Positions 1-64,000 of a stretch of 64,000 bases of DNA are shown in pieces. The notes below the pieces were generated by a model. The model was not told the DNA's origin. It made no database searches and saw nothing but the letters and a program-made list of their open reading frames with translations. Source of the DNA: Bacteroidia bacterium (GTDB lineage Bacteria; Bacteroidota; Bacteroidia; J057). The stretch spans positions 1-64,000 of the forward strand of contig JALEFZ010000025.1 in assembly GCA_022760475.1 (NCBI GenBank), written 5' to 3'. A program made the translations under genes and the position numbers. How positions within the stretch are numbered: position 1 is the first letter of the stretch; the number at the start of each line of letters is the position of its first letter.

Positions 1-851
1 CTCAAAATCCTGCAGTAGTTCGATTCAGGTTTGATCCGATATTTCTGCCGGATAGCACCACCGACCTGGAAGGCTCCAATGGCTTTGTGAAATTCGGGAT
101 ACAGATGATGCCTGGGCTTCCCTTGGGGAGTACGATTGAAAACAAGGCTGCGATCTACTTCGACTTCAACGCGCCCATCATCACCAATACTGTGGTACAT
201 ACCCTTGCTGAACCTACGGTATGTAGCTCGAACACTGCCATCGACTTAATTAGCAGTTGCGAACCCATATTGTGGATCGATGGACAGCTCTACGATAGCA
301 GCACCAGCGAAGCTCGCTTTACTTTACAGGATGCCTCTGGCTGTGATTCGATGGTACAACTTAATTTTACCCTCACGGAGATCAATGCTGAGGTGGAACA
401 ACAAGGCCAAACGTTCACAGCTTTTGAAGAAGGAGCTGAATACCAATGGGTAGATTGTGATAACAATTATGAATCCATTCAGGGGGCTAGGGCGAGGAGT
501 TATACACTACCCCACTCTGAAGGCCATGTGGCTGTCATCATCTCGAAAAATGGCTGTCAGGATACCTCTGAATGTTTTCAAGTGATAAATCTCTCTTCAG
601 ATAATTGGAAAGCGGATGAAATCCGGGTTTTTCCTAATCCTGCCAATGCGAGTGTTTCTGTAGATCTAGGGACGGTTTATTCTTTCGCTGATCTAGACCT
701 CTACGACTTGATGGGCAAGCATGTCGTGAAGAAGAGCTATGCTAATAAGAGAGAGTTAAAAATGGATTTGGCCATAGCCCGTGGCATTTATCTGCTGAAG
801 ATCAGTACTTCTAATGGCAAGGCTGTCATGACAAGGCTCATCAAAGAATAA
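1..851 (+). CDS. T9SS-sorted secreted protein, C-terminal part (5' end outside window)
   Basis: The reading frame is open from the first bases of the window, so the N-terminus lies upstream; the GTG at 87 is inside the conserved domain and is not a real start. The visible ~283 residues carry the end of a conserved Bacteroidota surface domain (DPIFLPDSTTDLEGSNGF, then AAIYFDFNAPIITNTVVHTL), a Cys-containing linker with a GCDS motif, and a typical type A T9SS sorting domain at the end (FPNPANASVSVDL, LYDLMGK, ARGIYLLKIS). The protein should cross the outer membrane by type IX secretion and be surface-anchored or released. Its C-terminal ~280 residues are clearly paralogous to the next gene, which suggests local duplication. 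The function of the missing N-terminal part cannot be seen. Confidence 0.85.
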   Translation, partial: QNPAVVRFRFDPIFLPDSTTDLEGSNGFVKFGIQMMPGLPLGSTIENKAAIYFDFNAPIITNTVVHTLAEPTVCSSNTAIDLISSCEPILWIDGQLYDSSTSEARFTLQDASGCDSMVQLNFTLTEINAEVEQQGQTFTAFEEGAEYQWVDCDNNYESIQGARARSYTLPHSEGHVAVIISKNGCQDTSECFQVINLSSDNWKADEIRVFPNPANASVSVDLGTVYSFADLDLYDLMGKHVVKKSYANKRELKMDLAIARGIYLLKISTSNGKAVMTRLIKE

Positions 852-863
852 GTTTTTTATTTT

Positions 864-871
864 TACTTTTG
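864..871 (+). promoter_or_regulatory. Bacteroidota -7 element (TACTTTTG)
   Basis: TACTTTTG matches the Bacteroidota -7 consensus TAnnTTTG and lies 20 nt before the ATG of the next gene at 892. No clear TTG -33 element is seen at the expected distance. It suggests that the propeller protein has its own promoter and a very short leader. Confidence 0.45.
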
Positions 872-891
872 TTAAAGGAAAATCTCATACC

Positions 892-3800
892 ATGAACAAG
901 TTTTATATCCCCCTTATTTTTTTTATTGTTCTGACCTATTCAGTTTCAGGCCAGAACCAGCTCGGGCAAACCCTGGAAGGCAAATACTTTTATGGTAATT
1001 TTGGATATTCTACAGATATCTCCAGCGATGGGAATAGAGTTGCTATTGCTTGTCCATTTTACTCAGATTCCTTGAATAATGAATTTTTATTTGCAGAGGT
1101 TTATGAGTTCCAAGCGGGAAACTGGATAAGGTTAGGGGATTCTATTCTAATACCTTCAAACCGCTATTCAGGATATTTTTCTCCTGCAGATTTTATGGTC
1201 ATAAAATTGTCTGGAGACGGTGAACGTATTGCAATCGGAGGACCCCATATAGAGGATAGTACAGGGGCAGGAATAGGAGGTATAAATATTTATGATTGGG
1301 ATGGGAGTACTTGGAACCTTACAGGGAGCAGGTTTTTGGGAGATTCTCTTAGACAAAATTTTGGCGCAGTTTTCTCTTTATCTGAAGATGGAAACCGACT
1401 TGCCGTCAGCTTAAGGTACAATGATTCAACGGTTTCGAATGGGCATCAGGTAAAGGTGTTTGATTGGAATGGAAGTGCATGGCAACAGGCAGGTTTGGAA
1501 ATCTTGTATCCTACAAACAACAGCAGTTGGTACCAATCCCACGGAGCAATTGAACTTTCACCAGATGGCCAAAGGCTTGCCGTGGGCTTACCTCATGAGG
1601 ATTACCTCAACCTTGATTACAACGGATCTGTCTATGTATATGAATGGCAGGGTGGAAATTGGGTAAGCCTTGGCAGCCGGATCAGAGGAAAACATATCTT
1701 TGATGGAATGGGGACATCCCTATCCATGTCTGCCAATGGAAATATTCTTGCTATTGGGGGCGAATATAGCAATGCCAATGGTACCCGTTCAGGAATAACA
1801 GAAGTCTATCAGTGGTCTGGAAGTAATTGGATCCAAATGGGGGACAGCCTGGTTGGAGACTTTAGGAGAGAACATTTCGGTACCTCAGTGGACTTGACGG
1901 ATGATGGGGAGTTCCTGGCTGTAGGGGCATATGATGGACTTGTAAATAATTGGCAACATAAAGGACATGTAAGGTTTTTTGACTGGAGTGGAAATGCCTG
2001 GGTAGAGCTGAGTCAACGAATTGAAGGAGTCAGAGAATATGATTCAACGGGTTTCTCCATTGCTATGAGTAACAATGGCAGAAGAATAGTTGTTGGATCT
2101 CCCCATACCTATGATACAAGTAATCCTTTTTGGCGAAGGATAGGGTCTGCAAAAGTCTATGGCTTGAATCAGGTGTACACAGGCTATGTGAGGAGGGATA
2201 CCAACAACAATTGCAAGGCAGATTCCCTTGAAGAAGGCATGGGTTCTGTAGGGGTACTTATTGAAAAAAATGGCTATCAATTGCTCACAAGTACGACATC
2301 GTCAGGAGCTTATTCCGTATTTCTGGATACTGGATCCTATACATTCAGCATAGATACAGGACCCTATCTCTACTTTGATGCCTGTCCTGATACACAGCAT
2401 TTTAGTATTACAACCAATACAACAACTAGCCGAAGTCCTGACTTTGTCCTTCAGGATAGCATCTCATGCCCCTATATGACAGTAGAACTGACGACGATCC
2501 GAATTCGAAGATGTTTCCCTGGAACATACCTGCTCAATTATTGCAATTATGGCTCAGAAGATGCTACTGGAGCATATGTAGAGGTAGAGCTTGACCCCAA
2601 CCTGACTTTTGTGAGTACAGACGGAATCTTACTTTCTCAGAATGGGCAATTGCTTAGGTTTGACTTGGGTACTGTGGAAATAGGGGAATGTGGCCAGATC
2701 AGGATTGACTTTCAGGAAAATTGTACGAGTGCCCTTGGAGATATTACCTGCTCCTCAGCTCACATCTATCCAGATACCATTTGTAATCCCAATACTCCCA
2801 ATACCCTGGTCGAAAGTACATGCATACAGGATTCACTTGCTTTTAAAGTGAAAAACCTGGGGGGATTGCCTAATTCTTTTCCATTCGCCATTGGCAGAAA
2901 TGGAGCCTTGCTTGATTCGGGTTCCATCACTTTGGGCACAAATGATTCCATCTTGATCTACCCATCGAGTTTTGATTCACTGCAGAACTACCAATTTGTA
3001 CTGGCACCGAACCAGCCATCATATTACAATGCAACTGCTGCGATTTCTTGTGGCGGGGGTGGAGTTACAAACATGGCTTTTCCTGCTCATTCTGCAAATG
3101 ATTACCAGGATACCGAATGTGTACCCAACATTGGTAGTTATGACCCCAATGATAAAAATGCAGATCCTCCCGCAGGCAATATCTCCCCAGATGTACCATT
3201 AACCTATACCATTCGCTTTCAAAACACAGGGACAGATACCGCCTTCTTCATCAACATCCTGGATACCCTTTCCCAGCATCTTGATGGGAATACTGTCAAG
3301 GTCTATGCTTCCAGTCATCCCTTTGTCTATGAAGTGATTTCTCAAAATCCCCATGTCATCAGGTTCAAATTTGATCCCATCTTGCTGCCCGATAGTACCA
3401 CTGATCTGGAAGGTTCAAATGGTTTCATCAAGTTTGGCATACAGATGAATCCTGGCCTGCCATTGGGGACAACCATTGAGAATTCCGCTGCCATTTACTT
3501 TGATTTTAATGAACCCATCATCACCAATACGGTAGTTCACACCCTTGCCCTGAACACACTCTGCACCACGAGCAAGCATCAGGATCTGATCAACAGTTGT
3601 GGACCCATTACCTGGGTAGACGGGAAAACCTACGCCAGTAGCACCAATGAACCCAGCTATACCCTCTATGATGCCAATGGATGTGATTCGGTAGTTAACC
3701 TGAATTTGTTCATTACCCAAATAGATACGGCTGTAAGCAGGGATGAATTTACCCTCACCGCCATGGAGGAAGGTGCTACCTACCAATGGGTGGATTGTAG

Positions 3801-4194
3801 CAACAACTTTAGCCCGATACCTGCTGCCACCCAAAGAAGTTATACAGTACCAGAAGGGATCAGCGATGTGGCTGTAATCATCAGAAAAAATGATTGTGAA
3901 GAGATGTCAGGCTGTTTTAATATCGTGAATGTGTCTGCCGGCAGGAAATTGAATGAGCAGGCCATATCCGTGTATCCCAACCCGACTGATGGGAAACTCA
4001 GCATTGATTTCGGCGAGTATAGTGGAAAGGCTTCAGCGGATCTTTATGACCTGATGGGGAAACGTATCTGGAGTCGTGAATTCCAGGTCAAAAATGAAAT
4101 TACCCTCGATTTGAATGTTCCCAAAGGCGTTTACTTCCTTGAAGTCAAAAGCGCAAATGGGCAGAAATTCAAATCAAAGGTAATTCTCCAATAG
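892..4194 (+). CDS. Secreted seven-repeat propeller-like protein with T9SS sorting domain
   Basis: A 1100-aa surface or secreted protein. Residues 1-20 form a signal peptide ending at SVSGQ. Residues about 35-430 hold seven degenerate ~60-aa repeats of the type 'LSxDGxRLAVGxP ... VYxWxGxxWxxxG', which fits a seven-bladed beta-propeller. A Cna-B/SdrD-like segment follows (YTGYVRRDTNNNCKADSLEE; SGAYSVFLDTGSYTF), then DUF11-like beta-sandwich regions, then a conserved module from about residue 755 (SYDPNDKN, YTIRFQNTGTDTA, AAIYFDFNEPIITNTVVHTL). The end is a type A T9SS sorting domain (VYPNPTDGKLSIDF, LYDLMGKR, KGVYFLEVKS). It is adjacent to and paralogous with the truncated upstream gene, and ends 2 bp from the convergent next gene. 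The ligand is unknown; a role in adhesion or matrix is inferred. Confidence 0.88.
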   Translation: MNKFYIPLIFFIVLTYSVSGQNQLGQTLEGKYFYGNFGYSTDISSDGNRVAIACPFYSDSLNNEFLFAEVYEFQAGNWIRLGDSILIPSNRYSGYFSPADFMVIKLSGDGERIAIGGPHIEDSTGAGIGGINIYDWDGSTWNLTGSRFLGDSLRQNFGAVFSLSEDGNRLAVSLRYNDSTVSNGHQVKVFDWNGSAWQQAGLEILYPTNNSSWYQSHGAIELSPDGQRLAVGLPHEDYLNLDYNGSVYVYEWQGGNWVSLGSRIRGKHIFDGMGTSLSMSANGNILAIGGEYSNANGTRSGITEVYQWSGSNWIQMGDSLVGDFRREHFGTSVDLTDDGEFLAVGAYDGLVNNWQHKGHVRFFDWSGNAWVELSQRIEGVREYDSTGFSIAMSNNGRRIVVGSPHTYDTSNPFWRRIGSAKVYGLNQVYTGYVRRDTNNNCKADSLEEGMGSVGVLIEKNGYQLLTSTTSSGAYSVFLDTGSYTFSIDTGPYLYFDACPDTQHFSITTNTTTSRSPDFVLQDSISCPYMTVELTTIRIRRCFPGTYLLNYCNYGSEDATGAYVEVELDPNLTFVSTDGILLSQNGQLLRFDLGTVEIGECGQIRIDFQENCTSALGDITCSSAHIYPDTICNPNTPNTLVESTCIQDSLAFKVKNLGGLPNSFPFAIGRNGALLDSGSITLGTNDSILIYPSSFDSLQNYQFVLAPNQPSYYNATAAISCGGGGVTNMAFPAHSANDYQDTECVPNIGSYDPNDKNADPPAGNISPDVPLTYTIRFQNTGTDTAFFINILDTLSQHLDGNTVKVYASSHPFVYEVISQNPHVIRFKFDPILLPDSTTDLEGSNGFIKFGIQMNPGLPLGTTIENSAAIYFDFNEPIITNTVVHTLALNTLCTTSKHQDLINSCGPITWVDGKTYASSTNEPSYTLYDANGCDSVVNLNLFITQIDTAVSRDEFTLTAMEEGATYQWVDCSNNFSPIPAATQRSYTVPEGISDVAVIIRKNDCEEMSGCFNIVNVSAGRKLNEQAISVYPNPTDGKLSIDFGEYSGKASADLYDLMGKRIWSREFQVKNEITLDLNVPKGVYFLEVKSANGQKFKSKVILQ

Positions 4195-4196
4195 GC

Positions 4197-5354
4197 TTAG
4201 CGAAGGATGATCAGTTCCGTTTGTTGATAATTTTGAAATTGTGCTTTGAGAAAATAAAGCCCCCTGGGTAGGGAAGACCAATCGGCAGAGATTACTTTGG
4301 TTCCAGCTTCACTAAAGTAATGCTGACTTTGCCAGATTTTTCTACCGTTGATGTCCATGGCTTCAAGGCTGAGTTCTCCGGGACTGGGTATTTCACCTTC
4401 AAAGTTGAATATTCCCGTACTTGGATTGGGTGCGAAATTACCCAATGAAAATGCTTCCTCCTTTAGTTGAATTTGTTTTATCTGGCTAAGGGTGGAGGTT
4501 CCGTCTATATCAACCTGCCTTAACCTGTAGTAAAGTTTTTTATTGGAAGCTCCGACATCGAAGAAGGTATAAGCCTGCATAGCCTGTGAATTGCCCTGGC
4601 TTTTTTCCATGCCAATGGTTTCCCATTCCTTAGTATCTGTACTTCTCAGGACTTCAAATCCTTGGTTATTTAACTCAGTATGCGTAGTCCAAGACAGCTC
4701 TACACCAGGATTTTTGCGTTTTAGGAGAAAACTTCCCCATGTAACTGGAAGCGTTAAAAGTGTTACACCCACTTCTGGTACACTTATATTGTCGAAGGTG
4801 GTGGTTTCACTTGTAGAATTGTGATCTGCACAAATCCTGATAACCATGGTTGATCCGCTTAAACCCGTTATGGATATGGTCCGCGAATCAGCCCCCTGAC
4901 CACCACCGATTAAGGAACCATCAATGGTATTATCAGTCGTTAAGCCACTTGAATAATTTGGTATGGGGGTAAAACTTCCCCCATCAATGCTGTATTCCAT
5001 ATCCACATAATCACCTGATTCATAAAAAGCCCAAGTAGCATCTATTGAAATGGAAACATTGCCTCCAATGTCAATGTCCAGGGTTGGTGAAGTCCAGCAA
5101 AGTTCGTTGTCAATATCCTGAGCGGTCAGGGTACCTCCGGTGGTAATAAAAAAATCACCCGTATTAACCAGACCACTGGCATCCCCTGAGAGGCTCCAGT
5201 TTACACCAGAAAAATCGTTGGTTGAACAGCTTGAGGCATCTGCAGTGCTACAAGCTCCTTGCAATCCTTTCCCAGCTGTTGAAAAGGTTTCTGAATATTG
5301 GGCTAGCAAGATATAAGGGAAAATTCCTAAGATTATTAAGCCTAACTTTTTCAT
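4197..5354 (-). CDS. T9SS type A sorting domain-containing secreted protein
   Basis: A 385-aa protein. The signal peptide (MKKLGLIILGIFPYILLAQ) is followed at residues ~20-195 by a beta-rich domain with conserved Cys and a TFDNISVPE-like end, as in lectin/jelly-roll-like modules of Bacteroidota secreted proteins. Residues ~200-300 resemble a widespread module before T9SS tails (WTTHTELNNQGFEVLRSTD, YYRLRQVDIDGTSTLSQI). The tail NFAPNPSTGIFNFEG ... LPRGLYFLKAQF is a type A T9SS sorting domain. No catalytic motif is seen. Its stop is 2 bp from the stop of the convergent propeller gene, with no terminator between them. Confidence 0.82.
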   Translation of the reverse strand: MKKLGLIILGIFPYILLAQYSETFSTAGKGLQGACSTADASSCSTNDFSGVNWSLSGDASGLVNTGDFFITTGGTLTAQDIDNELCWTSPTLDIDIGGNVSISIDATWAFYESGDYVDMEYSIDGGSFTPIPNYSSGLTTDNTIDGSLIGGGQGADSRTISITGLSGSTMVIRICADHNSTSETTTFDNISVPEVGVTLLTLPVTWGSFLLKRKNPGVELSWTTHTELNNQGFEVLRSTDTKEWETIGMEKSQGNSQAMQAYTFFDVGASNKKLYYRLRQVDIDGTSTLSQIKQIQLKEEAFSLGNFAPNPSTGIFNFEGEIPSPGELSLEAMDINGRKIWQSQHYFSEAGTKVISADWSSLPRGLYFLKAQFQNYQQTELIILR

Positions 5355-5376
5355 TATAGAGCGTTTATTTTGTTTG

Positions 5377-5406
5377 TAAAAATATTTTAAATGAATAATA
5401 ATTCAA
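5377..5406 (-). promoter_or_regulatory. Candidate promoter for the 4197-5354 gene
   Basis: On the minus strand a TTG (5406-5404) is followed after 19 nt by TATTTTTA (5384-5377). This is close to the Bacteroidota consensus TTTG-N19-21-TAnnTTTG; the last base differs. It lies about 23 nt before the ATG. Confidence 0.4.
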
Positions 5407-5521
5407 TATCGATAATTTTTCTTGGCCTAGTTGGTACTAGCCCTGATTTGGGATAAATTCATTGGGATTGTTACATCCGGCTTTGTGAGAAATATGATTA
5501 GAAAATGACCCTTAAGGGGTA

Positions 5522-5560
5522 CAAAAAAAGAAAGGCTCCACCCTATTTCAGGTGAAGCCT
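5522..5560 (-). terminator. Rho-independent terminator of the TonB receptor operon
   Basis: Read on the minus strand, GGCTTCACC (5559-5551) pairs with GGTGGAGCC (5542-5534), 9 bp with one G-T wobble, and is followed by a T-rich tract (5533-5523). It lies about 95 nt after the stop of the TonB-dependent receptor gene and ends that operon before the T9SS gene. Confidence 0.75.
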
Positions 5561-5653
5561 CTGTTTCATGGCAAGAAGCCTTACAAGCTGGTTTTAACGG
5601 ATTGCTATCTCTAAATACATGATCATTTTAAAATAAGTGGAAGGAGTACCTTA

Positions 5654-8365
5654 TTATTCAAAGACCACCTTCAGGAAGTACTGCCTACCGATGAAGGGAC
5701 CCCCATAGACGGTTCTGTACTCTCTATTTAAAAGGTTGGTAGCTCCCACTTTAATTCTGAAGGGACTTTCAGGAATGTCATAATGGAGTGAGGCATCCCA
5801 GGTTTGGAAGGCATCGATCCTGCCCACCCCAAATTCTGATTCCCAGAAGTAAGCGTCCGACCAATGGTAAGCAAGGCCAAATCCAAGCCCCTTGTACAAG
5901 TTCAGGTGCTGTACCTGAGCATTGGCCTGGTGCCTGGGCATATTAAAGGCGGGCAAAAAGCCGGGATTGTTTGCCACAGCTTCATCCGCATTGTAACTGG
6001 CAAAGGTATAATTGCTGCCTATCTTAAATCCATCCTGTGTTTTGAATGAGAATCCCGCGCTACCTCCAACGGAACTGATTGGCTCATCAATGTTGGAGTA
6101 CACCGAAAGGACCTGGTCTAACTGAAGGGAATAAACTGAAACTTGTGAGACCAGTTGATTATAAATACTTCTGTAAACATTGAAATCCAGGAACAACTGA
6201 TCATTTAACAAGGCTTTATACCCCAGTTCCATAGAAAAAATCTGCTCCTGCCTAAGAAAATCAAGTTCCTGAGCTTCCAGCAAGCCAGGGTCGTTGCCAT
6301 TATTTAAGTAATTCTGGTAGGAAGGCAAGGATAAAAGATTCCCCCAAATCTCGTTACCCTTTATAAGCCTTCCCCCAGAATCAAATTCTGAATAGTTTTC
6401 GATGTTGCTTTCTACCCCCCCTAATATAGTCCCTTGTGGAACACGAATTCTTGCAAAAGATTCTTGAGCGGAAGGGTTTCTAAATCCTGACTGGACTGAA
6501 ATCCTGATGTTGTGGTTTTTGGTTCCGCCCAGGCTGAATACAGCCGAAGCGCGTGGGGAGATCCTCCCCTGAAAGTTTTGGTTCTTGTCGTATCTCAGGA
6601 TCCCCTTTAGTTGTATGTGTTCATCAGCCAAATCCACCCCTGCCTGGATGAAACTACCAAATTCAAAAATTGGAATTGGGCTCCAAAATCCAAGTACACC
6701 ATCATTAAAAAGGCTCCCTGCTGAGTATAATTGGTACCTTCTTGCACTGGCTCCCACCAGCAGTTGCCAACCGTTTACCTGCTTTGAGAGGTCATAGTTT
6801 CCTTCGGCATGAAACAGATTGCTCTGGTTGATCAATTTAGATCCCAGAAACAGGATGTCTGGACTTTCCAGGGTAACTTTTCTCAGTTCTTGAAATTCTT
6901 CAGACTCAGGACTTGCCATACCCCAGTCAGCAAATGCCCTTGCGCTGTCATGCAAGCCTCCGGCTACCCCTGGAATTTGTCCTGAAAAAGCCATCTGATA
7001 ATCCCTTGCCCAGATATTTAAAGGCTTTAGGCCTTCCTGGATGAACGCCCCTGTTTGTAGCGTACTATAAGATTCTCCACCATCAACCTCAGAATAATAT
7101 ATCCTTGCCTGGAAAAAACTCCCTCTGGCTTCCAGCTTATGAGAGAACACGCTCATGTTGACAAGGGGGTAAAGGCTGGCCTGGCGTAGGGTTGCATCTC
7201 CCTCGGTAAAGTACGCATCGTAAATCAGTTCAAGGGTTGCATTGGGGCGGTAGTGAATCGCCCCACTAAGTTGAAGGACCTCGGTATTGTAATCAAGGAT
7301 ATCTTTTTCTGCAATTCCACTTCTTGTAATTTCGGTAAGGTCACCGGTTCCAAGGAGATCTACATTTACCAAAATATCATCTCCATAAGTATTGACCCTA
7401 TTGAAATTAGCTTGCCTACGGCTTTGTGGATTACTTTCCTGTTCGATTACTTCCTCGACAGAATTGGTCAGGGATGACTGGTCATCTGCTGTCCAGTCTA
7501 CGGCGTCCAGGTAGGAGGCATTTACTTTGAAAGCCCATTTCTCGTTGAGTTTCTTCGCTACGCGAATTCCTGCATTTAGGTAAGGATGAGACCCTCCTGC
7601 GATTTGTTGGCTTGCGCCAGAGTTTACGAAAAAGCTGACACCTTCGTAGTCAAAAGGAGATTTTGTGCGTAGGTGCATCAGCCCATTAAAGGCATTGGGA
7701 CCATAAAGAGGAGAACCTGTACCGGGTACAATCTCAATAGATTTTAGGTCAAGTTCTGAGTATCCGGACATCATGCTAAAGGCGAATCCGAATCCAGGAA
7801 TCGCCAGGTCCATACCATCTCTAAGCTGAAGGAATCGCCAGTTTTGTACGCCTGCAAATCCCCTGGTATTGATGGATTGGAAAGTACGACCACTTGTATT
7901 TACCTGGGCACCTTTAAGTTGATGGAGGTAGGCATAAAAATCATCAGTCGGTGCATAGGCAAGATCCAGGATGCCTAATTTTTGGATGGTAACCGGAGCT
8001 TCCAGGTTTCGTTCCTGTACCTTTGAGGCTGAAATAACAATGTCATCAATGTTTCCTCCCCAATCCGGAACCAGAAAAATCTGCATTTCTCCCAGACCCC
8101 CATAGTAGATGAAGTTAGAAGACCTGTATCCCAAAAATGAGATCTTCATCTTTATGGGAGGGTTTTGGGCTGTTTTAAACTCAAACCTGCCTTCATAGTC
8201 AGATATGGTACCAGAACCGGAATCTTCGACCATCACCCAGGCTCCAATGATGGTTTCTTTAGTTTCGGCATCCATGATACGTCCCTTGATTGTAGTTTGG
8301 GCGTAAAGCGACAGGAAACTGCTCAACAAAATGATCAGCAAGAATGGCCTGTAGGTAAGTTTCAT
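5654..8365 (-). CDS. TonB-dependent receptor with carboxypeptidase-regulatory-like N-domain
   Basis: A 903-aa outer-membrane active transporter. After a signal peptide (ending SLYAQ) there is a CarboxypepD_reg-like beta-sandwich at residues ~24-110 (IKGRIMDAETKETIIGAWV, ISDYEGRFEF), a TonB-box-like DDIVISAS at ~112, a plug domain (~118-240; NTRGF, GTGSPLYGPNAFNGLMHL) and a 22-strand-type barrel ending with aromatic VVFE. There is no SusD homologue next to it, so it is not a classic polysaccharide-utilization SusC; the substrate (siderophore, vitamin or peptide) cannot be read from the sequence. It follows a TonB-like gene by 7 bp, probably co-transcribed. Confidence 0.9.
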   Translation of the reverse strand: MKLTYRPFLLIILLSSFLSLYAQTTIKGRIMDAETKETIIGAWVMVEDSGSGTISDYEGRFEFKTAQNPPIKMKISFLGYRSSNFIYYGGLGEMQIFLVPDWGGNIDDIVISASKVQERNLEAPVTIQKLGILDLAYAPTDDFYAYLHQLKGAQVNTSGRTFQSINTRGFAGVQNWRFLQLRDGMDLAIPGFGFAFSMMSGYSELDLKSIEIVPGTGSPLYGPNAFNGLMHLRTKSPFDYEGVSFFVNSGASQQIAGGSHPYLNAGIRVAKKLNEKWAFKVNASYLDAVDWTADDQSSLTNSVEEVIEQESNPQSRRQANFNRVNTYGDDILVNVDLLGTGDLTEITRSGIAEKDILDYNTEVLQLSGAIHYRPNATLELIYDAYFTEGDATLRQASLYPLVNMSVFSHKLEARGSFFQARIYYSEVDGGESYSTLQTGAFIQEGLKPLNIWARDYQMAFSGQIPGVAGGLHDSARAFADWGMASPESEEFQELRKVTLESPDILFLGSKLINQSNLFHAEGNYDLSKQVNGWQLLVGASARRYQLYSAGSLFNDGVLGFWSPIPIFEFGSFIQAGVDLADEHIQLKGILRYDKNQNFQGRISPRASAVFSLGGTKNHNIRISVQSGFRNPSAQESFARIRVPQGTILGGVESNIENYSEFDSGGRLIKGNEIWGNLLSLPSYQNYLNNGNDPGLLEAQELDFLRQEQIFSMELGYKALLNDQLFLDFNVYRSIYNQLVSQVSVYSLQLDQVLSVYSNIDEPISSVGGSAGFSFKTQDGFKIGSNYTFASYNADEAVANNPGFLPAFNMPRHQANAQVQHLNLYKGLGFGLAYHWSDAYFWESEFGVGRIDAFQTWDASLHYDIPESPFRIKVGATNLLNREYRTVYGGPFIGRQYFLKVVFE

Positions 8366-8372
8366 TTGGGAT

Positions 8373-9608
8373 TTAATTTATCCTGAAATTTATGGGTAAC
8401 GTGTAGTAAACGGGGACTGTTTTTCCTCCCTGCTTGCCGGGAGTCCATTTTGGCATTTGGTTGACCAGGCGAATAACTTCCTCATCGCAGCCATGCCCCA
8501 AACCTCTCATGATCCTGACATCTGTAAGTTGGCCATCAGGCTGCACCACAAAGCGGACATAGATCCTCCCTTCCACTTTACTGGCGAGAGCCTTTTCAGG
8601 GTACCTAAGATTCAGGTCCAGGTATTTTTTTAGAATTGCATCTCCTCCTGGAAAACTTGGCATCTGCCTCGCCAACTTGAGGGGAGTAGTATCTACTTTC
8701 TCTTCTTTGGTCTTGGGCTCGGCTTTCTTTGGAGTGCTAAAATCAGGCTTCACAAGATTCTTGGTATCCGCCAATTCGGGAGTAGCTGATTTTTTTAAGT
8801 TTGGTAAAGTTGAAGTCTTGATCATTTTTGCCTGACTGCCCTTTACATTTTTGGTAGATGCAAGAAGTTTTTCTTCAAGACTCAAGCTGTGCATAGGAGG
8901 TAGAATCTCAATATTCTTCACAATACTCCTACGGTCTCCATTTTCGTCTTCTACCATGAGTTGAATCCGGTAAGTCCCAACCTGGCGGTATGCGAATAGG
9001 GTAGTTTCGCCTACATTACTTTGGGTATGGTTCTCCTGAAACTTAAGTGAATAATTCATGCCGACTTCGTATCCTTCGATGATAAAAAGCAGTTTTTTTC
9101 CAGTGGTAGGATCCCCCTTTATAATCAGATCCATAGGATAATCGTAGACTGACTTAGCTGAGGATTTCTCTTCGTAGCTATTATGAGAATAATCGTAAGT
9201 AGCCTTTTTATCTTCAGAAGTGCTTGGCGAATATCTTTGATCTTCTTCAAGTGCAGAAATAATCCTTGATTCAGGAGTGTTAAAGTCCTCCTGACCTTCA
9301 TTGAGGCTGTTGATTGTATCGCCTGAATTGCTAAACTCTACCTCAGGACCAAAAACGACCAAGGTATCTTCCATGATGGTCGATTTGTCTTGCTTGGCCT
9401 TAGCAGAGTTCTCTGGATTGAGGACCATATAGGTAACCTTTTTGGCCCCTCCTGACATCATGATGAACCAAAGCAAGCCTAACAACAACATGGTAAGACC
9501 GGCAAAGATAAGCAGGGCCCACTTGTACCTCCTTTGACGTTGCTCAAGGGATTCCAATCTTCTTGCCTGTTCCTCCGTGGGAGAGCCGGTATATCCGTAA
9601 TCATCCAT
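8373..9608 (-). CDS. TonB-like energy-transducing protein
   Basis: An inner-membrane protein with a short cytoplasmic head (~30 residues), one TM helix (WALLIFAGLTMLLLGLLWFI), a long low-complexity periplasmic region with a beta-sandwich-like segment, and a C-terminal TonB domain (PGGDAILKKYLDLNLRYPEKA, GRIYVRFVVQPDGQLTDVRI, MPKWTPGKQGGK, VYYTLPINF). It should couple the proton motive force to outer-membrane receptors. The start at 9608 (MDDYGYTG) gives a normal topology and has AGGA about 10 nt upstream; an in-frame ATG at 9653 would add 15 residues. It sits 7 bp upstream of the TonB-dependent receptor, which suggests a dedicated pair. Confidence 0.88.
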   Translation of the reverse strand: MDDYGYTGSPTEEQARRLESLEQRQRRYKWALLIFAGLTMLLLGLLWFIMMSGGAKKVTYMVLNPENSAKAKQDKSTIMEDTLVVFGPEVEFSNSGDTINSLNEGQEDFNTPESRIISALEEDQRYSPSTSEDKKATYDYSHNSYEEKSSAKSVYDYPMDLIIKGDPTTGKKLLFIIEGYEVGMNYSLKFQENHTQSNVGETTLFAYRQVGTYRIQLMVEDENGDRRSIVKNIEILPPMHSLSLEEKLLASTKNVKGSQAKMIKTSTLPNLKKSATPELADTKNLVKPDFSTPKKAEPKTKEEKVDTTPLKLARQMPSFPGGDAILKKYLDLNLRYPEKALASKVEGRIYVRFVVQPDGQLTDVRIMRGLGHGCDEEVIRLVNQMPKWTPGKQGGKTVPVYYTLPINFRIN

Positions 9609-9870
9609 GGGTAATTCCTGGTATATGTGAACATTCGGGCTCAAGTGCAACAAATCGTGGGCCCTTCAAAGAAGTTCCCATCAGGTAAAGTGAAATGTCT
9701 AGAAAAATGAACCCCAAATGATTTATTAACCAATTTGAATTAGAAAAAATCGTGCCTTTTCAATTTTTTATGGACGGATTAGGTCATAATTTCAAATGAA
9801 CATTTGATCATTCCTGAATGAATGTTCAATTTTTGGCAAATGAGGGGATTATTTAATTTTCATTGATCCA

Positions 9871-9878
9871 TAAATTTG
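9871..9878 (+). promoter_or_regulatory. Bacteroidota -7 element (TAAATTTG)
   Basis: TAAATTTG is an exact TAnnTTTG match 36 nt before the glycosyltransferase ATG. No clear TTG is found ~20 nt upstream. The gap 9654-9914 between this gene and the divergent TonB gene is AT-rich, and I see nothing else in it. Confidence 0.45.
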
Positions 9879-9914
9879 TTGCTGTAAACATCTCATCTAA
9901 TTGTAGCCTTATCT

Positions 9915-11162
9915 ATGCACATTGCTGTTTTATCTGACCCCAATCATTTCCATACACAAAAGTGGGTGCGAGGTTTGTTGAATGCAGGAATGCAGGTTTC
10001 GGTCTTCAGTTTTTTCGAAGGGAAAATTGAAGGCGCTGAATGTGTAAGGATCCAGCCAAAGTTTCTCTTAAACGGAAAAATTACTTATTTCTCCTACCTG
10101 GGTGCAGCAGGAGCATTGAGAAAAGAACTTGTTGATCGAAAAGTGGATGTCCTAAATCCTGTAAATGTAACACCATATGGAGTATGGGGAGAAAGGTCTG
10201 GATTCAAGCCACTCGTCCATATGGCAATGGGGGCAGATATATTGGAATATCCCCCAAGATTGTCCGATTTAAGCATCTCAGCCGAAAGACTCTATGATAG
10301 CAACAGCCTGGGAATACCCAGTACCATCCAGCGCATATTATTCCCTGTAAAATGGCAAATATTTAGGCAAAATGTAGCTCGTGCCCTCAAGTCGGCAGCC
10401 CTGTCTGTAGGAGATAACATCCAATTGGTGGAAGCCATGAGGGACTGGTTCAATATTCCTGAAAACCATCTTCGATTAAACCGCTGGGGCATCGAGGAAG
10501 AGTTTTTTGCCATTGAGCAGGAAGAACTTGAAAGCATGCGAACCGAACTGGGTATCAGAAAGGATGCCAGGCTATTGCTTTCTCCTAGAGGACTAAAGCC
10601 CGTTTATCAAGGGGATATCATTCTAAAAGCATTTGGGAATTTACTGGAAAAAGGGGTGGATAGCATTCATTTTGTAGTACTCTCCGCAGGCTATGCTGCC
10701 CCAAATGAAGTCCAGGGACTGGCAGAAAAGCTGGATCATACCTATGAGAATTTCACCTTTGTCAAAGACTTGATCCCAAGGGAAAAAATGGGGGCACTAT
10801 GGAAGCTGACGGATGCTTTTGTCATTGCTCCTGTTTATGATGGCTATTCCAATGCACTGAATGAAGGCCGTTATGTAGGTTCTGTTCCTATCCTTAATGA
10901 CATTCCAGCTCATCGGGAGATGATGATGCACAATGAAAATTGCTGGATGGTTTCTGATTTTTCAGAGGCTAGCCTCGAAAAAGCTATTGAGGATGTTTTT
11001 TCAGATTTTGACAAATTAAAAACCCGATTTGCGATCTCCAACCTTGAATGGGTAGAAAGAGAGGCTATGTTCCCTCGAAATATTGAACTCTTTCTGGAAG
11101 CTGTCAGACACCTTGCCTTCCCTTCGACATTTTCAGCATCTCCCAAACCAAATATGAGCTAA
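9915..11162 (+). CDS. GT4-like glycosyltransferase
   Basis: A 415-aa GT-B-fold enzyme, probably transferring a sugar from an NDP-donor onto a glycan or lipid carrier at the cytoplasmic face. The N-terminal half starts with a Rossmann strand (HIAVLSDPNHFHTQKWVRGL). The C-terminal half has GT4 donor-site features: LLSPRGLKPVYQG, then an acidic patch in DGYSNALNEGRYVGSVPI with the ExxxxG spacing, then PAHREMM. The acceptor and donor are unknown. The neighbouring flippase on the other strand supports surface-polysaccharide or glycoprotein synthesis. Its last 59 bp overlap the 3' end of the flippase gene on the opposite strand. Confidence 0.82.
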   Translation: MHIAVLSDPNHFHTQKWVRGLLNAGMQVSVFSFFEGKIEGAECVRIQPKFLLNGKITYFSYLGAAGALRKELVDRKVDVLNPVNVTPYGVWGERSGFKPLVHMAMGADILEYPPRLSDLSISAERLYDSNSLGIPSTIQRILFPVKWQIFRQNVARALKSAALSVGDNIQLVEAMRDWFNIPENHLRLNRWGIEEEFFAIEQEELESMRTELGIRKDARLLLSPRGLKPVYQGDIILKAFGNLLEKGVDSIHFVVLSAGYAAPNEVQGLAEKLDHTYENFTFVKDLIPREKMGALWKLTDAFVIAPVYDGYSNALNEGRYVGSVPILNDIPAHREMMMHNENCWMVSDFSEASLEKAIEDVFSDFDKLKTRFAISNLEWVEREAMFPRNIELFLEAVRHLAFPSTFSASPKPNMS

Positions 11163-12399
11163 GTATGGTACAACTCAAACTGTAAAGGACAATTTCTCCA
11201 AGGGCATTGAGGTATATGGCTCCTATCCCAAGGGCAAGGGCTTTGACAAGAAATGAACCCATTTGATACCAGAGCTGGAAGTCAAGCCTGCGCTCTACGT
11301 CCATGATAAAGGACAGAGGTATTGCTAATAGTGTCGCATAGACCCAAGGCATGAGCCAACGAATATATTCTCCAGCTGCATGCCAATCAGGATCAGGAAA
11401 TAAACTTATTGCCGCAGGAGCAAAAAGCATGATCAAGACCGAAGGAACCAAGCCACCAATAGCAAGGTATCGGAAAGTCTCATGGGTCAAGCTCTTCAAT
11501 GCTTCCTGACTCTTGGCCTTGGCTCTGGAAGCTTGCTCATAGAAGACATCACCCACAGCCTTTGCAACCATGGCAAAAGGCATCATTAGGGCTTTTTGAG
11601 CAAGGTGAAAGTGGCCTGCTACTTCTTTCCCAAATGTAGCTGGGAGGATATACATAGGCAGTTGGGTTGCCAACACATTGAGCCAGGCAGAGCCCATCCC
11701 CTTTTTGGGAAAGTCCTGGTAAGTCAAAGCAACTTCTTTGATCGAGCTTAATGTGTAGCGGAATGGATATTTATTCAGAACTGACAAGCCGTCCACCACC
11801 AATAAAATCGTAGCTGATACTTGCCCAATGAGCCCTCCCAGAATCAGGCCTTCAAATCCCCATCCCATATACCCGAAACCCAACATGGCTATGCCTCCTA
11901 TCATGGGCTGGGCCATCTTACTGGCGGTCAAAAGGCGATAATGCTTGAATCGGTTGACATAAATTCGTAGGGGTTGGTTCAAGCCTTCAAACAAGAGGCT
12001 CATGACCAACAGGTATTGCCATTGAAGCAGTTCGGGTGTATTGACCAAGCTCCAGAACCAATCTCCAAAAATGATAGCCAAGCCAAGGGAAATCGTAGAA
12101 ACAGCAAAGGTCAAGAACAGGCTTAGCAGCAGCAGTTCATTTGCCTTTTCATCTTGTTCTGGGAGCATAATGGCGACTTCGTAACCTCCGTTTAAGGCAA
12201 TTGCGATGGTGGCATGCACCGCCAAAAATACCCCTCTAACTCCCATGTCTTCGGGTGTGTATAAAATGGCAAGAAAGGGCAAGATCAAAAATGAAAATAC
12301 CTGGGCAACAAAGGTTCCGGAAAAAACCGTGAGAATGTGGCCTCCAGCTTCAGATGCCATTAATCGCTCCCAAAGATTTTTTCCATTCTTCTCTACCAT
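11104..12399 (-). CDS. Oligosaccharide flippase (Wzx/MOP-type)
   Basis: A 431-aa polytopic membrane protein with about 12 hydrophobic segments, the pattern of the polysaccharide-transporter branch of the MOP superfamily. Features include VFSGTFVAQVFSFLILPFLA near the N-terminus and the family-typical 'YTPEDMGVRGVFLAVHA' after the first TM. It probably flips an undecaprenyl-linked oligosaccharide across the inner membrane. Its start overlaps the upstream secreted PKD gene by 7 bp, so the two are co-transcribed, and its 3' end overlaps the convergent glycosyltransferase by 59 bp, which places three genes in one glycan/surface locus. Confidence 0.85.
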   Translation of the reverse strand: MVEKNGKNLWERLMASEAGGHILTVFSGTFVAQVFSFLILPFLAILYTPEDMGVRGVFLAVHATIAIALNGGYEVAIMLPEQDEKANELLLLSLFLTFAVSTISLGLAIIFGDWFWSLVNTPELLQWQYLLVMSLLFEGLNQPLRIYVNRFKHYRLLTASKMAQPMIGGIAMLGFGYMGWGFEGLILGGLIGQVSATILLVVDGLSVLNKYPFRYTLSSIKEVALTYQDFPKKGMGSAWLNVLATQLPMYILPATFGKEVAGHFHLAQKALMMPFAMVAKAVGDVFYEQASRAKAKSQEALKSLTHETFRYLAIGGLVPSVLIMLFAPAAISLFPDPDWHAAGEYIRWLMPWVYATLLAIPLSFIMDVERRLDFQLWYQMGSFLVKALALGIGAIYLNALGEIVLYSLSCTILSSYLVWEMLKMSKGRQGV

Positions 12400-13919
12400 A
12401 CTTCAAGCCCCTTTTTAAGGGTAACGGTCTGCCTGCAACTTTCATTGACAAAGACTGTCAGTTTGACGGTATAAAGACCAGGTAATTTGAACGATTTTAA
12501 AGGGTTGGCCTCTCGGGATGTCGTACCATCACCGAAATCCCATAAAAAACGATCTCCATACTTGCAGATTGCCCTGAATCTGGTAGGAGTCTTTCGGTTG
12601 ATGCGGTAATTTTTGGCTCTGACAAATATATCTGCTTGAATGGAATCCTCTGGAAGTTCCTCGATCTTCAGGAGCCAGTAGTCCTGGTTTTTTGAAGGAT
12701 TATTGGTAAAGAAATCGCTTTTGCTCCCCACAGCATAAAATATGCCCGGGCTATATTCTATGACATCAGAGCAACGTTCGTTGTCAGGGCCACCATAGGT
12801 ATTTGTCCAGATTCTTTTTCCAGCAGAATTTGTTCGAATTAGCCAGAAATCCTCTCCACCCTTATTAAATTTACTCCTTTTGCCAAGAATCGGAGTAGAA
12901 AATCCTCCCATGATGAAGCCTCCATCTCCCAGTGGAGAAAGAGAAACCAATTCTTCATTATTGGGAAAGGAAGGACGGTAATCTGCTACCCTTCTGCCAT
13001 CCTGACTCAAGAGCAGCCACCAAAAATCTTTGCCACTTTTCTCACTCATGTAAGAACCTGTGAGCATGATTCTATTGTCTGCACATTCTTCTACATCTGA
13101 GAAAAAGCCCCCATTAGGGCAGTAAAAGGATTTCATCCAACGGGTCTTGCCAGATTGACTTAGGCGCATGAGCAAGCCATTGCCCAGGTGGGAAGTTCGG
13201 GCATTGCTCCAGTTGGGTGAGTTGGTAAAGCCTGCCAACAAATAATCTCCATTTCTGGAAAGAGCAACGGCTGATGCCCATTCATGCCCTTGAGCTCCCA
13301 TTACCCTGGAAAATCTTGGAGCACCTTTGGTATCAACTTTTAATGCCCATATATCACTCATCCCATTGTTTTGTTCCACATCTCCGTCAGATGAATGGGC
13401 AACCCCTGAGATGAAAAATTCTTTATATACACCTTTGACAATTGAATTTGCCTGGTCAAGTCGACTGCCTCCGTAGCTTTCAAGCCACTCCACCGTGCCA
13501 TTACCGTCCAGTTTTCCAATGAAAAAATCACCCCAGTATTTTTCATCCCCCATTTCCTCGTGAAGGATGAGTGAGGAAGTTACCCCTACAAACATAGCTC
13601 CCCCATCTTCGGTGGGAGCCATATCCCTGATCTCCTCGCAGCCAGTCAGGGCAATTTCTTGCTCCCAAATCATCTCCCCATCCAGGTCAAGTTTGATAAT
13701 CCAAATAGATGGACAGTCTTGTCTGGTGCCATCTTCTGTAAGGGTATTTCCTCCAATCAACAATTTTCCATCAGAGGCCTTGATAATTTTCTTCGGAATA
13801 TCAATGCCTTTGTTGTCATAAAATCTTTGGAATGATAGCGTGGGAAACATCTGAGCCTCAACTATCTGAGGCAGCCAAAGAAGGAGCAAAAGAGTACTTA
13901 GGGTAAAGCGCTGCTTCAT
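12393..13919 (-). CDS. Secreted repeat protein with C-terminal PKD domain
   Basis: About 508 aa. The start at 13919 (MKQRFTLSTLLLLLWLPQIVEA) gives a clean signal peptide; an upstream in-frame ATG at 13949 would add ten residues with no signal character. Residues ~20-400 contain several repeats of the type 'DxWxxKLDxxGxxxWxxxYGG..D', found in beta-propeller-like Bacteroidota exported proteins. The last ~80 residues form a PKD domain (FLWDFGDGTTS, LPGLYTVKLTV). Unlike its neighbours it ends at the PKD domain with no T9SS sorting tail. It is translationally coupled to the flippase (7-bp overlap). No enzymatic motif is seen. Confidence 0.78.
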   Translation of the reverse strand: MKQRFTLSTLLLLLWLPQIVEAQMFPTLSFQRFYDNKGIDIPKKIIKASDGKLLIGGNTLTEDGTRQDCPSIWIIKLDLDGEMIWEQEIALTGCEEIRDMAPTEDGGAMFVGVTSSLILHEEMGDEKYWGDFFIGKLDGNGTVEWLESYGGSRLDQANSIVKGVYKEFFISGVAHSSDGDVEQNNGMSDIWALKVDTKGAPRFSRVMGAQGHEWASAVALSRNGDYLLAGFTNSPNWSNARTSHLGNGLLMRLSQSGKTRWMKSFYCPNGGFFSDVEECADNRIMLTGSYMSEKSGKDFWWLLLSQDGRRVADYRPSFPNNEELVSLSPLGDGGFIMGGFSTPILGKRSKFNKGGEDFWLIRTNSAGKRIWTNTYGGPDNERCSDVIEYSPGIFYAVGSKSDFFTNNPSKNQDYWLLKIEELPEDSIQADIFVRAKNYRINRKTPTRFRAICKYGDRFLWDFGDGTTSREANPLKSFKLPGLYTVKLTVFVNESCRQTVTLKKGLEVW

Positions 13920-14199
13920 TAAATGGCAGGTTTGAAAAAGAAACTGCAATTAGAAAAAAAGTCCTCTGAAGAACCGAATGGCATAAATTTACTCAAATTT
14001 TGTCATTCACGAAGAGAAATCCCCTTATGGACAGGAGAAAAAATCATGTAATATTTATTTCATAAAATGAATAAATAGCCTGTAAGGATTAAATCCTGAA
14101 TTCCTTTTTTAACTCGCTGATTATTAATTGTTTTAATAGCCCAATTAGGGAAGTTTAATAGCTAGTTTGGGTTGTGTAGATGATTGTTATTGAGTTCAA

Positions 14200-14230
14200 A
14201 TGCCGGAATGTTGGGTTCCGGCATTTTTTT
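14200..14230 (+). terminator. Strong stem-loop with T-tract between PKD and comB genes
   Basis: ATGCCGGAA (14200-14208) and TTCCGGCAT (14216-14224) form a perfect 9-bp stem with a 7-nt loop, followed on the plus strand by a T-tract that runs into the comB stop codon. As a minus-strand terminator for comB it is weaker (stem then TTTG). No plus-strand gene precedes it: 13950-14199 is AT-rich and noncoding, so the transcript it would end on the plus strand is unknown. Confidence 0.7.
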
Positions 14231-15020
14231 ATGCGATAGCTTCTTTTTCTTGTAAGGCCAAAACAGAATCTTTATAAATCCTGTAATCTCCCTCAACATG
14301 GGAAATATCCCTGAGTTCATTGCCAATCATAAGTGGAAGGACGTTATGTGTGTCTCTTCTCATGGCATACTTGACTTCCTCTTGTAGATTCAAATGTACC
14401 AGCCTATGGAAGTGAGAGGAGTGCCTGAAAAAGTATTTTTTTCTGATATTGGCAGCCTGAAAAAGGGTCTCCGCAACCAAGGCAGTATCCTGAAACCTTC
14501 TAAAGTGGTGTCTTAACCTCCTGGACAGTGCTCCTGCAAAGATGGAATCTTCCAGGGTAACATTATCTCTCCAGCCAGCACACAAAAGGCAAACGTGTTC
14601 ATTCTGATCGATCAGCCATTTTGTTAGCAGGCTTATATTACAGAAAGATCCAGTTACAATCTCTTTGGCATTACGTTCTTGGGCAGCTTTGATAGCACGG
14701 GTCCCATTGGTCGTAGTCATCGCTATTCGTTTGCCCTCAACTGTTTCTCTGTTGTATGCAAAGGGAGAGTTCCCAAGGTCAAATCCCTCAACTTTAACTC
14801 CGGCGCGTTCTCCACCAACCAGGTACCCCTTGTCTCTGAAAGATGTGGCCTGATCAATTTTTTCTACAGGAACGATCAGTTCAGCTCCGTTGTCAAAGGC
14901 AACCGACATGGTCGTTGTCGCCCTTAATATATCAATGACCACTACAATGGCATCTGAAACGTCAAATTGATCGATTAGAGCCGGGGTCAAACAAACGTGA
15001 ACAAACTTCTTCTGATTCAT
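14229..15020 (-). CDS. comB: 2-phosphosulfolactate phosphatase family protein (ComB-like)
   Basis: About 263 aa. ComB hydrolyses (2R)-phospho-3-sulfolactate to sulfolactate, a step of archaeal coenzyme M synthesis, and homologues are common in bacteria without that pathway. The family signatures are clear: VVVIDILRATTTMSVAFDNGA with the acidic/Arg site, VGGERAGVKVEGFDLGNSP, TTTNGTRAI and CAGWRDNVTLEDSIFAGAL. Start chosen at the ATG 15020; a GTG at 15026 is also possible. No comA or other sulfonate gene is adjacent, so the physiological substrate here is uncertain; sulfonolipid or sulfolactate metabolism is only a guess. Confidence 0.85.
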   Translation of the reverse strand: MNQKKFVHVCLTPALIDQFDVSDAIVVVIDILRATTTMSVAFDNGAELIVPVEKIDQATSFRDKGYLVGGERAGVKVEGFDLGNSPFAYNRETVEGKRIAMTTTNGTRAIKAAQERNAKEIVTGSFCNISLLTKWLIDQNEHVCLLCAGWRDNVTLEDSIFAGALSRRLRHHFRRFQDTALVAETLFQAANIRKKYFFRHSSHFHRLVHLNLQEEVKYAMRRDTHNVLPLMIGNELRDISHVEGDYRIYKDSVLALQEKEAIA

Positions 15021-15159
15021 AGCCACAAAAATAAAATAAACAACTCTTATTCACTAATTTAAGCCAATGCCTTGTTGGGATATTTCGATAATTTCTTTAA
15101 TCCATCCTTGAAAAGATTCTTTTTGAAAGTTTTATTTACCTTCAATTCAGGAAAACTAT

Positions 15160-16461
15160 ATGCTCATTCCAATCGTCTTACCCCTTCAATTGCTGGAAAA
15201 AGCCATCCAGGACAGATTCAATGACGTATCGGAATGGATGGATGGAGAAGAAAGTGCACCTGCTTTTACTGAAATAGATGTTGAAATCGAGGACAAAATC
15301 AAACTTTCTGCCCACAATGGAAGACTGATCAGCCGGATTCCTATCCTCGTAAGGGCCAAGTTGAAGAGAAATAGCCGTTTCCTTCCAAATATCCCCAGCC
15401 TGGAAAATATAAGCATGAGCCTCATGGTATTTCTGGATACCTCACTCCTCCTCAATAAGGATTGGAAATTACAGGCGTCCTCGGCCTCATCATATGAATG
15501 GCGAGAAGAGCCTGCCTGGGGAGGGGGACTCTTGAAGTTGCCAGTGAAGTCCTTCATTGAGCCGGTTATCGAAAAGGAACTGGCGGGTGTGGCGAAGCAA
15601 ATTGATCAATTAATTGAGAAAGAGGTAGATCTAACGGATTTGTTGTGGGAAAGCTGGCATGTCCTCAAGAATCAAATTCAGATAGATACAGACTGGGGAC
15701 GACCTCTCTATGTAGAACTTAACCTTCCTGATAGAGAGGTGAATGCCTCGCCCATCAAAGTTGAAGATAAGGAGATTCGACTGCTCATGGAACTGGCTTT
15801 TGCTCAGGATAGGGTAGTAGCAAGTGGGCTTAGGGTGGAAGAAACTAAGCCCAAAACTTTGCCCTCCTATACTTCCAGAATAATGGTTCAATCCGATGAG
15901 GCAGTTCAACTGGATGTCCTTTTTAGTAAAGATGATTTGGAATTCATCCTTGACCAAATGACCTTTCCGCTGGATGTTCATAGCTTCCTTGAAATAAAGG
16001 ATTCTTCCATTCAACTGAGTAAGTCAGAAGTTTCAGGATTGGATGTTGCTTTGAAAACTTCACTTTCAGGTAGGAGTCGTCCCTTCAGAATTAAGGGCAT
16101 GGTGCTGGTAAAAGGAAAGATAGAATGGATACCAGAAGAACAGCAGTTTGTGGTAGAAGACTTTGCTTATCAACTTTTAAGCGGAAACCTGCCGCTAAGA
16201 CTGGTCAACCTCTTCCGGAGAAACTCCTTAAGCAAAGAACTTCAACAATCAGTCAGGGAGGAGTTGAACAGGCAATGGGACATCGCCAAAATGGCTATTC
16301 GAGATGCCCTAATCAAATTTAGGGTGAACGAGTATGCTTTACTTGAAACAGAAGGTCTTGTGGTTAGGATGAATGCTGTGAATGAAAAAGATGGTGGGAT
16401 TGAACTGGGGCTTGTTTTAAGCGGGAAGCCAAAGTTATCTGTTACCAAATTGGATTTCTAG
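15160..16461 (+). CDS. DUF4403 family protein
   Basis: A 433-aa protein of a family with unknown function that is frequent in Bacteroidota and Proteobacteria. Sequence features fit the family along its length: an N-terminal strand SIPI-type start (MLIPIVLPLQLLEKAIQDRF), SLENISMSLMVFLDTSLLLN, a central 'LPDREVNASPIKVEDKEIRLLMELAFAQ' region, and the C-terminal pair of amphipathic repeats. The fold recalls tandem lipid- or hydrophobic-ligand-binding modules (inference). No signal peptide is evident, although family members are often exported. It is followed after 66 bp by a zinc-ribbon protein on the same strand. Confidence 0.7.
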   Translation: MLIPIVLPLQLLEKAIQDRFNDVSEWMDGEESAPAFTEIDVEIEDKIKLSAHNGRLISRIPILVRAKLKRNSRFLPNIPSLENISMSLMVFLDTSLLLNKDWKLQASSASSYEWREEPAWGGGLLKLPVKSFIEPVIEKELAGVAKQIDQLIEKEVDLTDLLWESWHVLKNQIQIDTDWGRPLYVELNLPDREVNASPIKVEDKEIRLLMELAFAQDRVVASGLRVEETKPKTLPSYTSRIMVQSDEAVQLDVLFSKDDLEFILDQMTFPLDVHSFLEIKDSSIQLSKSEVSGLDVALKTSLSGRSRPFRIKGMVLVKGKIEWIPEEQQFVVEDFAYQLLSGNLPLRLVNLFRRNSLSKELQQSVREELNRQWDIAKMAIRDALIKFRVNEYALLETEGLVVRMNAVNEKDGGIELGLVLSGKPKLSVTKLDF

Positions 16462-16527
16462 GGTATTTGAATTGTAGCCAAAAAGAAAAAAACTCCTCCG
16501 AATTGATTTTGCTGAATAAGAAGCTCG

Positions 16528-17418
16528 ATGGAATCATTTGTACTTGCATGGCCTCAGGATGAGAAATGGAAAATAACCCACTCCAGTGTCCAGGGAGATG
16601 GGCGCACCATTGCCTTTGAACTTGAACCTGATTCCAGCCCTATAGAAGGTGAGAAGGCTATGCAATTGATCAGGATGCCTAAAATCAGCCCAAAATTAGA
16701 TGAGTTTTTCTCCGAATGGTGGAATGGCTTTGGCCAACAGCACCAGCAGGCAGAAATCCACACCATCAACCTTACCCTTAATTTTCCTTCTAAAAGTTTT
16801 TTTATCAATCATTTATCCATTGAAGAAATACCCTTTTCTGCTGTCGGATTCATGGCTATTGGGGCAGAGATTATATTGTTGCACCTTAATCTTTGTCCTT
16901 CATCAGAAGTACCTCCTTCCTTCCTGGATACCAAACTAGAATTTTTTAGGAGCCTGGGCTTTGTCTCTCAAAGCCTCCATGATAGCCTTGTGGAGAGTGG
17001 ACTCATCCCTCCCAAGACTTTGACTATTCAAGAAAAAAATGCAAAAATAGATTTTGAATACATTCCCCTCCCAATCCGTCCCTATGCCCATCCGAGGCAT
17101 CCAAATGAGTTTCAGGTTTGGAAAATTTCCTTTGACCCTTTAGAAACCCGAATTTTTTGGGCAAGGATTTTGAAAGAAGTTAATCGAGGCCTTTTTGTTG
17201 CCGTTGCCTTGAGTGGGGAGAAGGACAGGAGCCTGTATGTAGTCTGGGATGAGATGAGACGATCTTTCGTAGAAATCAGTGCTGAAGGACTTGCAATGGC
17301 TGACAAAAAGGCTTCCGGACCCTGTCCGGGATGTGGCTTCAATTCCTTTGATCCATCCATTTTTTTTCATGGTATCCCCGCCTTCAACTGTCCTTTCTGC
17401 CACACAGAAATTCGCTAA
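16528..17418 (+). CDS. Uncharacterised protein with C-terminal zinc ribbon
   Basis: A 296-aa soluble protein that I do not recognise. The last ~30 residues hold two CxxC knuckles (CPGCGF and CPFCHTEIR) separated by ~20 residues, the form of a structural zinc ribbon. The rest is mixed alpha/beta with no membrane segment or signal peptide. It probably shares a transcript with the DUF4403 gene upstream. Zinc binding is inferred from spacing only. Confidence 0.6.
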   Translation: MESFVLAWPQDEKWKITHSSVQGDGRTIAFELEPDSSPIEGEKAMQLIRMPKISPKLDEFFSEWWNGFGQQHQQAEIHTINLTLNFPSKSFFINHLSIEEIPFSAVGFMAIGAEIILLHLNLCPSSEVPPSFLDTKLEFFRSLGFVSQSLHDSLVESGLIPPKTLTIQEKNAKIDFEYIPLPIRPYAHPRHPNEFQVWKISFDPLETRIFWARILKEVNRGLFVAVALSGEKDRSLYVVWDEMRRSFVEISAEGLAMADKKASGPCPGCGFNSFDPSIFFHGIPAFNCPFCHTEIR

Positions 17419-17571
17419 GCGTTTTTTGCGACTTTAGTATATCGGATAAAAAAATACATATTTCGAAAAATCTTTCCTGCTGACATTGTTATTTTGGTGT
17501 AAGATATTTCTTTGAGATTCGATTTTTTTGTATTTTAAAATATAGCATAAAACACGCTCAAAATCATTGAT

Positions 17572-19551
17572 ATGGTCCAAGCTCGGTGGATAATTATCCT
17601 ATCCTTTACCTTTATCCCCCTTTGGTCTCCCTTGTCTGCACAACAATACCTGGTAGATTCCCTACAGAAGGTGGTGGATCAACATGCCCATGATGATGAA
17701 GAAAAGGTCAAACTTCTTACACGTCTTGCCTTTGCCTATCGCATCATCTCTCCCCCTGAGAGTCGCAGGATTGCAGCAGACATCAAAGAACTCTCCTTGA
17801 GGATTGGTTATCAAAAAGGAGTAGGCGTAAGTGAGCAAATCACAGGTATCAGTCACTCTATTCAAGGGGAATATGGGCTTGCCATTAATTCTTACATCCT
17901 GGCACTTGATGTGTTCAAGAGAATAAAGGATTCAGTAGCGATTGGGAAAAATCTCTCCAATATCGCAGGGGTATATTACAATCAGGGCAATTTTAAGCAG
18001 GCAGAGGAATATTCACTAGAAGCCCTTGAGATCGTCTCTCATTCTACTAACCGGGCCAGCATAGCAGCTACCGCTTTGGGACTTGGTTTGATCAGGTCAT
18101 ATTTGGGCAAATATGATCAATCAAAAAAGCATTATGAGCTTGCGCTTGAAATTTTTAAGCAAGAGGGTGATCCTCAACGGATTTCTCACACCTATTCTTC
18201 TTTGGGAGATCTTTATGAGGTTCAAAAAGACTATCCCAGGGCAATGCATTATTTCCAAAGATCACTTGAAATCAAAGAGGAAATAGGAGACAAGGTGGGG
18301 ATAGCTAACCTAAAGGTCAATATCGGAAGGCTGTACATCAGTCAAGATATGCTTGCCAAGGCAGAAAAGGTGCTGAATGAGTCTAAAGTTATATCCGAGG
18401 AGGCTGGTCTCAATCATACACTCGTAGCGGTATATCAGAATCTGGATAGATTGAATGTTAAAAAAGGGAATTATAAGTCTGCTCATAAATTTCAGAGCCT
18501 TTTCATGCAGTACAAGGACTCCATTTTTAAGGAGTCAACCAACAAAGACCTGGAAGAGTTGAAGATGAGCTACGCCATCGAGCGGAACAGGCAGCAAAAT
18601 GAAATTTTGGAGAAGGATAGGGAACTGCAAGAAGCAGTGATGAAGGAGCAAAAAAGCACGATCAAGACTCAAAAAATACTAAATGGAGCCATTACACTGG
18701 TTGCTATATCCATGTTTATTCTGATCATCTCGCTATTGAGAAGCAGGGAAAGAATCAAAAGCTCCAATGAACTGCTGAAAATTGAGCAACAGGAAAATGA
18801 GGCCAAACAGCAGGAACTGGAAGAATTGAACAAGACCAAAGACCAGTGGTTTGCCATGATGTGTCATGATTTCAAGCAACCTCTAACTTTTATGCAAGGG
18901 GCTTTGAGCCTCCTGAATGAAGGGACATTGTCTGAATCGGAGCATAAAATGCTACTTGTTGAAATAGAAGAACGTGTTACCAGCACTTCATCCCTCCTGG
19001 ACAATCTCCTATATTGGGCGCAGGATCAACAGCATGGAATAGTAATCCGCAAAGAAAGAGTTGACCTGGAAGTAGTTATCAGCGAGAGCCTGTTTTGGCT
19101 AGATGGTGCCATCAAGAAGAAAAACCTGTCAATAAATGTAGAAATGGGATACAGATCGCTGGTCTGGGGAGATCGAAACCTCCTGAACCTCGTAGTCCGA
19201 AACCTCCTCGAGAACGCCATAAAGCTCAGTAAGTCTGGACAAAAAGTCAGGATATATGCTGAACTGATGGATAAGAAACTTTGTGTCCACATTGCTGATT
19301 CAGGGATTAACATTCCTCAGAAATATCTCGACAGGCTGTTCAGGTTTGATAGCCGAAGGGTGCTAGAGGCTTTCGCCAAAGAACGAGGCCTTGGAATCAA
19401 CCTATTGATGGCAAGAGATTTCATTCAGAAAAACGACGGAGAAATCTGGGCCAGAAGCGTATCCGAATTCGGGAACGTATTTAGCTTCTGCCTTCCATAT
19501 GCAGGAGATTTCCAAGGCAATGAGGAATTTGAAATGCTTTTTGTGGAATAG
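17572..19551 (+). CDS. TPR-containing sensor histidine kinase
   Basis: A 659-aa membrane kinase. A signal peptide (cleavage after SAQ, ~24) leads into a periplasmic array of about six TPR repeats (residues ~60-320). A coiled coil (~325-370), one TM helix (~370-390), a second coiled coil and a HisKA domain with His432 (CHDFKQPL) follow, then a HATPase domain with the N box (NLLENAIKLS, Asn548). The G1 box reads DSGIN, so the second glycine of DxGxG is replaced by Asn580; the G2 box is RGLGINL. This architecture is typical of Bacteroidota TPR kinases. No response regulator is adjacent, so it is an orphan kinase. The input signal is unknown. Confidence 0.88.
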   Translation: MVQARWIIILSFTFIPLWSPLSAQQYLVDSLQKVVDQHAHDDEEKVKLLTRLAFAYRIISPPESRRIAADIKELSLRIGYQKGVGVSEQITGISHSIQGEYGLAINSYILALDVFKRIKDSVAIGKNLSNIAGVYYNQGNFKQAEEYSLEALEIVSHSTNRASIAATALGLGLIRSYLGKYDQSKKHYELALEIFKQEGDPQRISHTYSSLGDLYEVQKDYPRAMHYFQRSLEIKEEIGDKVGIANLKVNIGRLYISQDMLAKAEKVLNESKVISEEAGLNHTLVAVYQNLDRLNVKKGNYKSAHKFQSLFMQYKDSIFKESTNKDLEELKMSYAIERNRQQNEILEKDRELQEAVMKEQKSTIKTQKILNGAITLVAISMFILIISLLRSRERIKSSNELLKIEQQENEAKQQELEELNKTKDQWFAMMCHDFKQPLTFMQGALSLLNEGTLSESEHKMLLVEIEERVTSTSSLLDNLLYWAQDQQHGIVIRKERVDLEVVISESLFWLDGAIKKKNLSINVEMGYRSLVWGDRNLLNLVVRNLLENAIKLSKSGQKVRIYAELMDKKLCVHIADSGINIPQKYLDRLFRFDSRRVLEAFAKERGLGINLLMARDFIQKNDGEIWARSVSEFGNVFSFCLPYAGDFQGNEEFEMLFVE

Positions 19552-19552
19552 G

Positions 19553-19933
19553 TTATTCTGGGCTAGGGATGGTGTATTCAACAAATACAATTTCTTCTCC
19601 TCCATATACCACCGAAAATCCAATTACCCTTTCTTCAGTAACTACATATACCTGAGGGGAAAGATCAGGTCGGACACTTCCGAATTCATTGACGACGGGA
19701 ACTCCCAGTTCGTCTTCAAGTGCATAAATTCCATCAATGAATTCATCAAGATTCCTATCGTCCTCGGTCAGGTACTTGAGTAGGGCAGGAGACATTTGCA
19801 TACCAAGCTCGTTGAGCATATGCTTGGCATCATTTAGCTGATAATGTTTCCTGTTGGGAGATTTGTTGAATCGAGGGATTAGGCTTTTGGCTACCCTCTT
19901 TAGCCTTTTATATTCAGATGGTAATTCTGGCAT
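19553..19933 (-). CDS. Conserved-looking hypothetical protein (126 aa)
   Basis: A small soluble protein that I cannot assign. It has a basic helical N-terminal half (YKRLKRVAKSLIPRF) and an acidic C-terminal half rich in short beta strands (VYVVTEERVIGFSVVYGGEE). No Cys motif, signal peptide or TM is present. It lies 23 bp downstream of the exonuclease gene on the same strand, probably in one operon, and its stop is 1 bp from that of the convergent kinase gene. Confidence 0.55.
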   Translation of the reverse strand: MPELPSEYKRLKRVAKSLIPRFNKSPNRKHYQLNDAKHMLNELGMQMSPALLKYLTEDDRNLDEFIDGIYALEDELGVPVVNEFGSVRPDLSPQVYVVTEERVIGFSVVYGGEEIVFVEYTIPSPE

Positions 19934-19956
19934 CTATTGATGTATTTGAGGTCAAG

Positions 19957-20685
19957 TTAAAAGTTTTCGGGAACTTTGATCAGGGGAAGGAGAGACATCC
20001 TTAACAATACCTGAGCGGTGGTAAGTACGTCTTTTTCGCAATATACCCTGATTCTTTCATGGTCCCGTTCTTCCCAAAAGACACTCCTTACCTGGCTTCC
20101 GTCTATGTCATCCTTTGGGGAGGGAATCCCCAATACAGCTGAAAGAAGGTTTAGGCTGGTATATGCTTTATAATCTCCAAACTTCCAAAGCTCCATGGTA
20201 TCTACGAAACCGGTTTCCCATGGTTTTTTGCCATGGGTGCGAAGGACATAAGGGATTTCCAGACCCTGGATTACATACCTGCGTCCAAGATATGGGAAGT
20301 CAAACTCTTTTCCATTGTGGGCACAAAGGCTCCTGCCTGGTTTAGATTGGGTAAACTTGTTGACCATTTTGGAGAACTCAGTCAGAATTTCCTTCTCATT
20401 TTCACCAAAATAAGATTTCATTTTGATCTCAGGCTGCTTGGTCAATTCGTCGAAAAAGACATAGCCACAGGAAATACACACTACCCTTCCGAATTCAGCA
20501 TGTATGCCAGCTTTTTCTAAAAATAACTGGGGAGCATCTTTATCAGGCTCTTGCCTTTGATAGCGAAGCATCTTGCTGTCCCACAGCTCACGCATTCTGG
20601 GGTCCAACTGCTCATAAGTTGGGGCCATTGGGGCAGTTTCTATATCCAGGAAAAGAAGGTTCTCTATTTGGGAAGGTTTGAACAT
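19957..20685 (-). CDS. DEDDy-type 3'-5' exonuclease (ribonuclease H-like)
   Basis: A 242-aa predicted 3'-5' exonuclease acting on DNA or RNA with two divalent metals. All catalytic positions of a DEDDy enzyme are present: Asp14 and Glu16 in FLDIETAP (motif I), Asp129 in HNGKEFDFPYL (motif II), and Tyr215-x3-Asp219 in RVYCEKDVLTTAQ (motif III). It matches the stand-alone PolB-like predicted exonuclease family rather than a polymerase domain. It is cotranscribed with the 126-aa hypothetical gene downstream. Confidence 0.85.
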   Translation of the reverse strand: MFKPSQIENLLFLDIETAPMAPTYEQLDPRMRELWDSKMLRYQRQEPDKDAPQLFLEKAGIHAEFGRVVCISCGYVFFDELTKQPEIKMKSYFGENEKEILTEFSKMVNKFTQSKPGRSLCAHNGKEFDFPYLGRRYVIQGLEIPYVLRTHGKKPWETGFVDTMELWKFGDYKAYTSLNLLSAVLGIPSPKDDIDGSQVRSVFWEERDHERIRVYCEKDVLTTAQVLLRMSLLPLIKVPENF

Positions 20686-20783
20686 GTGTCAACAATAAGG
20701 AGTAATCCAGCAATGACAGAATGTTAAGAAACACCTGATAATCAGCCAAAAGAAGTTATTCACATTTCTGAAGAACTAAGTCA

Positions 20784-22433
20784 TCAATACTCCTTCAAGC
20801 TGATATCTAACTCACCATTTTCCTCCAGCTTTTTCGCTACGGGCATCAATTTGATGGCTCTCTGAATGACCCTGTCTCTTTGATGTAAGACGGGATAGAA
20901 TCCATCATCACTGAACATTTTGCGTCCAATGAATGCCTTCATCTGATTTACAATAATGGCCTTGGAACGGTTAAACTGGTACTCGTTGAAGGGAACCTCT
21001 CGCTCCTTGGCAAAGTCTATGAATTCCTGTACCATAGAAGAGGAAACGGTGAAGCCTTTCACAAAATCAATAGACTCTTTGTATTTATCCGTGAGAGAGG
21101 GATGAGAGTCTACATAATCCACTGCAAAGCGCTGGAAAACATTGTTGAGGCGGAGGTTAATGAGGTAACGGCTTCCTCCCGAAGTGTCATTGGCGACGAA
21201 GACATCGGGATAAATCCCACCCCCACCGTAAACGGTTCTTCCTGAACCTGTTTTGTATTTTAATGAGTCAGGAAAGGAGATTTTTGATTCGTCAAACAAT
21301 TCCCCTGACTCATATCTCTCCAAAAAGTCTTTTTGGTACTCCTCCTCAGTTTTGTCATAAGGCTTCTGAATGCACCTTCCACTGGGGGTATAGTACTTGG
21401 CAATGACCACCCGAATGGCTGAGCCATCTTCAAAGTCTTCCTGGATGGCAACAAGGCCTTTGCCAAATGACCTGATTCCTACAATGAGCCCCCTATCATG
21501 GTCTTGAACCGCACCAGCCACAATTTCACTCGCAGATGCAGAACCATAATCCAGAAGTACAACCAAAGGTCCATTCTCAAATAAATTGAGGGTAGAGGTG
21601 GCATTGTATTTATTTTTGTAATCGGCAATTCGACCTTCTGTCGATACAATGGTCTTACCAGCGGGAAGGAACTCATCAGCAATCCTGTAGGCCATTTGCA
21701 TGTAACCGCCAGGATTCCCTCTCAAGTCCAACAAGAGTTTTTCCATTCCTTGTTTTTTCAGCATGATTAGAGCTGCGCGAAATTCATCATAAGTGGTTTC
21801 CGCAAAACGAGTAATCCCTATATATCCGATCTGAGGAGCAATCATGTAGGCATAATCGACACTATTCAATGGAATCCTGTCCCTGGTTACAGTAAATTCC
21901 AACAATTCTTTATGCCCCCTTCTTTTGATTCCCAGTTTTACCTTGGAACCCTTGGGACCCTTTAGATATTTGTATACGTCGGTATTGTTAATCTTAATGC
22001 CAGCTACAAGTTTTCCATCGACTTCTACAATTCTGTCGCCGGACATGATGCCTACTTTTTCGCTTGGCCCGCCTGCCAGTGGCGTTTCAATGTAGATGGT
22101 ATCTTCCAGAATATTGAACTGGACACCGATTCCATCAAAACCACCTTCCATTTCTTCATTGATGGGGGAAAGTTCTTTTGCAGGAATATAAATAGAGTGT
22201 GGATCGAGTTCATCCATGATTCCCTCAACAGCATCCTCAATGAGTTCTGATTGATCAGGTTTCTCTACATAATTCTTGTCAATGAAATATAGGGCTTGCT
22301 GGATTTTTTTTAATCCTCCGTCTGCTGGAAGTCCAGTGCCCCCTGCTAAGCTGCCTTTTATTTTAAATCCTGCTACCAATCCTATGAAGATAAATATTAG
22401 TGCGAGGATAGAATATTTTAAGAAATTACTCAT
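20784..22433 (-). CDS. S41 family C-terminal processing protease (CtpA-like)
   Basis: A 549-aa periplasmic serine protease anchored by one N-terminal TM (LKYSILALIFIFIGLVAGF). A PDZ domain lies at ~90-175 (GIGVQF, SEKVGIMSGDRIVEVDG) and the S41 domain at ~185-380. The catalytic Ser300 (GSASASEIVAGA) and Lys325 (SFGKGLV) have the usual 25-residue spacing. The residue four after Lys, commonly Gln in CtpA/CtpB, is Ala329 here, with a Gln two positions later. The C-terminal ~150 residues form a helical region found in Bacteroidota members. It likely trims or degrades periplasmic proteins or peptidoglycan regulators. Confidence 0.9.
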   Translation of the reverse strand: MSNFLKYSILALIFIFIGLVAGFKIKGSLAGGTGLPADGGLKKIQQALYFIDKNYVEKPDQSELIEDAVEGIMDELDPHSIYIPAKELSPINEEMEGGFDGIGVQFNILEDTIYIETPLAGGPSEKVGIMSGDRIVEVDGKLVAGIKINNTDVYKYLKGPKGSKVKLGIKRRGHKELLEFTVTRDRIPLNSVDYAYMIAPQIGYIGITRFAETTYDEFRAALIMLKKQGMEKLLLDLRGNPGGYMQMAYRIADEFLPAGKTIVSTEGRIADYKNKYNATSTLNLFENGPLVVLLDYGSASASEIVAGAVQDHDRGLIVGIRSFGKGLVAIQEDFEDGSAIRVVIAKYYTPSGRCIQKPYDKTEEEYQKDFLERYESGELFDESKISFPDSLKYKTGSGRTVYGGGGIYPDVFVANDTSGGSRYLINLRLNNVFQRFAVDYVDSHPSLTDKYKESIDFVKGFTVSSSMVQEFIDFAKEREVPFNEYQFNRSKAIIVNQMKAFIGRKMFSDDGFYPVLHQRDRVIQRAIKLMPVAKKLEENGELDISLKEY

Positions 22434-22499
22434 ACTTTCAAATTTAGTCGAAATGAGACGTTTTCAAAAGTTTTCGTTGGCACAGATAAATCATTTTCT

Positions 22500-23081
22500 A
22501 TGAATTCTTATACTATGAAAATATTGGCACAGTTTCCGCAATGCTTTAATAAACAAGGATTCATACTGATCTTGTTTTCTCTGATGGCATTGGCTTTCAT
22601 TTCCTGTAATTCTACCTATTCTATCAAAAATCGGAAGACAGGAAAATTTGAAGTTGGTGCTGAATGGCCACCTGTAGATGATTTTTTCTGGAAAGGCATG
22701 GAGGTGCTGGATACCGTTTACAGCGAGTCAGGCTATAGCTGGGGGGTACAGATCCTGAGTGATAAAGATGGAAGGATACTGATTGAGGAAGATTTTTTTG
22801 TAAAAGGAATCATCAATCGAATCAGGATTGAGCACCCAAAGTGGAAAAGCAAGAATGGAATTCAACAGGGGCAGAGTTACGGAGAGGTGAAAGGGTATTT
22901 TGAGAGGGGCAGGGGAACTTACCTGGAAGCATATGAGTATTTGGATTTGGTAGAAAGAGAAGGTTCAGGAATCCATTTTTTATTCAAAGTAAAAAAGCCA
23001 GCTTATTGGGAAGGAAAAGAAACCATTGACCTGAAAGTGATTCCAGATTCGCTGATTATTTCTTCCATTGTGATTATGTAA
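22500..23081 (+). CDS. Hypothetical lipoprotein
   Basis: A 193-aa protein with a lipoprotein signal (hydrophobic stretch then FISC). The start is either 22500 or the ATG at 22515 (MKILAQ); the latter gives a shorter n-region. The mature part is beta-rich with an ISDK-type turn and a GIQQGQSYGEVKGYF segment; I recognise no family. It is divergent from the S41 protease (66 bp) and 42 bp upstream of an outer-membrane barrel gene, so the two may be co-expressed envelope proteins. Confidence 0.55.
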   Translation: MNSYTMKILAQFPQCFNKQGFILILFSLMALAFISCNSTYSIKNRKTGKFEVGAEWPPVDDFFWKGMEVLDTVYSESGYSWGVQILSDKDGRILIEEDFFVKGIINRIRIEHPKWKSKNGIQQGQSYGEVKGYFERGRGTYLEAYEYLDLVEREGSGIHFLFKVKKPAYWEGKETIDLKVIPDSLIISSIVIM

Positions 23082-23123
23082 ATGCAACAACACCCAAATA
23101 GCTAGAATACCATACTGACCAAA

Positions 23124-23858
23124 ATGAAAAAACTATTGTTTTTAATGCTCCTGAGCCTGGGAGTTCTCCCATCTCTCCTCGCTCAAAAACAACGAGATCC
23201 TGTCAAGTTTGGACTGGGTTTGACTGCTAACCATTACCTGGGAGATTACTCAGACCCCAATTACATTCGAATATATTCAGGAGGAGCTTTTAGCTTGCAG
23301 AAGGCCAGCCGGAGAAATGTAAATCTCCACCTCAGGGTAGGCTTTGGCAGGTTCGCAGATCAATTTGAAGGTGAGGAGTTACCATTAGGTAGCGATGGAT
23401 TGCCTCTACCACGCTTCGTCGAAACCAACTTCCTGCATGGAGAACTGGCCCTTACCTACAGATTTTTCCCACAAAAACGTTTTCAACCCTTCGTTCATGG
23501 AGGTTTTGGCTGGTTGTATTTCAACCCCAAGGATTTGGATGGCCGTAAACTCATCCGCAACCAGGCGCCCACCTCGCAAGGAGCTTCAACCAATACCATT
23601 GTACCACAACTGCCTATCGGCCTTGGTTTTGAAGTGCGCCTCAATCAATTGATTTCCATAGAAACTTCTTATTCTTATCGATTTACTCCCACAGACTACC
23701 TGGATAATTATGGACAAAGTGATGCAATCAACTCCTTTGATGCGCTTCAATCCATCAATATTTCCTTTATGTTTTCTATTGGAAAAGGTCCTGAGCTTCC
23801 TCCCAAAAAGGTGAAGTCAAAGGAAAAGGAAGATATTGAAATTATAATAGAAGACTAA
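23124..23858 (+). CDS. Outer-membrane beta-barrel protein (OmpA/porin-type)
   Basis: 244 aa: a signal peptide (MKKLLFLMLLSLGVLPSLLAQ) followed by alternating amphipathic strands typical of 8-stranded outer-membrane barrels (FGLGLTANHYLGDYSD, GELALTYRFFPQKRFQPFVHGGFGWLYF, IETSYSYRFTPTDYLDN). The last barrel strand (INISFMFSIG) is followed by an unusual highly charged ~20-residue Lys/Glu tail (KKVKSKEKEDIEIIIED), which may be periplasmic. The function is unknown. Confidence 0.75.
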   Translation: MKKLLFLMLLSLGVLPSLLAQKQRDPVKFGLGLTANHYLGDYSDPNYIRIYSGGAFSLQKASRRNVNLHLRVGFGRFADQFEGEELPLGSDGLPLPRFVETNFLHGELALTYRFFPQKRFQPFVHGGFGWLYFNPKDLDGRKLIRNQAPTSQGASTNTIVPQLPIGLGFEVRLNQLISIETSYSYRFTPTDYLDNYGQSDAINSFDALQSINISFMFSIGKGPELPPKKVKSKEKEDIEIIIED

Positions 23859-23878
23859 AACAAGTCTAAATCCATTGG

Positions 23879-24580
23879 CTACCAAGAGATTTCCTCTTTA
23901 TCTCGGAGGAATTTTCCGCTGAGAGAAACTGGTGCATCCACTGCCAGCCAAACGGCTGTTTCTGCGCCTTTTGCTACATCTCGGCTGGCTCCACTGCCGC
24001 CCATATCTGTCCTTACCCATCCGGGACACATGGCATTGACAGAAATGCCTTTAGGCTCAAGGTCTCTGTGAAGGTGGAGTGTAATGGCATTCAAGCTGGT
24101 TTTGGAAATGCCATACAGGGGAGCATAGGCAGAAACTCCCCCACAAAATTGCCCTGCACCGCTAGAAATATTGATGATTCTTCCTCCCCTGCTCATGAGT
24201 CTGCTAAATGCCTGACTCACCCAAAGTGGTCCCAAAGAGTTGACGGTTAGGGTGTGGAGAGAGGCCTCAGGATCAAAGTCCAGGATATTTTTTCCTTCAT
24301 CCAGGAGCACCGCGGCATTGTTGACCAATACATCAAGCTGGACATTTTTTTGTTTGAGTAGGTCAAATGCTGCCTTTATGCTATCGCTTTGACCCACATC
24401 CATCACTATAAATTCCACTTGAATATTCCTGGATTTTAGCATTTCAGCAGCCTTTCTGCCCCTCGCTTCATTTCTTCCTGTAAGGAATATTCGATGGCCT
24501 GCAGCTCCCAATTGCCTACAAATTTCATAACCGATGCCTTTGTTGGCACCGGTTACGAGGATGTTTTTCTGATTGATCAT
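23879..24580 (-). CDS. Short-chain dehydrogenase/reductase
   Basis: A 233-aa classical SDR oxidoreductase using NAD(P)(H). It has the TGANKGIG cofactor motif (residues 10-17), NNAA (87-90), the catalytic Ser139/140, Tyr156 and Lys160 (YGISK), and the PGWVRTDM loop. An Arg at 36 after the second strand (LTGRNEA) favours NADP. The substrate is not evident; it resembles carbonyl-reductase-like SDRs. It lies 12 bp downstream of the outer-membrane barrel gene on the same strand. Confidence 0.85.
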   Translation of the reverse strand: MINQKNILVTGANKGIGYEICRQLGAAGHRIFLTGRNEARGRKAAEMLKSRNIQVEFIVMDVGQSDSIKAAFDLLKQKNVQLDVLVNNAAVLLDEGKNILDFDPEASLHTLTVNSLGPLWVSQAFSRLMSRGGRIINISSGAGQFCGGVSAYAPLYGISKTSLNAITLHLHRDLEPKGISVNAMCPGWVRTDMGGSGASRDVAKGAETAVWLAVDAPVSLSGKFLRDKEEISW

Positions 24581-24592
24581 TTTTTAGAAATA

Positions 24593-25156
24593 TCAAATGC
24601 GGACACCCAAGCCCGCCTTTAACCTACTCAGGTTGTTGTTGTAGGGAGAACTCCCTTGAATCTGATCGTTGAATACCCGACTAAAGTCATAGATAAGCTG
24701 GATGAATACCAGCCCATTGATGTCATACATCAATCCTCCCTCAATGCTCCCTCCGTCTATGGTGGAGATAATGGGGTCTGAAGTGCCTGAAGCAGTAGAT
24801 CGGAAAATCACATAGTCATAGCCAATTTCAGCAAAGGGGTGGATCTTGGTAAAGGGTACCTTGGCCAGTTCAACGAATATTTTGGGCTGAAAAAAGTATC
24901 CCTGGGTGTTGAGTCCGGTCAGGTTATTGAGCTGCGCCCTGCTTACATAGCCCGATGCCTTCATCGAAAGCCCGAGCTTGGCAATCCCAATATTGATGGG
25001 GCGATACTTCACACCCAGTTCGGCCACGCCTATGTAATTCTCGCTAAGAAAGTTGTCTCCAAAGGGAATGACATAGTTCAATTCAAAGCTGAATTTCTGA
25101 GCAAAAGAGCTGCAAGGCAAAAATGCAAGAAGAAGGATTAGTTGGAACGGTTTCAT
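24593..25156 (-). CDS. Outer-membrane beta-barrel protein
   Basis: 187 aa. After a signal peptide (ending SFAQ) the sequence alternates amphipathic strands (FSFELNYVIPFGDNF, VAELGVKYRPINIGIAKLGL, HPFAEIGYDYVIF, GLMYDINGLVFIQLIYDFS) and ends in a short strand LKAGLGVRI, a BAM-type terminus. No assigned family. It sits between the PPOX-like gene (45 bp upstream) and the SDR gene. Confidence 0.7.
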   Translation of the reverse strand: MKPFQLILLLAFLPCSSFAQKFSFELNYVIPFGDNFLSENYIGVAELGVKYRPINIGIAKLGLSMKASGYVSRAQLNNLTGLNTQGYFFQPKIFVELAKVPFTKIHPFAEIGYDYVIFRSTASGTSDPIISTIDGGSIEGGLMYDINGLVFIQLIYDFSRVFNDQIQGSSPYNNNLSRLKAGLGVRI

Positions 25157-25201
25157 AAATATATGCTTGATGGTCCAAAAGTGGGGACTCAGTTTCTATT
25201 A

Positions 25202-25828
25202 TCAATATAGACGATTTTTCTCCCCCTCTTCCAGTCTTTTCTCCATTTGTTCGAGGGTCTTGTCTACATTTGCATGATCTATCAAGCTCTGGGCAAGGCT
25301 GGGAACTTCCTTGATGGCTTCCTGATCTACCCCATCCCACAATTTTGACCTGATGATACACTTGGTACAGTGCATGAATGCTTCTTTTACATGTACTGCG
25401 AGGACAACTTGAGGAACGGAATTTTTATGTGCGAGCATTTGGCGAATGTCGTCATCGACTATGATTTCGGCAATGCCATTCACGCGAAGGCTTTGCTTAA
25501 GCCCTGGAATCAAAAATAACAATCCTACCCCTGGATTCTGAAGGACATTGTAGAGCGTATCAGCCCTTTTATTGCCCTTTCTATCAGGAATTAGTAAGGT
25601 GTTTTGATCCAATACCTTGACGAAGCCTGCGGGATCTCCTTTAGGAGAGACATCAAAACTGCTCCCATCAGAAGAACCAATCAGGATGAAGGGAGAGTGC
25701 TCTATGAAACTCTGGCAATTGTGGTCAATGTGATCAATGGATTTTCCGACTGCCAATTCTGAAGGAGTACCAAGGATCTGGCGAAGTTGTTCGGGGCTTG
25801 TAATGGTTTTTTGGAATGTTCTGGCCAT
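25202..25828 (-). CDS. FMN-binding pyridoxamine 5'-phosphate oxidase-family protein
   Basis: About 208 aa with the split-barrel flavin-binding fold. It resembles the MSMEG_1061/DR2398-type PPOX subfamily: DHNCQSFIEHSPFILIGSSD, DVSPKGDPAGFVKVLD, LLIPDRKGNKRADTLYNVLQNPGVGLLFLIPG, then VKEAFMHCTKCIIRSKLWD near the C-terminus. The start at 25828 (MARTFQK) fits the family better than an in-frame codon at 25876. The substrate is unknown; relatives are FMN- or F420-dependent reductases. It lies downstream of the diheme cytochrome gene but is separated from it by a terminator. Confidence 0.75.
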   Translation of the reverse strand: MARTFQKTITSPEQLRQILGTPSELAVGKSIDHIDHNCQSFIEHSPFILIGSSDGSSFDVSPKGDPAGFVKVLDQNTLLIPDRKGNKRADTLYNVLQNPGVGLLFLIPGLKQSLRVNGIAEIIVDDDIRQMLAHKNSVPQVVLAVHVKEAFMHCTKCIIRSKLWDGVDQEAIKEVPSLAQSLIDHANVDKTLEQMEKRLEEGEKNRLY

Positions 25829-25861
25829 AATGATGTTTTGTTTTCTTGTGGTTGAGCCCTT

Positions 25862-25908
25862 AGATAAGAAAAACATGAATCATCCCAAAAAGAAGGATAA
25901 TTCATGTT
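25862..25908 (-). terminator. Rho-independent terminator after the diheme cytochrome gene
   Basis: On the minus strand a 9-bp stem (AACATGAAT paired with ATTCATGTT) continues past one mismatch into ATCC/GGAT, with arms at 25908-25895 and 25885-25872 on the plus coordinates. A T-rich tract follows on the minus strand (25871-25862). It separates the cytochrome/beta-helix pair from the PPOX gene. Confidence 0.65.
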
Positions 25909-25981
25909 TGCTAAAAGTCTCTCTGTCCTTAGGTATTGCTACTGTTAAAGCCCTCTCCGTTATACAGAAGGAAACAATGAG

Positions 25982-27037
25982 TCACTTCATTTCTTCAATC
26001 CACTTTCTCACTGCTTCAACTCCTTCTGTATGGACCAACTTACGTCCTACTTCCGGCATCATGATTCCAGGATCAATGCTTTCCATTCTGTAGATAAGGA
26101 TTGACTGATCTGGTTTTCCGGGGACAATGTCATAATCCAGGTCTCCTGAACCCCTACCTGCCGCAACGGGCGTTTTCTTGACTCCATACACAGAAGGGTC
26201 TTTTTGATGAATGTCCAAAAAGAAGCCCGAAGTACTGGCAGGACCATGGGGATTGTGGCAATGTGCACAGTTGATGTCTAGCCATGCCCGAGCTCGCTCC
26301 TCAGTACTGCCGGATTGAGAATCCTTCCAATTCGGCACAGATGGAATGGATGCATGATCCTCAGGAAGGCCTTCCAGTATTCCAGTTTCAGCCCAGTGGT
26401 CCAACTGATTGCTCGCACCAGAGCCGTAGTCCAGGCTCCCATTCAACTGTCTGGCTGAAGGCCCGATGGGGGTGAGGGCTCCATCCCAACTGTGGCAACT
26501 TTTGCATTGGTTCATGTTGGGCATGACATATTCTACCTTCCTTTTTTTGCCGTTTTCATCCCTCCATTTTACTTCGGCAGTTCCTCCAGCGACCTCTAAT
26601 ACCGCCTCTGTTTGTTCTGCATTCCAGTGATAAGGCAATGCCTTCCAGCCCTTTTCTTCATGAATCAATAGTCGAGTTTCCATCAACCTCTCTCCCTTTT
26701 CAGGATTTCTCATATCCTCAGGGTAGTAGAATGTCTTGATGATCACAGTACCAACAGGAAATTGAAGAACCTTTTGGTCGTTGTAAGCCACAGTTTTGCC
26801 TTTAGGCAATTTTATGTAGCGCCTTTTCCAGGCATAATCCGTGAATAAGGGGGTATTCAGTTCATAGGGAATTACCCCTTTAGCAGGAAGCTGCTCCGCA
26901 AGATTACCCTTGAAAAACCCATATTCACTCAGGTTCATTGGGTAGCCTGTCAACTCATCTTGCTCATTTAGGCTTTTGAATCCGAAAATCAGGATTGGAA
27001 TGATTCCAATAAAAATGAATTTAAAAAGTCGTTTCAT
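25982..27037 (-). CDS. Diheme c-type cytochrome, SO2930/TIGR03806-like
   Basis: About 351 aa from the ATG at 27037 (a TTG lies two codons upstream). An N-terminal membrane or signal segment is followed by a beta-rich domain (~30-170; NTPLFTDYAWKRRYIKLP, FPVGTVIIKTFYYPED) and two CxxCH heme motifs: CKSCH at ~178 and CAHCH at ~257 (INCAHCHNPHGPA). Met residues near IMMPEVGR could be axial ligands. The family pairs regularly with the beta-helix protein encoded immediately upstream; the biochemical role of the pair is not established. A periplasmic redox function is inferred. Confidence 0.85.
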   Translation of the reverse strand: MKRLFKFIFIGIIPILIFGFKSLNEQDELTGYPMNLSEYGFFKGNLAEQLPAKGVIPYELNTPLFTDYAWKRRYIKLPKGKTVAYNDQKVLQFPVGTVIIKTFYYPEDMRNPEKGERLMETRLLIHEEKGWKALPYHWNAEQTEAVLEVAGGTAEVKWRDENGKKRKVEYVMPNMNQCKSCHSWDGALTPIGPSARQLNGSLDYGSGASNQLDHWAETGILEGLPEDHASIPSVPNWKDSQSGSTEERARAWLDINCAHCHNPHGPASTSGFFLDIHQKDPSVYGVKKTPVAAGRGSGDLDYDIVPGKPDQSILIYRMESIDPGIMMPEVGRKLVHTEGVEAVRKWIEEMK

Positions 27038-27093
27038 TACCAAGAAATAAAATAGTTTATGCTTGCTGTGGTGGTTTCTCGGTGAATGTAGGT

Positions 27094-28305
27094 TTAGTCA
27101 TTGATTACTGAAATCTCAGGAGCACTCAGAGAATTTCTCTCACAGTCGTAAATGGAAGCATCCTGACTGGTGTTCTTGAAATTATTTTCTGCATCAAGGT
27201 TCACAAAAGATCCATTTTTATTATTTCTGACACAAATTTGATGCTCCGAAGTATACAATCCATCCTTACCCGTCTTATCCTTATCCAGAATTCCATCATA
27301 CCAGATATGTGGCTGGTTCTTTTTGAACATCTTGAAGGTCAGAAGGCTCAGTTTATGCTTTAGAATGGGTTTGGTGTTTTCTCTTTCAAATGTATTGTCA
27401 TGAATATAAATGGCTGTAGGGTAAGGATAGTATTCCTTGTCGTTTATGGGCCTTTCAGTCATATAATATGAGACGATAGAAGTCGAAAAAGACTGATTGT
27501 TGATGATTTCATTGTTGTAAACCTCAACATTGCTAGCCGCCAGGATGATAATTCCTGTTCCGGGAGGCACAAAGGCTACCGAATTCCCCTTGGGAGCAAA
27601 ATTCTTGTAATTGTTGTCATGTACTTTGTTGTTGTAAAGGCGGACGTTCCCACCGGCTTTTTTGGGAAGGTCAGGAAGGTCGAAGACCAATAGCCCTCCG
27701 GTATTCTCATAGGCCTCGCAGTTGCGTACATCAGCCATGGTAGAATTTTCAATTTCGATCCCTGCCACATTGTGGTGAGCCACCGAGTTCATAACTACTA
27801 TGTTGTGTGATTGGCCTACATATATGCCTGCATCAGAAGCGCCTATGGCCACACAGCCATCTATCACTACATTGGTACAAGAAACCGGATAAAAGCCATA
27901 CGCTCCGTTGGTCTTTTTAGGTTTGCCCGTCCATTCTACCTTCACATCAAACATAAAAATACCCGTTGTATTCATCACCTTGATCAAGTCACCTTTGGCA
28001 TCTTGCAAGGTCATTCCCATCAAAACAATGTCTTTGCTGTTGTCTATCCTAAATCCTTCCGCCCCATCGGTCTGCCCTTTAAAAGAAATTGTAGTTTTGT
28101 CCATTCCTGCTCCTTTGACTACGACCTTTTTCTTTTCATCCATAGAAATAGCGCCGGAGGAAACAAAATTGCCAGCAGGAATGTGTATGGTATCACCAGC
28201 TTCAGCCATGATGAATTTGGTCTGTAATTCCTTGCGAATATCTTTTTGAGCTTGCAATGAATACAGAGTACCCAGTGCAAAAGCGAGTAGTAGTAGACGC
28301 TTCAT
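27094..28305 (-). CDS. Parallel beta-helix repeat protein (TIGR03805-like)
   Basis: A 403-aa exported protein: signal peptide (ending SLQAQ), then right-handed parallel beta-helix coils from ~40 to ~320 with stacked N/V/I repeats (VVIDGCVAIGASDAGIYVGQ, IVVMNSVAHHNVAGIEIENS, ADVRNCEAYENTGGLLVFDL, NVEVYNNEIINNQSFSTS). This fold is shared with pectate lyases, but no lyase active site is evident. It lies 56 bp upstream of the diheme cytochrome gene in one operon; this two-gene association recurs across bacteria. Confidence 0.83.
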   Translation of the reverse strand: MKRLLLLAFALGTLYSLQAQKDIRKELQTKFIMAEAGDTIHIPAGNFVSSGAISMDEKKKVVVKGAGMDKTTISFKGQTDGAEGFRIDNSKDIVLMGMTLQDAKGDLIKVMNTTGIFMFDVKVEWTGKPKKTNGAYGFYPVSCTNVVIDGCVAIGASDAGIYVGQSHNIVVMNSVAHHNVAGIEIENSTMADVRNCEAYENTGGLLVFDLPDLPKKAGGNVRLYNNKVHDNNYKNFAPKGNSVAFVPPGTGIIILAASNVEVYNNEIINNQSFSTSIVSYYMTERPINDKEYYPYPTAIYIHDNTFERENTKPILKHKLSLLTFKMFKKNQPHIWYDGILDKDKTGKDGLYTSEHQICVRNNKNGSFVNLDAENNFKNTSQDASIYDCERNSLSAPEISVIND

Positions 28306-28320
28306 ATGATGAGATTTTTA

Positions 28321-28350
28321 TTTGATAATATTCGAATTTAACTATTTTCC
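28321..28350 (+). promoter_or_regulatory. Candidate promoter for the amidohydrolase
   Basis: TTTG (28321-28324) is followed after 18 nt by TATTTTCC (28343-28350), a partial match to TAnnTTTG. It lies 16 nt before the ATG, in the divergent gap with the beta-helix gene. Confidence 0.3.
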
Positions 28351-28366
28351 TCCAGATTCTAAGTAA

Positions 28367-29485
28367 ATGCTAGTAATTACTGCAAATCGTATATTTTCAC
28401 CAGAAAAGTGGTTGGATAACCATGTACTGGAAATAACAGATGAAGGGAGCATCTTGAATTTAAGGGAATTACGTCCAGGAGAAAAAGTTCAAAAACTGGG
28501 GGATTACCTCATCCCTGGTCTGATCAATGCCCATACACACCTTGAGCTTTCTTACCTCAAATATGAAATCCCCGAAAATACAGGCATGGCAGGCTTTGCT
28601 TGGGAAGTAGTCAAAAGCCGTGGCAGGGTGGTAGATTTTCCCTTACACAAAAAAATCAAGGCCATGGATCGTGCTTTGGACATGGCTTGGGAAGATGGCG
28701 TAGAAGGATTTGGGGATATTGCCAATGAAGAATTAAGTTCCGAAATCAAGGAAAAGTGGGCAGAATATTTTCACTTTCATACCTTCATAGAACTGATAGG
28801 CCTGAATGCAAAAATGGCCGAAACAGTAGTTGAGAAGGGGAAAGACCTACTTTCAAAGTTTGGAAAGGCCTCCCTAACTTTACATGCACCTTATTCCATC
28901 TCAGCGACACTAAAGGAACTGGTCTATCAGGAGCCAGGTCCTTTTTCCATTCATTTGCTTGAATCAAAAGAGGAGAGAGAAGTATTTGAGAAAGGGGAGG
29001 GTGCCATGGTTGATTTCTTCATGAAGTTGGGCATCAATTTCATCGGGATGGAGCATCGCGATCCACAATCCTACCTCTTGGAAGGCTTTCCCACTTCGAA
29101 GAAGGTGCTCTGGGTTCACTTGAAGGAGGCAAGTAAAAGGCATTTGAAGCAATTGGCACTGATTCCCGAGTCATGGTTTTGTCTCTGTCCTCGTTCCAAT
29201 GTGTTTATCCATGGAGACGGGCCTGACATCAACAAGTTTCTGCCATATTCGGACAGGGTTTGCCTAGGTACCGATAGCCTGGCAAGCAATTATGACCTGA
29301 GTATCTGGGAGGAAGTAAAATGGATCAGGAAGCACTATCCAGAAGTTCCGTTTCATCAGTTGGTTTCCTGGGCTACATACAATGGAGCTAGGGCTTTGGG
29401 CTTTGATAGATTGGGTTCATTCGAAGTTGGCAACAAACCGGGAGTGCTGGCTGTTGATGGAAATGAATTGCAACGCTTGTTTTAA
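28367..29485 (+). CDS. Amidohydrolase family protein (aminofutalosine deaminase-like)
   Basis: A 372-aa metal-dependent hydrolase or deaminase. The metal ligands of a mononuclear deaminase are visible: His56 and His58 (NAHTHLE), His196 (SIHLLES) followed by Glu199, and Asp303 (GTDSLASN). LHAPYSIS (His173), the CPRSN motif (~275) and the SNYDLSIWEE segment fit the family containing 6-amino-6-deoxyfutalosine deaminase of the futalosine menaquinone route. The substrate is not proven and no other mqn gene is adjacent; a related cytosine/guanine-type deaminase is possible. Confidence 0.78.
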   Translation: MLVITANRIFSPEKWLDNHVLEITDEGSILNLRELRPGEKVQKLGDYLIPGLINAHTHLELSYLKYEIPENTGMAGFAWEVVKSRGRVVDFPLHKKIKAMDRALDMAWEDGVEGFGDIANEELSSEIKEKWAEYFHFHTFIELIGLNAKMAETVVEKGKDLLSKFGKASLTLHAPYSISATLKELVYQEPGPFSIHLLESKEEREVFEKGEGAMVDFFMKLGINFIGMEHRDPQSYLLEGFPTSKKVLWVHLKEASKRHLKQLALIPESWFCLCPRSNVFIHGDGPDINKFLPYSDRVCLGTDSLASNYDLSIWEEVKWIRKHYPEVPFHQLVSWATYNGARALGFDRLGSFEVGNKPGVLAVDGNELQRLF

Positions 29486-29534
29486 TGCCTTGGCATGATG
29501 AGCTTTGTAAGGTAAGTCTGCTAGAATTAAATCG

Positions 29535-30143
29535 ATGAAAAAACGTAAAGCTAGAGATCCCCGCCTCATTCAGATTGGCAACAAATTGATCAGTGAAGAC
29601 CTGAAAGACGAGATGTTTGCCTGCGATATATCTGCATGCAAGGGGGCTTGTTGTGTGGAGGGAGACATTGGAGCACCCTTGGACAGGAGCGAATTGGCCG
29701 TTCTGGAGGACATCTATCCGAAGGTCAAGCCCTTCCTTCGTGAAGAAGGCGTAAAGGCGATCGAAGATCAAGGTAGCTGGATCAATGACTGGACTGGAGG
29801 CATCTCCACTCCTCTTGTGGATGGCAATGAATGTGCCTATGTTACCTTTTCTGAGGATGGGGTAGCACTTTGCGGAATCGAACAGGCATATGAAGCAGGT
29901 GAAGTTGATTTCAAAAAGCCGGTCAGTTGCCACCTTTATCCCATAAGGGTTGAAAAGAGTAAAAACTTTGAAACCCTATCCTATGATCGATGGGAAATAT
30001 GCTCTGCAGCCTGTCTCAAAGGAAAGGTTCAAGGGGTGAAGGTGTATGAGTTCACCAAAGATGCCATAATCAGGGCCTATGGAGATGAGTTTTGGAATGA
30101 ATTGGATGTTGTTGTCAAGGCATTGGATGGAGATCATTCATGA
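29535..30143 (+). CDS. DUF3109 family cysteine-rich protein
   Basis: A 202-aa soluble protein of a conserved Bacteroidota family. Cys30, 35, 39 and 40 (CDISACKGACC) plus later Cys in ALCGIE, SCHLYPIRV and ICSAACLKG form a pattern similar to zinc/iron-chelating YkgJ-type proteins; metal or Fe-S binding is inferred. It starts 49 bp after the amidohydrolase and abuts the convergent next gene with no gap (stop ends 30143, next stop begins 30144). Confidence 0.8.
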   Translation: MKKRKARDPRLIQIGNKLISEDLKDEMFACDISACKGACCVEGDIGAPLDRSELAVLEDIYPKVKPFLREEGVKAIEDQGSWINDWTGGISTPLVDGNECAYVTFSEDGVALCGIEQAYEAGEVDFKKPVSCHLYPIRVEKSKNFETLSYDRWEICSAACLKGKVQGVKVYEFTKDAIIRAYGDEFWNELDVVVKALDGDHS

Positions 30144-30764
30144 TCAGACCTTGTCCCAAAATTGAATTTTCTGAAAGTTATTCGTGCTTCTGTTTTTGAT
30201 AAGATTCAATAAGTCGAACAGGAAAATATTATCTTCTTCTGATTGCGTTTTATTTTGTACATGCACCTCTATATTCCCCTTAAGGTGAATGATAGTTAGC
30301 CTGAGTGCTTCAGCCTTCCTGATCCAATCCATAGAATCATCTTCAAACCCCCCACCCATTCCTCTTGAAACATATACATTGAGGCGCTTGATGTTGGTCC
30401 AAGGAATGTCTTGAGTCTTTGAATCACTTATTAACTGCATTCCTGCATCAGAGAGATTCAGCTTTCCCAATACCTTGATTCGGCTATCCAGGGGGACAAA
30501 ACGTCTGTATAGTTTTATCGCAATTGCTCCAAGAAAAATACTAAGGGTAAATATCAACAAGGGAAAAAACCACTTTGGCTGGGCAGCAATAGATCCGCCG
30601 AATCTGGTCTTTGCCCCGAAAAGCGACATCCACAATGGCCCGATCATTCCAACTGATACAATGGAAGAAATTGTCAGGAAAAAGTTTAGGCTAGAATTCA
30701 GTAGAGGGTATTTAGGCGGAGCAACAATTTGAAACGAATAATCTTTCACCCAGTTTGTGTTCAT
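30144..30764 (-). CDS. Hypothetical membrane protein with two TM helices
   Basis: About 206 aa from the ATG at 30764 (MNTNWVKDYSF); a TTG nine codons upstream is a weaker alternative. It has two hydrophobic helices (SLNFFLTISSIVSVGMIGPLWMS and KWFFPLLIFTLSIFLGAIAIK), followed by a ~120-aa cytoplasmic domain with a beta-rich pattern (IKVLGKLNLSDAGMQL, IPWTNIKRLNVYVSRGMGGG) that recalls PH-like or bPH domains. No family is recognised. It lies 49 bp downstream of panC. Confidence 0.55.
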   Translation of the reverse strand: MNTNWVKDYSFQIVAPPKYPLLNSSLNFFLTISSIVSVGMIGPLWMSLFGAKTRFGGSIAAQPKWFFPLLIFTLSIFLGAIAIKLYRRFVPLDSRIKVLGKLNLSDAGMQLISDSKTQDIPWTNIKRLNVYVSRGMGGGFEDDSMDWIRKAEALRLTIIHLKGNIEVHVQNKTQSEEDNIFLFDLLNLIKNRSTNNFQKIQFWDKV

Positions 30765-30813
30765 GCTTATTGATTTCAATAAGGATAACAAATTATTCCA
30801 AGGGGTTTAAACC

Positions 30814-31662
30814 TTAACTCAATCTCATGTTGTCAATCAGCCTTGTTTTTCCAAGATAGGCAGCCATAAAGGCATGGGGCTTATTAGCAGCATCCAGACT
30901 GTCTACCAATGCTAGGGTCTCTGCATTTCGAATCTGAATATAATCAAGTTTGACCAGTGGATAGTTGGTGATATTTTCCTTTACAAATGCCAAGGCTTTA
31001 TCGACAGAATCAAATTGTTCTGGATGGTCTTTTATATAGCACAATGACTGATATAAATAAAGGGCGTCCTTTCTCTCCTCCTGGCTTAAATAGCGATTTC
31101 TGCTACTCATGGCAAGGCCATCATCTTCTCTTATTATGGGACATGCTATAATTTCGATGGGAAAATGCAGCTCTTTGACAAGGGTTTTGATGATCAATTG
31201 TTGCTGAAAATCCTTCAGTCCAAAGTAGGCACGTTGTGGCTGAATGATGTGAAAAAGGATAGATACTACCTGCACCACACCATTCATATGGGTGGGTCTG
31301 GTCTCGCCTTCCATGACCTTGTCCAGGTCTCTAATGTTAAAATTGATTTGGCTGGGTTCGGCTGGGTAGACCTCATTAGCTATTGGAGCAAAAACTGCAT
31401 CTACACCCAGAGACTCGGCCAGAGCGATATCTGCTTCCAATGTACGGGGGTACTTATCCAGGTCCTCCCCCGGAGCAAACTGAGTCGGGTTGACGAAGAT
31501 GCTCAGGACACTCAGGTCATTCTGTGCGACGGATGCTTCCATTAGACTGGCATGACCCTGATGGAGGGCGCCCATGGTCGGAACAAATCCTAAACTGAGG
31601 CCAGAGTGGAGGTTCTTTCTCCAATTCCTGTATGAATTGATATCATTAAATACCTGTATCAT
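30814..31662 (-). CDS. panC: Pantothenate synthetase
   Basis: A 282-aa cytoplasmic enzyme that condenses pantoate and beta-alanine with ATP to form pantothenate (coenzyme A pathway). The class I nucleotidyl-transfer motifs are intact: FVPTMGALHQGHASLM (HxGH), LSIFVNPTQFAPGEDLDKYPR, FGLKDFQQ and EDGLAMSSRNRYLS (the KMSKS equivalent). It is divergent from the GT5-like gene, an order conserved in Bacteroidota. No panD follows; the next gene is a hypothetical membrane protein. Confidence 0.97.
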   Translation of the reverse strand: MIQVFNDINSYRNWRKNLHSGLSLGFVPTMGALHQGHASLMEASVAQNDLSVLSIFVNPTQFAPGEDLDKYPRTLEADIALAESLGVDAVFAPIANEVYPAEPSQINFNIRDLDKVMEGETRPTHMNGVVQVVSILFHIIQPQRAYFGLKDFQQQLIIKTLVKELHFPIEIIACPIIREDDGLAMSSRNRYLSQEERKDALYLYQSLCYIKDHPEQFDSVDKALAFVKENITNYPLVKLDYIQIRNAETLALVDSLDAANKPHAFMAAYLGKTRLIDNMRLS

Positions 31663-31755
31663 GGGTGATTTTGAGGCAAGAGACTGATAATGAGGAGAAA
31701 ATGGCCGTTGGAATGCGAAACGGTACCAATAAGGGCGTTAATATAGGGAGCTTAA

Positions 31756-31786
31756 TTGTTAAACCAAATATTTTTGATTATTTTTG
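31756..31786 (+). promoter_or_regulatory. Strong Bacteroidota promoter for the GT5-like gene
   Basis: TTG (31756-31758), a 20-nt spacer, and TATTTTTG (31779-31786) give a full match to the Bacteroidota sigma consensus TTG-N19-21-TAnnTTTG. It gives a leader of about 50 nt before the ATG at 31844. It is the clearest promoter in the window. Confidence 0.7.
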
Positions 31787-31843
31787 CAGTCTAATATTTA
31801 TACCTGTAGAGGTAAAGGCTTTCACTCCTAGTAATTGTGTTAT

Positions 31844-32662
31844 ATGAGCAAAAAATTGCGAATCCTCTATGTAACTTCCGAGATTGATCCATTCCTCAAG
31901 ATGAGTAGCGCAGCCGACCTGATCCGTCTTCTTCCTCAAAAGCTGCAGGAGAAGGGCCACGAGATCAGGATTTTTATGCCCAAGTTTGGGGTCATAAATG
32001 AGCGCCGCAACCGTCTGCACGAGGTGGTTCGCCTATCGGGAATCAACATTAGGGTAGCTGGCGAGGAGAAACCGCTAACCATCAAGGTGGCTTCCATTCC
32101 AAATGCCAAACTTCAGGTCTACTTCCTGGACAATGAGGATTATTTCAAACGAAAATCTGTTCTTAAGGATCCGGATTCAGATACTTTTCATGTGGATAAT
32201 GACGAAAGAGCAATCTTTTTCTGCAAAGGGGTGATCGAAACGGTCAAAAAACTCGGATGGCCGCCCGACATTATTCACTGTCATGACTGGATGACTGCAT
32301 TTATTCCACTATATTTGCGCACGCATTACAAAGAAGACCCCATGTTCAAAAGAACAAAAACCGTCTTCACTGTTTACAACAATGGCTTTGACAGCGAGTT
32401 GGCCCAAAATTACCTGGATAAAGTAAGGGTAGATGGCATCGAAGATGAGAACCTAGACAACTATGACGGCCCAAATTACGTCGGTGTAGTAAAGGGTGGA
32501 ATCGCACTTTCAGATGTAGTAACCAAAGGACATCCTGAAATCGATGCGCAACTCGAGGCTTATATTGAGCAGACGCAAAATGAAAAGATTTACTTCGATT
32601 ACGAAGACAAAGACCAATATGTCGAAGGGTACCAGAAACTCTACGCAGACATTTCAAACTGA
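31844..32662 (+). CDS. Glycogen/starch synthase-like protein, N-terminal GT5 half only
   Basis: A 272-aa protein equal to the first GT-B half of glycogen synthase. The ATG at 31844 (MSKKLRILYVTSE) is used; a TTG at 31835 is not needed. It retains the GT5 signature IIHCHDWMTAFIPLYL and VVTKGHPEI, but the ADP-glucose-binding KTGGL motif expected after the first strand is replaced by FLKMSSAADLI, and the C-terminal donor domain is absent. Short versions like this next to panC are common in Bacteroidota. Because both donor-binding elements are missing, catalytic activity is doubtful; a regulatory role is possible. Confidence 0.85.
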   Translation: MSKKLRILYVTSEIDPFLKMSSAADLIRLLPQKLQEKGHEIRIFMPKFGVINERRNRLHEVVRLSGINIRVAGEEKPLTIKVASIPNAKLQVYFLDNEDYFKRKSVLKDPDSDTFHVDNDERAIFFCKGVIETVKKLGWPPDIIHCHDWMTAFIPLYLRTHYKEDPMFKRTKTVFTVYNNGFDSELAQNYLDKVRVDGIEDENLDNYDGPNYVGVVKGGIALSDVVTKGHPEIDAQLEAYIEQTQNEKIYFDYEDKDQYVEGYQKLYADISN

Positions 32663-32669
32663 TTTTACT

Positions 32670-33989
32670 TTGAGAAATATCAAGGCTTCATGGCTGTCCG
32701 CCTGCTTTTTGGCGGCAGCCATGCTTTTTTTGGCTGGATGCCAAGATGGCATAGGGAGTGTTGGACAGGAAGTCCTTCCCCCCACCGATCAAATCAATAC
32801 TTTTTTTGCCGATGATCTGGAATTAGAGTTTTCTTCCAAGGCAGTCGATAGTGTCAATTCCTATCGTCAAATCAGGGACTTATTCGGTAATTATGTAGAT
32901 CCCCAATTTGGGAGAATGACTGCCAGCTTTTTCTCTGAGTTTAATCCAAGCCTTACCACCAGTTTCAATGGCCTTTCCTCCAACGACCTGGTGTTTGACT
33001 CAGTCATCCTGAAAATTGCCATCACTGCCAGTTATGGGAGACCTGAGAGTCCACAGATTCTTCAGGTGTTTGAGCTTCAGGATACCCTACCCACTGAGGC
33101 CATCGCCGATAACGATGGATTGCCCGTCAAAGGCCCAGAACTTTCCAACGATTTTCAGTTTACCGTCGATGGCAATACGGGCGAAGCACAGCTATCCGTT
33201 CGTCTCTCTGATGAACTTGGTACAAGATTGCTTTTCGCAGATTCTTCCGACCTGAACAACGATGATGCTTTCGCCCAACTTTTTCCCGGGCTTGCCATAT
33301 CAACCCAGCCAGTTAATTTCTTCTCCAGAGAACCAGGAGCTATTTATCAGGTTTTCTCTACAGGAGGAAATACAGAAATCGAGCTGTTTTACAAGAAAAG
33401 AGACGAAAACAGCCAGGCTTTCTTTAGCGAATCTGCTGTGTTTGGAATTTCTGGAAGCACCAAAAGGCTCTTTAGCCTAAGAAGAGAAGATACGGAAGGA
33501 ACCGTCTTTGAGAGCAATTTTCTTGATAAGGACAGCGCGAACTTCTATGAATTTATTCAAGGGGTCAGTCTTATAGAAAATACCGTCAAGTTTCCTGATC
33601 TACCCAAATTAGGGAATGTCTTATCCAACAGAGCCGTCCTCACCCTTCAGGTTGTACCTGAGTTTCTTGGGAGTAACGACCGCTTTACCCCACCTGAAGA
33701 CCTGGAAGTATATGTTGCGGATGCTGAAGGCAATATTTCTTTCAACGATGATAGTGTCGCCAGACTTGCTGTAGATGGATTGGTTTCTTATTCCTCTAGC
33801 AGCAACTCATACGAAATCATACTGACTGAATATGTGAATCAAGTAATTTTAGGGCAAGAGGAAAACAACGGCTTGGTGATCAGGCCTGTATTCTCAAATG
33901 TTGTTGTGAATCGCGCCATTTTTGGTGGCTTGGCTCATCCTGATTATGCCCCCAAGTTTGAGGTATTCTACATCAACTTCCCCAACTAG
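32670..33989 (+). CDS. DUF4270 family lipoprotein
   Basis: About 440 aa. A lipoprotein signal (ASWLSACFLAAAMLFLAGC) is followed by the family features IGSVGQEVLPPTDQINTFFADDLELEF, YVDPQFGRMTASFFSEF and SNDLVFDSVILKI, with the conserved C-terminal FVVRPVFSN-type strand. The start is uncertain: TTG at 32670 gives an ideal 24-residue signal peptide 8 nt after the preceding stop, while ATG at 32619 would overlap the GT5-like gene by 44 bp with a longer polar head. DUF4270 proteins consistently follow this synthase in Bacteroidota; their role is unknown. The gene ends at a strong terminator. Confidence 0.85.
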   Translation: MRNIKASWLSACFLAAAMLFLAGCQDGIGSVGQEVLPPTDQINTFFADDLELEFSSKAVDSVNSYRQIRDLFGNYVDPQFGRMTASFFSEFNPSLTTSFNGLSSNDLVFDSVILKIAITASYGRPESPQILQVFELQDTLPTEAIADNDGLPVKGPELSNDFQFTVDGNTGEAQLSVRLSDELGTRLLFADSSDLNNDDAFAQLFPGLAISTQPVNFFSREPGAIYQVFSTGGNTEIELFYKKRDENSQAFFSESAVFGISGSTKRLFSLRREDTEGTVFESNFLDKDSANFYEFIQGVSLIENTVKFPDLPKLGNVLSNRAVLTLQVVPEFLGSNDRFTPPEDLEVYVADAEGNISFNDDSVARLAVDGLVSYSSSSNSYEIILTEYVNQVILGQEENNGLVIRPVFSNVVVNRAIFGGLAHPDYAPKFEVFYINFPN

Positions 33990-34022
33990 ATCCAAAATTC
34001 ATACGCTCGCACATGAAAGATA

Positions 34023-34058
34023 ATACCCCAATGTCAAAATTTTGGGGTATCTTTTCTT
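34023..34058 (+). terminator. Rho-independent terminator of the DUF4270 gene
   Basis: ATACCCCAA (34023-34031) and TTGGGGTAT (34042-34050) form a perfect 9-bp stem with a 10-nt loop, followed by CTTTTCTT. It lies 33 nt after the stop codon. Confidence 0.75.
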
Positions 34059-34069
34059 AGAAAAATCAA

Positions 34070-34077
34070 TACTTTTG
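34070..34077 (+). promoter_or_regulatory. Bacteroidota -7 element (TACTTTTG) far upstream of glmS
   Basis: An exact TAnnTTTG match just after the DUF4270 terminator. The nearest TTTG upstream is 25 nt away, longer than usual. If used, it would give glmS a ~385-nt leader or transcribe a short noncoding RNA. Confidence 0.35.
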
Positions 34078-34468
34078 CCCTCCAGTGGATTTTTTTGTTT
34101 CCTGAAACAAAATTGATCCCTTATAATGACCTTTTCCTGGATTGCTCAAATTCTACTGCTACAACGCCTTATTAGGGCTAACAAATGCGTTCAAGGAGAA
34201 GGATCATCCACATTCTTAAACCTTTTTGTGAATAAATCGTCCAGAATATTCGATTATTCTTAGAGCGATGGGAAGCTTGTAAGTTAAGGTAAGAATTTAT
34301 TAACCCTAAAATTGCTCAAAATAAAATATATTGTGGGCGACAAATAATCACAGATTTGTTGCACTTTTTCTACCCTTTCTGTCACCCATGCAAATGGCCT
34401 TGAATATTCCTGACAGCTAGGCGTTATTTACCTTCAAGCAATCTTTTATTTAATAATCCAAGCTTAAT

Positions 34469-36301
34469 ATGTGCGGAATTGTTGGTTACATCGGACACAG
34501 GGAAGCATACCCCATCATTATCAATGGACTGAAAAGACTGGAATACAGAGGCTATGACTCTGCCGGGATTGCAGTCATGAATGGTGAAATGCAAATCTAT
34601 AAGAAGCAGGGCAAAGTTTCAGACCTGGAAAACTATATCGGGGAAAAAGAAATCACTTGTACCATAGGGATGGGGCATACCAGGTGGGCCACTCATGGCG
34701 AACCCAATGATACCAATGCCCACCCACATTGGTCCGCTTCTGGTAATTTTGCCATAGTACACAATGGAATTATTGAGAATTATTCTGCCCTTAAAGGTCG
34801 ACTAAGTTCTTTGGGCTTTACCTTCAAATCCGGAACGGATACCGAGGTGTTGGTTCAGTTGATCGAATATATCTATGATCACCAGAATGTAAGCGCAGAA
34901 GAGGCCGTACGCCTGGCCCTCCGCGAAGTCGTAGGAGCCTATGGCATTGTGGTTCTTTGTCAGGATGAACCCGAAAAGTTGATTGTGGCAAGAAAAAGTA
35001 GTCCCATCGTATTGGGAATTGGTGAAGGGGAATACATCATTGCTTCAGATGCCACCCCTATCATCGCCTATACCAAGGATGTCATTTACCTGAATGACAA
35101 CGAGATGGCCATCCTTACGAAAGAAGGGCATACCATTAAAAATATCGACAATGAAGTATTGAACCCCTTTGTTACCAAGGTTGAGATGGAACTTGAAGAG
35201 CTGGAAAAGGGAGGGTATGATTACTTCATGTTGAAAGAAATCTTTGAGCAGCCCACCTCCATCCATGAAAGTATGCGTGGAAGGATCAACCCCAAGGACA
35301 ATTCTGTCTGGCTGGGAGGATTGGTCGACATGCACGAACCTCTAAAGAAGATCAACAGGGTAATCATGGTAGCCTGTGGTACCAGCTGGCATGCAGGACT
35401 AGTGGGAGAGTACCTCTTTGAAGAATTTGCTCGTATCCCGGTAGAGGTAGAGTATGCTTCTGAGTTCAGGTATAGGAACCCCATCATCAGGGAAGACGAC
35501 CTTGTGATTGCCATTAGCCAGAGTGGCGAGACTGCCGATACCCTTGCAGCTGTCAAGATAGCCAAGGAGAAGGGTGCCCTTGTCCTTGGGGTGGTAAATG
35601 CGGTGGGTTCTTCTATTGCGCGTGAAACACATGCCGGGGTTTACATCCACTGTGGACCTGAGATTGGAGTTGCTTCTACGAAAGCATTTACTTCACAGGT
35701 TACAGTCTTGTCTCTTTTTGCTGCCTTTTTGGCCCAGCTTAGAGGCATTCCAAGCCGCAACCTTCAGCCCATGGTCAATGAACTTCTTCAGATTCCTGAG
35801 AAAGTTCGTAAGATCCTGGATCAAAACGATAAGATCATCGAGATCTCCAAGCAATTTAAGGATGCCTCGAACTTCCTTTACCTGGGACGTGGATACAATT
35901 TTCCCGTCGCCTTGGAAGGAGCGTTGAAACTCAAAGAGATATCCTACATCCATGCTGAAGGCTATCCTGCGGCAGAAATGAAGCATGGACCGATCGCATT
36001 GATCGACGAGAATATGCCCGTTGTATTTGTAGCGACCAAGGATGAATCCTATGAGAAGATCGTGTCCAACGTGGACCAGGTGGTTTCCAGGAAGGGTAGG
36101 GTAATTTCGGTAGTTACCGAAGGAGATACGACCATCAGAGACCTTTCTGAATTCGTCATTGAAATACCATCTACTCATCCTGCATTATTGCCTATTTTGA
36201 CAGTAATTCCACTTCAGTTACTTTCTTACCATGTGGCATTGATGAGGGGATGTAATGTAGACCAACCCAGAAATCTGGCTAAATCTGTGACAGTAGAGTA
36301 G
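34469..36301 (+). CDS. glmS: Glutamine-fructose-6-phosphate aminotransferase (isomerising)
   Basis: 610 aa, full length. It converts fructose-6-phosphate and glutamine to glucosamine-6-phosphate, the entry to peptidoglycan and LPS amino sugars. The N-terminal Ntn glutaminase domain has the nucleophile Cys2 (MCGIVGYIG), RGYDSAG and HTRWATHG. Two SIS domains follow (ACGTSWHAGLVGEYLFE, AISQSGETADTLAA; LGRGYNFPVALEGALKLKEISYIHAEGYPAAEMKHGPIALI), and the C-terminus is the typical DQPRNLAKSVTVE. Monocistronic, closed by a strong terminator. Confidence 0.98.
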   Translation: MCGIVGYIGHREAYPIIINGLKRLEYRGYDSAGIAVMNGEMQIYKKQGKVSDLENYIGEKEITCTIGMGHTRWATHGEPNDTNAHPHWSASGNFAIVHNGIIENYSALKGRLSSLGFTFKSGTDTEVLVQLIEYIYDHQNVSAEEAVRLALREVVGAYGIVVLCQDEPEKLIVARKSSPIVLGIGEGEYIIASDATPIIAYTKDVIYLNDNEMAILTKEGHTIKNIDNEVLNPFVTKVEMELEELEKGGYDYFMLKEIFEQPTSIHESMRGRINPKDNSVWLGGLVDMHEPLKKINRVIMVACGTSWHAGLVGEYLFEEFARIPVEVEYASEFRYRNPIIREDDLVIAISQSGETADTLAAVKIAKEKGALVLGVVNAVGSSIARETHAGVYIHCGPEIGVASTKAFTSQVTVLSLFAAFLAQLRGIPSRNLQPMVNELLQIPEKVRKILDQNDKIIEISKQFKDASNFLYLGRGYNFPVALEGALKLKEISYIHAEGYPAAEMKHGPIALIDENMPVVFVATKDESYEKIVSNVDQVVSRKGRVISVVTEGDTTIRDLSEFVIEIPSTHPALLPILTVIPLQLLSYHVALMRGCNVDQPRNLAKSVTVE

Positions 36302-36327
36302 GATTTTTAAGTCTTAATAAGATAGAT

Positions 36328-36365
36328 CAAGGCAGGGGTTGCAAAACTTCTGCCTTGCTTTTTTT
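36328..36365 (+). terminator. Rho-independent terminator of glmS
   Basis: CAAGGCAG (36328-36335) pairs perfectly with CTGCCTTG (36350-36357), followed by CTTTTTTT. It lies 26 nt after the glmS stop codon. Confidence 0.85.
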
Positions 36366-36551
36366 ACAGTAATTTCTGGTAAATTATGTCAAATGTGAAA
36401 CATAAGTTGAGTGGATTTTCATTTTTATTAATGAGTTGAAGAATGGTAAATTAAATGCTAGGTTTTGTCCTGAATTTGTCGGTTTTGTATGAGATTTGAT
36501 AATAACATAAACATATAATCCGCTTCTTCATTTGCTAAATAAAGACTACTG

Positions 36552-37520
36552 ATGCATTCCTCTAAAAATATACTTGTAATCGGTGCCTTAGGTCAGATAG
36601 GTCAAGACCTTGTCGCCGCTCTCCGAGAAAAACATGGGGCCGACAAAATCATTGCCAGTGATATACGCTTGCCTGAAGATACCGGTAATGGTCCCTTCGT
36701 CAAGTTAGATGTCCTCGATAGCAACCAACTAAGAGAAGCCATTCAGTCCTATGAGATTGCTGAGGTTTATCATTTGGCCGCGATCCTCTCTGCCAAGGGA
36801 GAACAGAACCCTCAGTTAGCATGGGACATCAACATGAAGGGACTTCTCAATGTGCTTGATCTTGCAAAAGTAGGATTGTTCAATAAACTATTTTGGCCTA
36901 GTTCAATCGCCGTTTTTGGACCCAACTCTCCCAAAGACCAAACCCCCCAGTATGCAGGGACAGATCCTACGACCATTTATGGGATCAGCAAATTGGCAGG
37001 AGAGCGTTGGTGTGAATATTACCATCAGAAATATGGGGTAGACGTTCGCTCTATTAGGTATCCAGGCTTGATAGGATACAAAGGCATGCCAGGAGGAGGA
37101 ACAACCGACTACGCGGTAGATATTTACCACTCTGCGGTTCAAGGAATGGATTACAGTTGCTTTCTCAATGAAGCCTCCTATCTTCCGATGATGTACATGG
37201 AGGATGCAATCCGAGCAACCATCGAACTGATGGAGGCAGATCCCAATAGATTAAGCATCAGGTCTTCCTATAACCTGGGAGGGATCAGTTTTTCGCCAAG
37301 AGAGATTTTCCAAAGTATAAAAGAGCACTTTGAAGGTTTTGAAATTTCCTTTAGCCCTGACTTTCGACAGGGAATTGCAGATAGCTGGCCACGATCCATT
37401 GATGACTCATATGCAAGAAAGGACTGGGACTGGAATCCCACCTATGACCTAAAAAAGATGACCGAAGAAATGCTCAATCACCTACAAGAAAAGTATAAAG
37501 TGAAGGTTCCAAGTAATTAA
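36552..37520 (+). CDS. tdh: L-threonine 3-dehydrogenase, SDR (epimerase-like) type
   Basis: 322 aa. It should oxidise L-threonine to 2-amino-3-ketobutyrate with NAD+, the first step to glycine and acetyl-CoA. The extended SDR fold is clear: GALGQIGQDL (NAD site), an acidic residue after the second strand (ASDIRLPED) for NAD preference, YHLAAILSAKGEQNPQLAW, and catalytic Tyr-x3-Lys in TIYGISKLAGERW. The PGLIGYKGMPGGGTTDYAVDI segment is diagnostic of the SDR-type threonine dehydrogenases described from Flavobacterium and related taxa, distinct from the zinc-dependent enzyme of E. coli. A separate kbl is not visible nearby. Confidence 0.9.
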   Translation: MHSSKNILVIGALGQIGQDLVAALREKHGADKIIASDIRLPEDTGNGPFVKLDVLDSNQLREAIQSYEIAEVYHLAAILSAKGEQNPQLAWDINMKGLLNVLDLAKVGLFNKLFWPSSIAVFGPNSPKDQTPQYAGTDPTTIYGISKLAGERWCEYYHQKYGVDVRSIRYPGLIGYKGMPGGGTTDYAVDIYHSAVQGMDYSCFLNEASYLPMMYMEDAIRATIELMEADPNRLSIRSSYNLGGISFSPREIFQSIKEHFEGFEISFSPDFRQGIADSWPRSIDDSYARKDWDWNPTYDLKKMTEEMLNHLQEKYKVKVPSN

Positions 37521-37540
37521 AATCTCAATAAAAAGGAATA

Positions 37541-37575
37541 AAAAACTCCTCTGTCATATCAGAGGAGTTTTTTTA
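37541..37575. terminator. Bidirectional terminator between tdh and the GH3 gene
   Basis: AAAAACTCCTCTG (37541-37553) pairs with CAGAGGAGTTTTT (37560-37572) around a 6-nt loop. T-tracts occur on both strands, so it can end both the plus-strand tdh and the minus-strand GH3 transcripts. Confidence 0.85.
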
Positions 37576-39987
37576 TTAAAGTTCAATTTCTTGTGTCAGT
37601 CTGCTGTCCCTTGAAGAAGCAGCCAGGTGGATCATGTATTTGCCCTTTTCCAACTTCCATTTGGATTCTGCCTCGTCCCAATACCTCAGGTCTGTGATTG
37701 GAATTTGTAAGCTGAGTCGCACACTTTCGGAAACTTCAAGCTTCTTACTTTTGACAAATGCCTTGAGTTCCATTTTGGGGCGATCAACATTAGATTCAGC
37801 TTTTGATACGTAGACTTGTACAACTTCTTTGCCAGCTAGTTTACCTGTATTTTCAAGGCTAAAGGAAACTGTAATGCTGTCAGAAGATGTATTGACTTCT
37901 AATTCTCTATAATCAAAACTTGTATAGGAAAGCCCAAAACCAAAGGGGTATGAAACCTCTAGTCCTGCCTTGTCAAAGTGTCTATAACCTACGTAGATGC
38001 CTTCTTCATATTTGGTGTAATCCTTATTTTTGACCTGTTTATCCTTTGGCTTCTCCTTACTTCCCATCATGAGTTTCAGCAGAGAAAACGGCTCTCCATC
38101 CAGTGGGAAATTTTGATTGGAAGCGTGGTCGTTCAATTTAACAGGAAAGGTCATAGGTAATTTCCCACTGGGACTAACTTTCCCACTTAAAATATCTGCA
38201 ACAGAGTTCCCCCCTTCTTGTCCACCTTGCCAAGCCAATAGGATACCATCGGCTTGGGATTTCCATGAGGCAGTTTCAATGACTCCACCAATGTTCATGA
38301 CCACAACCACCTTCTTTCCAGCTTTATGATAGGCTTCACAGGTATTTTGTAGGAGGGTTTTTTCTTTCTCACTCAATAGAAAGTCATCAACTTCTACCCG
38401 GTCTCCTCCTTCTCCACTATTTCTACCAATGGTAACAATCGCAATATCAGAGGAACTGACGATCTCTTCCAGTTGAGAAGCCTCCAGACTCATTTCAGGG
38501 GGCTTATATGGGGTGAATATAGCTCCGAAGCCTTCCGGCTTTTCAAATGCTTCTTCATTTGCTGACTTAAACGCTTCAAAATAGGACTTGGCCTTTTCAT
38601 TGATTTCGAAACCAGCATTTTTAAGTCCATCTTCAAGGGAAATGGAGTATGCTTCATTGACATCGCCGGAGCCTGTACCGCCAGAGATGAAGTCGTAAGA
38701 AGTTACACCGATCAGGGCGATGTTTTTCTCTTCGTCCAATGGTAGGACATCCTCATTCTTAAGCAAAGTCATGCCTTCAGTTGCAGAATTTCTGGTGATT
38801 TTGGCATGAGACTTCAAGTCAGGATTGTTTCCGTAGCTGGAGTTCTGCATTTTCTTGGAACTCAGGATCAGTTTTAAAATTCTACCAGCTGCTACGTCTA
38901 TATCTTCGATAGATAATTCCCCGTCTTTATGGGCTTTTCTTAGTGCTTTCCACTGTTTGTTGGTTCCTGGCTCGAGTAGGTCATTTCCTGCACTGATTTG
39001 AGCTGGTGGGTTTTTTCCACCAAACCAATCTGTCATCACAAGACCTTCAAATCCCCAATCATCCCTTAAAACCTCCGTCAGCAATTCTTTACTCTCTGAA
39101 GTGTAGGTTCCATTGACCTTATTGTAGGAAGACATGATGGTCCATGGCTGTGATTCCTTAACTATGATTTCAAATCCCTTCAAATAGATTTCCCGCATCG
39201 CTCGGTCAGAAACAAGGACATCATTGAGCGTACGCTCTGTCTCCTGGTTGTTCGCTACAAAATGCTTCACTGAAGTACCTACCCCATTGGATTCGATGCC
39301 ATTTACCATGGCTGCGCCGATCATACCGGTAAGTACGGGGTCTTCAGAATAATACTCGAAGTTTCGCCCACAGAATGGATGTCTATGGATGTTGGCCGCA
39401 GGGCCAAGGACTACATCAATGCCATATTCCAGGGCTTCATTGCCCATGGCCTGACCAATTTCTTCAACCAATTCTACATTCCATGTGGAGGCAAGGAGTG
39501 TCCCGATAGGAAAAGCTGTACAGTAATATGTCCTGTCCTCACCCTTTCGCTTGGGCTGAATTCTCAGCCCTGCAGGGCCATCTGAAAGGTAGACAGTAGG
39601 GATGCCAAGTCTTTCGGTAGGAACTATTGTGCCTACAGCTCCTGGAATGCCTTCGCCGGGTTCTAGTCTCCCTGAGCCGGAAGCCATCCCTGAGCCTTTG
39701 AGAAGGTGGATTTTCTCCTCGGGAGTCATCAGGGAAAGTAGATTGGATACCCTTTCTTCAATGGGTTTGCGATCATCTTCATAGATGTCTAATTCTCCGT
39801 TTTTGTTTCTATCCAGAAAGGTATAGCCATCTACGGTAATTTCTTTGGGTTGCTCTTTCAAGGAATAGGCATCCTCAAAGTCGAGTAGGTTGGATTTGAT
39901 GAACATCCAGAATCCAAAGCCAACGGCAATTGCCACAGCGAGGATCACACCGAGTGTAATTAAGGTGATTTTTAAGCCCTTTTTCAT
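37576..39987 (-). CDS. Glycoside hydrolase family 3 beta-glucosidase-like enzyme
   Basis: An 803-aa exported enzyme with one N-terminal membrane segment (TLITLGVILAVAIAVGFGFW), so probably anchored in the inner membrane or released to the periplasm. The GH3 N-terminal TIM barrel spans ~80-380, with VKHFVANNQE, MSSYNKVNG and the nucleophile Asp320 (LVMTDWFGG). A C-terminal alpha/beta sandwich (~400-640) and a fibronectin III-like domain (~690-790) follow. A DRNKNGELDIYE segment at 59-70 resembles a dockerin/EF-hand Ca2+ loop before the catalytic domain. Retaining exo-beta-glycosidase activity is expected; the substrate is unknown. The promoter overlaps a palindrome. Confidence 0.92.
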   Translation of the reverse strand: MKKGLKITLITLGVILAVAIAVGFGFWMFIKSNLLDFEDAYSLKEQPKEITVDGYTFLDRNKNGELDIYEDDRKPIEERVSNLLSLMTPEEKIHLLKGSGMASGSGRLEPGEGIPGAVGTIVPTERLGIPTVYLSDGPAGLRIQPKRKGEDRTYYCTAFPIGTLLASTWNVELVEEIGQAMGNEALEYGIDVVLGPAANIHRHPFCGRNFEYYSEDPVLTGMIGAAMVNGIESNGVGTSVKHFVANNQETERTLNDVLVSDRAMREIYLKGFEIIVKESQPWTIMSSYNKVNGTYTSESKELLTEVLRDDWGFEGLVMTDWFGGKNPPAQISAGNDLLEPGTNKQWKALRKAHKDGELSIEDIDVAAGRILKLILSSKKMQNSSYGNNPDLKSHAKITRNSATEGMTLLKNEDVLPLDEEKNIALIGVTSYDFISGGTGSGDVNEAYSISLEDGLKNAGFEINEKAKSYFEAFKSANEEAFEKPEGFGAIFTPYKPPEMSLEASQLEEIVSSSDIAIVTIGRNSGEGGDRVEVDDFLLSEKEKTLLQNTCEAYHKAGKKVVVVMNIGGVIETASWKSQADGILLAWQGGQEGGNSVADILSGKVSPSGKLPMTFPVKLNDHASNQNFPLDGEPFSLLKLMMGSKEKPKDKQVKNKDYTKYEEGIYVGYRHFDKAGLEVSYPFGFGLSYTSFDYRELEVNTSSDSITVSFSLENTGKLAGKEVVQVYVSKAESNVDRPKMELKAFVKSKKLEVSESVRLSLQIPITDLRYWDEAESKWKLEKGKYMIHLAASSRDSRLTQEIEL

Positions 39988-40014
39988 ATGCGAGAGTTAT
40001 TGTGAAGTCTATCG

Positions 40015-40052
40015 TAAATTTAGGAAAAATTATATTGTGTCAAAATGACACA
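40015..40052 (-). promoter_or_regulatory. GH3 promoter with overlapping operator palindrome
   Basis: On the minus strand TTTTG (40045-40041), an 18-nt spacer and TAAATTTA (40022-40015) form a Bacteroidota-type promoter ~30 nt before the GH3 start. The -33 element lies inside a perfect palindrome TGTGTCA-AAA-TGACACA (40036-40052). A repressor bound there would block the promoter; the regulator is not encoded nearby. Confidence 0.5.
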
Positions 40053-40113
40053 TATGAATATTTAACATATGAATCCAGAATTTTAAGGGATATAAAACGA
40101 AATATTGGGGTAA

Positions 40114-40746
40114 TTAGGGGAAGAGGGTCAACAATTCATCAGGCTTTGTGGCGATATAAACGGGTTTAGCCTCTTCAAGCTGTTGATTTTCGTGGAATCC
40201 CCACAGGACTGCAAGTCCATCCACACCAGCCTGATTAGCTGCATCGAGGTCGCGATGCTCATCACCGATCATGACGATATCCTCCATGCTCGTGCGATAT
40301 TTGCGGCGGATCTTCTTTAGGACAGGAGCCTTTCCATAAAGGGAATTGGGGGCATATATGAAGTCAAATAATTCCAGCTCATGGGTTTCTAGAAATTTTT
40401 GGACATTCTTCCTCGTATTCGAAGTCAAAATACCCAGGATGTAGCCTCTGTCTTTTAGTTGTTTCAGGACCTCAGGGATGCCGGCAATTGGCTTTACCTG
40501 ATTCATATGCCTTTTGAAGCCATTACGAGATTTTCGAACTATTCTTGGAAGGTGCCTGTATTTCAGACCGACCATGTCCATCAACTCTCTCAGACTTTTT
40601 TTCTTGTATTCTACAAAGCCTGCTTTGTCTAGTTTGGGCCAGCCATAATCCTCACCAATCTCATTTACAATGAGTAAGGCAATTTTAAGCGTATCGGCTA
40701 TGGTGCCGTCAAAATCGAATACAAGTATCTTTTTCTGCAATTTCAT
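40114..40746 (-). CDS. HAD family hydrolase (phosphoglycolate phosphatase-like)
   Basis: A 210-aa phosphatase of HAD subfamily IA. Motif I is VFDFDGTIADT (nucleophile Asp11 and general acid Asp13), motif II is ILTSNTRKN, motif III is the Lys in YGKAPVL, and motif IV is IGDEHRDLDAA. A helical cap lies between motifs I and II. It resembles Gph/PGP-type enzymes in Bacteroidota; the substrate is not fixed by the sequence. Monocistronic. Confidence 0.85.
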   Translation of the reverse strand: MKLQKKILVFDFDGTIADTLKIALLIVNEIGEDYGWPKLDKAGFVEYKKKSLRELMDMVGLKYRHLPRIVRKSRNGFKRHMNQVKPIAGIPEVLKQLKDRGYILGILTSNTRKNVQKFLETHELELFDFIYAPNSLYGKAPVLKKIRRKYRTSMEDIVMIGDEHRDLDAANQAGVDGLAVLWGFHENQQLEEAKPVYIATKPDELLTLFP

Positions 40747-40904
40747 TCGCTTTGGGCTATGGTAGGTTCCAACCCACCTCGCTAAATCAGATATTCAAAC
40801 ATATAGAAATTCGCTGGCTTATCTGTATCTTCGCCCTCATTATTCTAAAATTTTCCAAAACATACTGCTTCTTTTGGCAATTCATCCAAGGCCTCCCTTA
40901 AATC

Positions 40905-42311
40905 ATGGTTTTTAGCAGTGGACTCTTCCTGTTTTATTTTTTCCCTATTTTTCTACTGGGCTACCTTCTCATTCCACAAAAATGGAAGAACCCATATGCA
41001 CTAGTTGGAAGCCTTGGATTCTACACCTGGGGGGCACCCGAATTTCTTGTGTGGGTTATTGTCGGAATATTGGTAGACTATATTGTAAGCCGCCAGATCC
41101 ATTCTAATGAGCGACTCAAGTCTATACAATGGCTTTGGTTGGGACTGGCGTTGAACCTAGGCTTGCTCCTCTATTTCAAATATGCCAATTTCTTTGTCCT
41201 CAACCTCTTTCAGTTACTGGGCTTCGATAGTCAATTATGGGTCAATGTGATTCTGCCCCTGGGGATTTCCTTCTTTACTTTCCAAAAAATGAGCTACCTC
41301 ATAGATGTATACAGGAAAGAAGTAGAGGCTTCACAAAACATAGTAAACTATGCGCTTTACGTCCTGCTGTTTCCCCAACTCATTGCAGGACCTATTGTGC
41401 GATACAAAGAAATTGCAGCCCAGTTGCTGGACAGGAGTAAAATGGACAGAGATGTCCATGAAAAACTGGCAGGTTTGACTCGATTTGCGATTGGCCTTGC
41501 CAAAAAAGTACTCATCGCTGATGTCCTGGGGAGGCAAGTTGATCAATATTTCGGGCAGGAGGACCTGAGCAGCCCAATGGCATGGATCATCCTCTTATCC
41601 TGGGCCATGCAGATTTACTTTGATTTCTCTGGCTATTCAGACATGGCCATCGGTTTGGGTAGGATGATGGGATTCACCTTCCCTGAGAATTTTAACTTTC
41701 CCTATTTGGCTAGCAGCATCACTGATTTTTGGAGGAAATGGCACATTACCCTCTCCAATTGGATGCGCGATTACCTCTACATACCTCTTGGAGGCTCCAG
41801 GGGATTATCTCAAGGGCGCATTTTCGTAAATCTCTGGATTGTCTTCCTGGTATCAGGCCTTTGGCATGGAGCCTCCTGGAATTTTATCATATGGGGAGCC
41901 ATGCATGGCTTTTTCCTTAGCCTGGATCGCTTGGCAGGAGGAGAGCTGTTTGCCAGGCTAGGAAAAATTCCATCGGTACTCCTTACATTTTTGCTCAGCC
42001 TACTCACATGGGTAGTATTTCGAGCGGAGGATCTAAGTGAGTCCATTCAATATTACACCCAACTATTTGCCTTCGAGGGAGAAATGATTCCCCTGGATTC
42101 AGAGTTTTGGACGGTATTTTTCCTTGCGGCCATTTTATTAATATTGCCTGCTCTGGGACCAGTAAAAAAGCATTATCTGGCTTTGTGGGAGAATCGAAAA
42201 TCACTTCGCTTCAATTTCCTTCAATTTATCATAATTGCCACCTTGATGGCTTTGTCTGTTAGCGAAGTGATGATGGGAAGTTATTCGCCATTTATTTATT
42301 TTATTTTTTAA
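40905..42311 (+). CDS. MBOAT family O-acyltransferase (AlgI/DltB-like)
   Basis: A 468-aa polytopic inner-membrane protein with about 11 TM segments. It matches the AlgI class of membrane-bound O-acyltransferases that pass an acetyl group to the periplasm for polysaccharide O-acetylation. Diagnostic features are PLGISFFTFQKMSYLIDVYR, DFWRKWHITLSNWMRDYLYIPLGGSRG and the catalytic His in SGLWHGASWNFIIWGAMHG. Its stop overlaps the start of the AlgJ-like gene by 1 nt (TAATG), so the two are translationally coupled. Confidence 0.93.
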   Translation: MVFSSGLFLFYFFPIFLLGYLLIPQKWKNPYALVGSLGFYTWGAPEFLVWVIVGILVDYIVSRQIHSNERLKSIQWLWLGLALNLGLLLYFKYANFFVLNLFQLLGFDSQLWVNVILPLGISFFTFQKMSYLIDVYRKEVEASQNIVNYALYVLLFPQLIAGPIVRYKEIAAQLLDRSKMDRDVHEKLAGLTRFAIGLAKKVLIADVLGRQVDQYFGQEDLSSPMAWIILLSWAMQIYFDFSGYSDMAIGLGRMMGFTFPENFNFPYLASSITDFWRKWHITLSNWMRDYLYIPLGGSRGLSQGRIFVNLWIVFLVSGLWHGASWNFIIWGAMHGFFLSLDRLAGGELFARLGKIPSVLLTFLLSLLTWVVFRAEDLSESIQYYTQLFAFEGEMIPLDSEFWTVFFLAAILLILPALGPVKKHYLALWENRKSLRFNFLQFIIIATLMALSVSEVMMGSYSPFIYFIF

Positions 42312-43468
42312 TGAAAAAAAGAGCCTGGATACAAAAAATACCCTGGTTTTTGGCTGTTTTGGTGCTGCTACTGCCACTGATCTACCAATTGACGGAGTTT
42401 CATTGGGTCCGGAGCTTGAAAGGTTATCAGGCTCCTGCCAAAGATACGGCTTCTTTGGCGTGGGAGAATTTCATGGATCACAGCTTCCAGAATTATGAGG
42501 AGTCTCGCTTGAAGTATGATTTAAGGTTCAAACCCTTCTATGTCCGTCTCAACAATGAGCTAAAATACCAACTTTACGACAAGTTTACCCTGCCAGAAAT
42601 TACTGAGGGCAAAAACAGGTACCTCTACAGCCCGGCATCCATTCAGGCATATTATGGTGGGGAAAACATTGATAGCTCAAAGGTGGATCAGGAAATCAAA
42701 ACCTTACGTAAATCAATTGATAGGCTACAGGAGTCAGGGACCTCCTTTCTTTTTGTGATTGAGCCTTCCAAGCCTGGAGTATATCCCGAATACCTTCCTG
42801 ACTCAGATCAGCAAGTAGATAAGCCTTTTCCCTCTTATCATTTGTGGAAGTATTACCTGGAGAAGTATGAGATTCCCATCCTGGATACCTATTCCCTGTT
42901 TCAATCGTGGAAGGATACCACAGATATAGCCCTTTTTTGTAGTGGTGGCTATCACTGGTCTCAGGAATCTATCTACAAAGTATGGGATACACTCTACAGC
43001 AGGATTGAAGAAACAAGTACCAAATCATTGCCAGCATATTCCTATGGAGCACCAATTGTCAGCCAAAAACCCAATAAAATAGATCGTGACCTGGCGGATG
43101 CAGCCAACCTATTTTGGTCTTCATTGGTAAATGATACCTATGTCTATCCCCAAATAGAGGTGCAGCCAACTGAAGGTCCCAAGCCCAAAATTCTGTTGAT
43201 AGGGGATAGCTTTTTCTGGAATTTTCATGTGGATGACATTCCTAAGAAGTTTTTTGATGAGGATTTTTATTTTTGGTACTACTTTAACCAGGTATATGTA
43301 TCTGGAAAAAACCATTATACCAAAAGAAAGGAACCCCTGAAATTGGAGGATGCAATAGAAGGCACAGATGTGGTTATCCTAATGATGTTTCTAAATAATA
43401 TCCGATATGGTTGTTGGGGCTTTTTAGAGGAGTTGGAAAAAGTGACCTCAAAGGAAGATAAGTTGTAG
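42311..43468 (+). CDS. AlgX/AlgJ-like SGNH O-acetyltransferase partner
   Basis: A 385-aa protein with one N-terminal TM (IPWFLAVLVLLLPLIYQL) and a periplasmic SGNH-like domain. Visible active-site elements are ILLIGDSFFWNF (Ser in GDS) and the downstream-family CSGGYHWSQES (His in YHW) that completes the triad in AlgJ/AlgX relatives. It should transfer the acetyl group delivered by the MBOAT protein onto an exported glycan. It is coupled to the MBOAT gene by a 1-nt overlap. The acceptor polysaccharide is not encoded here; the surface-glycan genes at 10-12 kb are a possible link. Confidence 0.82.
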   Translation: MKKRAWIQKIPWFLAVLVLLLPLIYQLTEFHWVRSLKGYQAPAKDTASLAWENFMDHSFQNYEESRLKYDLRFKPFYVRLNNELKYQLYDKFTLPEITEGKNRYLYSPASIQAYYGGENIDSSKVDQEIKTLRKSIDRLQESGTSFLFVIEPSKPGVYPEYLPDSDQQVDKPFPSYHLWKYYLEKYEIPILDTYSLFQSWKDTTDIALFCSGGYHWSQESIYKVWDTLYSRIEETSTKSLPAYSYGAPIVSQKPNKIDRDLADAANLFWSSLVNDTYVYPQIEVQPTEGPKPKILLIGDSFFWNFHVDDIPKKFFDEDFYFWYYFNQVYVSGKNHYTKRKEPLKLEDAIEGTDVVILMMFLNNIRYGCWGFLEELEKVTSKEDKL

Positions 43469-43515
43469 GTAAAGCCCCATTTTTAAACTAAATTAATACT
43501 AATAGAAAATGTAAG

Positions 43516-43523
43516 TAATTTTG
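43516..43523 (+). promoter_or_regulatory. Bacteroidota -7 element (TAATTTTG) for the CHAT gene
   Basis: An exact TAnnTTTG match 35 nt before the CHAT gene ATG; a -33 TTG is not clear. It implies transcription independent of the MBOAT/AlgJ operon. Confidence 0.45.
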
Positions 43524-43558
43524 AAAAAGTAAAATATTGAATATTCTAAAATATAGAT

Positions 43559-46500
43559 ATGCAAGTATTGAAAACACTACCTATCCTGATTATCCTGTGT
43601 TTTTTCATATCAGCCTGTAGTTGGCATAGTGCCTATCGCAACTCCCTAAAGTCAAGGGATGCATATATCGAGGGAAAATACCTGGAAAGTAAGTCTTATC
43701 TGGAAACAGGAAATGCAATACTCAAAGAGAAGATAGATAAGAATCCCAACAGGGCTGAGTGGGTCAGGGAGGCCTATGTCATGCAGGAAGAGGGTGGGAT
43801 TCTGATCAGCGAGCAGTTGGGGAACTACCGAGAGGCAGCAGAAGTAGCTGCATTCTTGCTCAATTCTCCAGAAATGAACTCCCTGGATCCGGAGGGCTGC
43901 CTCAACTTACATGGCAATTTTATCAAAGCACTTAACCTTACTCGTCTGGGGGACCTCGACAATGCAAGGTTGATATTCAAGCAATTGGTGAGTACGGTTG
44001 GGGTCTATGAAAGTCGGGATTGGGAGGATGTTGATGGCTATCGTTTTGTTCGACTTATTTTTAAATCTGCCAAAAAGCCACATTGGTGGTATCCGCATGG
44101 CAATCAATTGATAGGCCTCAGCTTTTTTCTGGAAGGCCAAATTGATTCTGCAATGTATTATACCCGCACAGGTTATGACTATTGGCAAAAGGTATATGCC
44201 AGCGAACTCCTTATTCCCCAACAGCCTGAACTTCCCTTGGATATAGTTTTTTCGGAAAATGTTTCCTCACAAAGCAAAATTGGAGACCTCACGGGAATGT
44301 CTTTCATTGGTCCCAAGCTATTCGATATTTCGAAGGGAGCCATTGCAACCAACTATTTTGTAGGGGCACAATTGTGCAACAACATGGCTTTTGGAGCCCT
44401 TGAAGCCAGCCGCCAAAGTGAAGGCAATACAGCAGAAGCCCTGAGGCAGCAATCTCGTGAATACCTGCAACTAACTGCCTACTATATGGTGAAAGGGGAT
44501 TCTAGCCTACCCCAAATCCGGGAAAAATTCTACAAAAGGAAAAAGAAACTTGAGCAGGCAGGATGGAAGCGACTGCAGGGGAGATTTATGTATAATAAAG
44601 GAAAATTGGCTCTGGCAGAAAAAGATACCGCTGATGCTATTTCCTATTATTTGGAAGGAAGTCAGGTTTGGGACAGCCTGTATCGGGGACTCCACCCTGA
44701 CCTTGCCATTATAAACAATGAACTAGGTGATGTCTACCAGGCTAGAAATCAAAGGGATTCTGCTCGAATCATGTATAAAAAAGCCTTGGGAGCTGTATCA
44801 CTTGCTGCTCAAAAAGACAGCGATAAGGAATACCTTCGCCTGCCGGAAACAGTCTTGAGCCTCCAGAATTTTGCGCACAACCAGGCCCTGAATTTTTTTG
44901 AAGATCCAGAGAAGGTTGAAGATGGAGATGAAGCTTTAAGGGCTTATTTGGAGTCTGCAAGGATCATCCAAAACCTCAGTTCTGACTTTCATGGCCTCAA
45001 GTCAAAGGTTCAATTGTTAGAGAAGTTTATCTCCGATTACCAGGAAGGAGTGAAACTTGGGATTGCCTTGTACCAACAAACTGCTTCGCCCAAATACCAA
45101 GACATGGTCTTCCAACTCATGGAAAGCAATCGTGCCAGCTTACTCAATGAGAGGGTACGTAATATTGGTCAGCAATACCTCGAAGGAAAGGAAGAGTTGA
45201 AAGCCTTGGTTGCCAGAGCAAATGCCCTATCGGAGGAGTCCTATTTCGCAGAAGTAAGGAGCTTTACTCCTGAAGAAATTACAGAAAACGATGCCTACGA
45301 CACCATCATTACCAATAGTATAAAAAACAGGGAAAGAATTCGAAGAGACAGGGCTGAAGTTGATAGCCTCATTCGTCTAAGGTATCCCAATTATAAAGAC
45401 TATACCCAAACGCCTGCGCCCTTGGGCTTGGACGAATTCAGAAAACGGATTCCCGAGAACGTAGGCACCATCCAATACTTCTGGGGAGGGGAAAGTCTGT
45501 TTATGTTTGGATTATCTGGAAGATCCAGTAAACTGATGGAAGCAACTCTTTCACTGGATAGCATTGAAGCCAATATTTTTCACATCAAAAACTTGCTGAG
45601 CTATAATCCTGGTGACAAGAGGGTTGAAAGCAACTTTGTGGACCTGTATAAAAATTTCTACAAAGCTTCTAGTGAATTATATGACGAATTAGTAAGGCCA
45701 TTTTGGGAGGAGTGGAAAACTCAAGGAATAGAAGAGCTTGTATTTTTCCAGGATGGAAACTTGCATAGCCTCCCAATGGAAGTATTGATTCAAAGCCAGG
45801 CACTTGACCTCGATGACTTGGCAAGTGCAGATTGGGAATTGGATTATTTGATCAGAGATGTGGCTGTTAGCTATGAATCTTCACCAGCTTTATATGGGGC
45901 ATACCCCTATCAGGGTAACCCACAACATCCTTACCTGGGAATTGCCCCACCTTATAATCCTTTGCTGGGGTATTCCAAAAGCAGGAGTGAAGAATTATAC
46001 CCTGAGGAATTCCAACAGGTAGATTTTAAGGCGCTTCCCCATACCAAAGAAGAGGTAAATAAAGCTGCTAAATTGTTTGATGGGAGGACGCTCACCTCTG
46101 AGGCAGAAACGACAGAAGCCTATTTCAAAGAGATTGTTGCTCCCTACCAAATCCTGCATTTCGCCATGCACGGGGTATTGTCAACCTATGCCAATGCCAG
46201 TTCCGGGCTGGTTTTTCAGCAAAGCGAGGACAATAGAGTAGATGATATCCTCTTTGCCCATGAGATCATCGGCTTACCCTTGAACGCCGAAATGGTAGTT
46301 CTATCAGCCTGTGAGACAGGACTGGGGAACTACATGGTAGGAGAGGGGGTGCTAAGCATGGCAAGGGCATTTCGTGCCGCAGGTTGTCCTTCCGTCATGA
46401 TGACACTTTGGAAGGTAAGTGCCGACGGTGACAATCCAAACTTTCTCAGAACATTCTTCGAACACATAAAAAATGGTGAAAACAAGTCACAAGCTCTTAG

Positions 46501-46615
46501 AATGGCGAAATTGAGCTTCCTTCAGTCAGGAAAAACTACCATGAAGCATCCACATTTTTGGGCGCCGTTTGTATTGACTGGAAATAGTGATCCATTAGAC
46601 ATAATCAGTGATTAG
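43559..46615 (+). CDS. TPR-CHAT domain lipoprotein (caspase-like peptidase family)
   Basis: 1018 aa. A lipoprotein signal (LIILCFFISACSW, Cys20) precedes a long helical region with TPR-like repeats (~25-550), a coiled linker, and a C-terminal CHAT domain (~740-1010). The caspase-like dyad is present: His871 in HFAMHG and Cys918 in VVLSACETGLG, followed by the conserved GEGVLSMARAFRAAGCPSVMMTLWKV and the HPHFWAPFVLTG end motif. CHAT proteins are clan CD peptidases. Lipid anchoring to the envelope, unlike cytoplasmic CHAT defence proteases, points to an extracytoplasmic role. It converges on the sigma/TM-TPR/AMOP operon with a 12-bp gap. Substrate unknown. Confidence 0.9.
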   Translation: MQVLKTLPILIILCFFISACSWHSAYRNSLKSRDAYIEGKYLESKSYLETGNAILKEKIDKNPNRAEWVREAYVMQEEGGILISEQLGNYREAAEVAAFLLNSPEMNSLDPEGCLNLHGNFIKALNLTRLGDLDNARLIFKQLVSTVGVYESRDWEDVDGYRFVRLIFKSAKKPHWWYPHGNQLIGLSFFLEGQIDSAMYYTRTGYDYWQKVYASELLIPQQPELPLDIVFSENVSSQSKIGDLTGMSFIGPKLFDISKGAIATNYFVGAQLCNNMAFGALEASRQSEGNTAEALRQQSREYLQLTAYYMVKGDSSLPQIREKFYKRKKKLEQAGWKRLQGRFMYNKGKLALAEKDTADAISYYLEGSQVWDSLYRGLHPDLAIINNELGDVYQARNQRDSARIMYKKALGAVSLAAQKDSDKEYLRLPETVLSLQNFAHNQALNFFEDPEKVEDGDEALRAYLESARIIQNLSSDFHGLKSKVQLLEKFISDYQEGVKLGIALYQQTASPKYQDMVFQLMESNRASLLNERVRNIGQQYLEGKEELKALVARANALSEESYFAEVRSFTPEEITENDAYDTIITNSIKNRERIRRDRAEVDSLIRLRYPNYKDYTQTPAPLGLDEFRKRIPENVGTIQYFWGGESLFMFGLSGRSSKLMEATLSLDSIEANIFHIKNLLSYNPGDKRVESNFVDLYKNFYKASSELYDELVRPFWEEWKTQGIEELVFFQDGNLHSLPMEVLIQSQALDLDDLASADWELDYLIRDVAVSYESSPALYGAYPYQGNPQHPYLGIAPPYNPLLGYSKSRSEELYPEEFQQVDFKALPHTKEEVNKAAKLFDGRTLTSEAETTEAYFKEIVAPYQILHFAMHGVLSTYANASSGLVFQQSEDNRVDDILFAHEIIGLPLNAEMVVLSACETGLGNYMVGEGVLSMARAFRAAGCPSVMMTLWKVSADGDNPNFLRTFFEHIKNGENKSQALRMAKLSFLQSGKTTMKHPHFWAPFVLTGNSDPLDIISD

Positions 46616-46627
46616 GGTTTTTGAAGG

Positions 46628-47158
46628 TCAATCGCAGTTCTGGCCCGGGTTTGGAGGCCAGCCTTTGTGGTAAATAACCCATGCACTGTCAGGAGATTCC
46701 TTCAGCATTTTATTCCAGGGCTTTACATCCAGCAGGTAATGTTTTCGAACATCCTTCAGCCTGTACTTCATGTTTCCTTTTTTATTTTCTTGATAACAAG
46801 GAGAGACCTTGTCAGGAGTACCTGCTCCAGGCCCTGTCTTGATCAGTTTGCCTTCGGCGTCGTAGCAACATTGTTGGCCTGAATAGCCTGCGGTGGTTTG
46901 AGTCTGGGGATACGATCGAAAACATTCCACCGCACCGGGGTGATGTTTTGCCAGATTTCCTTTGTCTTTGGCCCAGCCATCATTCCTGGTCAAGCCCTTA
47001 AAATCTGGATTGGTGCAAGGACAATCCGGTAAAAGCTCATGCCAATTAGTGGTATCTATTAATTGAATCTGGTGAGGCCGATTATGAGGGGTTTCAACCT
47101 CATTTTTTGAGTCAATAGAAGGATGACCCCAGAGAAAAAGGAGTAGAAGTGTTAGCAT
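46628..47158 (-). CDS. Small exported AMOP-like cysteine-rich protein
   Basis: 176 aa. A short hydrophobic N-terminus (MLTLLLLFLWG) suggests export. The centre resembles the AMOP domain of MUC4 and other animal adhesion proteins: WHELLPDCPCTNPDF, GAVECFRS, then the hallmark SGQQCCYDAEGKLI and PDKVSPC, with Cys in paired positions for disulfides. Bacterial AMOP-like proteins are little studied. It is the last gene of the sigma/TM-TPR operon (18-bp gap) and converges with the CHAT gene. Assignment rests on motif pattern, not a search. Confidence 0.65.
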   Translation of the reverse strand: MLTLLLLFLWGHPSIDSKNEVETPHNRPHQIQLIDTTNWHELLPDCPCTNPDFKGLTRNDGWAKDKGNLAKHHPGAVECFRSYPQTQTTAGYSGQQCCYDAEGKLIKTGPGAGTPDKVSPCYQENKKGNMKYRLKDVRKHYLLDVKPWNKMLKESPDSAWVIYHKGWPPNPGQNCD

Positions 47159-47176
47159 ATTGTATATGGCTATATA

Positions 47177-48190
47177 TTAATCGTCCTTAGGGGCTATTTT
47201 TAGAAGAAGATCCTCTATCGCTGGCTTTAATTCCTTGACGTTACTTCTATTAGATAATTTTGTTAATAATGCTGATGCCTCTTTTTCTTCGTCATTGGCA
47301 ATCAGGGCGATGGCAAGCCACCATTTTACATCATTGCTATAAGTGTCAAATGCCAGAAATGGGATGCTTTTGTCCAGCTTCCTAAAATATTCCAATGCCT
47401 TTTCGTTTTTCCCTTCTACTAAATAATTGACCCCTAGGTAGAGACCTGCTTGGAGAGAATCGAATTTATTTTTTTGATCAGCTTGACCAAGAAAATCCTG
47501 AATTTCCCTTTTACTATCCTTGCCAGGTGTTTTAGCCCAGCTTTCCAATTGGGACCATTTCAGCTTTTTGAGCTTTTCCTCACTATCATCTCCCATATAA
47601 TTATTTCCACGGGTAGCTTGATACACCATGGAATACCTCATTTGACTTGTAGCAAGATATGAGACAAGCTCCTGCCTTTGAAATTTGGATGATTTAGGCT
47701 GGACTGGGGGGCTTTTCTTATTCTTAACTAATTTTCTGGGAATGATCTTTTGCTTGTTAGGCTGTTTTTCGTCCTGTTTCTTAATAGATTCACTCAGAAC
47801 CATTTTCTCCTTAGTCTCACTTTCGGCAGTACTATCCTTAACTGACTCTGAACTTAGGTCTGCCAAAGTTGAATTTAATGGAGTGCGGTTTTGATTTTGT
47901 AGCAAAAAATAAGATGCAATAAGGAGACCGATTACTGCTGCTGCGATTAGCCATGCCCTTCTCTGAAGCTTGAAACGCTTCGCTTGATGGCGATCCAGTT
48001 TTCTAAAACGATCGATTTCACTCTGCTTATGAAGGTTCTCACCATCTTCAAGGGCAAGCAGCATATTCAGCTCTTCCCTGGCAGAATCTTCTTCCAGCAG
48101 TTTCCGGATTTTTCCCTCGTCTTCAGCCTCTGTTTCTCCTTTAATGCCTCGGTGTAGTAGTTCCCAATAATCTTCTTCTTTATTGTCCAT
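47177..48190 (-). CDS. Single-pass membrane protein with TPR-like C-domain (anti-sigma-like position)
   Basis: 337 aa: a cytoplasmic acidic/helical head (~75 residues, ending in a basic HQAKRFKLQRR anchor), one TM helix (AWLIAAAVIGLLIASYFLL), a Lys/Glu/Ser-rich linker (~100-170), and a periplasmic helical region with TPR-like repeats (QAGLYLGVNYLVEGKNEKALEYFRKL, WWLAIALIANDEEKEASALLTKL). The topology and the position 10 bp after a sigma factor gene match an anti-sigma or sigma-signalling partner. No canonical anti-sigma domain (zinc ASD or FecR) is recognised, so this role is inferred. Confidence 0.65.
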   Translation of the reverse strand: MDNKEEDYWELLHRGIKGETEAEDEGKIRKLLEEDSAREELNMLLALEDGENLHKQSEIDRFRKLDRHQAKRFKLQRRAWLIAAAVIGLLIASYFLLQNQNRTPLNSTLADLSSESVKDSTAESETKEKMVLSESIKKQDEKQPNKQKIIPRKLVKNKKSPPVQPKSSKFQRQELVSYLATSQMRYSMVYQATRGNNYMGDDSEEKLKKLKWSQLESWAKTPGKDSKREIQDFLGQADQKNKFDSLQAGLYLGVNYLVEGKNEKALEYFRKLDKSIPFLAFDTYSNDVKWWLAIALIANDEEKEASALLTKLSNRSNVKELKPAIEDLLLKIAPKDD

Positions 48191-48200
48191 GACAAATACT

Positions 48201-48773
48201 TCAATTCTTTATACAGTCCTTGATGCCATTTTTGGCACGTCGGAAGATATTTCTCATACTGGCTGCTGATTTTACGGGAGATAGCAGCTCACCTCTTTCT
48301 TCCCAATCGTAATCGGGGGTCTTAACCCATAATTTCCAGACCGTTTGCTGTTCAGAACTTAAACGCTTCAAGCACTCAGCTATCAATTTCAGCAATTCCT
48401 GCTTCCTCTCAGCAGATAAACTGGCCTGCAATTCATTTTTAAAATTATTCCTCTCTACACTTTCTTCTTCTAATGGCGAAAACTGTACCCCACGTTGGGT
48501 GAATTTCAGCCAATCTCTTTTAAGTATGGTATAGAAATAGGGACCAATTTTTCTTGTTCCCACATCAAAGATTCCCAGCTTGGCTTTTTCTCTCAATTTG
48601 TAAAAGGCGTCAAACCAGATAACGTCTACCTCCATTTCAAAATCAGCAATCCCAAAAGTGCTTGCCCAGGAGAGAAACATCTGATAGTACCTTCTTTTCA
48701 AATAATCCAGGGCCTTTCCAATCTGTAAATCATTTTCGGAAACAATAAAGGTTTTAAGCTTAGGATCGTTCAT
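48201..48773 (-). CDS. Sigma-70 family (ECF-like) RNA polymerase sigma factor
   Basis: A 190-aa protein with the two-domain layout of small sigma factors. The region-2-like helix set is at ~20-90 (DEMEVDVIWFDAFYKLREKAKLGIFDVGTRKIGPYFYTILKRDWLKF), where the aromatic/basic run resembles the 2.4 promoter-melting helix. The region-4-like end is at ~125-185 (LIAECLKRLSSEQQTVWKLWVK, SMRNIFRRAKNGIKDCI), with a divergent helix-turn-helix. It is first in a three-gene operon with the TM-TPR and AMOP-like genes, and its upstream region holds a 10-bp inverted repeat. Confidence 0.72.
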   Translation of the reverse strand: MNDPKLKTFIVSENDLQIGKALDYLKRRYYQMFLSWASTFGIADFEMEVDVIWFDAFYKLREKAKLGIFDVGTRKIGPYFYTILKRDWLKFTQRGVQFSPLEEESVERNNFKNELQASLSAERKQELLKLIAECLKRLSSEQQTVWKLWVKTPDYDWEERGELLSPVKSAASMRNIFRRAKNGIKDCIKN

Positions 48774-48806
48774 GGTCTATCTTATATATCCCATCATTCC
48801 TGTGAA

Positions 48807-48851
48807 TGTAACGCTAAAAAAAAAATAAAAAAAAATTACTATAGCGTTACA
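48807..48851. promoter_or_regulatory. Perfect 10-bp inverted repeat in divergent promoter region
   Basis: TGTAACGCTA (48807-48816) and TAGCGTTACA (48842-48851) are exact inverted copies separated by 25 nt of nearly pure A. TGTAAC resembles ECF-sigma -35 elements, so each arm could direct one of the divergent genes, or the pair could be an operator. It is centred 56 bp from the sigma gene start. Confidence 0.5.
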
Positions 48852-48975
48852 TCTGCCTGCTGCACGGGATAGTATTGGTGAAGGCGCTTTTATGCACCCG
48901 ATTTTTTAACTCCATTCAGTAGGTATACTTAATTAATGTCTCTAGAAGTAATCTAATACCAAACACACGAGAAAG

Positions 48976-51021
48976 ATGAGAAGTAATTCGAAAAGATTAT
49001 CCAAAAATTTTTCAAAGATCATCACCCTCCTCCTTATACCGATGATCTTTACCTCTTGCTATACTAGAAAAGCCGTAGTCTCCAGTTCCAGGCCGATCCA
49101 TTCGGGAGCGATGAAAGTCAATCCCAAATGGCATCGTAAACCAAGCATCCTAACTTGGTCAATGCCTGTGACCTGGGGACTCGCCGGTTATGGCGCAGGC
49201 TATTATGCAGGAAAGGCGGGAAGAAATACAAATGGTCTTTCCGCGACCGACAATGGAATTTACCTGGGAGTGATTACTGGAGCCTTAGCGACTTCTCTAC
49301 TTTTCAAAATGGCAAAATCTGGACAATTAAATACACGTTCAGAAAGTGTTACGGCTACAGATTGGAACAAATGGCTTCGAAAGTATGACGCCACCCATAG
49401 AGGAAATTATGTATTGATTGATAATTCGCCTTATGGAGGTCCATTGATCGCTCCTAAGAAACGAGTTGATGAATTCTGGGGTGTAGAGAGGCAAAATCAA
49501 TTTGATGCCCTGGTTAAAAAAGGAGACCAATCCAGAAGATCACGCTATTTCGACCAGGCCATCAGCAATTACCAACGGGCCCTCAATATGAATGTCAACA
49601 ACCTACTGGCTCGGCACAAGATTCAGGAGACATATTCAGATGAGTTTCGATATTATATGAACCAGGGAAACAATGCCATTCGCAATGGAAATTTCTACGC
49701 AGCCCGCAACTGGTATCAAAGAGGGTTGAACATGGGCGTTCAGGGCAACAGTTCTGAAGCGCGCAACCTGATCGATGAGATCCCACGCAAGGAATACATG
49801 TATTATATAGATAAGGCCAATGAGGCTTTTGCAAATGAAGACTACGATAAGGCGCTCAGATATTTGGACAAAGCTCGAGGCTTAAACTACTCTGGAGATG
49901 ATGGCTATGCATCAAGGAGGTATGATGAAGTCATGAAAGAAAAAAGCTGGTTGCTAAGGCATGTTACCAAGTTTTGGATGGAAGGCTTATTCGAAGATAA
50001 GGTATTCTCTTCCTTTGTGCTAAGCCGCGAGGCCTCCCTGGGGACCAAGGGCGACATGAGCAACCAAATGATGCTCTACATCGAATCAGAAAGAGAAATG
50101 GACATCAACTTTCAGATTGTCCCATCAGAGGAGAAATTCCTTAAAATGATGCCCCCCCAAAGTATTCACCTGAAAAAAGGCCTGAATTGGATCATCCCCG
50201 ATATTGCCTGGAAACGAGAAGCCTTGTCTGGTCAGATAAGTAATGCCACACTGGAGTTGAGCATTCTTTTGACAGATGAGTCCAACAAGACCAAAACAAA
50301 AGCAGAAAAGATTGAATTGATGAATGTCAACCAATGTATCCTAATGGCAAGGGCAGGCAAGGAGAAAAAAGCCTACAACTTTAAGGAAATGCTGGCTGCC
50401 TATGTGCAAGAGACGCATCCTGAGATTGACAAAATCCTGAAAGAAGCCATGGATAAAGGATATATAAATGGGGTGGTCGGTTATCAGGCAGGAGCCCAGT
50501 ATGTAGACAAACAGGTTTCGGCTGTTTTCAGGGTCTTGCATGACCGCGGATTCAGGTATGCAAGCAGAATCATTGAAACCGAAAACGAGAACATTGCTTA
50601 CCAGGAAGTTTACACCATTTCTCAATCCCTTGATATGAAGGCCGGTAACTGTATTGATGGTACTGTCCTGATGGCTTCTGTCCTGATGAGAATGGGCATA
50701 CGACCTGTAATTGTGGTAAGACCTGGCCATGCCTACCTGGCGTACTATAGGTATCCAGCATCAAGCCAGCGAAATGACCTCGGCTTTGTGGAGACTACAA
50801 TGGTCGGCATGTCCCTGGGGATAAATGGAAAGGCAGAAAACAAGATGACCAGAAACGAAAAGGATCTTGGTTTTGAAAATTTGTTCATGAAGGCCCAAAA
50901 TAAGGCTCATAGCGATTTCAAGGACTACGTATATAAGGACCAACTTGAAATGTACGACATAGTCGCACTTAGAAAGAAGGTAAAGCCCATTGTATTCAAC
51001 GATTTAGTTTTAGGGAGATAA
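48976..51021 (+). CDS. Lipoprotein with TPR-like repeats and transglutaminase-like core
   Basis: 681 aa. A lipoprotein signal (IITLLLIPMIFTSC) is followed by a glycine-rich hydrophobic segment at ~60-115 (PVTWGLAGYGAGYYAGKAG, GVITGALATSLLF), TPR-like repeats (~175-310; AISNYQRALNMNVNNLLARH, AARNWYQRGLNMG, ALRYLDKARGLN), a beta domain, and at ~545-640 a transglutaminase/cysteine-protease-like core. Cys559 (GNCIDGTVLMASVLMRMGI), His585 (PGHAYLAYY) and Glu606 (VETTMV) have the order and spacing expected of the catalytic triad. The molecular function is unknown; protein cross-linking or proteolysis at the envelope is possible. It is divergent from the sigma operon. Confidence 0.72.
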   Translation: MRSNSKRLSKNFSKIITLLLIPMIFTSCYTRKAVVSSSRPIHSGAMKVNPKWHRKPSILTWSMPVTWGLAGYGAGYYAGKAGRNTNGLSATDNGIYLGVITGALATSLLFKMAKSGQLNTRSESVTATDWNKWLRKYDATHRGNYVLIDNSPYGGPLIAPKKRVDEFWGVERQNQFDALVKKGDQSRRSRYFDQAISNYQRALNMNVNNLLARHKIQETYSDEFRYYMNQGNNAIRNGNFYAARNWYQRGLNMGVQGNSSEARNLIDEIPRKEYMYYIDKANEAFANEDYDKALRYLDKARGLNYSGDDGYASRRYDEVMKEKSWLLRHVTKFWMEGLFEDKVFSSFVLSREASLGTKGDMSNQMMLYIESEREMDINFQIVPSEEKFLKMMPPQSIHLKKGLNWIIPDIAWKREALSGQISNATLELSILLTDESNKTKTKAEKIELMNVNQCILMARAGKEKKAYNFKEMLAAYVQETHPEIDKILKEAMDKGYINGVVGYQAGAQYVDKQVSAVFRVLHDRGFRYASRIIETENENIAYQEVYTISQSLDMKAGNCIDGTVLMASVLMRMGIRPVIVVRPGHAYLAYYRYPASSQRNDLGFVETTMVGMSLGINGKAENKMTRNEKDLGFENLFMKAQNKAHSDFKDYVYKDQLEMYDIVALRKKVKPIVFNDLVLGR

Positions 51022-51541
51022 AATAGATAGATAAATAAAGCCATTTAGATATTGACCCCAAACAGTTATGAGTAAAGGAAAATAATAGCATAGATATAGG
51101 TAAAATAAAAAGCAATAGTAGTAGTGTAATAGAGTTTCAGCCGGGTTTCTATTTTGAGGAACCCGGTTTTACTTTCATCCATATTAATTATTGGAGAGTT
51201 TTTTGGAATGCCCTTTGTTTTTCTGAATTATTATTTAGACATTTGCAATCCCAATCGGAAAGGCATTTCATACGAATATCTTTTCTCAGGGTTTCAAACA
51301 AGGAACTGTCCTTCATGGCAATGCTAATAAGGTATCCCGGTAGGATGGTGAGGATTTCAAACCATTGAACAGGCAACAAGTGAATCTTACATGATTCACT
51401 AAATCATTCTGCCGCATATCCTCCCAACTATCACATTCCTCCCGGATACTTCAGATTAAACATTCGATTGATTTACAGTCCTTAGCAAAAACGAAAAATT
51501 GTTAGGGTGGGTAACTGCCAAAAATATAGGTAAACAAAAAT
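51022..51541 (+). other. 520-bp intergenic region upstream of rpsL
   Basis: It holds a terminator (51139-51170) for the preceding lipoprotein gene, then ~370 bp of noncoding DNA that should carry the promoter of the ribosomal cluster. I could not identify a convincing -33/-7 pair. A 63-codon minus-strand reading frame at 51188-51379 has no recognisable homology. Confidence 0.5.
51139..51170 (+). terminator. Rho-independent terminator upstream of the ribosomal cluster
   Basis: CCGGGTT (51141-51147) pairs with AACCCGG (51160-51166), the stem extending by one pair past a bulged T, and is followed by TTTTA. It lies ~120 nt after the transglutaminase-like gene. Confidence 0.7.
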
Positions 51542-51928
51542 ATGCCTACAATTCAACAACTGGTAAGAAAAGGACGTGTCGACAAGGTTTGGAAGAGTAA
51601 ATCTCCAGCCCTCGACAGGAATCCTCAGCGCAGAGGGGTTTGTCTTCGTGTGTATACGACAACTCCTAAAAAACCAAACTCGGCACTTCGTAAGGTTGCC
51701 AGGGTTCGCCTGACCAACCAGAAGGAAGTAAATGCCTACATCGGTGGAGAAGGCCACAACTTGCAGGAGCACTCTATTGTTCTTGTACGCGGTGGTCGTG
51801 TAAAAGACCTACCTGGTGTACGTTATCACGTCGTAAGAGGTGCCCTTGACACCGCAGGTGTAGAGGGACGTATGCAGGGACGTTCTAAGTATGGTGCAAA
51901 ACGACCTAAAGAGGCTAAGAAAAAATGA
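51542..51928 (+). CDS. rpsL: 30S ribosomal protein S12
   Basis: 128 aa. S12 lies at the decoding centre and controls translational accuracy. The sequence is canonical: [70 protein letters not shown]. The lysines usually altered in streptomycin resistance (PKKPNS and VKDLPG) are wild type. It is the first gene of the str-S10-spc cluster and overlaps rpsG by 4 bp (ATGA). Confidence 0.99.
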
Positions 51929-52392
51929 GAAAGACTAGAGCAAAAAATCGCAAGACTATTCCTGATCCCAAGTACGGTGAAATAGTAGTCAGTAAGTTTG
52001 TAAACAATCTCATGGTAGATGGCAAAAAGAGCATTGCTTACAAAATCTTCTACGGTGCGATGGACATAATCAAAGAGCGTACGAACGAAGAAGGAGTAGA
52101 GATTTTTAAGGCCGCTCTTAACAATGTAATGCCCGCAGTCGAGGTCAAGAGTAGACGTGTAGGTGGATCTACTTTCCAAGTACCCATCGAGGTTACTCCT
52201 AAACGTAAAGAAGGTTTGGGCTTCCGATGGATCATTCAATACTCTAAAAGCCGCAATGGTAAGTCAATGAGAGAAAAATTGGCTGCTGAATTGATTGCTG
52301 CTTCCAAGGGTGAAGGATCTGCTGTAAAGAAAAAGGAAGACACTCACCGCATGGCAGAAGCCAACAAGGCATTCTCACATTTTAGATTCTAA
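51925..52392 (+). CDS. rpsG: 30S ribosomal protein S7
   Basis: 155 aa. S7 nucleates assembly of the 30S head and contacts the E-site tRNA. Family segments include [59 protein letters not shown] and [21 protein letters not shown] at the end. Translationally coupled to rpsL by a 4-bp overlap; fusA follows after 59 bp. Confidence 0.99.
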
Positions 52393-52451
52393 TTCATTCT
52401 GTTCTTCTTTCGCTTCAACACTTTAAAAAAGAATAACGAGGGAATTTAAAC

Positions 52452-54566
52452 ATGGCAAAGGTACCTCTAAAAGACACTCGAAACATTGGAATTTCTGCTC
52501 ACATTGACGCAGGAAAAACCACCACTACAGAACGCATCTTGTTCTACACCGGTATCTCTCACAAAATTGGTGAGGTACACGATGGCGCTGCAACCATGGA
52601 CTGGATGGAGCAGGAACAAGAAAGGGGTATTACCATTACCTCTGCGGCAACTACTTGCTTCTGGAACTTTGAAGGAAAGGAACACCGTATCAACATCATC
52701 GATACCCCTGGTCACGTGGACTTTACCGTAGAGGTAGAGCGCTCTCTACGTGTACTTGATGGTGCCGTGATGCTTTACTGTGCTGTTTCTGGTGTAGAGC
52801 CTCAGTCTGAGACTGTATGGAGACAAGCTGAGAAATACAAAGTACCTCGCGTAGGATTCGTTAATAAAATGGACCGCTCGGGTGCTGACTTCTTCCAGGT
52901 TGTTGGTCAGATCAACGAAATGTTGAGCGGAAATGCAGTTCCTATTCAGGTGCCTATCGGTGCAGAGACTGATTTCAAAGGCGTTGTAGACCTTATCGAC
53001 AACAAAGCCATCGTTTGGAATGAGGATGACTTCGGAATGACTTACGAAGAAATCGAGATTCCTGCAGACTTGGCAGAAACTGTTGAAGAGTGGAGAGGAA
53101 AAATGGTAGAAGCTGTAGCTGAATATGACGAAGAGATTCTTGAGAAATACTTCGAAGACCCAGACAGCATCACCCGCGACGAAATCATTGGAGCCCTTCG
53201 TTCTGCTGTACAGGACATGGCGATCCTTCCAATGATGTGTGGTTCTGCCTTCAAAAATAAAGGTGTACAGGCTGTACTTGATGCAGTATGTTACCTACTT
53301 CCTTCTCCTTTGGATATGCCTCCTATCGAAGGTATCAATCCAGATACAGGAGAAACTGAAACAAGAAGCGCTAGCAACGATGAGCCTTTCGCAGCATTGG
53401 CTTTCAAAATTGCTACTGACCCATATGTAGGTCGTTTGGCATTCTTCCGCTGTTATTCCGGTGTACTGGAAGGCGGTTCTTATGTACTGAACAACCGTAC
53501 AGGAAAGAAAGAGCGTATCTCGCGTCTACTTCAGATGCACTCTAACAAGCAGCAGCAAATCGAAAGAGTAGAAGCTGGAGATATTGCTGCAGGTGTAGGT
53601 TTCAAAGACCTCAAAACAGGTGATACACTTACTGATCTGGACAACCCATTGACCCTTGAGTCCATGGACTTCCCAGAGCCGGTGATCCGCCTTGCTATTG
53701 AGCCTAAGACCAAGAAAGACGCAGATAAGCTGGGTGTAGGCCTTGCAAAGCTGTCTGAGGAAGACCCAACCTTCAGCGCTAGTACCGATGAAGAAACAGG
53801 TCAGACTATTATCGCTGGTATGGGTGAGCTTCACCTTGAGATCATCGTTGACCGTCTGAGACGTGAATTCAAGGTAGAGGTAAATCAGGGTGCCCCACAG
53901 GTATCTTACCGTGAAGCCTTGACTTCCAATACTGAACACCGCGAGGTTTATAAGAAGCAGACTGGTGGTCGTGGTAAGTTTGCAGATATCCAATTCGAAC
54001 TTGGACCTATTGTACCAAGCGACGATCCGGAAGCACAAACTGAAGGTTTGGTCTTCGTTGACCAGATCAAAGGTGGTGCGATCCCTAAGGAATTCGTTCC
54101 TTCTGTAAAGAAAGGATTCGAATCTGCTCTTAATGAAGGTGTCCTGGCTGGATACCCTCTAGAAGGAATGCAAGTAAGGTTATTCTTCGGTTCCTTCCAC
54201 CAGGTGGACTCCGATCAGTTGTCTTTCGAGACTGCTGCCAAACTTGGATTTAGGTCTGCTGCCAAGCTATGTAAGCCCGTAATCAAGGAGCCAATCATGG
54301 CCGTAGAGGTTGTGATGCCCGAAGAATTCATGGGTAACGTAGTGGGAGACTTGAACAAGCGTCGTGGAAAGATCGACGAGATGGGCGACCGTGGTAACTC
54401 CAAAGTAGTGAAAGCTAAAGTACCTCTATCGGAATTGTTCGGATATGTAACTGACTTGAGAACTATCTCATCTGGACGTGCAAATTCGACTATGCAATTC
54501 TCTCACTTTGAGGCGACTCCTTCCAACATTCAGGAAGAAGTAGTAGCAAAAGTGACAGGTGCTTAA
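52452..54566 (+). CDS. fusA: Elongation factor G
   Basis: 704 aa, full length. This GTPase drives ribosomal translocation and recycling. G1 is [16 protein letters not shown]2 lies in [13 protein letters not shown]3 is [10 protein letters not shown]4 is NKMD and G5 is GSAFKNKG. Domain II (~310-400), III, IV with [15 protein letters not shown] (~510-525), and V with [18 protein letters not shown] (~625) are all present. No tuf gene follows, unlike the E. coli str operon; rpsJ is next. Confidence 0.99.
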
Positions 54567-54615
54567 CATTGATTGAATAAAACAGGGAGCCTTAGTGCTC
54601 AAATTAGAGAAGGCA

Positions 54616-54921
54616 ATGACCCAGAAGATTCGCATCAAATTAAAATCATACGATCACAATCTGGTAGACAAGTCTGCAGAGAAGATCGTACGGACGGTGA
54701 AGTCCACCGGCGCCATCGTGAGTGGACCGATCCCGTTACCGACAGAACGTTCTATCATTACAGTGAACCGCTCACCACACGTGAATAAAAAATCACGCGA
54801 GCAGTTTGAAATCAGTTCTTACAAGCGTTTGATTGACATTTTTAGCTCCAGTTCCAAAACCGTGGACGTACTCATGAAGCTGGAACTTCCTAGTGGAGTT
54901 GATGTAGAGATCAAAGTGTAA
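54616..54921 (+). CDS. rpsJ: 30S ribosomal protein S10
   Basis: 101 aa. S10 is in the 30S head and also takes part in NusB-linked antitermination. The ATG at 54616 ([20 protein letters not shown]) is the family start; an in-frame GTG at 54595 would add seven unconserved residues. [29 protein letters not shown] and the [19 protein letters not shown] end are canonical. Confidence 0.98.
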
Positions 54922-54958
54922 GTAAACAATTTGAACACAGTTTTCTGGGGAAAAATAA

Positions 54959-54984
54959 CGCTCCGGCTGGCTGAAGCTGGAGCG
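54959..54984 (+). promoter_or_regulatory. Stem-loop between rpsJ and rplC
   Basis: CGCTCCGGCT (54959-54968) and AGCTGGAGCG (54975-54984) form a 10-bp GC-rich stem with one G-T wobble and a GGCTGA loop, within a 117-bp gap. There is no T-tract, so it is not a normal terminator; a ribosomal-protein autoregulatory or processing site is possible. Confidence 0.5.
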
Positions 54985-55038
54985 AATCTTCCTAGGAGGG
55001 TAAGTTCTTGTAATTAAAAAAATTTAATCCCAAAAAAG

Positions 55039-55680
55039 ATGGCGGGACTTATTGGAAAGAAAGTAGGGATGACCAGCATTTTCGATGCCAATCGAAAAAG
55101 CGTCGCCTGCACCCTGATCTACGCAGAACCAAATGTGGTTACTCAGATCAAGAGCAGCGAACCTCGTGAGAATGGAAAATGCGACGGTTATGATGCCATT
55201 CAATTGGCATTCGACGAGCGCAAGGAGAAAAATACACCCCAACCGTTAAAGGGGCATTTTGAGAAGGCTGGTACTTCACCGAAAAGGAAATTAGTTGAGT
55301 TCGATTTCTCTACTGAAGATATAGAGCTCAATCTTGGCGATACCGTCAGCGTAGACATCTTCGAAGAAGGAGACTTTGTAGACATCGTGGGTATGTCTAA
55401 GGGTAAAGGCTTCCAAGGTGTTGTTAAAAGACACGGTTTCGCAGGTGTAGGTGGTCGTACACACGGTCAGCACAACCGCGAAAGAGCTCCGGGTTCTATC
55501 GGTAATGCCTCTACCCCTTCACGTGTATTCAAAGGAATGCGCATGGGCGGCCGTACTGGCAACAGCAGGGTAAAGGTGCAGAACCTAAAAGTTTTGAAAG
55601 TTATTCCAGAGAAGAACCTATTGGTTGTATCCGGATCCGTACCGGGACACAAAGGCGCTTACGTTATAATCGAGAAATAA
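55039..55680 (+). CDS. rplC: 50S ribosomal protein L3
   Basis: 213 aa. L3 is an early 23S-binding protein whose loop reaches the peptidyl-transferase centre. It has [14 protein letters not shown] at the start, [15 protein letters not shown] and [36 protein letters not shown], and ends [13 protein letters not shown]. rplD follows after 4 bp. Confidence 0.99.
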
Positions 55681-55684
55681 GAAG

Positions 55685-56320
55685 ATGGAAGTAGCAGTAT
55701 TGAGCATCGAAGGAAAACAAACCGGGAGATCTGTCCAGTTAGCAGATTCTGTCTTCGGAATTGAAGAGCCCAATGATCACGCCATTTACCTGGACGTAAA
55801 GTACATTCAGAAAAATAAGCGTCAGGGAACTTCCAAAGCAAAGGAAAGAAGCGAGGTTCACGGTACCAATAAAAAACCTTTCCGCCAGAAGGGTACGGGT
55901 AACGCCAGACAAGGTGATAGAAAATCGCCTTTGTTCCCAAGAAGCGGTGGTACCATCTTCGGACCAAGACCAAGAGATTACAGGTCTAAGCTAAACAGAA
56001 AGGTTAAGAGACTGGCAAGAAACAGTGCCCTTACCTACAAAGCGAGAGAAGAATCAATCTGTGTAATCGAAGATTTCGCTTTCGAAACTCCAAAAACAAA
56101 AGAGTTCGTGAAAATCATGAACGCTCTTGAAGTAGGATCAAAGAAAGTTCTTCTAATCGTAGGTGAGTCCAACAACAATGTATACCTCTCTGGAAGGAAT
56201 GTTCCAAAGAAATACATCAAGGAGGCAGCTGATTTGAATACCTATGACATCCTGAATGCGGAGACCATCATCTTCACAGAAGGAGCCCTGGATTTCATCA
56301 ACGAAAAATTAGCCAACTAA
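55685..56320 (+). CDS. rplD: 50S ribosomal protein L4
   Basis: 211 aa. L4 lines the nascent-peptide tunnel and, in E. coli, represses its own S10 operon. The tunnel loop region RSEVHGTNKKPFRQKGTGNARQGDRKSPLFPRSGGTIFGPRPRDY is intact (macrolide-sensitive type), and the C-terminal NTYDILNAETIIFTEGAL is typical. Spaced 4 bp from both rplC and rplW. If L4 autoregulates here, the rpsJ-rplC stem-loop is a candidate target. Confidence 0.99.
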   Translation: MEVAVLSIEGKQTGRSVQLADSVFGIEEPNDHAIYLDVKYIQKNKRQGTSKAKERSEVHGTNKKPFRQKGTGNARQGDRKSPLFPRSGGTIFGPRPRDYRSKLNRKVKRLARNSALTYKAREESICVIEDFAFETPKTKEFVKIMNALEVGSKKVLLIVGESNNNVYLSGRNVPKKYIKEAADLNTYDILNAETIIFTEGALDFINEKLAN

Positions 56321-56324
56321 GGTT

Positions 56325-56618
56325 ATGACTATACTAAAGAGACCCATAATCACAGAAAAAACGAGCCTCCAGCAGGAGCGCGGCCTTAATAAATATGGGT
56401 TTGAGGTCGATTTACAAGCCACCAAGGAAGAGATCAAAGGAGAAGTGGAGCAGATGTACGAGGTGGAAGTCGAAAGCGTAAACACCCTTGTTGTAAGGGG
56501 TAAGCGCAGACAAAGGTTTACCAAAAAAGGAGTCATCAAAGGGAAGTCTTCCAACTACAAGAAAGCAATTGTAACGCTGAAAGACGGACACGAAATTGAT
56601 TTCTACAAACACATTTAA
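56325..56618 (+). CDS. rplW: 50S ribosomal protein L23
   Basis: 97 aa. L23 sits at the tunnel exit and is the docking site for trigger factor and SRP. ILKRPIITEKTSLQQERGLNKYGFEVDLQATK and the VESVNTLVVRGKRRQRF loop identify it. rplB follows after 65 bp, a longer gap than most in the cluster. Confidence 0.98.
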   Translation: MTILKRPIITEKTSLQQERGLNKYGFEVDLQATKEEIKGEVEQMYEVEVESVNTLVVRGKRRQRFTKKGVIKGKSSNYKKAIVTLKDGHEIDFYKHI

Positions 56619-56683
56619 TGAATAAAAGAGGTGCTTTTGAGTTCATTGTAGCTCCATTGCACATCAATTAAGCATAAAAGAAA

Positions 56684-57511
56684 ATGGGTATCCGTAAGCT
56701 AAAGCCGGTAACGCCAAGCCAAAGAACAACGTCTCTTCTGAACTTTGAGGAGATTACAAAGTCGAAGCCTGAAAAGTCTTTGATTGCTCCCCTGAAGAAA
56801 TCCGGGGGTAGAAACAATGCCGGGCGTATGACCATTCGCCAAAGAGGAGGAGGGCACAAGCGTCGCTACCGTATCGTTGACTTCAAGCGTGATAAGTTTG
56901 GGGTAGAGGCAACCATCATTGCCATTGAATACGATCCCAACCGTACGGCAAACATTGCTCTTCTTGAGTATACTGATGGTGAGAAGCGTTACATCATCGC
57001 ACCTGCGAAGATTGAGGTAGGACAAAAAGTTATTTCTGGTGATTCTGTCGAACCTAAGGTAGGCAACGCCATGAAATTGAAGAATATGCCTTTGGGTACA
57101 ATTGTTCACAATATTGAACTTTACCCTGGCAAAGGCGGAATGATGGCCAGAGGCGCTGGTACCTATGCCAACTTGACTGCAAAAGAAGGAAAGTATGCTA
57201 TTTTGAAACTCCCTTCAGGAGAAACCAGAATGGTACTTGGAGAGTGCATGGGAACTGTAGGATCTGTTGGTAATTCCGATCACCAAAACGTGGTGCTTGG
57301 TAAGGCAGGTCGTAAAAGGTGGAAAGGACGTCGTCCAAGAGTAAGAGGTGTAGCCATGAACCCTGTTGATCACCCAATGGGTGGTGGTGAAGGTAGGGCT
57401 TCCGGTGGTATCCCTCGTAACAGGAACGGGCTCCCTGCTAAAGGAAAAAAGACCCGGGCGAAGAAGAAACATTCAAGCAGGTTGATCATCAGCCGCAAAA
57501 AGAAGAGATAA
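56684..57511 (+). CDS. rplB: 50S ribosomal protein L2
   Basis: 275 aa. L2 is needed for subunit association and peptidyl-transferase activity. [13 protein letters not shown] at the start, [31 protein letters not shown], and [21 protein letters not shown] (with the conserved His of the PTC-proximal loop) are diagnostic. Length matches the family norm. Confidence 0.99.
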
Positions 57512-57559
57512 TCTTTGGTGTCATTCAACTACATCAAAAACTGATCAAAAGAATTTATC

Positions 57560-57838
57560 ATGGCTAGATCACTCAAAAAAGGACCATTCATCGATCCTAA
57601 GCTGGAAAGAAAAGTCCTTGCAATGAACGAAAGCGGGAAGAAGCGCATGATCAAAACCTGGGCTAGAAGATCTATGATCTCTCCGGATTTTGTAGGGCAC
57701 AACATCGCTGTTCACAATGGAAATAAATTTATCCCTGTATATGTTACTGAAAACATGGTAGGGCACAAGTTGGGAGAATTTGCCCCTACTCGTACCTTCC
57801 GTGGCCACGGTGGAAACAAAAAAGGGAACAAGAGATAA
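57560..57838 (+). CDS. rpsS: 30S ribosomal protein S19
   Basis: 92 aa. S19 is in the 30S head, near the A-site tRNA and bridge B1a. [64 protein letters not shown] is the standard family sequence. It lies 48 bp after rplB and 45 bp before rplV. Confidence 0.99.
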
Positions 57839-57883
57839 TAAACTGGTAACCGGATATTTATCCGATTTGTAACACCAAATATC

Positions 57884-58366
57884 ATGGCGGAACAAGCGAC
57901 CAAATTGACAAGAAAAGAAAAAATTGCTCAGGGGATACCCAAGACTCCTAAGAGGAAGAAGGTATATGCTGAGAATTTGAAAGATAAGAAAGCGGACGAG
58001 TGTAGAGTTACTTTGCGTAACTATCGTTCATCTGCAAGAAAGATGCGTTTGATCGTTGATCAAATTCGCGGGAGGGAAGTGTTTGATGCCCTTAATGTGT
58101 TGAAATTTACTTCTAAGGCAGCGGCTCCAGCCGTAACTAGGTTGCTTCAATCAGCCATCGCCTCTTACGAAGAGAAGTTTGACGAAAGGGTAGACGTGGA
58201 TACTCACTACGTTAAGGAAGCAATGGTAGATGGCTCACGTATGTTGAAGCGTCTGCAGCCTGCTCCTCAGGGTAGAGCCCACATCATTCGCAAGCGCTTC
58301 TGCCATGTTACATTGGTAATTGACGAAATTCCTGAACAAGAGGAAGACAACGGGGACGAAGATTAA
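57884..58366 (+). CDS. rplV: 50S ribosomal protein L22, with N- and C-terminal extensions
   Basis: 160 aa, against ~110 in E. coli. L22 lines the exit tunnel with a beta-hairpin (RMLKRLQPAPQGRAHIIRKRFCHVTLVI). The core starts at about residue 43 (CRVTLRNYRSSARKMRLIVDQIRG). A ~40-residue Lys-rich N-terminal extension (MAEQATKLTRKEKIAQGI) and an acidic C-terminal tail (PEQEEDNGDED) lie outside the core. An N-terminal extension is common in Bacteroidota; the acidic tail is less familiar. rpsC follows and uses a TTG start. Confidence 0.97.
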   Translation: MAEQATKLTRKEKIAQGIPKTPKRKKVYAENLKDKKADECRVTLRNYRSSARKMRLIVDQIRGREVFDALNVLKFTSKAAAPAVTRLLQSAIASYEEKFDERVDVDTHYVKEAMVDGSRMLKRLQPAPQGRAHIIRKRFCHVTLVIDEIPEQEEDNGDED

Positions 58367-58384
58367 ACTTAAACAAAAAAGAAA

Positions 58385-59083
58385 TTGGGACAGAAGACAC
58401 ATCCGATAGGCCTTAGGCTTGGAATCGTAAAAGGTTGGGAATCCAACTGGTACGGGGGAAAGGATTTTTCCGATAAGCTGGTTGAGGACGAAAAAATTCG
58501 CTCCTACCTTCGTGCCCGTATTCATAAGGGGGGTATTTCAAGGATCATCATTGAAAGAACCCTTAGAAAAATCACCATCACCATTCACACTTCAAGACCT
58601 GGTATCGTAATCGGTCGTCAGGGGAGTGAGGTTGATAAGGTAAGGGAAGAGATTAAGAAAATTACTGGTAAGGACGTTCAGATCAACATTTATGAGATCA
58701 AACGCCCTGAATTAGACGCCAGACTTGTTGGTCAGCAAATTGCTCAGCAGCTTGAGGGAAGGGTTTCTTTCCGTCGTGCGATGAAATCTGCGATTGCTGC
58801 ATCTATGAGGGCAGGAGCCCAGGGCATCAAAGTAATGTGTTCAGGTCGTCTTGGTGGTGCAGAAATGGCACGTACTGAGCAGTATAAGCAGGGAAGAATT
58901 CCTTTGCAGACACTGAGAGCTGACATTGACTACGCCCTGATTGAAGCGCATACCATTTACGGAGTTATCGGAGTCAAGGTATGGATCTTCAAGAAAGAAA
59001 TTTTCGGTAAGGTTGATTTATCTCCAAGTGTTGCTACCGACAGAAAAGGCGGTAGAGGAGGAAACAAAAGGAGAAGAAAATAA
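58385..59083 (+). CDS. rpsC: 30S ribosomal protein S3, TTG start
   Basis: 232 aa. S3 lies at the mRNA entry site and contributes helicase activity. [22 protein letters not shown], the KH domain [19 protein letters not shown], and the C-terminal [17 protein letters not shown] are canonical. The start must be TTG at 58385: an in-frame TAA lies at 58370-58372 and no ATG or GTG occurs before the conserved GQKTHP. No strong Shine-Dalgarno is seen; the leader is A-rich. Confidence 0.97.
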
Positions 59084-59150
59084 ATACGCCAACGGCATGT
59101 ATCTGGGAAGGTAGCTCGAAAGAACTTCCTTTCCCCAACTCAAAGAAATT

Positions 59151-59573
59151 ATGTTACAGCCAAGAAAGGTAAAACGTAGAAAGGTCCAAAAAGGACGGAT
59201 TAAAGGACTCGCTCAAAGAGGATCCCAGATTTCATTCGGTTCTTATGCACTGAAAGTTCTGGAAAATGGATTCATCACCTCTCGACAGATCGAGGCCTGC
59301 CGTATCACGATTTCAAGGGCCATGAAAAGGGAAGGTCAGATTTGGATTAGGGTATTTCCTGATAAGCCTATCACCAAAAAACCTGCAGAGGTAAGGATGG
59401 GTAAGGGTAAGGGTAACCCTGAATACTGGGCAGCCCCTGTGAAGCCAGGAAGAATCATTTTTGAGGTGGATGGGGTACCTGAAGAGGTAGCACGCGAAGC
59501 ATTGAGACTCGCTGCAAACAAGTTGTCAGGTAGAACCAAGTTTATTGTACGCAGAGACCTTCAAAACGTCTAG
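59151..59573 (+). CDS. rplP: 50S ribosomal protein L16
   Basis: 140 aa. L16 organises the A-site tRNA region of the large subunit. [91 protein letters not shown] are standard, including the Arg-loop that is hydroxylated in some bacteria. It follows rpsC after 67 bp. Confidence 0.99.
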
Positions 59574-59578
59574 TTGAA

Positions 59579-59797
59579 ATGAAAATCAAGGACATTAGAG
59601 AACTTACTGACGAAGAACTAAAGGCTCGAATCGTAGATGAGGAGCAATCTCTGCTACGTGTTCGCCTTAACCATGCAGTATCTGCTGTTGAAAGACCCTC
59701 TGATATCAGAGACGCGAAGAAAATGATCGCACGTCTTAAAACCATATTGAGAGAGAGAGAACTGGAGGCAGAAACATCAAAGGAAGCTGAATCATGA
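59579..59797 (+). CDS. rpmC: 50S ribosomal protein L29
   Basis: 72 aa, two long helices. L29 sits beside L23 at the tunnel exit. [35 protein letters not shown] and the second helix [21 protein letters not shown] identify it. Its stop overlaps the rpsQ start by 4 bp (ATGA). Confidence 0.95.
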
Positions 59798-60096
59798 GCG
59801 AAGAAAGCAAAAACTACGAAATCCAAGATGAGGCAAACGCCATCACAAGAAACTTGAGAAAGGTTCGTTCCGGAAGGGTTGTGAGTGACAAAATGGACAA
59901 GACCATTACCGTCCTGGTTTCAAGAAGAAGAAAGCACCCGGTATACGGGAAGTTCGTGACCAAGACCAAGAAATTTTTGGCCCACGATGAAAAGAACGAG
60001 TGTAGCATTGGCGACACCGTAAGGATCATGGAGACCCGTCCTCTGAGCAAAAGCAAGCGCTGGAGACTGGTTGAAGTATTGGAGAAGGCCAAATAA
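59794..60096 (+). CDS. rpsQ: 30S ribosomal protein S17, with N-terminal extension
   Basis: 100 aa. S17 is an OB-fold protein that binds 16S rRNA early in assembly. The core begins [48 protein letters not shown] and ends with the [20 protein letters not shown] signature. The 4-bp overlap with rpmC fixes the start and leaves a ~17-residue acidic N-terminal extension ([15 protein letters not shown]) absent from E. coli S17. A 126-bp gap follows before rplN. Confidence 0.97.
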
Positions 60097-60222
60097 ATAT
60101 TTTTTACTGCAGACAATTTGTGTTTGCTCAGAAATAAGAAAGTAAGTGTTGGCGCTGAACAACAGAATTCTTCTTACAGCAATTCATAACTCAGTTGCCA
60201 ATAACCCTTAACCATAATAATC

Positions 60223-60591
60223 ATGATTCAACAGGAGAGTAGATTAAGAGTAGCGGATAACAGCGGAGCGAAAGAAATCCTCTGTATCCGTGTGTTGGGA
60301 GGGACAAAAAAACGCTACGCTCGCATTGGCGACAGAATTGTTGCTTCTGTGAAATCAGCTGACCCCTCTTCCAACGTAAAGAAGGGAGACGTAGTGAAGG
60401 CTGTTGTCGTTCGTACAAGGAAAGAAGGGCGCCGTGCAGATGGGTCCTATATCCGCTTCGATGACAATGCCGCAGTACTCATCAACAACGAGGGAGAGCC
60501 AAGAGCCACCCGTATTTTTGGACCGGTAGCCCGCGAACTTCGCGAAAAAGGCTACATGAAAATTGTATCCCTTGCACCTGAGGTGCTTTAA
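60223..60591 (+). CDS. rplN: 50S ribosomal protein L14
   Basis: 122 aa. L14 forms the intersubunit bridge B8. [74 protein letters not shown] and [23 protein letters not shown] are canonical. In E. coli this is the first spc-operon gene; here a 126-bp gap precedes it. Confidence 0.99.
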
Positions 60592-60603
60592 ATAAACATC
60601 ACA

Positions 60604-60930
60604 ATGGCAAAGAAATTTCACATTAAAAAAGGGGACATGGTGAGGGTCCTTGCAGGCAAGGATAGAGGGAAAGAAGGTCGTGTGATGGTAATGCTACCAA
60701 AGGACAACAAGGCCATCGTAGAAGGAGTAAGGATCGTGTACAAGCACACCAAGCCTAATCAGACTCAGCCAGAAGGAGGTATCATTGAAACCGAAGCTCC
60801 CATTCATCTGTCTAATCTGATGCTGATTGATCCATCTACCAAAGAACCCACAAGGATCGGAAGACAAAGAAACGAAAATGGCAAAGGCTGGGTTCGTTAC
60901 TCCAAGAAAAGTGGTCAAATACTCGATTAA
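60604..60930 (+). CDS. rplX: 50S ribosomal protein L24
   Basis: 108 aa. L24 starts 50S assembly. The KOW motif is at the N-terminus ([44 protein letters not shown]) and the family tail [23 protein letters not shown] follows. Spacings are 12 bp to rplN and 14 bp to rplE. Confidence 0.98.
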
Positions 60931-60944
60931 AGAAAAGTAGAATC

Positions 60945-61511
60945 ATGGCATACGTTCCAAGACTCAAAACAAAATATTTGGAGGAAATTCAGTCCAAGAT
61001 GCAGGAGAAGTTTAATTACCAATCCAGTATGCAGATGCCTAAGCTGACTAAAATTGTCCTCAACCGCGGTATCGGAGATGCAGTAAGTGATAAGAAGTTG
61101 ATCGATGCAGCAGTAGAAGAATTTTCTACCATCGCGGGTCAAAAGCCAATGGTAACCAAAGCAAAGAAGTCTATCTCTAACTTCAAATTGCGTGAAGAAG
61201 TGCCTATCGGCGCAATGGTTACGCTGCGGGGAGAAAGAATGTACGAATTCCTGGATAGATTCATCAATGTTGCCTTGCCAAGGGTAAGGGACTTCAGAGG
61301 TCTTCCTCAGAAGGGTTTCGATGGAAAAGGGAACTTCAACATGGGAATCAAAGAACAAATCATCTTCCCGGAGATCAATGTAGATAAAATCAACAAGATC
61401 GCTGGACTGAATGTAACCTTCGTTACCACAGCTCCTACCGATGAAGAAGCACTAGAACTTTTGGTATTATTCGGAATGCCTTTCCAGGGTAGAAACAAAA
61501 AGGTAGCATAA
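60945..61511 (+). CDS. rplE: 50S ribosomal protein L5
   Basis: 188 aa. L5 binds 5S rRNA in the central protuberance. [72 protein letters not shown] and a C-terminal [12 protein letters not shown] are standard. rpsN begins 5 bp later. Confidence 0.99.
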
Positions 61512-61516
61512 GGATT

Positions 61517-61786
61517 ATGGCAAGAAAAAGCGCAGTTGCTCGTCAACAAAAACGTGAACGCCTGGTAGCAAAATATGCCGAAAAGCGTCGCAAGCTGAAA
61601 GAAGAAGGAGATTACCAGGCTCTAGCCCTGCTTCCACGTAACTCTTCTCCCGTAAGGCTACACAACCGTTGTAAACTTACCGGTCGTCCAAGAGGATACA
61701 TCAGAAAGTTCGGAATATCTCGTATCAAGTTTAGAGATTTGGCCTTAGAAGGCAAAATCCCAGGTGTAAAGAAAGCAAGTTGGTAA
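61517..61786 (+). CDS. rpsN: 30S ribosomal protein S14, zinc-independent type
   Basis: 89 aa. S14 is in the 30S head. [82 protein letters not shown]. It is the long form with a single Cys (RCKLTGR), lacking the CxxC pairs of the zinc-binding short form. Located 1 bp before rpsH. Confidence 0.99.
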
Positions 61787-61787
61787 T

Positions 61788-62186
61788 ATGTTTACAGATC
61801 CTATAGCAGATTTTCTGACCAGAATCCGAAATGCGCAGGCGGCAGGGAAAAAAGTTGTTGATATCCCTTCTTCCAACCTGAAGAAGGAAATTACCCGCGT
61901 GCTTCACGAACAAGGATTTATCAGAAAGTACAAGTTCCTTGACGAAGGTCCTCAGGGAACCATAAAAATCGCCTTGAAGTATGACAAGGTTTCCAAGAAA
62001 CCAGCCATCAACGCGATTACCCGTATCTCAAAACCTGGCCTACGTAGGTATGCCAAGGTTAAGCAAATGCCACGCGTCAAAAACGGTTTGGGCATTGCAA
62101 TCCTCTCTACACCAAATGGTGTGATGACCGGTAAGGCCGCCAAAGCACAAAACGTAGGAGGAGAAGTACTTTGTTACGTATTCTAA
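61788..62186 (+). CDS. rpsH: 30S ribosomal protein S8
   Basis: 132 aa. S8 binds helix 21 of 16S rRNA and in E. coli represses the spc operon. MFTDPIADFLTRIRNAQ, VDIPSSNLKKEITRVLHEQGFI, RVKNGLGIAILSTPNGVMTGKAAKAQNVGGEVLCYVF are canonical. rplF starts 12 bp downstream. Confidence 0.99.
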   Translation: MFTDPIADFLTRIRNAQAAGKKVVDIPSSNLKKEITRVLHEQGFIRKYKFLDEGPQGTIKIALKYDKVSKKPAINAITRISKPGLRRYAKVKQMPRVKNGLGIAILSTPNGVMTGKAAKAQNVGGEVLCYVF

Positions 62187-62198
62187 GAATTCAAAACA

Positions 62199-62756
62199 AT
62201 GTCCAGAATAGGAAAACTTCCCATATCAATTCCTAATGGTGTCAATGTAACCATTGAAAAGGAAAACCTGGTTAAGGTCAAAGGCCCTAAAGGTGAGCTT
62301 TCCCAGAAAGTTGATCCTGAGATGATCGTAGAGATTGACAATGGAACAATTGAGGTTAAGCGTCCTTCTGACCAGAAACGTCACCGTGCGATGCACGGAC
62401 TTTACAGAACCCTGATCAATAACATGGTTACAGGTGTATCAGAAGGATATACCAAAGTGCTTGAGGTTGTAGGTGTAGGTTATAAAGCAGAAGTAAAGGG
62501 CGGATTGCTCGAACTTACGGTAGGGTACTCTCACCCCATCGTGATGGCCCTTCCACCCGAGGTCAAAGCAGAAGCTGTTTCTGAGCGTGGTAAGCCTCCA
62601 GTTATTACCCTTAAATCTCACGACAAGCAATTGATCGGACAAATCGCAGCAAAGATTCGCTCTTTCCGTCCACCAGAGCCCTACAAAGGTAAGGGGATCA
62701 GGTTCCAGGGAGAACAAATCCGCAGGAAAGAAGGTAAAGCTGCTGGTAAAAAATAA
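62199..62756 (+). CDS. rplF: 50S ribosomal protein L6
   Basis: 185 aa. L6 lies near the GTPase-associated region. MSRIGKLPISIPNGVNVTIE, KGPKGELSQKV, MVTGVSEGYTKVLEVVGVGYKAEVKGG and the diagnostic RSFRPPEPYKGKGIRF are present. A 66-bp gap to rplR holds a GC-rich hairpin-forming stretch (CCGTG...CACGG). Confidence 0.99.
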   Translation: MSRIGKLPISIPNGVNVTIEKENLVKVKGPKGELSQKVDPEMIVEIDNGTIEVKRPSDQKRHRAMHGLYRTLINNMVTGVSEGYTKVLEVVGVGYKAEVKGGLLELTVGYSHPIVMALPPEVKAEAVSERGKPPVITLKSHDKQLIGQIAAKIRSFRPPEPYKGKGIRFQGEQIRRKEGKAAGKK

Positions 62757-62822
62757 TAAAGGTTGGAACCCGTGTATGATCCCGGCCCCAGCCGCTGCAG
62801 CACGGATTAATCTGAATAAAAA

Positions 62823-63182
62823 ATGGCAACATCTAAAAAAGTTCTCCGCAGAAGCAGAATTCGCAGGAGACTACGTCAAAAAATTGCTGGTACAGGCCAA
62901 AAGCCTCGTCTGGCTGTGTTCAGGTCTAACAAGCAGATCTATGCACAAATCATCGACGATGTTGAAGGACAAACTCTAGTCAGTTGTTCTTCTCAACATA
63001 AAGACTTAAATTTGCAATCCCTTTCAAAAACGGACGCTAGCCGAGAAGTAGGGAAAAAACTGGCCGAGATCGCTAAAGAAAAGGGGGTTGAGACAGTAAT
63101 TTTCGACAGAGGTGGTTATAAATACCACGGAAGAGTAAAGGCGTTGGCAGAAGGAGCACGTGAAGGAGGACTAAAATTCTAA
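62823..63182 (+). CDS. rplR: 50S ribosomal protein L18
   Basis: 119 aa. L18 binds 5S rRNA with L5. [77 protein letters not shown] are typical. The C-terminal GGYKYHGRV segment is the family signature. rpsE begins 5 bp later. Confidence 0.98.
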
Positions 63183-63187
63183 AAATC

Positions 63188-63724
63188 ATGGTTTTTCCAA
63201 ACGAGTCAAGAGTAATATCAAGCGAAATCTCCCAGGACAAGATCCAGGAGAAGGTTGTGAAAATCAACCGTAATGCGAAGGTAGTGAAGGGGGGGCGTCG
63301 CTTCAGCTTCAGCGCCATTGTAGTAGTAGGAGACGGAGAAGGTGTAGTAGGTTTCGGTCTGGGGAAAGCCAACGAGGTTACAGACGCGATAGCCAAAGGA
63401 ATAGATGACGCAAAGAAAAACCTGGTAAGGGTAGGTGTTTTGAATGGGACCATCCCACACGAAACAGTATCTAAATACAACGCTGCCAAGATCCTCCTAA
63501 AACCGGCTGCTCCGGGTACAGGTGTACTTGCAGGTGGTGCGATGCGTGCGGTTCTTGAAGCTGCAGGAGTAAAGGATGTAATCGGGAAAAACCTCGGGTC
63601 CTCTAACCCTCACAACGTGGTAAAAGCAACAATTAAGGCACTTGCCTTTATGAATATGCCTCACCATGTAGCAAAAAGAAGAACCATTCCTCTAGGACAG
63701 GTATTTAATGGTAAGGCAGAGTAA
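63188..63724 (+). CDS. rpsE: 30S ribosomal protein S5
   Basis: 178 aa. S5 affects decoding fidelity and mRNA entry. [46 protein letters not shown] is the dsRNA-binding-like domain, and [47 protein letters not shown] the second domain. The spectinomycin loop is wild type. rpmD starts 11 bp later. Confidence 0.99.
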
Positions 63725-63735
63725 AGAGATTCATC

Positions 63736-63921
63736 ATGTACCCAAAAGTAAAACTAACCCAGGTTAAGAGTGTCATCAATAGACCCAAGGATCAAAAAGC
63801 GACCATGGTTGCCCTTGGATTTAAAAAGATGAACCAGTCAGTTGTAAAAGAGTGCACACCTCAGATTCTGGGTATGATTAAGAAGGTGTCACACTTGGTG
63901 AAAATTGAAGAGACCGAATAG
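63736..63921 (+). CDS. rpmD: 50S ribosomal protein L30
   Basis: 61 aa. A small 50S protein of the standard length. [55 protein letters not shown] matches the family fold (beta-alpha-beta-alpha-beta). It lies between rpsE and rplO as in the canonical spc order; rplO follows after 2 bp. Confidence 0.97.
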
Positions 63922-63923
63922 TC

Positions 63924-64000
63924 ATGAAATTACATACATTAACACCTGCAAAAGGGTCGGTAAAAAAGAATAAAAGAATTGGCCGTGGTGAAGGTTCTAC
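63924..64000 (+). CDS. rplO: 50S ribosomal protein L15 (3' end outside window)
   Basis: Only the first 25 codons are in the window: MKLHTLTPAKGSVKKNKRIG followed by RGEGS. This is the L15 N-terminus, with the conserved (K)RIGRGEGSG loop that contacts 23S rRNA just beginning. The frame is open to the window end and its position after rpmD fits the spc order. Confidence 0.93.
   Translation, partial: MKLHTLTPAKGSVKKNKRIGRGEGS

Follow-up and report, generated by a model that had tools for sequence, protein, structure and literature searches.

Do five adjacent genes in a 64,000-nucleotide stretch of DNA from a Bacteroidia bacterium (contig JALEFZ010000025.1; the whole stretch is called the window here) encode a single envelope signalling system? 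The initial annotation proposed that they do, joining a lipid-anchored CHAT peptidase, a small sigma factor, a membrane-bound TPR partner, an AMOP-like protein and a transglutaminase-like lipoprotein, and held an envelope CHAT with its own sigma factor to be new. CHAT proteases are mostly familiar from CRISPR-linked defence in the cytoplasm.

The locus and the recurrence of its genes

All five open reading frames were found in the region 43559-51021 of the window (Table 1). Signal peptides, lipoboxes and transmembrane (TM) segments were called from hydropathy and motifs only. A known defence system was rejected, as the PADLOC protein models gave no match for any of the five proteins; the meaning of the NCBIfam name 'anti-phage ProA' was not found in an incomplete literature search.

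Table 1. Features of the locus, with positions counted along the window.
Feature	Position	Strand	Basis
TPR-CHAT protein, predicted envelope lipoprotein	43559..46615	+	Pfam CHAT E 1.6e-52; dyad HFAMHG...LSACETG (His871, Cys918)
Secreted AMOP-domain protein; gene 3 of the sigma operon, added locally and not core	46628..47158	-	Pfam AMOP E 1.1e-10
Head-TM-TPR protein, predicted anti-sigma factor	47177..48190	-	leave-one-out HMM E 6.6e-19
ECF-like sigma-70 factor; its gene opens the operon	48201..48773	-	leave-one-out HMM E 1.2e-12
Perfect 11-bp inverted repeat ATGTAACGCTA-25 nt-TAGCGTTACAT	48806..48852	.	divergent promoter region of the sigma and transglutaminase-like genes
TPR/transglutaminase-like lipoprotein, divergent neighbour, not core	48976..51021	+	invariant Cys, His and acidic residue

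The sigma factor of the window has no Pfam sigma match and reaches TIGR02985 and TIGR02937 only below their cut-offs. It was nonetheless recovered by a profile of the module sigma factors trained on 45 other loci, and several of its paralogues exceed the Pfam cut-offs for sigma-70 regions 2 and 4.

Next to a CHAT gene, the sigma gene and its partner recur well beyond the window. The family was sampled in 13 genomes, with 95 head-TM-TPR genes; 47 of these have a CHAT domain no more than 6 kb away, where ~3.5 would be expected. Separately, among 47 head-TM-TPR genes in the loci fetched, 46 have a sigma gene immediately upstream. The sigma/TM-TPR pair is also present in 45 of 79 organism-labelled Bacteroidota CHAT loci, the carriers being Saprospiraceae, Chitinophagales, Cytophagales, Flavobacteriales and Solitalea. 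The combination of an envelope CHAT, a sigma factor of its own and a membrane TPR partner thus stood, repeated as it is in the same genome, in the family and in several Bacteroidota orders. Within these loci CHAT is rarely inside the sigma operon; it is convergent or divergent to the pair in 34 of 46 cases, in many of them on the other strand and with a separate promoter region. CHAT is absent from the vicinity of about half of the head-TM-TPR genes, and the sigma/TM-TPR pair can therefore work without it. Large secreted proteins also recur beside the modules, loosely linked, and the one neighbour tested carries a type IX sorting domain.

As a set of five the proposal held in part: the sigma, TM-TPR and CHAT genes recur far above chance and the AMOP-like and transglutaminase-like genes do not, and a search for the same set elsewhere found the three-gene core in relatives with the other two genes missing. 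The core is three genes, encoding an ECF-like sigma factor, a head-TM-TPR probable anti-sigma factor and an envelope TPR-CHAT protein, and not one conserved five-gene system.

Properties of the TM-TPR and CHAT proteins

The membrane TPR partner agreed with its earlier description, being recovered by a leave-one-out profile (Table 1) and carrying a single TM helix near residue 79. By the positive-inside rule the head is placed on the cytoplasmic side in 68 of 73 head-TM-TPR proteins, and the AlphaFold2 (AF2) model agrees with a cytoplasmic helical head, one TM segment and an envelope TPR domain. NCBIfam antisigma models matched 23 of 42 relatives, all below the curated cut-offs, and in the six relatives with ranges printed the match was N-terminal (residues 5-126); the window protein itself gave no direct anti-sigma match. 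A zf-HC2 domain was detected in 9 of 27 heads. When a head-only profile was compared with the PDB it returned protein A repeats and other weak matches, with no convincing anti-sigma structure, and Foldseek and VIA-align searches with the TM-TPR model returned hardly anything but TPR proteins, so that they do not speak against an anti-sigma fold of the head. Judged from their sequences, these proteins are adjacent single-pass partners of the sigma factor with a predicted cytoplasmic anti-sigma head, and probably anti-sigma factors.

The CHAT protein was likewise as described, with a Pfam CHAT match and a lipobox-like start (...LCFFISAC/SWHS) that predicts, on motif grounds, a lipid anchor. It also carries TPR_12 above the Pfam cut-off, and hydropathy gave no C-terminal TM segment. 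Among the module CHATs, 63 of 69 have an N-terminal hydrophobic segment and 53 of 69 a C-terminal TM segment, with the positive side after the TM in 47 of the latter. The Cys/His dyad was unchanged in all 48 complete module CHATs. When the window CHAT alone was used as query, no close relatives turned up. Its AF2 model resembles Csx29, separase (VIA-align Z 24.1) and DdvA, and its score against the Csx29 model NF041237 was 23.3 bits, below the cut-off of 300. Judged from sequence and model, it has the fold and the dyad of the CHAT cysteine protease family, with predicted proteolytic activity.

We then compared the divergence of the module parts in 73 sigma/TM-TPR/CHAT triads. Partial correlations were 0.47 for sigma and head and 0.31 for TPR and CHAT, versus 0.05 for sigma and CHAT and 0.07 for head and CHAT; a value of 0.27 remains for sigma and TPR. 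In one genome, the sigma/TM-TPR pairing lay above all but 2 of 2000 shuffles and the TM-TPR/CHAT pairing above all but 3 of 2000, and sigma/CHAT did not stand out from 2000 shuffles. Sigma has diverged in step with the cytoplasmic head, and CHAT in step with the TPR part in the envelope, a pattern that can also arise from modules duplicating as units.

Comparison with known systems

The closest known system is DdvS/DdvA of Myxococcus xanthus (PDB 8rot, 8rw5), in which DdvA is the genetic anti-sigma factor of the ECF sigma factor DdvS (PMC4374960). Both systems combine an ECF or ECF-like sigma factor, a transmembrane protein with a known or probable anti-sigma role and CHAT, and DdvA was the sole PDB sequence matched by the module CHAT profile, weakly (E 0.001); the alignment preserved both His and Cys. 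The AF2 model of the window CHAT aligned with DdvA at a VIA-align Z of 20.2 (rmsd 15.4, 462 residues). Whereas DdvA holds the anti-sigma part, the TM and CHAT in one polypeptide, the module distributes them over two genes; the anti-sigma protein has a separate TPR domain, the TPR-CHAT protein is secreted and separately anchored, and the Bacteroidota module is amplified to many copies per genome. From sequence and models, the module looks like a split relative of DdvA.

Craspase (type III-E CRISPR; Csx29, Csx30 and CASP-sigma) likewise has a TPR-CHAT protease, a partner that inhibits sigma and an ECF sigma factor, where the module has a predicted protease, a probable anti-sigma factor and an ECF-like sigma factor, and its Csx29 aligned with the window CHAT model at a VIA-align Z of 25.5 (rmsd 6.7, 527 residues). 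Craspase is RNA-guided, whereas in the module the anti-sigma protein is membrane-spanning and CHAT is predicted to face the envelope; Cas7-11 and Csx30 were not noticed in the loci read, including the seven proteins scanned around the window locus. With RseA/DegS/RseP and the regulated proteolysis of RsiW the module has in common, as proposed, a single-pass anti-sigma protein and an envelope-facing protease as first cutter, but the first protease for RseA is the PDZ serine protease DegS and that of the module would be a CHAT cysteine protease with TPRs, its cleavage putative. Protease release of sigma has precedents in Csx29/Csx30/CASP-sigma and DegS/RseA (PMC10028731), which serve as functional models. 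ECF54 resembles the module in gene context, its sigma factor having CHAT, subtilase and carboxypeptidase genes nearby; it is reported without an anti-sigma factor (PMC8999054), whereas the module, including the window locus, nearly always has a membrane candidate for one.

A link between a sigma factor and an envelope CHAT is consequently not wholly new: DdvA, a transmembrane anti-sigma factor with CHAT, is already in the PDB, and the CHAT/ECF neighbourhood is recorded for ECF54 (PMC8999054). No description of the three-gene split module was found in an incomplete literature search. The module is a split, expanded version of a known type, and new in that form.

Proposed mechanism and its alternatives

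The gene linkage, the topology, the intact dyad and the head-sigma and TPR-CHAT co-divergence were computed; from them we infer that the TM-TPR protein acts as an anti-sigma factor, that it is cleaved and in which order the steps occur. At rest, the anti-sigma head would bind sigma and tether it to the membrane. A signal in the envelope would be perceived by a TPR domain, either that of CHAT or that of the anti-sigma protein, and CHAT would become active. It would cut (or remodel) the envelope-facing portion of the anti-sigma protein, and intramembrane and cytoplasmic proteases would complete its breakdown and free sigma. Processing of the TM-TPR protein by CHAT is the most likely mechanism, and we consider the chances about evenly balanced that in the three-gene module CHAT acts on the TM-TPR anti-sigma factor and so frees sigma.

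CHAT could instead be the output of the pathway, with sigma turning on the CHAT gene and CHAT processing envelope or type IX-secreted proteins and not the anti-sigma factor. The convergent or divergent CHAT genes with their own promoter regions, the recurring large secreted neighbours and the many TM-TPR genes without CHAT agree with this arrangement, but CHAT has diverged along with the envelope TPR domain of the anti-sigma protein and not with sigma, no shared ECF promoter motif was seen by eye among the sigma, CHAT and paralogue upstream regions, and the joining of an anti-sigma part and CHAT in DdvA argues for direct contact between the two; we hold it to be unlikely, though worth keeping in view. 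Contact might also work without cleavage, CHAT being a sensor or adaptor on the TPR domain that switches the anti-sigma factor by conformation, as perhaps in one-chain DdvA. That fusion and the TPR-CHAT co-divergence suit such a role as well, but it is improbable given a dyad invariant in all complete module CHATs, of which a pure scaffold would need none.

The two remaining genes were proposed as members of the system, and this was not sustained. The AMOP-like protein is what it was named (its Pfam AMOP match is above the cut-off) and its gene starts 18 bp after the TM-TPR gene in the same operon; homologues elsewhere sit among unrelated genes, in one case next to those for a TonB receptor and a DUF4249 protein. 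The transglutaminase-like lipoprotein reaches Pfam only below threshold (DUF553, 0.008); across its homologues, a Cys...His pair and one acidic residue never vary. Its gene is single copy in its own genome, and the strong homologues in four other genomes, among 198 genomes of the class searched, are unlinked to the module and have other neighbours. The half-site of the inverted repeat is found at no other place in the 6.86-Mb genome, and the repeat is a possible shared regulatory site of the sigma and transglutaminase-like genes. Although the operon and this repeat would be compatible with joint control in the window species, a conserved system of all five genes is very improbable and was rejected because homologues of the AMOP-like and transglutaminase-like proteins are in no other module fetched nor in the 79 organism-labelled loci. 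The two are probably just neighbours at this locus, and their products could at most be lineage-specific targets.

Returning to the processing of the anti-sigma factor by CHAT, we propose more tentatively that in Bacteroidota the first cut in membrane anti-sigma factors may be made by a separase/caspase-like CHAT protease that is encoded separately and anchored in the envelope. Each genome would hold many such modules in parallel, matched in specificity, and they would be the split counterpart of what is one fused chain in DdvA and guided by RNA in Craspase. If this is true, the module would explain part of the large, unexplained expansion of CHAT in Saprospiraceae-type bacteria (up to dozens of copies per genome), transmembrane sigma signalling would gain a new protease class, and Myxococcus DdvA and Craspase would be linked as variants of one design.

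Recurrence of the sigma, TM-TPR and CHAT genes

The five open reading frames that the initial annotation had joined into one candidate envelope system are all present in the window. The sigma, TM-TPR and AMOP-like genes look like one operon, since they share a strand and are separated by gaps of only 10 bp (sigma to TM-TPR) and 18 bp (TM-TPR to AMOP-like). The sigma factor is very divergent; it has no Pfam sigma match and only sub-cut-off NCBIfam matches, and was recovered with a profile built on 45 sigma genes of other loci, as the TM-TPR protein was with one of 45 TM-TPR proteins. An MBOAT O-acyltransferase and an AlgX-like SGNH protein (40905-43468), directly upstream of the CHAT gene, are probably a separate polysaccharide-acetylation pair.

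Genes of the locus, in window coordinates
Product	Coordinates	Strand	Arrangement	Match
CHAT	43559-46615		runs towards the sigma/TM-TPR/AMOP-like set, ending 12 bp from it	Pfam CHAT, 1.6e-52
AMOP-like	46628-47158	minus	third in the sigma set	Pfam AMOP, 1.1e-10
TM-TPR	47177-48190	minus	second in the sigma set	leave-out profile, 6.6e-19
Sigma	48201-48773	minus	first in the set	profile, 1.2e-12
Transglutaminase-like lipoprotein	48976-51021		leaves the other side of a 202-bp region, divergent from sigma	

The window genome contains 17 CHAT genes, and reading their surroundings revealed a sigma gene followed by a TM-TPR gene beside CHAT at five further places. The comparison across 13 family genomes took in 137 CHAT domains (up to 35-39 CHATs in some genomes) and 95 strong TM-TPR genes, of which 47 lay no more than 6 kb from a CHAT domain against ~3.5 expected. 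Of the pairs within 8 kb, 16 were convergent, as in the window, 24 were divergent and 10 shared a strand. Among 47 TM-TPR genes in the fetched loci, 46 had sigma immediately upstream, mostly with gaps of -11 to 33 bp. A separate scan, covering 84,980 species, yielded 79 organism-labelled CHAT loci from Saprospiraceae, Lewinella, Chitinophagales, Fulvivirga and other Cytophagales, Flagellimonas/Muricauda and Solitalea. The sigma/TM-TPR pair is present in 45 of the 79, a lower bound as some loci are cut by contig ends. This linkage persists while gene order and strand vary, which argues for selection acting on the combination.

The proposed five-gene unit thus held for sigma, TM-TPR and CHAT, which recur together far above expectation, but not for the other two genes, whose homologues are absent from all other modules (the other fetched module loci and the 79 labelled loci). 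The three form a real module, very probably working together, and the AMOP-like and transglutaminase-like genes are bystanders. Large secreted proteins recur beside about 26 module loci as a loosely linked set; one (L138:6463-7407) carries a sorting domain for type IX secretion. Sigma/TM-TPR pairs also occur with no nearby CHAT gene at four loci (L151-L154), and the pair therefore belongs to a larger family with other partners.

The AMOP-like and transglutaminase-like neighbours

Homologues of the AMOP-like protein (49-50% identical) were found in three other genomes of the class, none with CHAT, sigma or TM-TPR genes nearby; at the locus checked (L046) the gene follows a TonB-dependent receptor gene and a DUF4249 lipoprotein gene. 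The AMOP domain is known mainly from animal proteins. The window protein and those of L046-L048 make up a small bacterial family of ~180 aa.

The transglutaminase-like gene is single-copy. When 198 genomes of the class were searched, strong homologues turned up in 4 others, and these show no linkage to CHAT or TM-TPR. A transglutaminase-like fold is likely, because a Cys, a His and one acidic residue do not vary across the five sequences compared. Residues about 401-597 match the N-terminal part of the NCBIfam model for anti-phage protein ProA (NF058533; E 2e-21, far below cut-off), as do the Bacteroidia homologues. A perfect 11-bp inverted repeat (48806-48852) lies in the divergent region, and its half-site has no second place in the genome; a unique repeat between both genes leaves room for local joint control of sigma and the transglutaminase-like gene.

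Predicted topology and contacts

The TM-TPR protein has one TM helix after its head, and because the head side is the more positive in 68 of 73 triads, the head is predicted to be cytoplasmic and the TPRs to face the envelope. In its AF2 model (mean pLDDT 73.3) the head is made of helices, one long helix crosses the membrane, and a TPR domain is present. Long CHAT proteins carry a hydrophobic N-terminal segment (63 of 69) and a C-terminal TM (53 of 69, with more positive charge after it in 47 of the 53), features from which the CHAT domain is predicted to face the envelope. The window protein is an exception in its anchoring, as it starts with a lipobox-like sequence and lacks the C-terminal TM. 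The Cys/His dyad is present in 48 of 48 complete CHATs of the set.

NCBIfam antisigma matched 23 of 42 TM-TPR relatives below the curated cut-off, spanning residues 5-126 in the six whose ranges were printed, and zf-HC2 was detected in 9 of 27 heads. Because these antisigma matches are sub-cut-off and the window protein has none in NCBIfam, we infer an anti-sigma identity at the level of the family. Over 73 triads, partial correlations between distance matrices were 0.47 for sigma-head and 0.31 for TPR part-CHAT, and near zero for sigma-CHAT (0.05) and head-CHAT (0.07), as would be expected if the head met sigma inside and the TPR part met CHAT outside. For the 12 modules of a single genome, the sigma-TM-TPR correlation exceeded all but 2 of 2000 shuffles and TM-TPR-CHAT all but 3, and sigma-CHAT was unremarkable (257/2000). 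Whole-module duplication adds to such correlations, so the contrast between pairs outweighs the r values. Cleavage of the anti-sigma protein by CHAT is a tentative proposal, which we place a little short of an even chance.

Relation to known CHAT systems

For the window CHAT, the AF2 model (mean pLDDT 73.8) aligned with Csx29 over 527 residues (Z 25.5, rmsd 6.7), with separase over 315 (Z 24.1, rmsd 3.6) and with DdvA over 462 (Z 20.2, rmsd 15.4). Against the PDB, the module CHAT profile matched only the DdvA sequence (E 0.001). DdvA of Myxococcus (PDB 8rot, 8rw5) combines a transmembrane anti-sigma part and a CHAT domain in one protein, and DdvS turns active once DdvA is inactivated (PMC4374960). 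The module is not itself a DdvA-type single chain; the parts fused in DdvA are split here, and contact between the anti-sigma protein and CHAT is thereby supported. Craspase is a precedent for a TPR-CHAT protease able to cut a sigma inhibitor (PMC10028731). The score of the window CHAT falls well short of the Csx29 model cut-off.

The window genome also encodes a different CHAT protein, of 1232 aa and without a TM (L007:2709-8271), which directly follows a gene starting FDYFISH, possibly TIR-like, with which it may form a defence-like pair. Short CHAT proteins at L017, L018, L019 and L020 (open frames of about 316-517 aa) look cytoplasmic and are probably another class.

ECF54 has CHAT in its gene neighbourhood, but its description includes no anti-sigma factor (PMC8999054). 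A survey covering caspase homologues of prokaryotes reported that metacaspase operons of Myxococcus contain sigma factors and that Haliscomenobacter has 28 metacaspases (PMC3501461). Our literature search, with subscription journals and preprints mostly outside it, found no published description of the Bacteroidota module.
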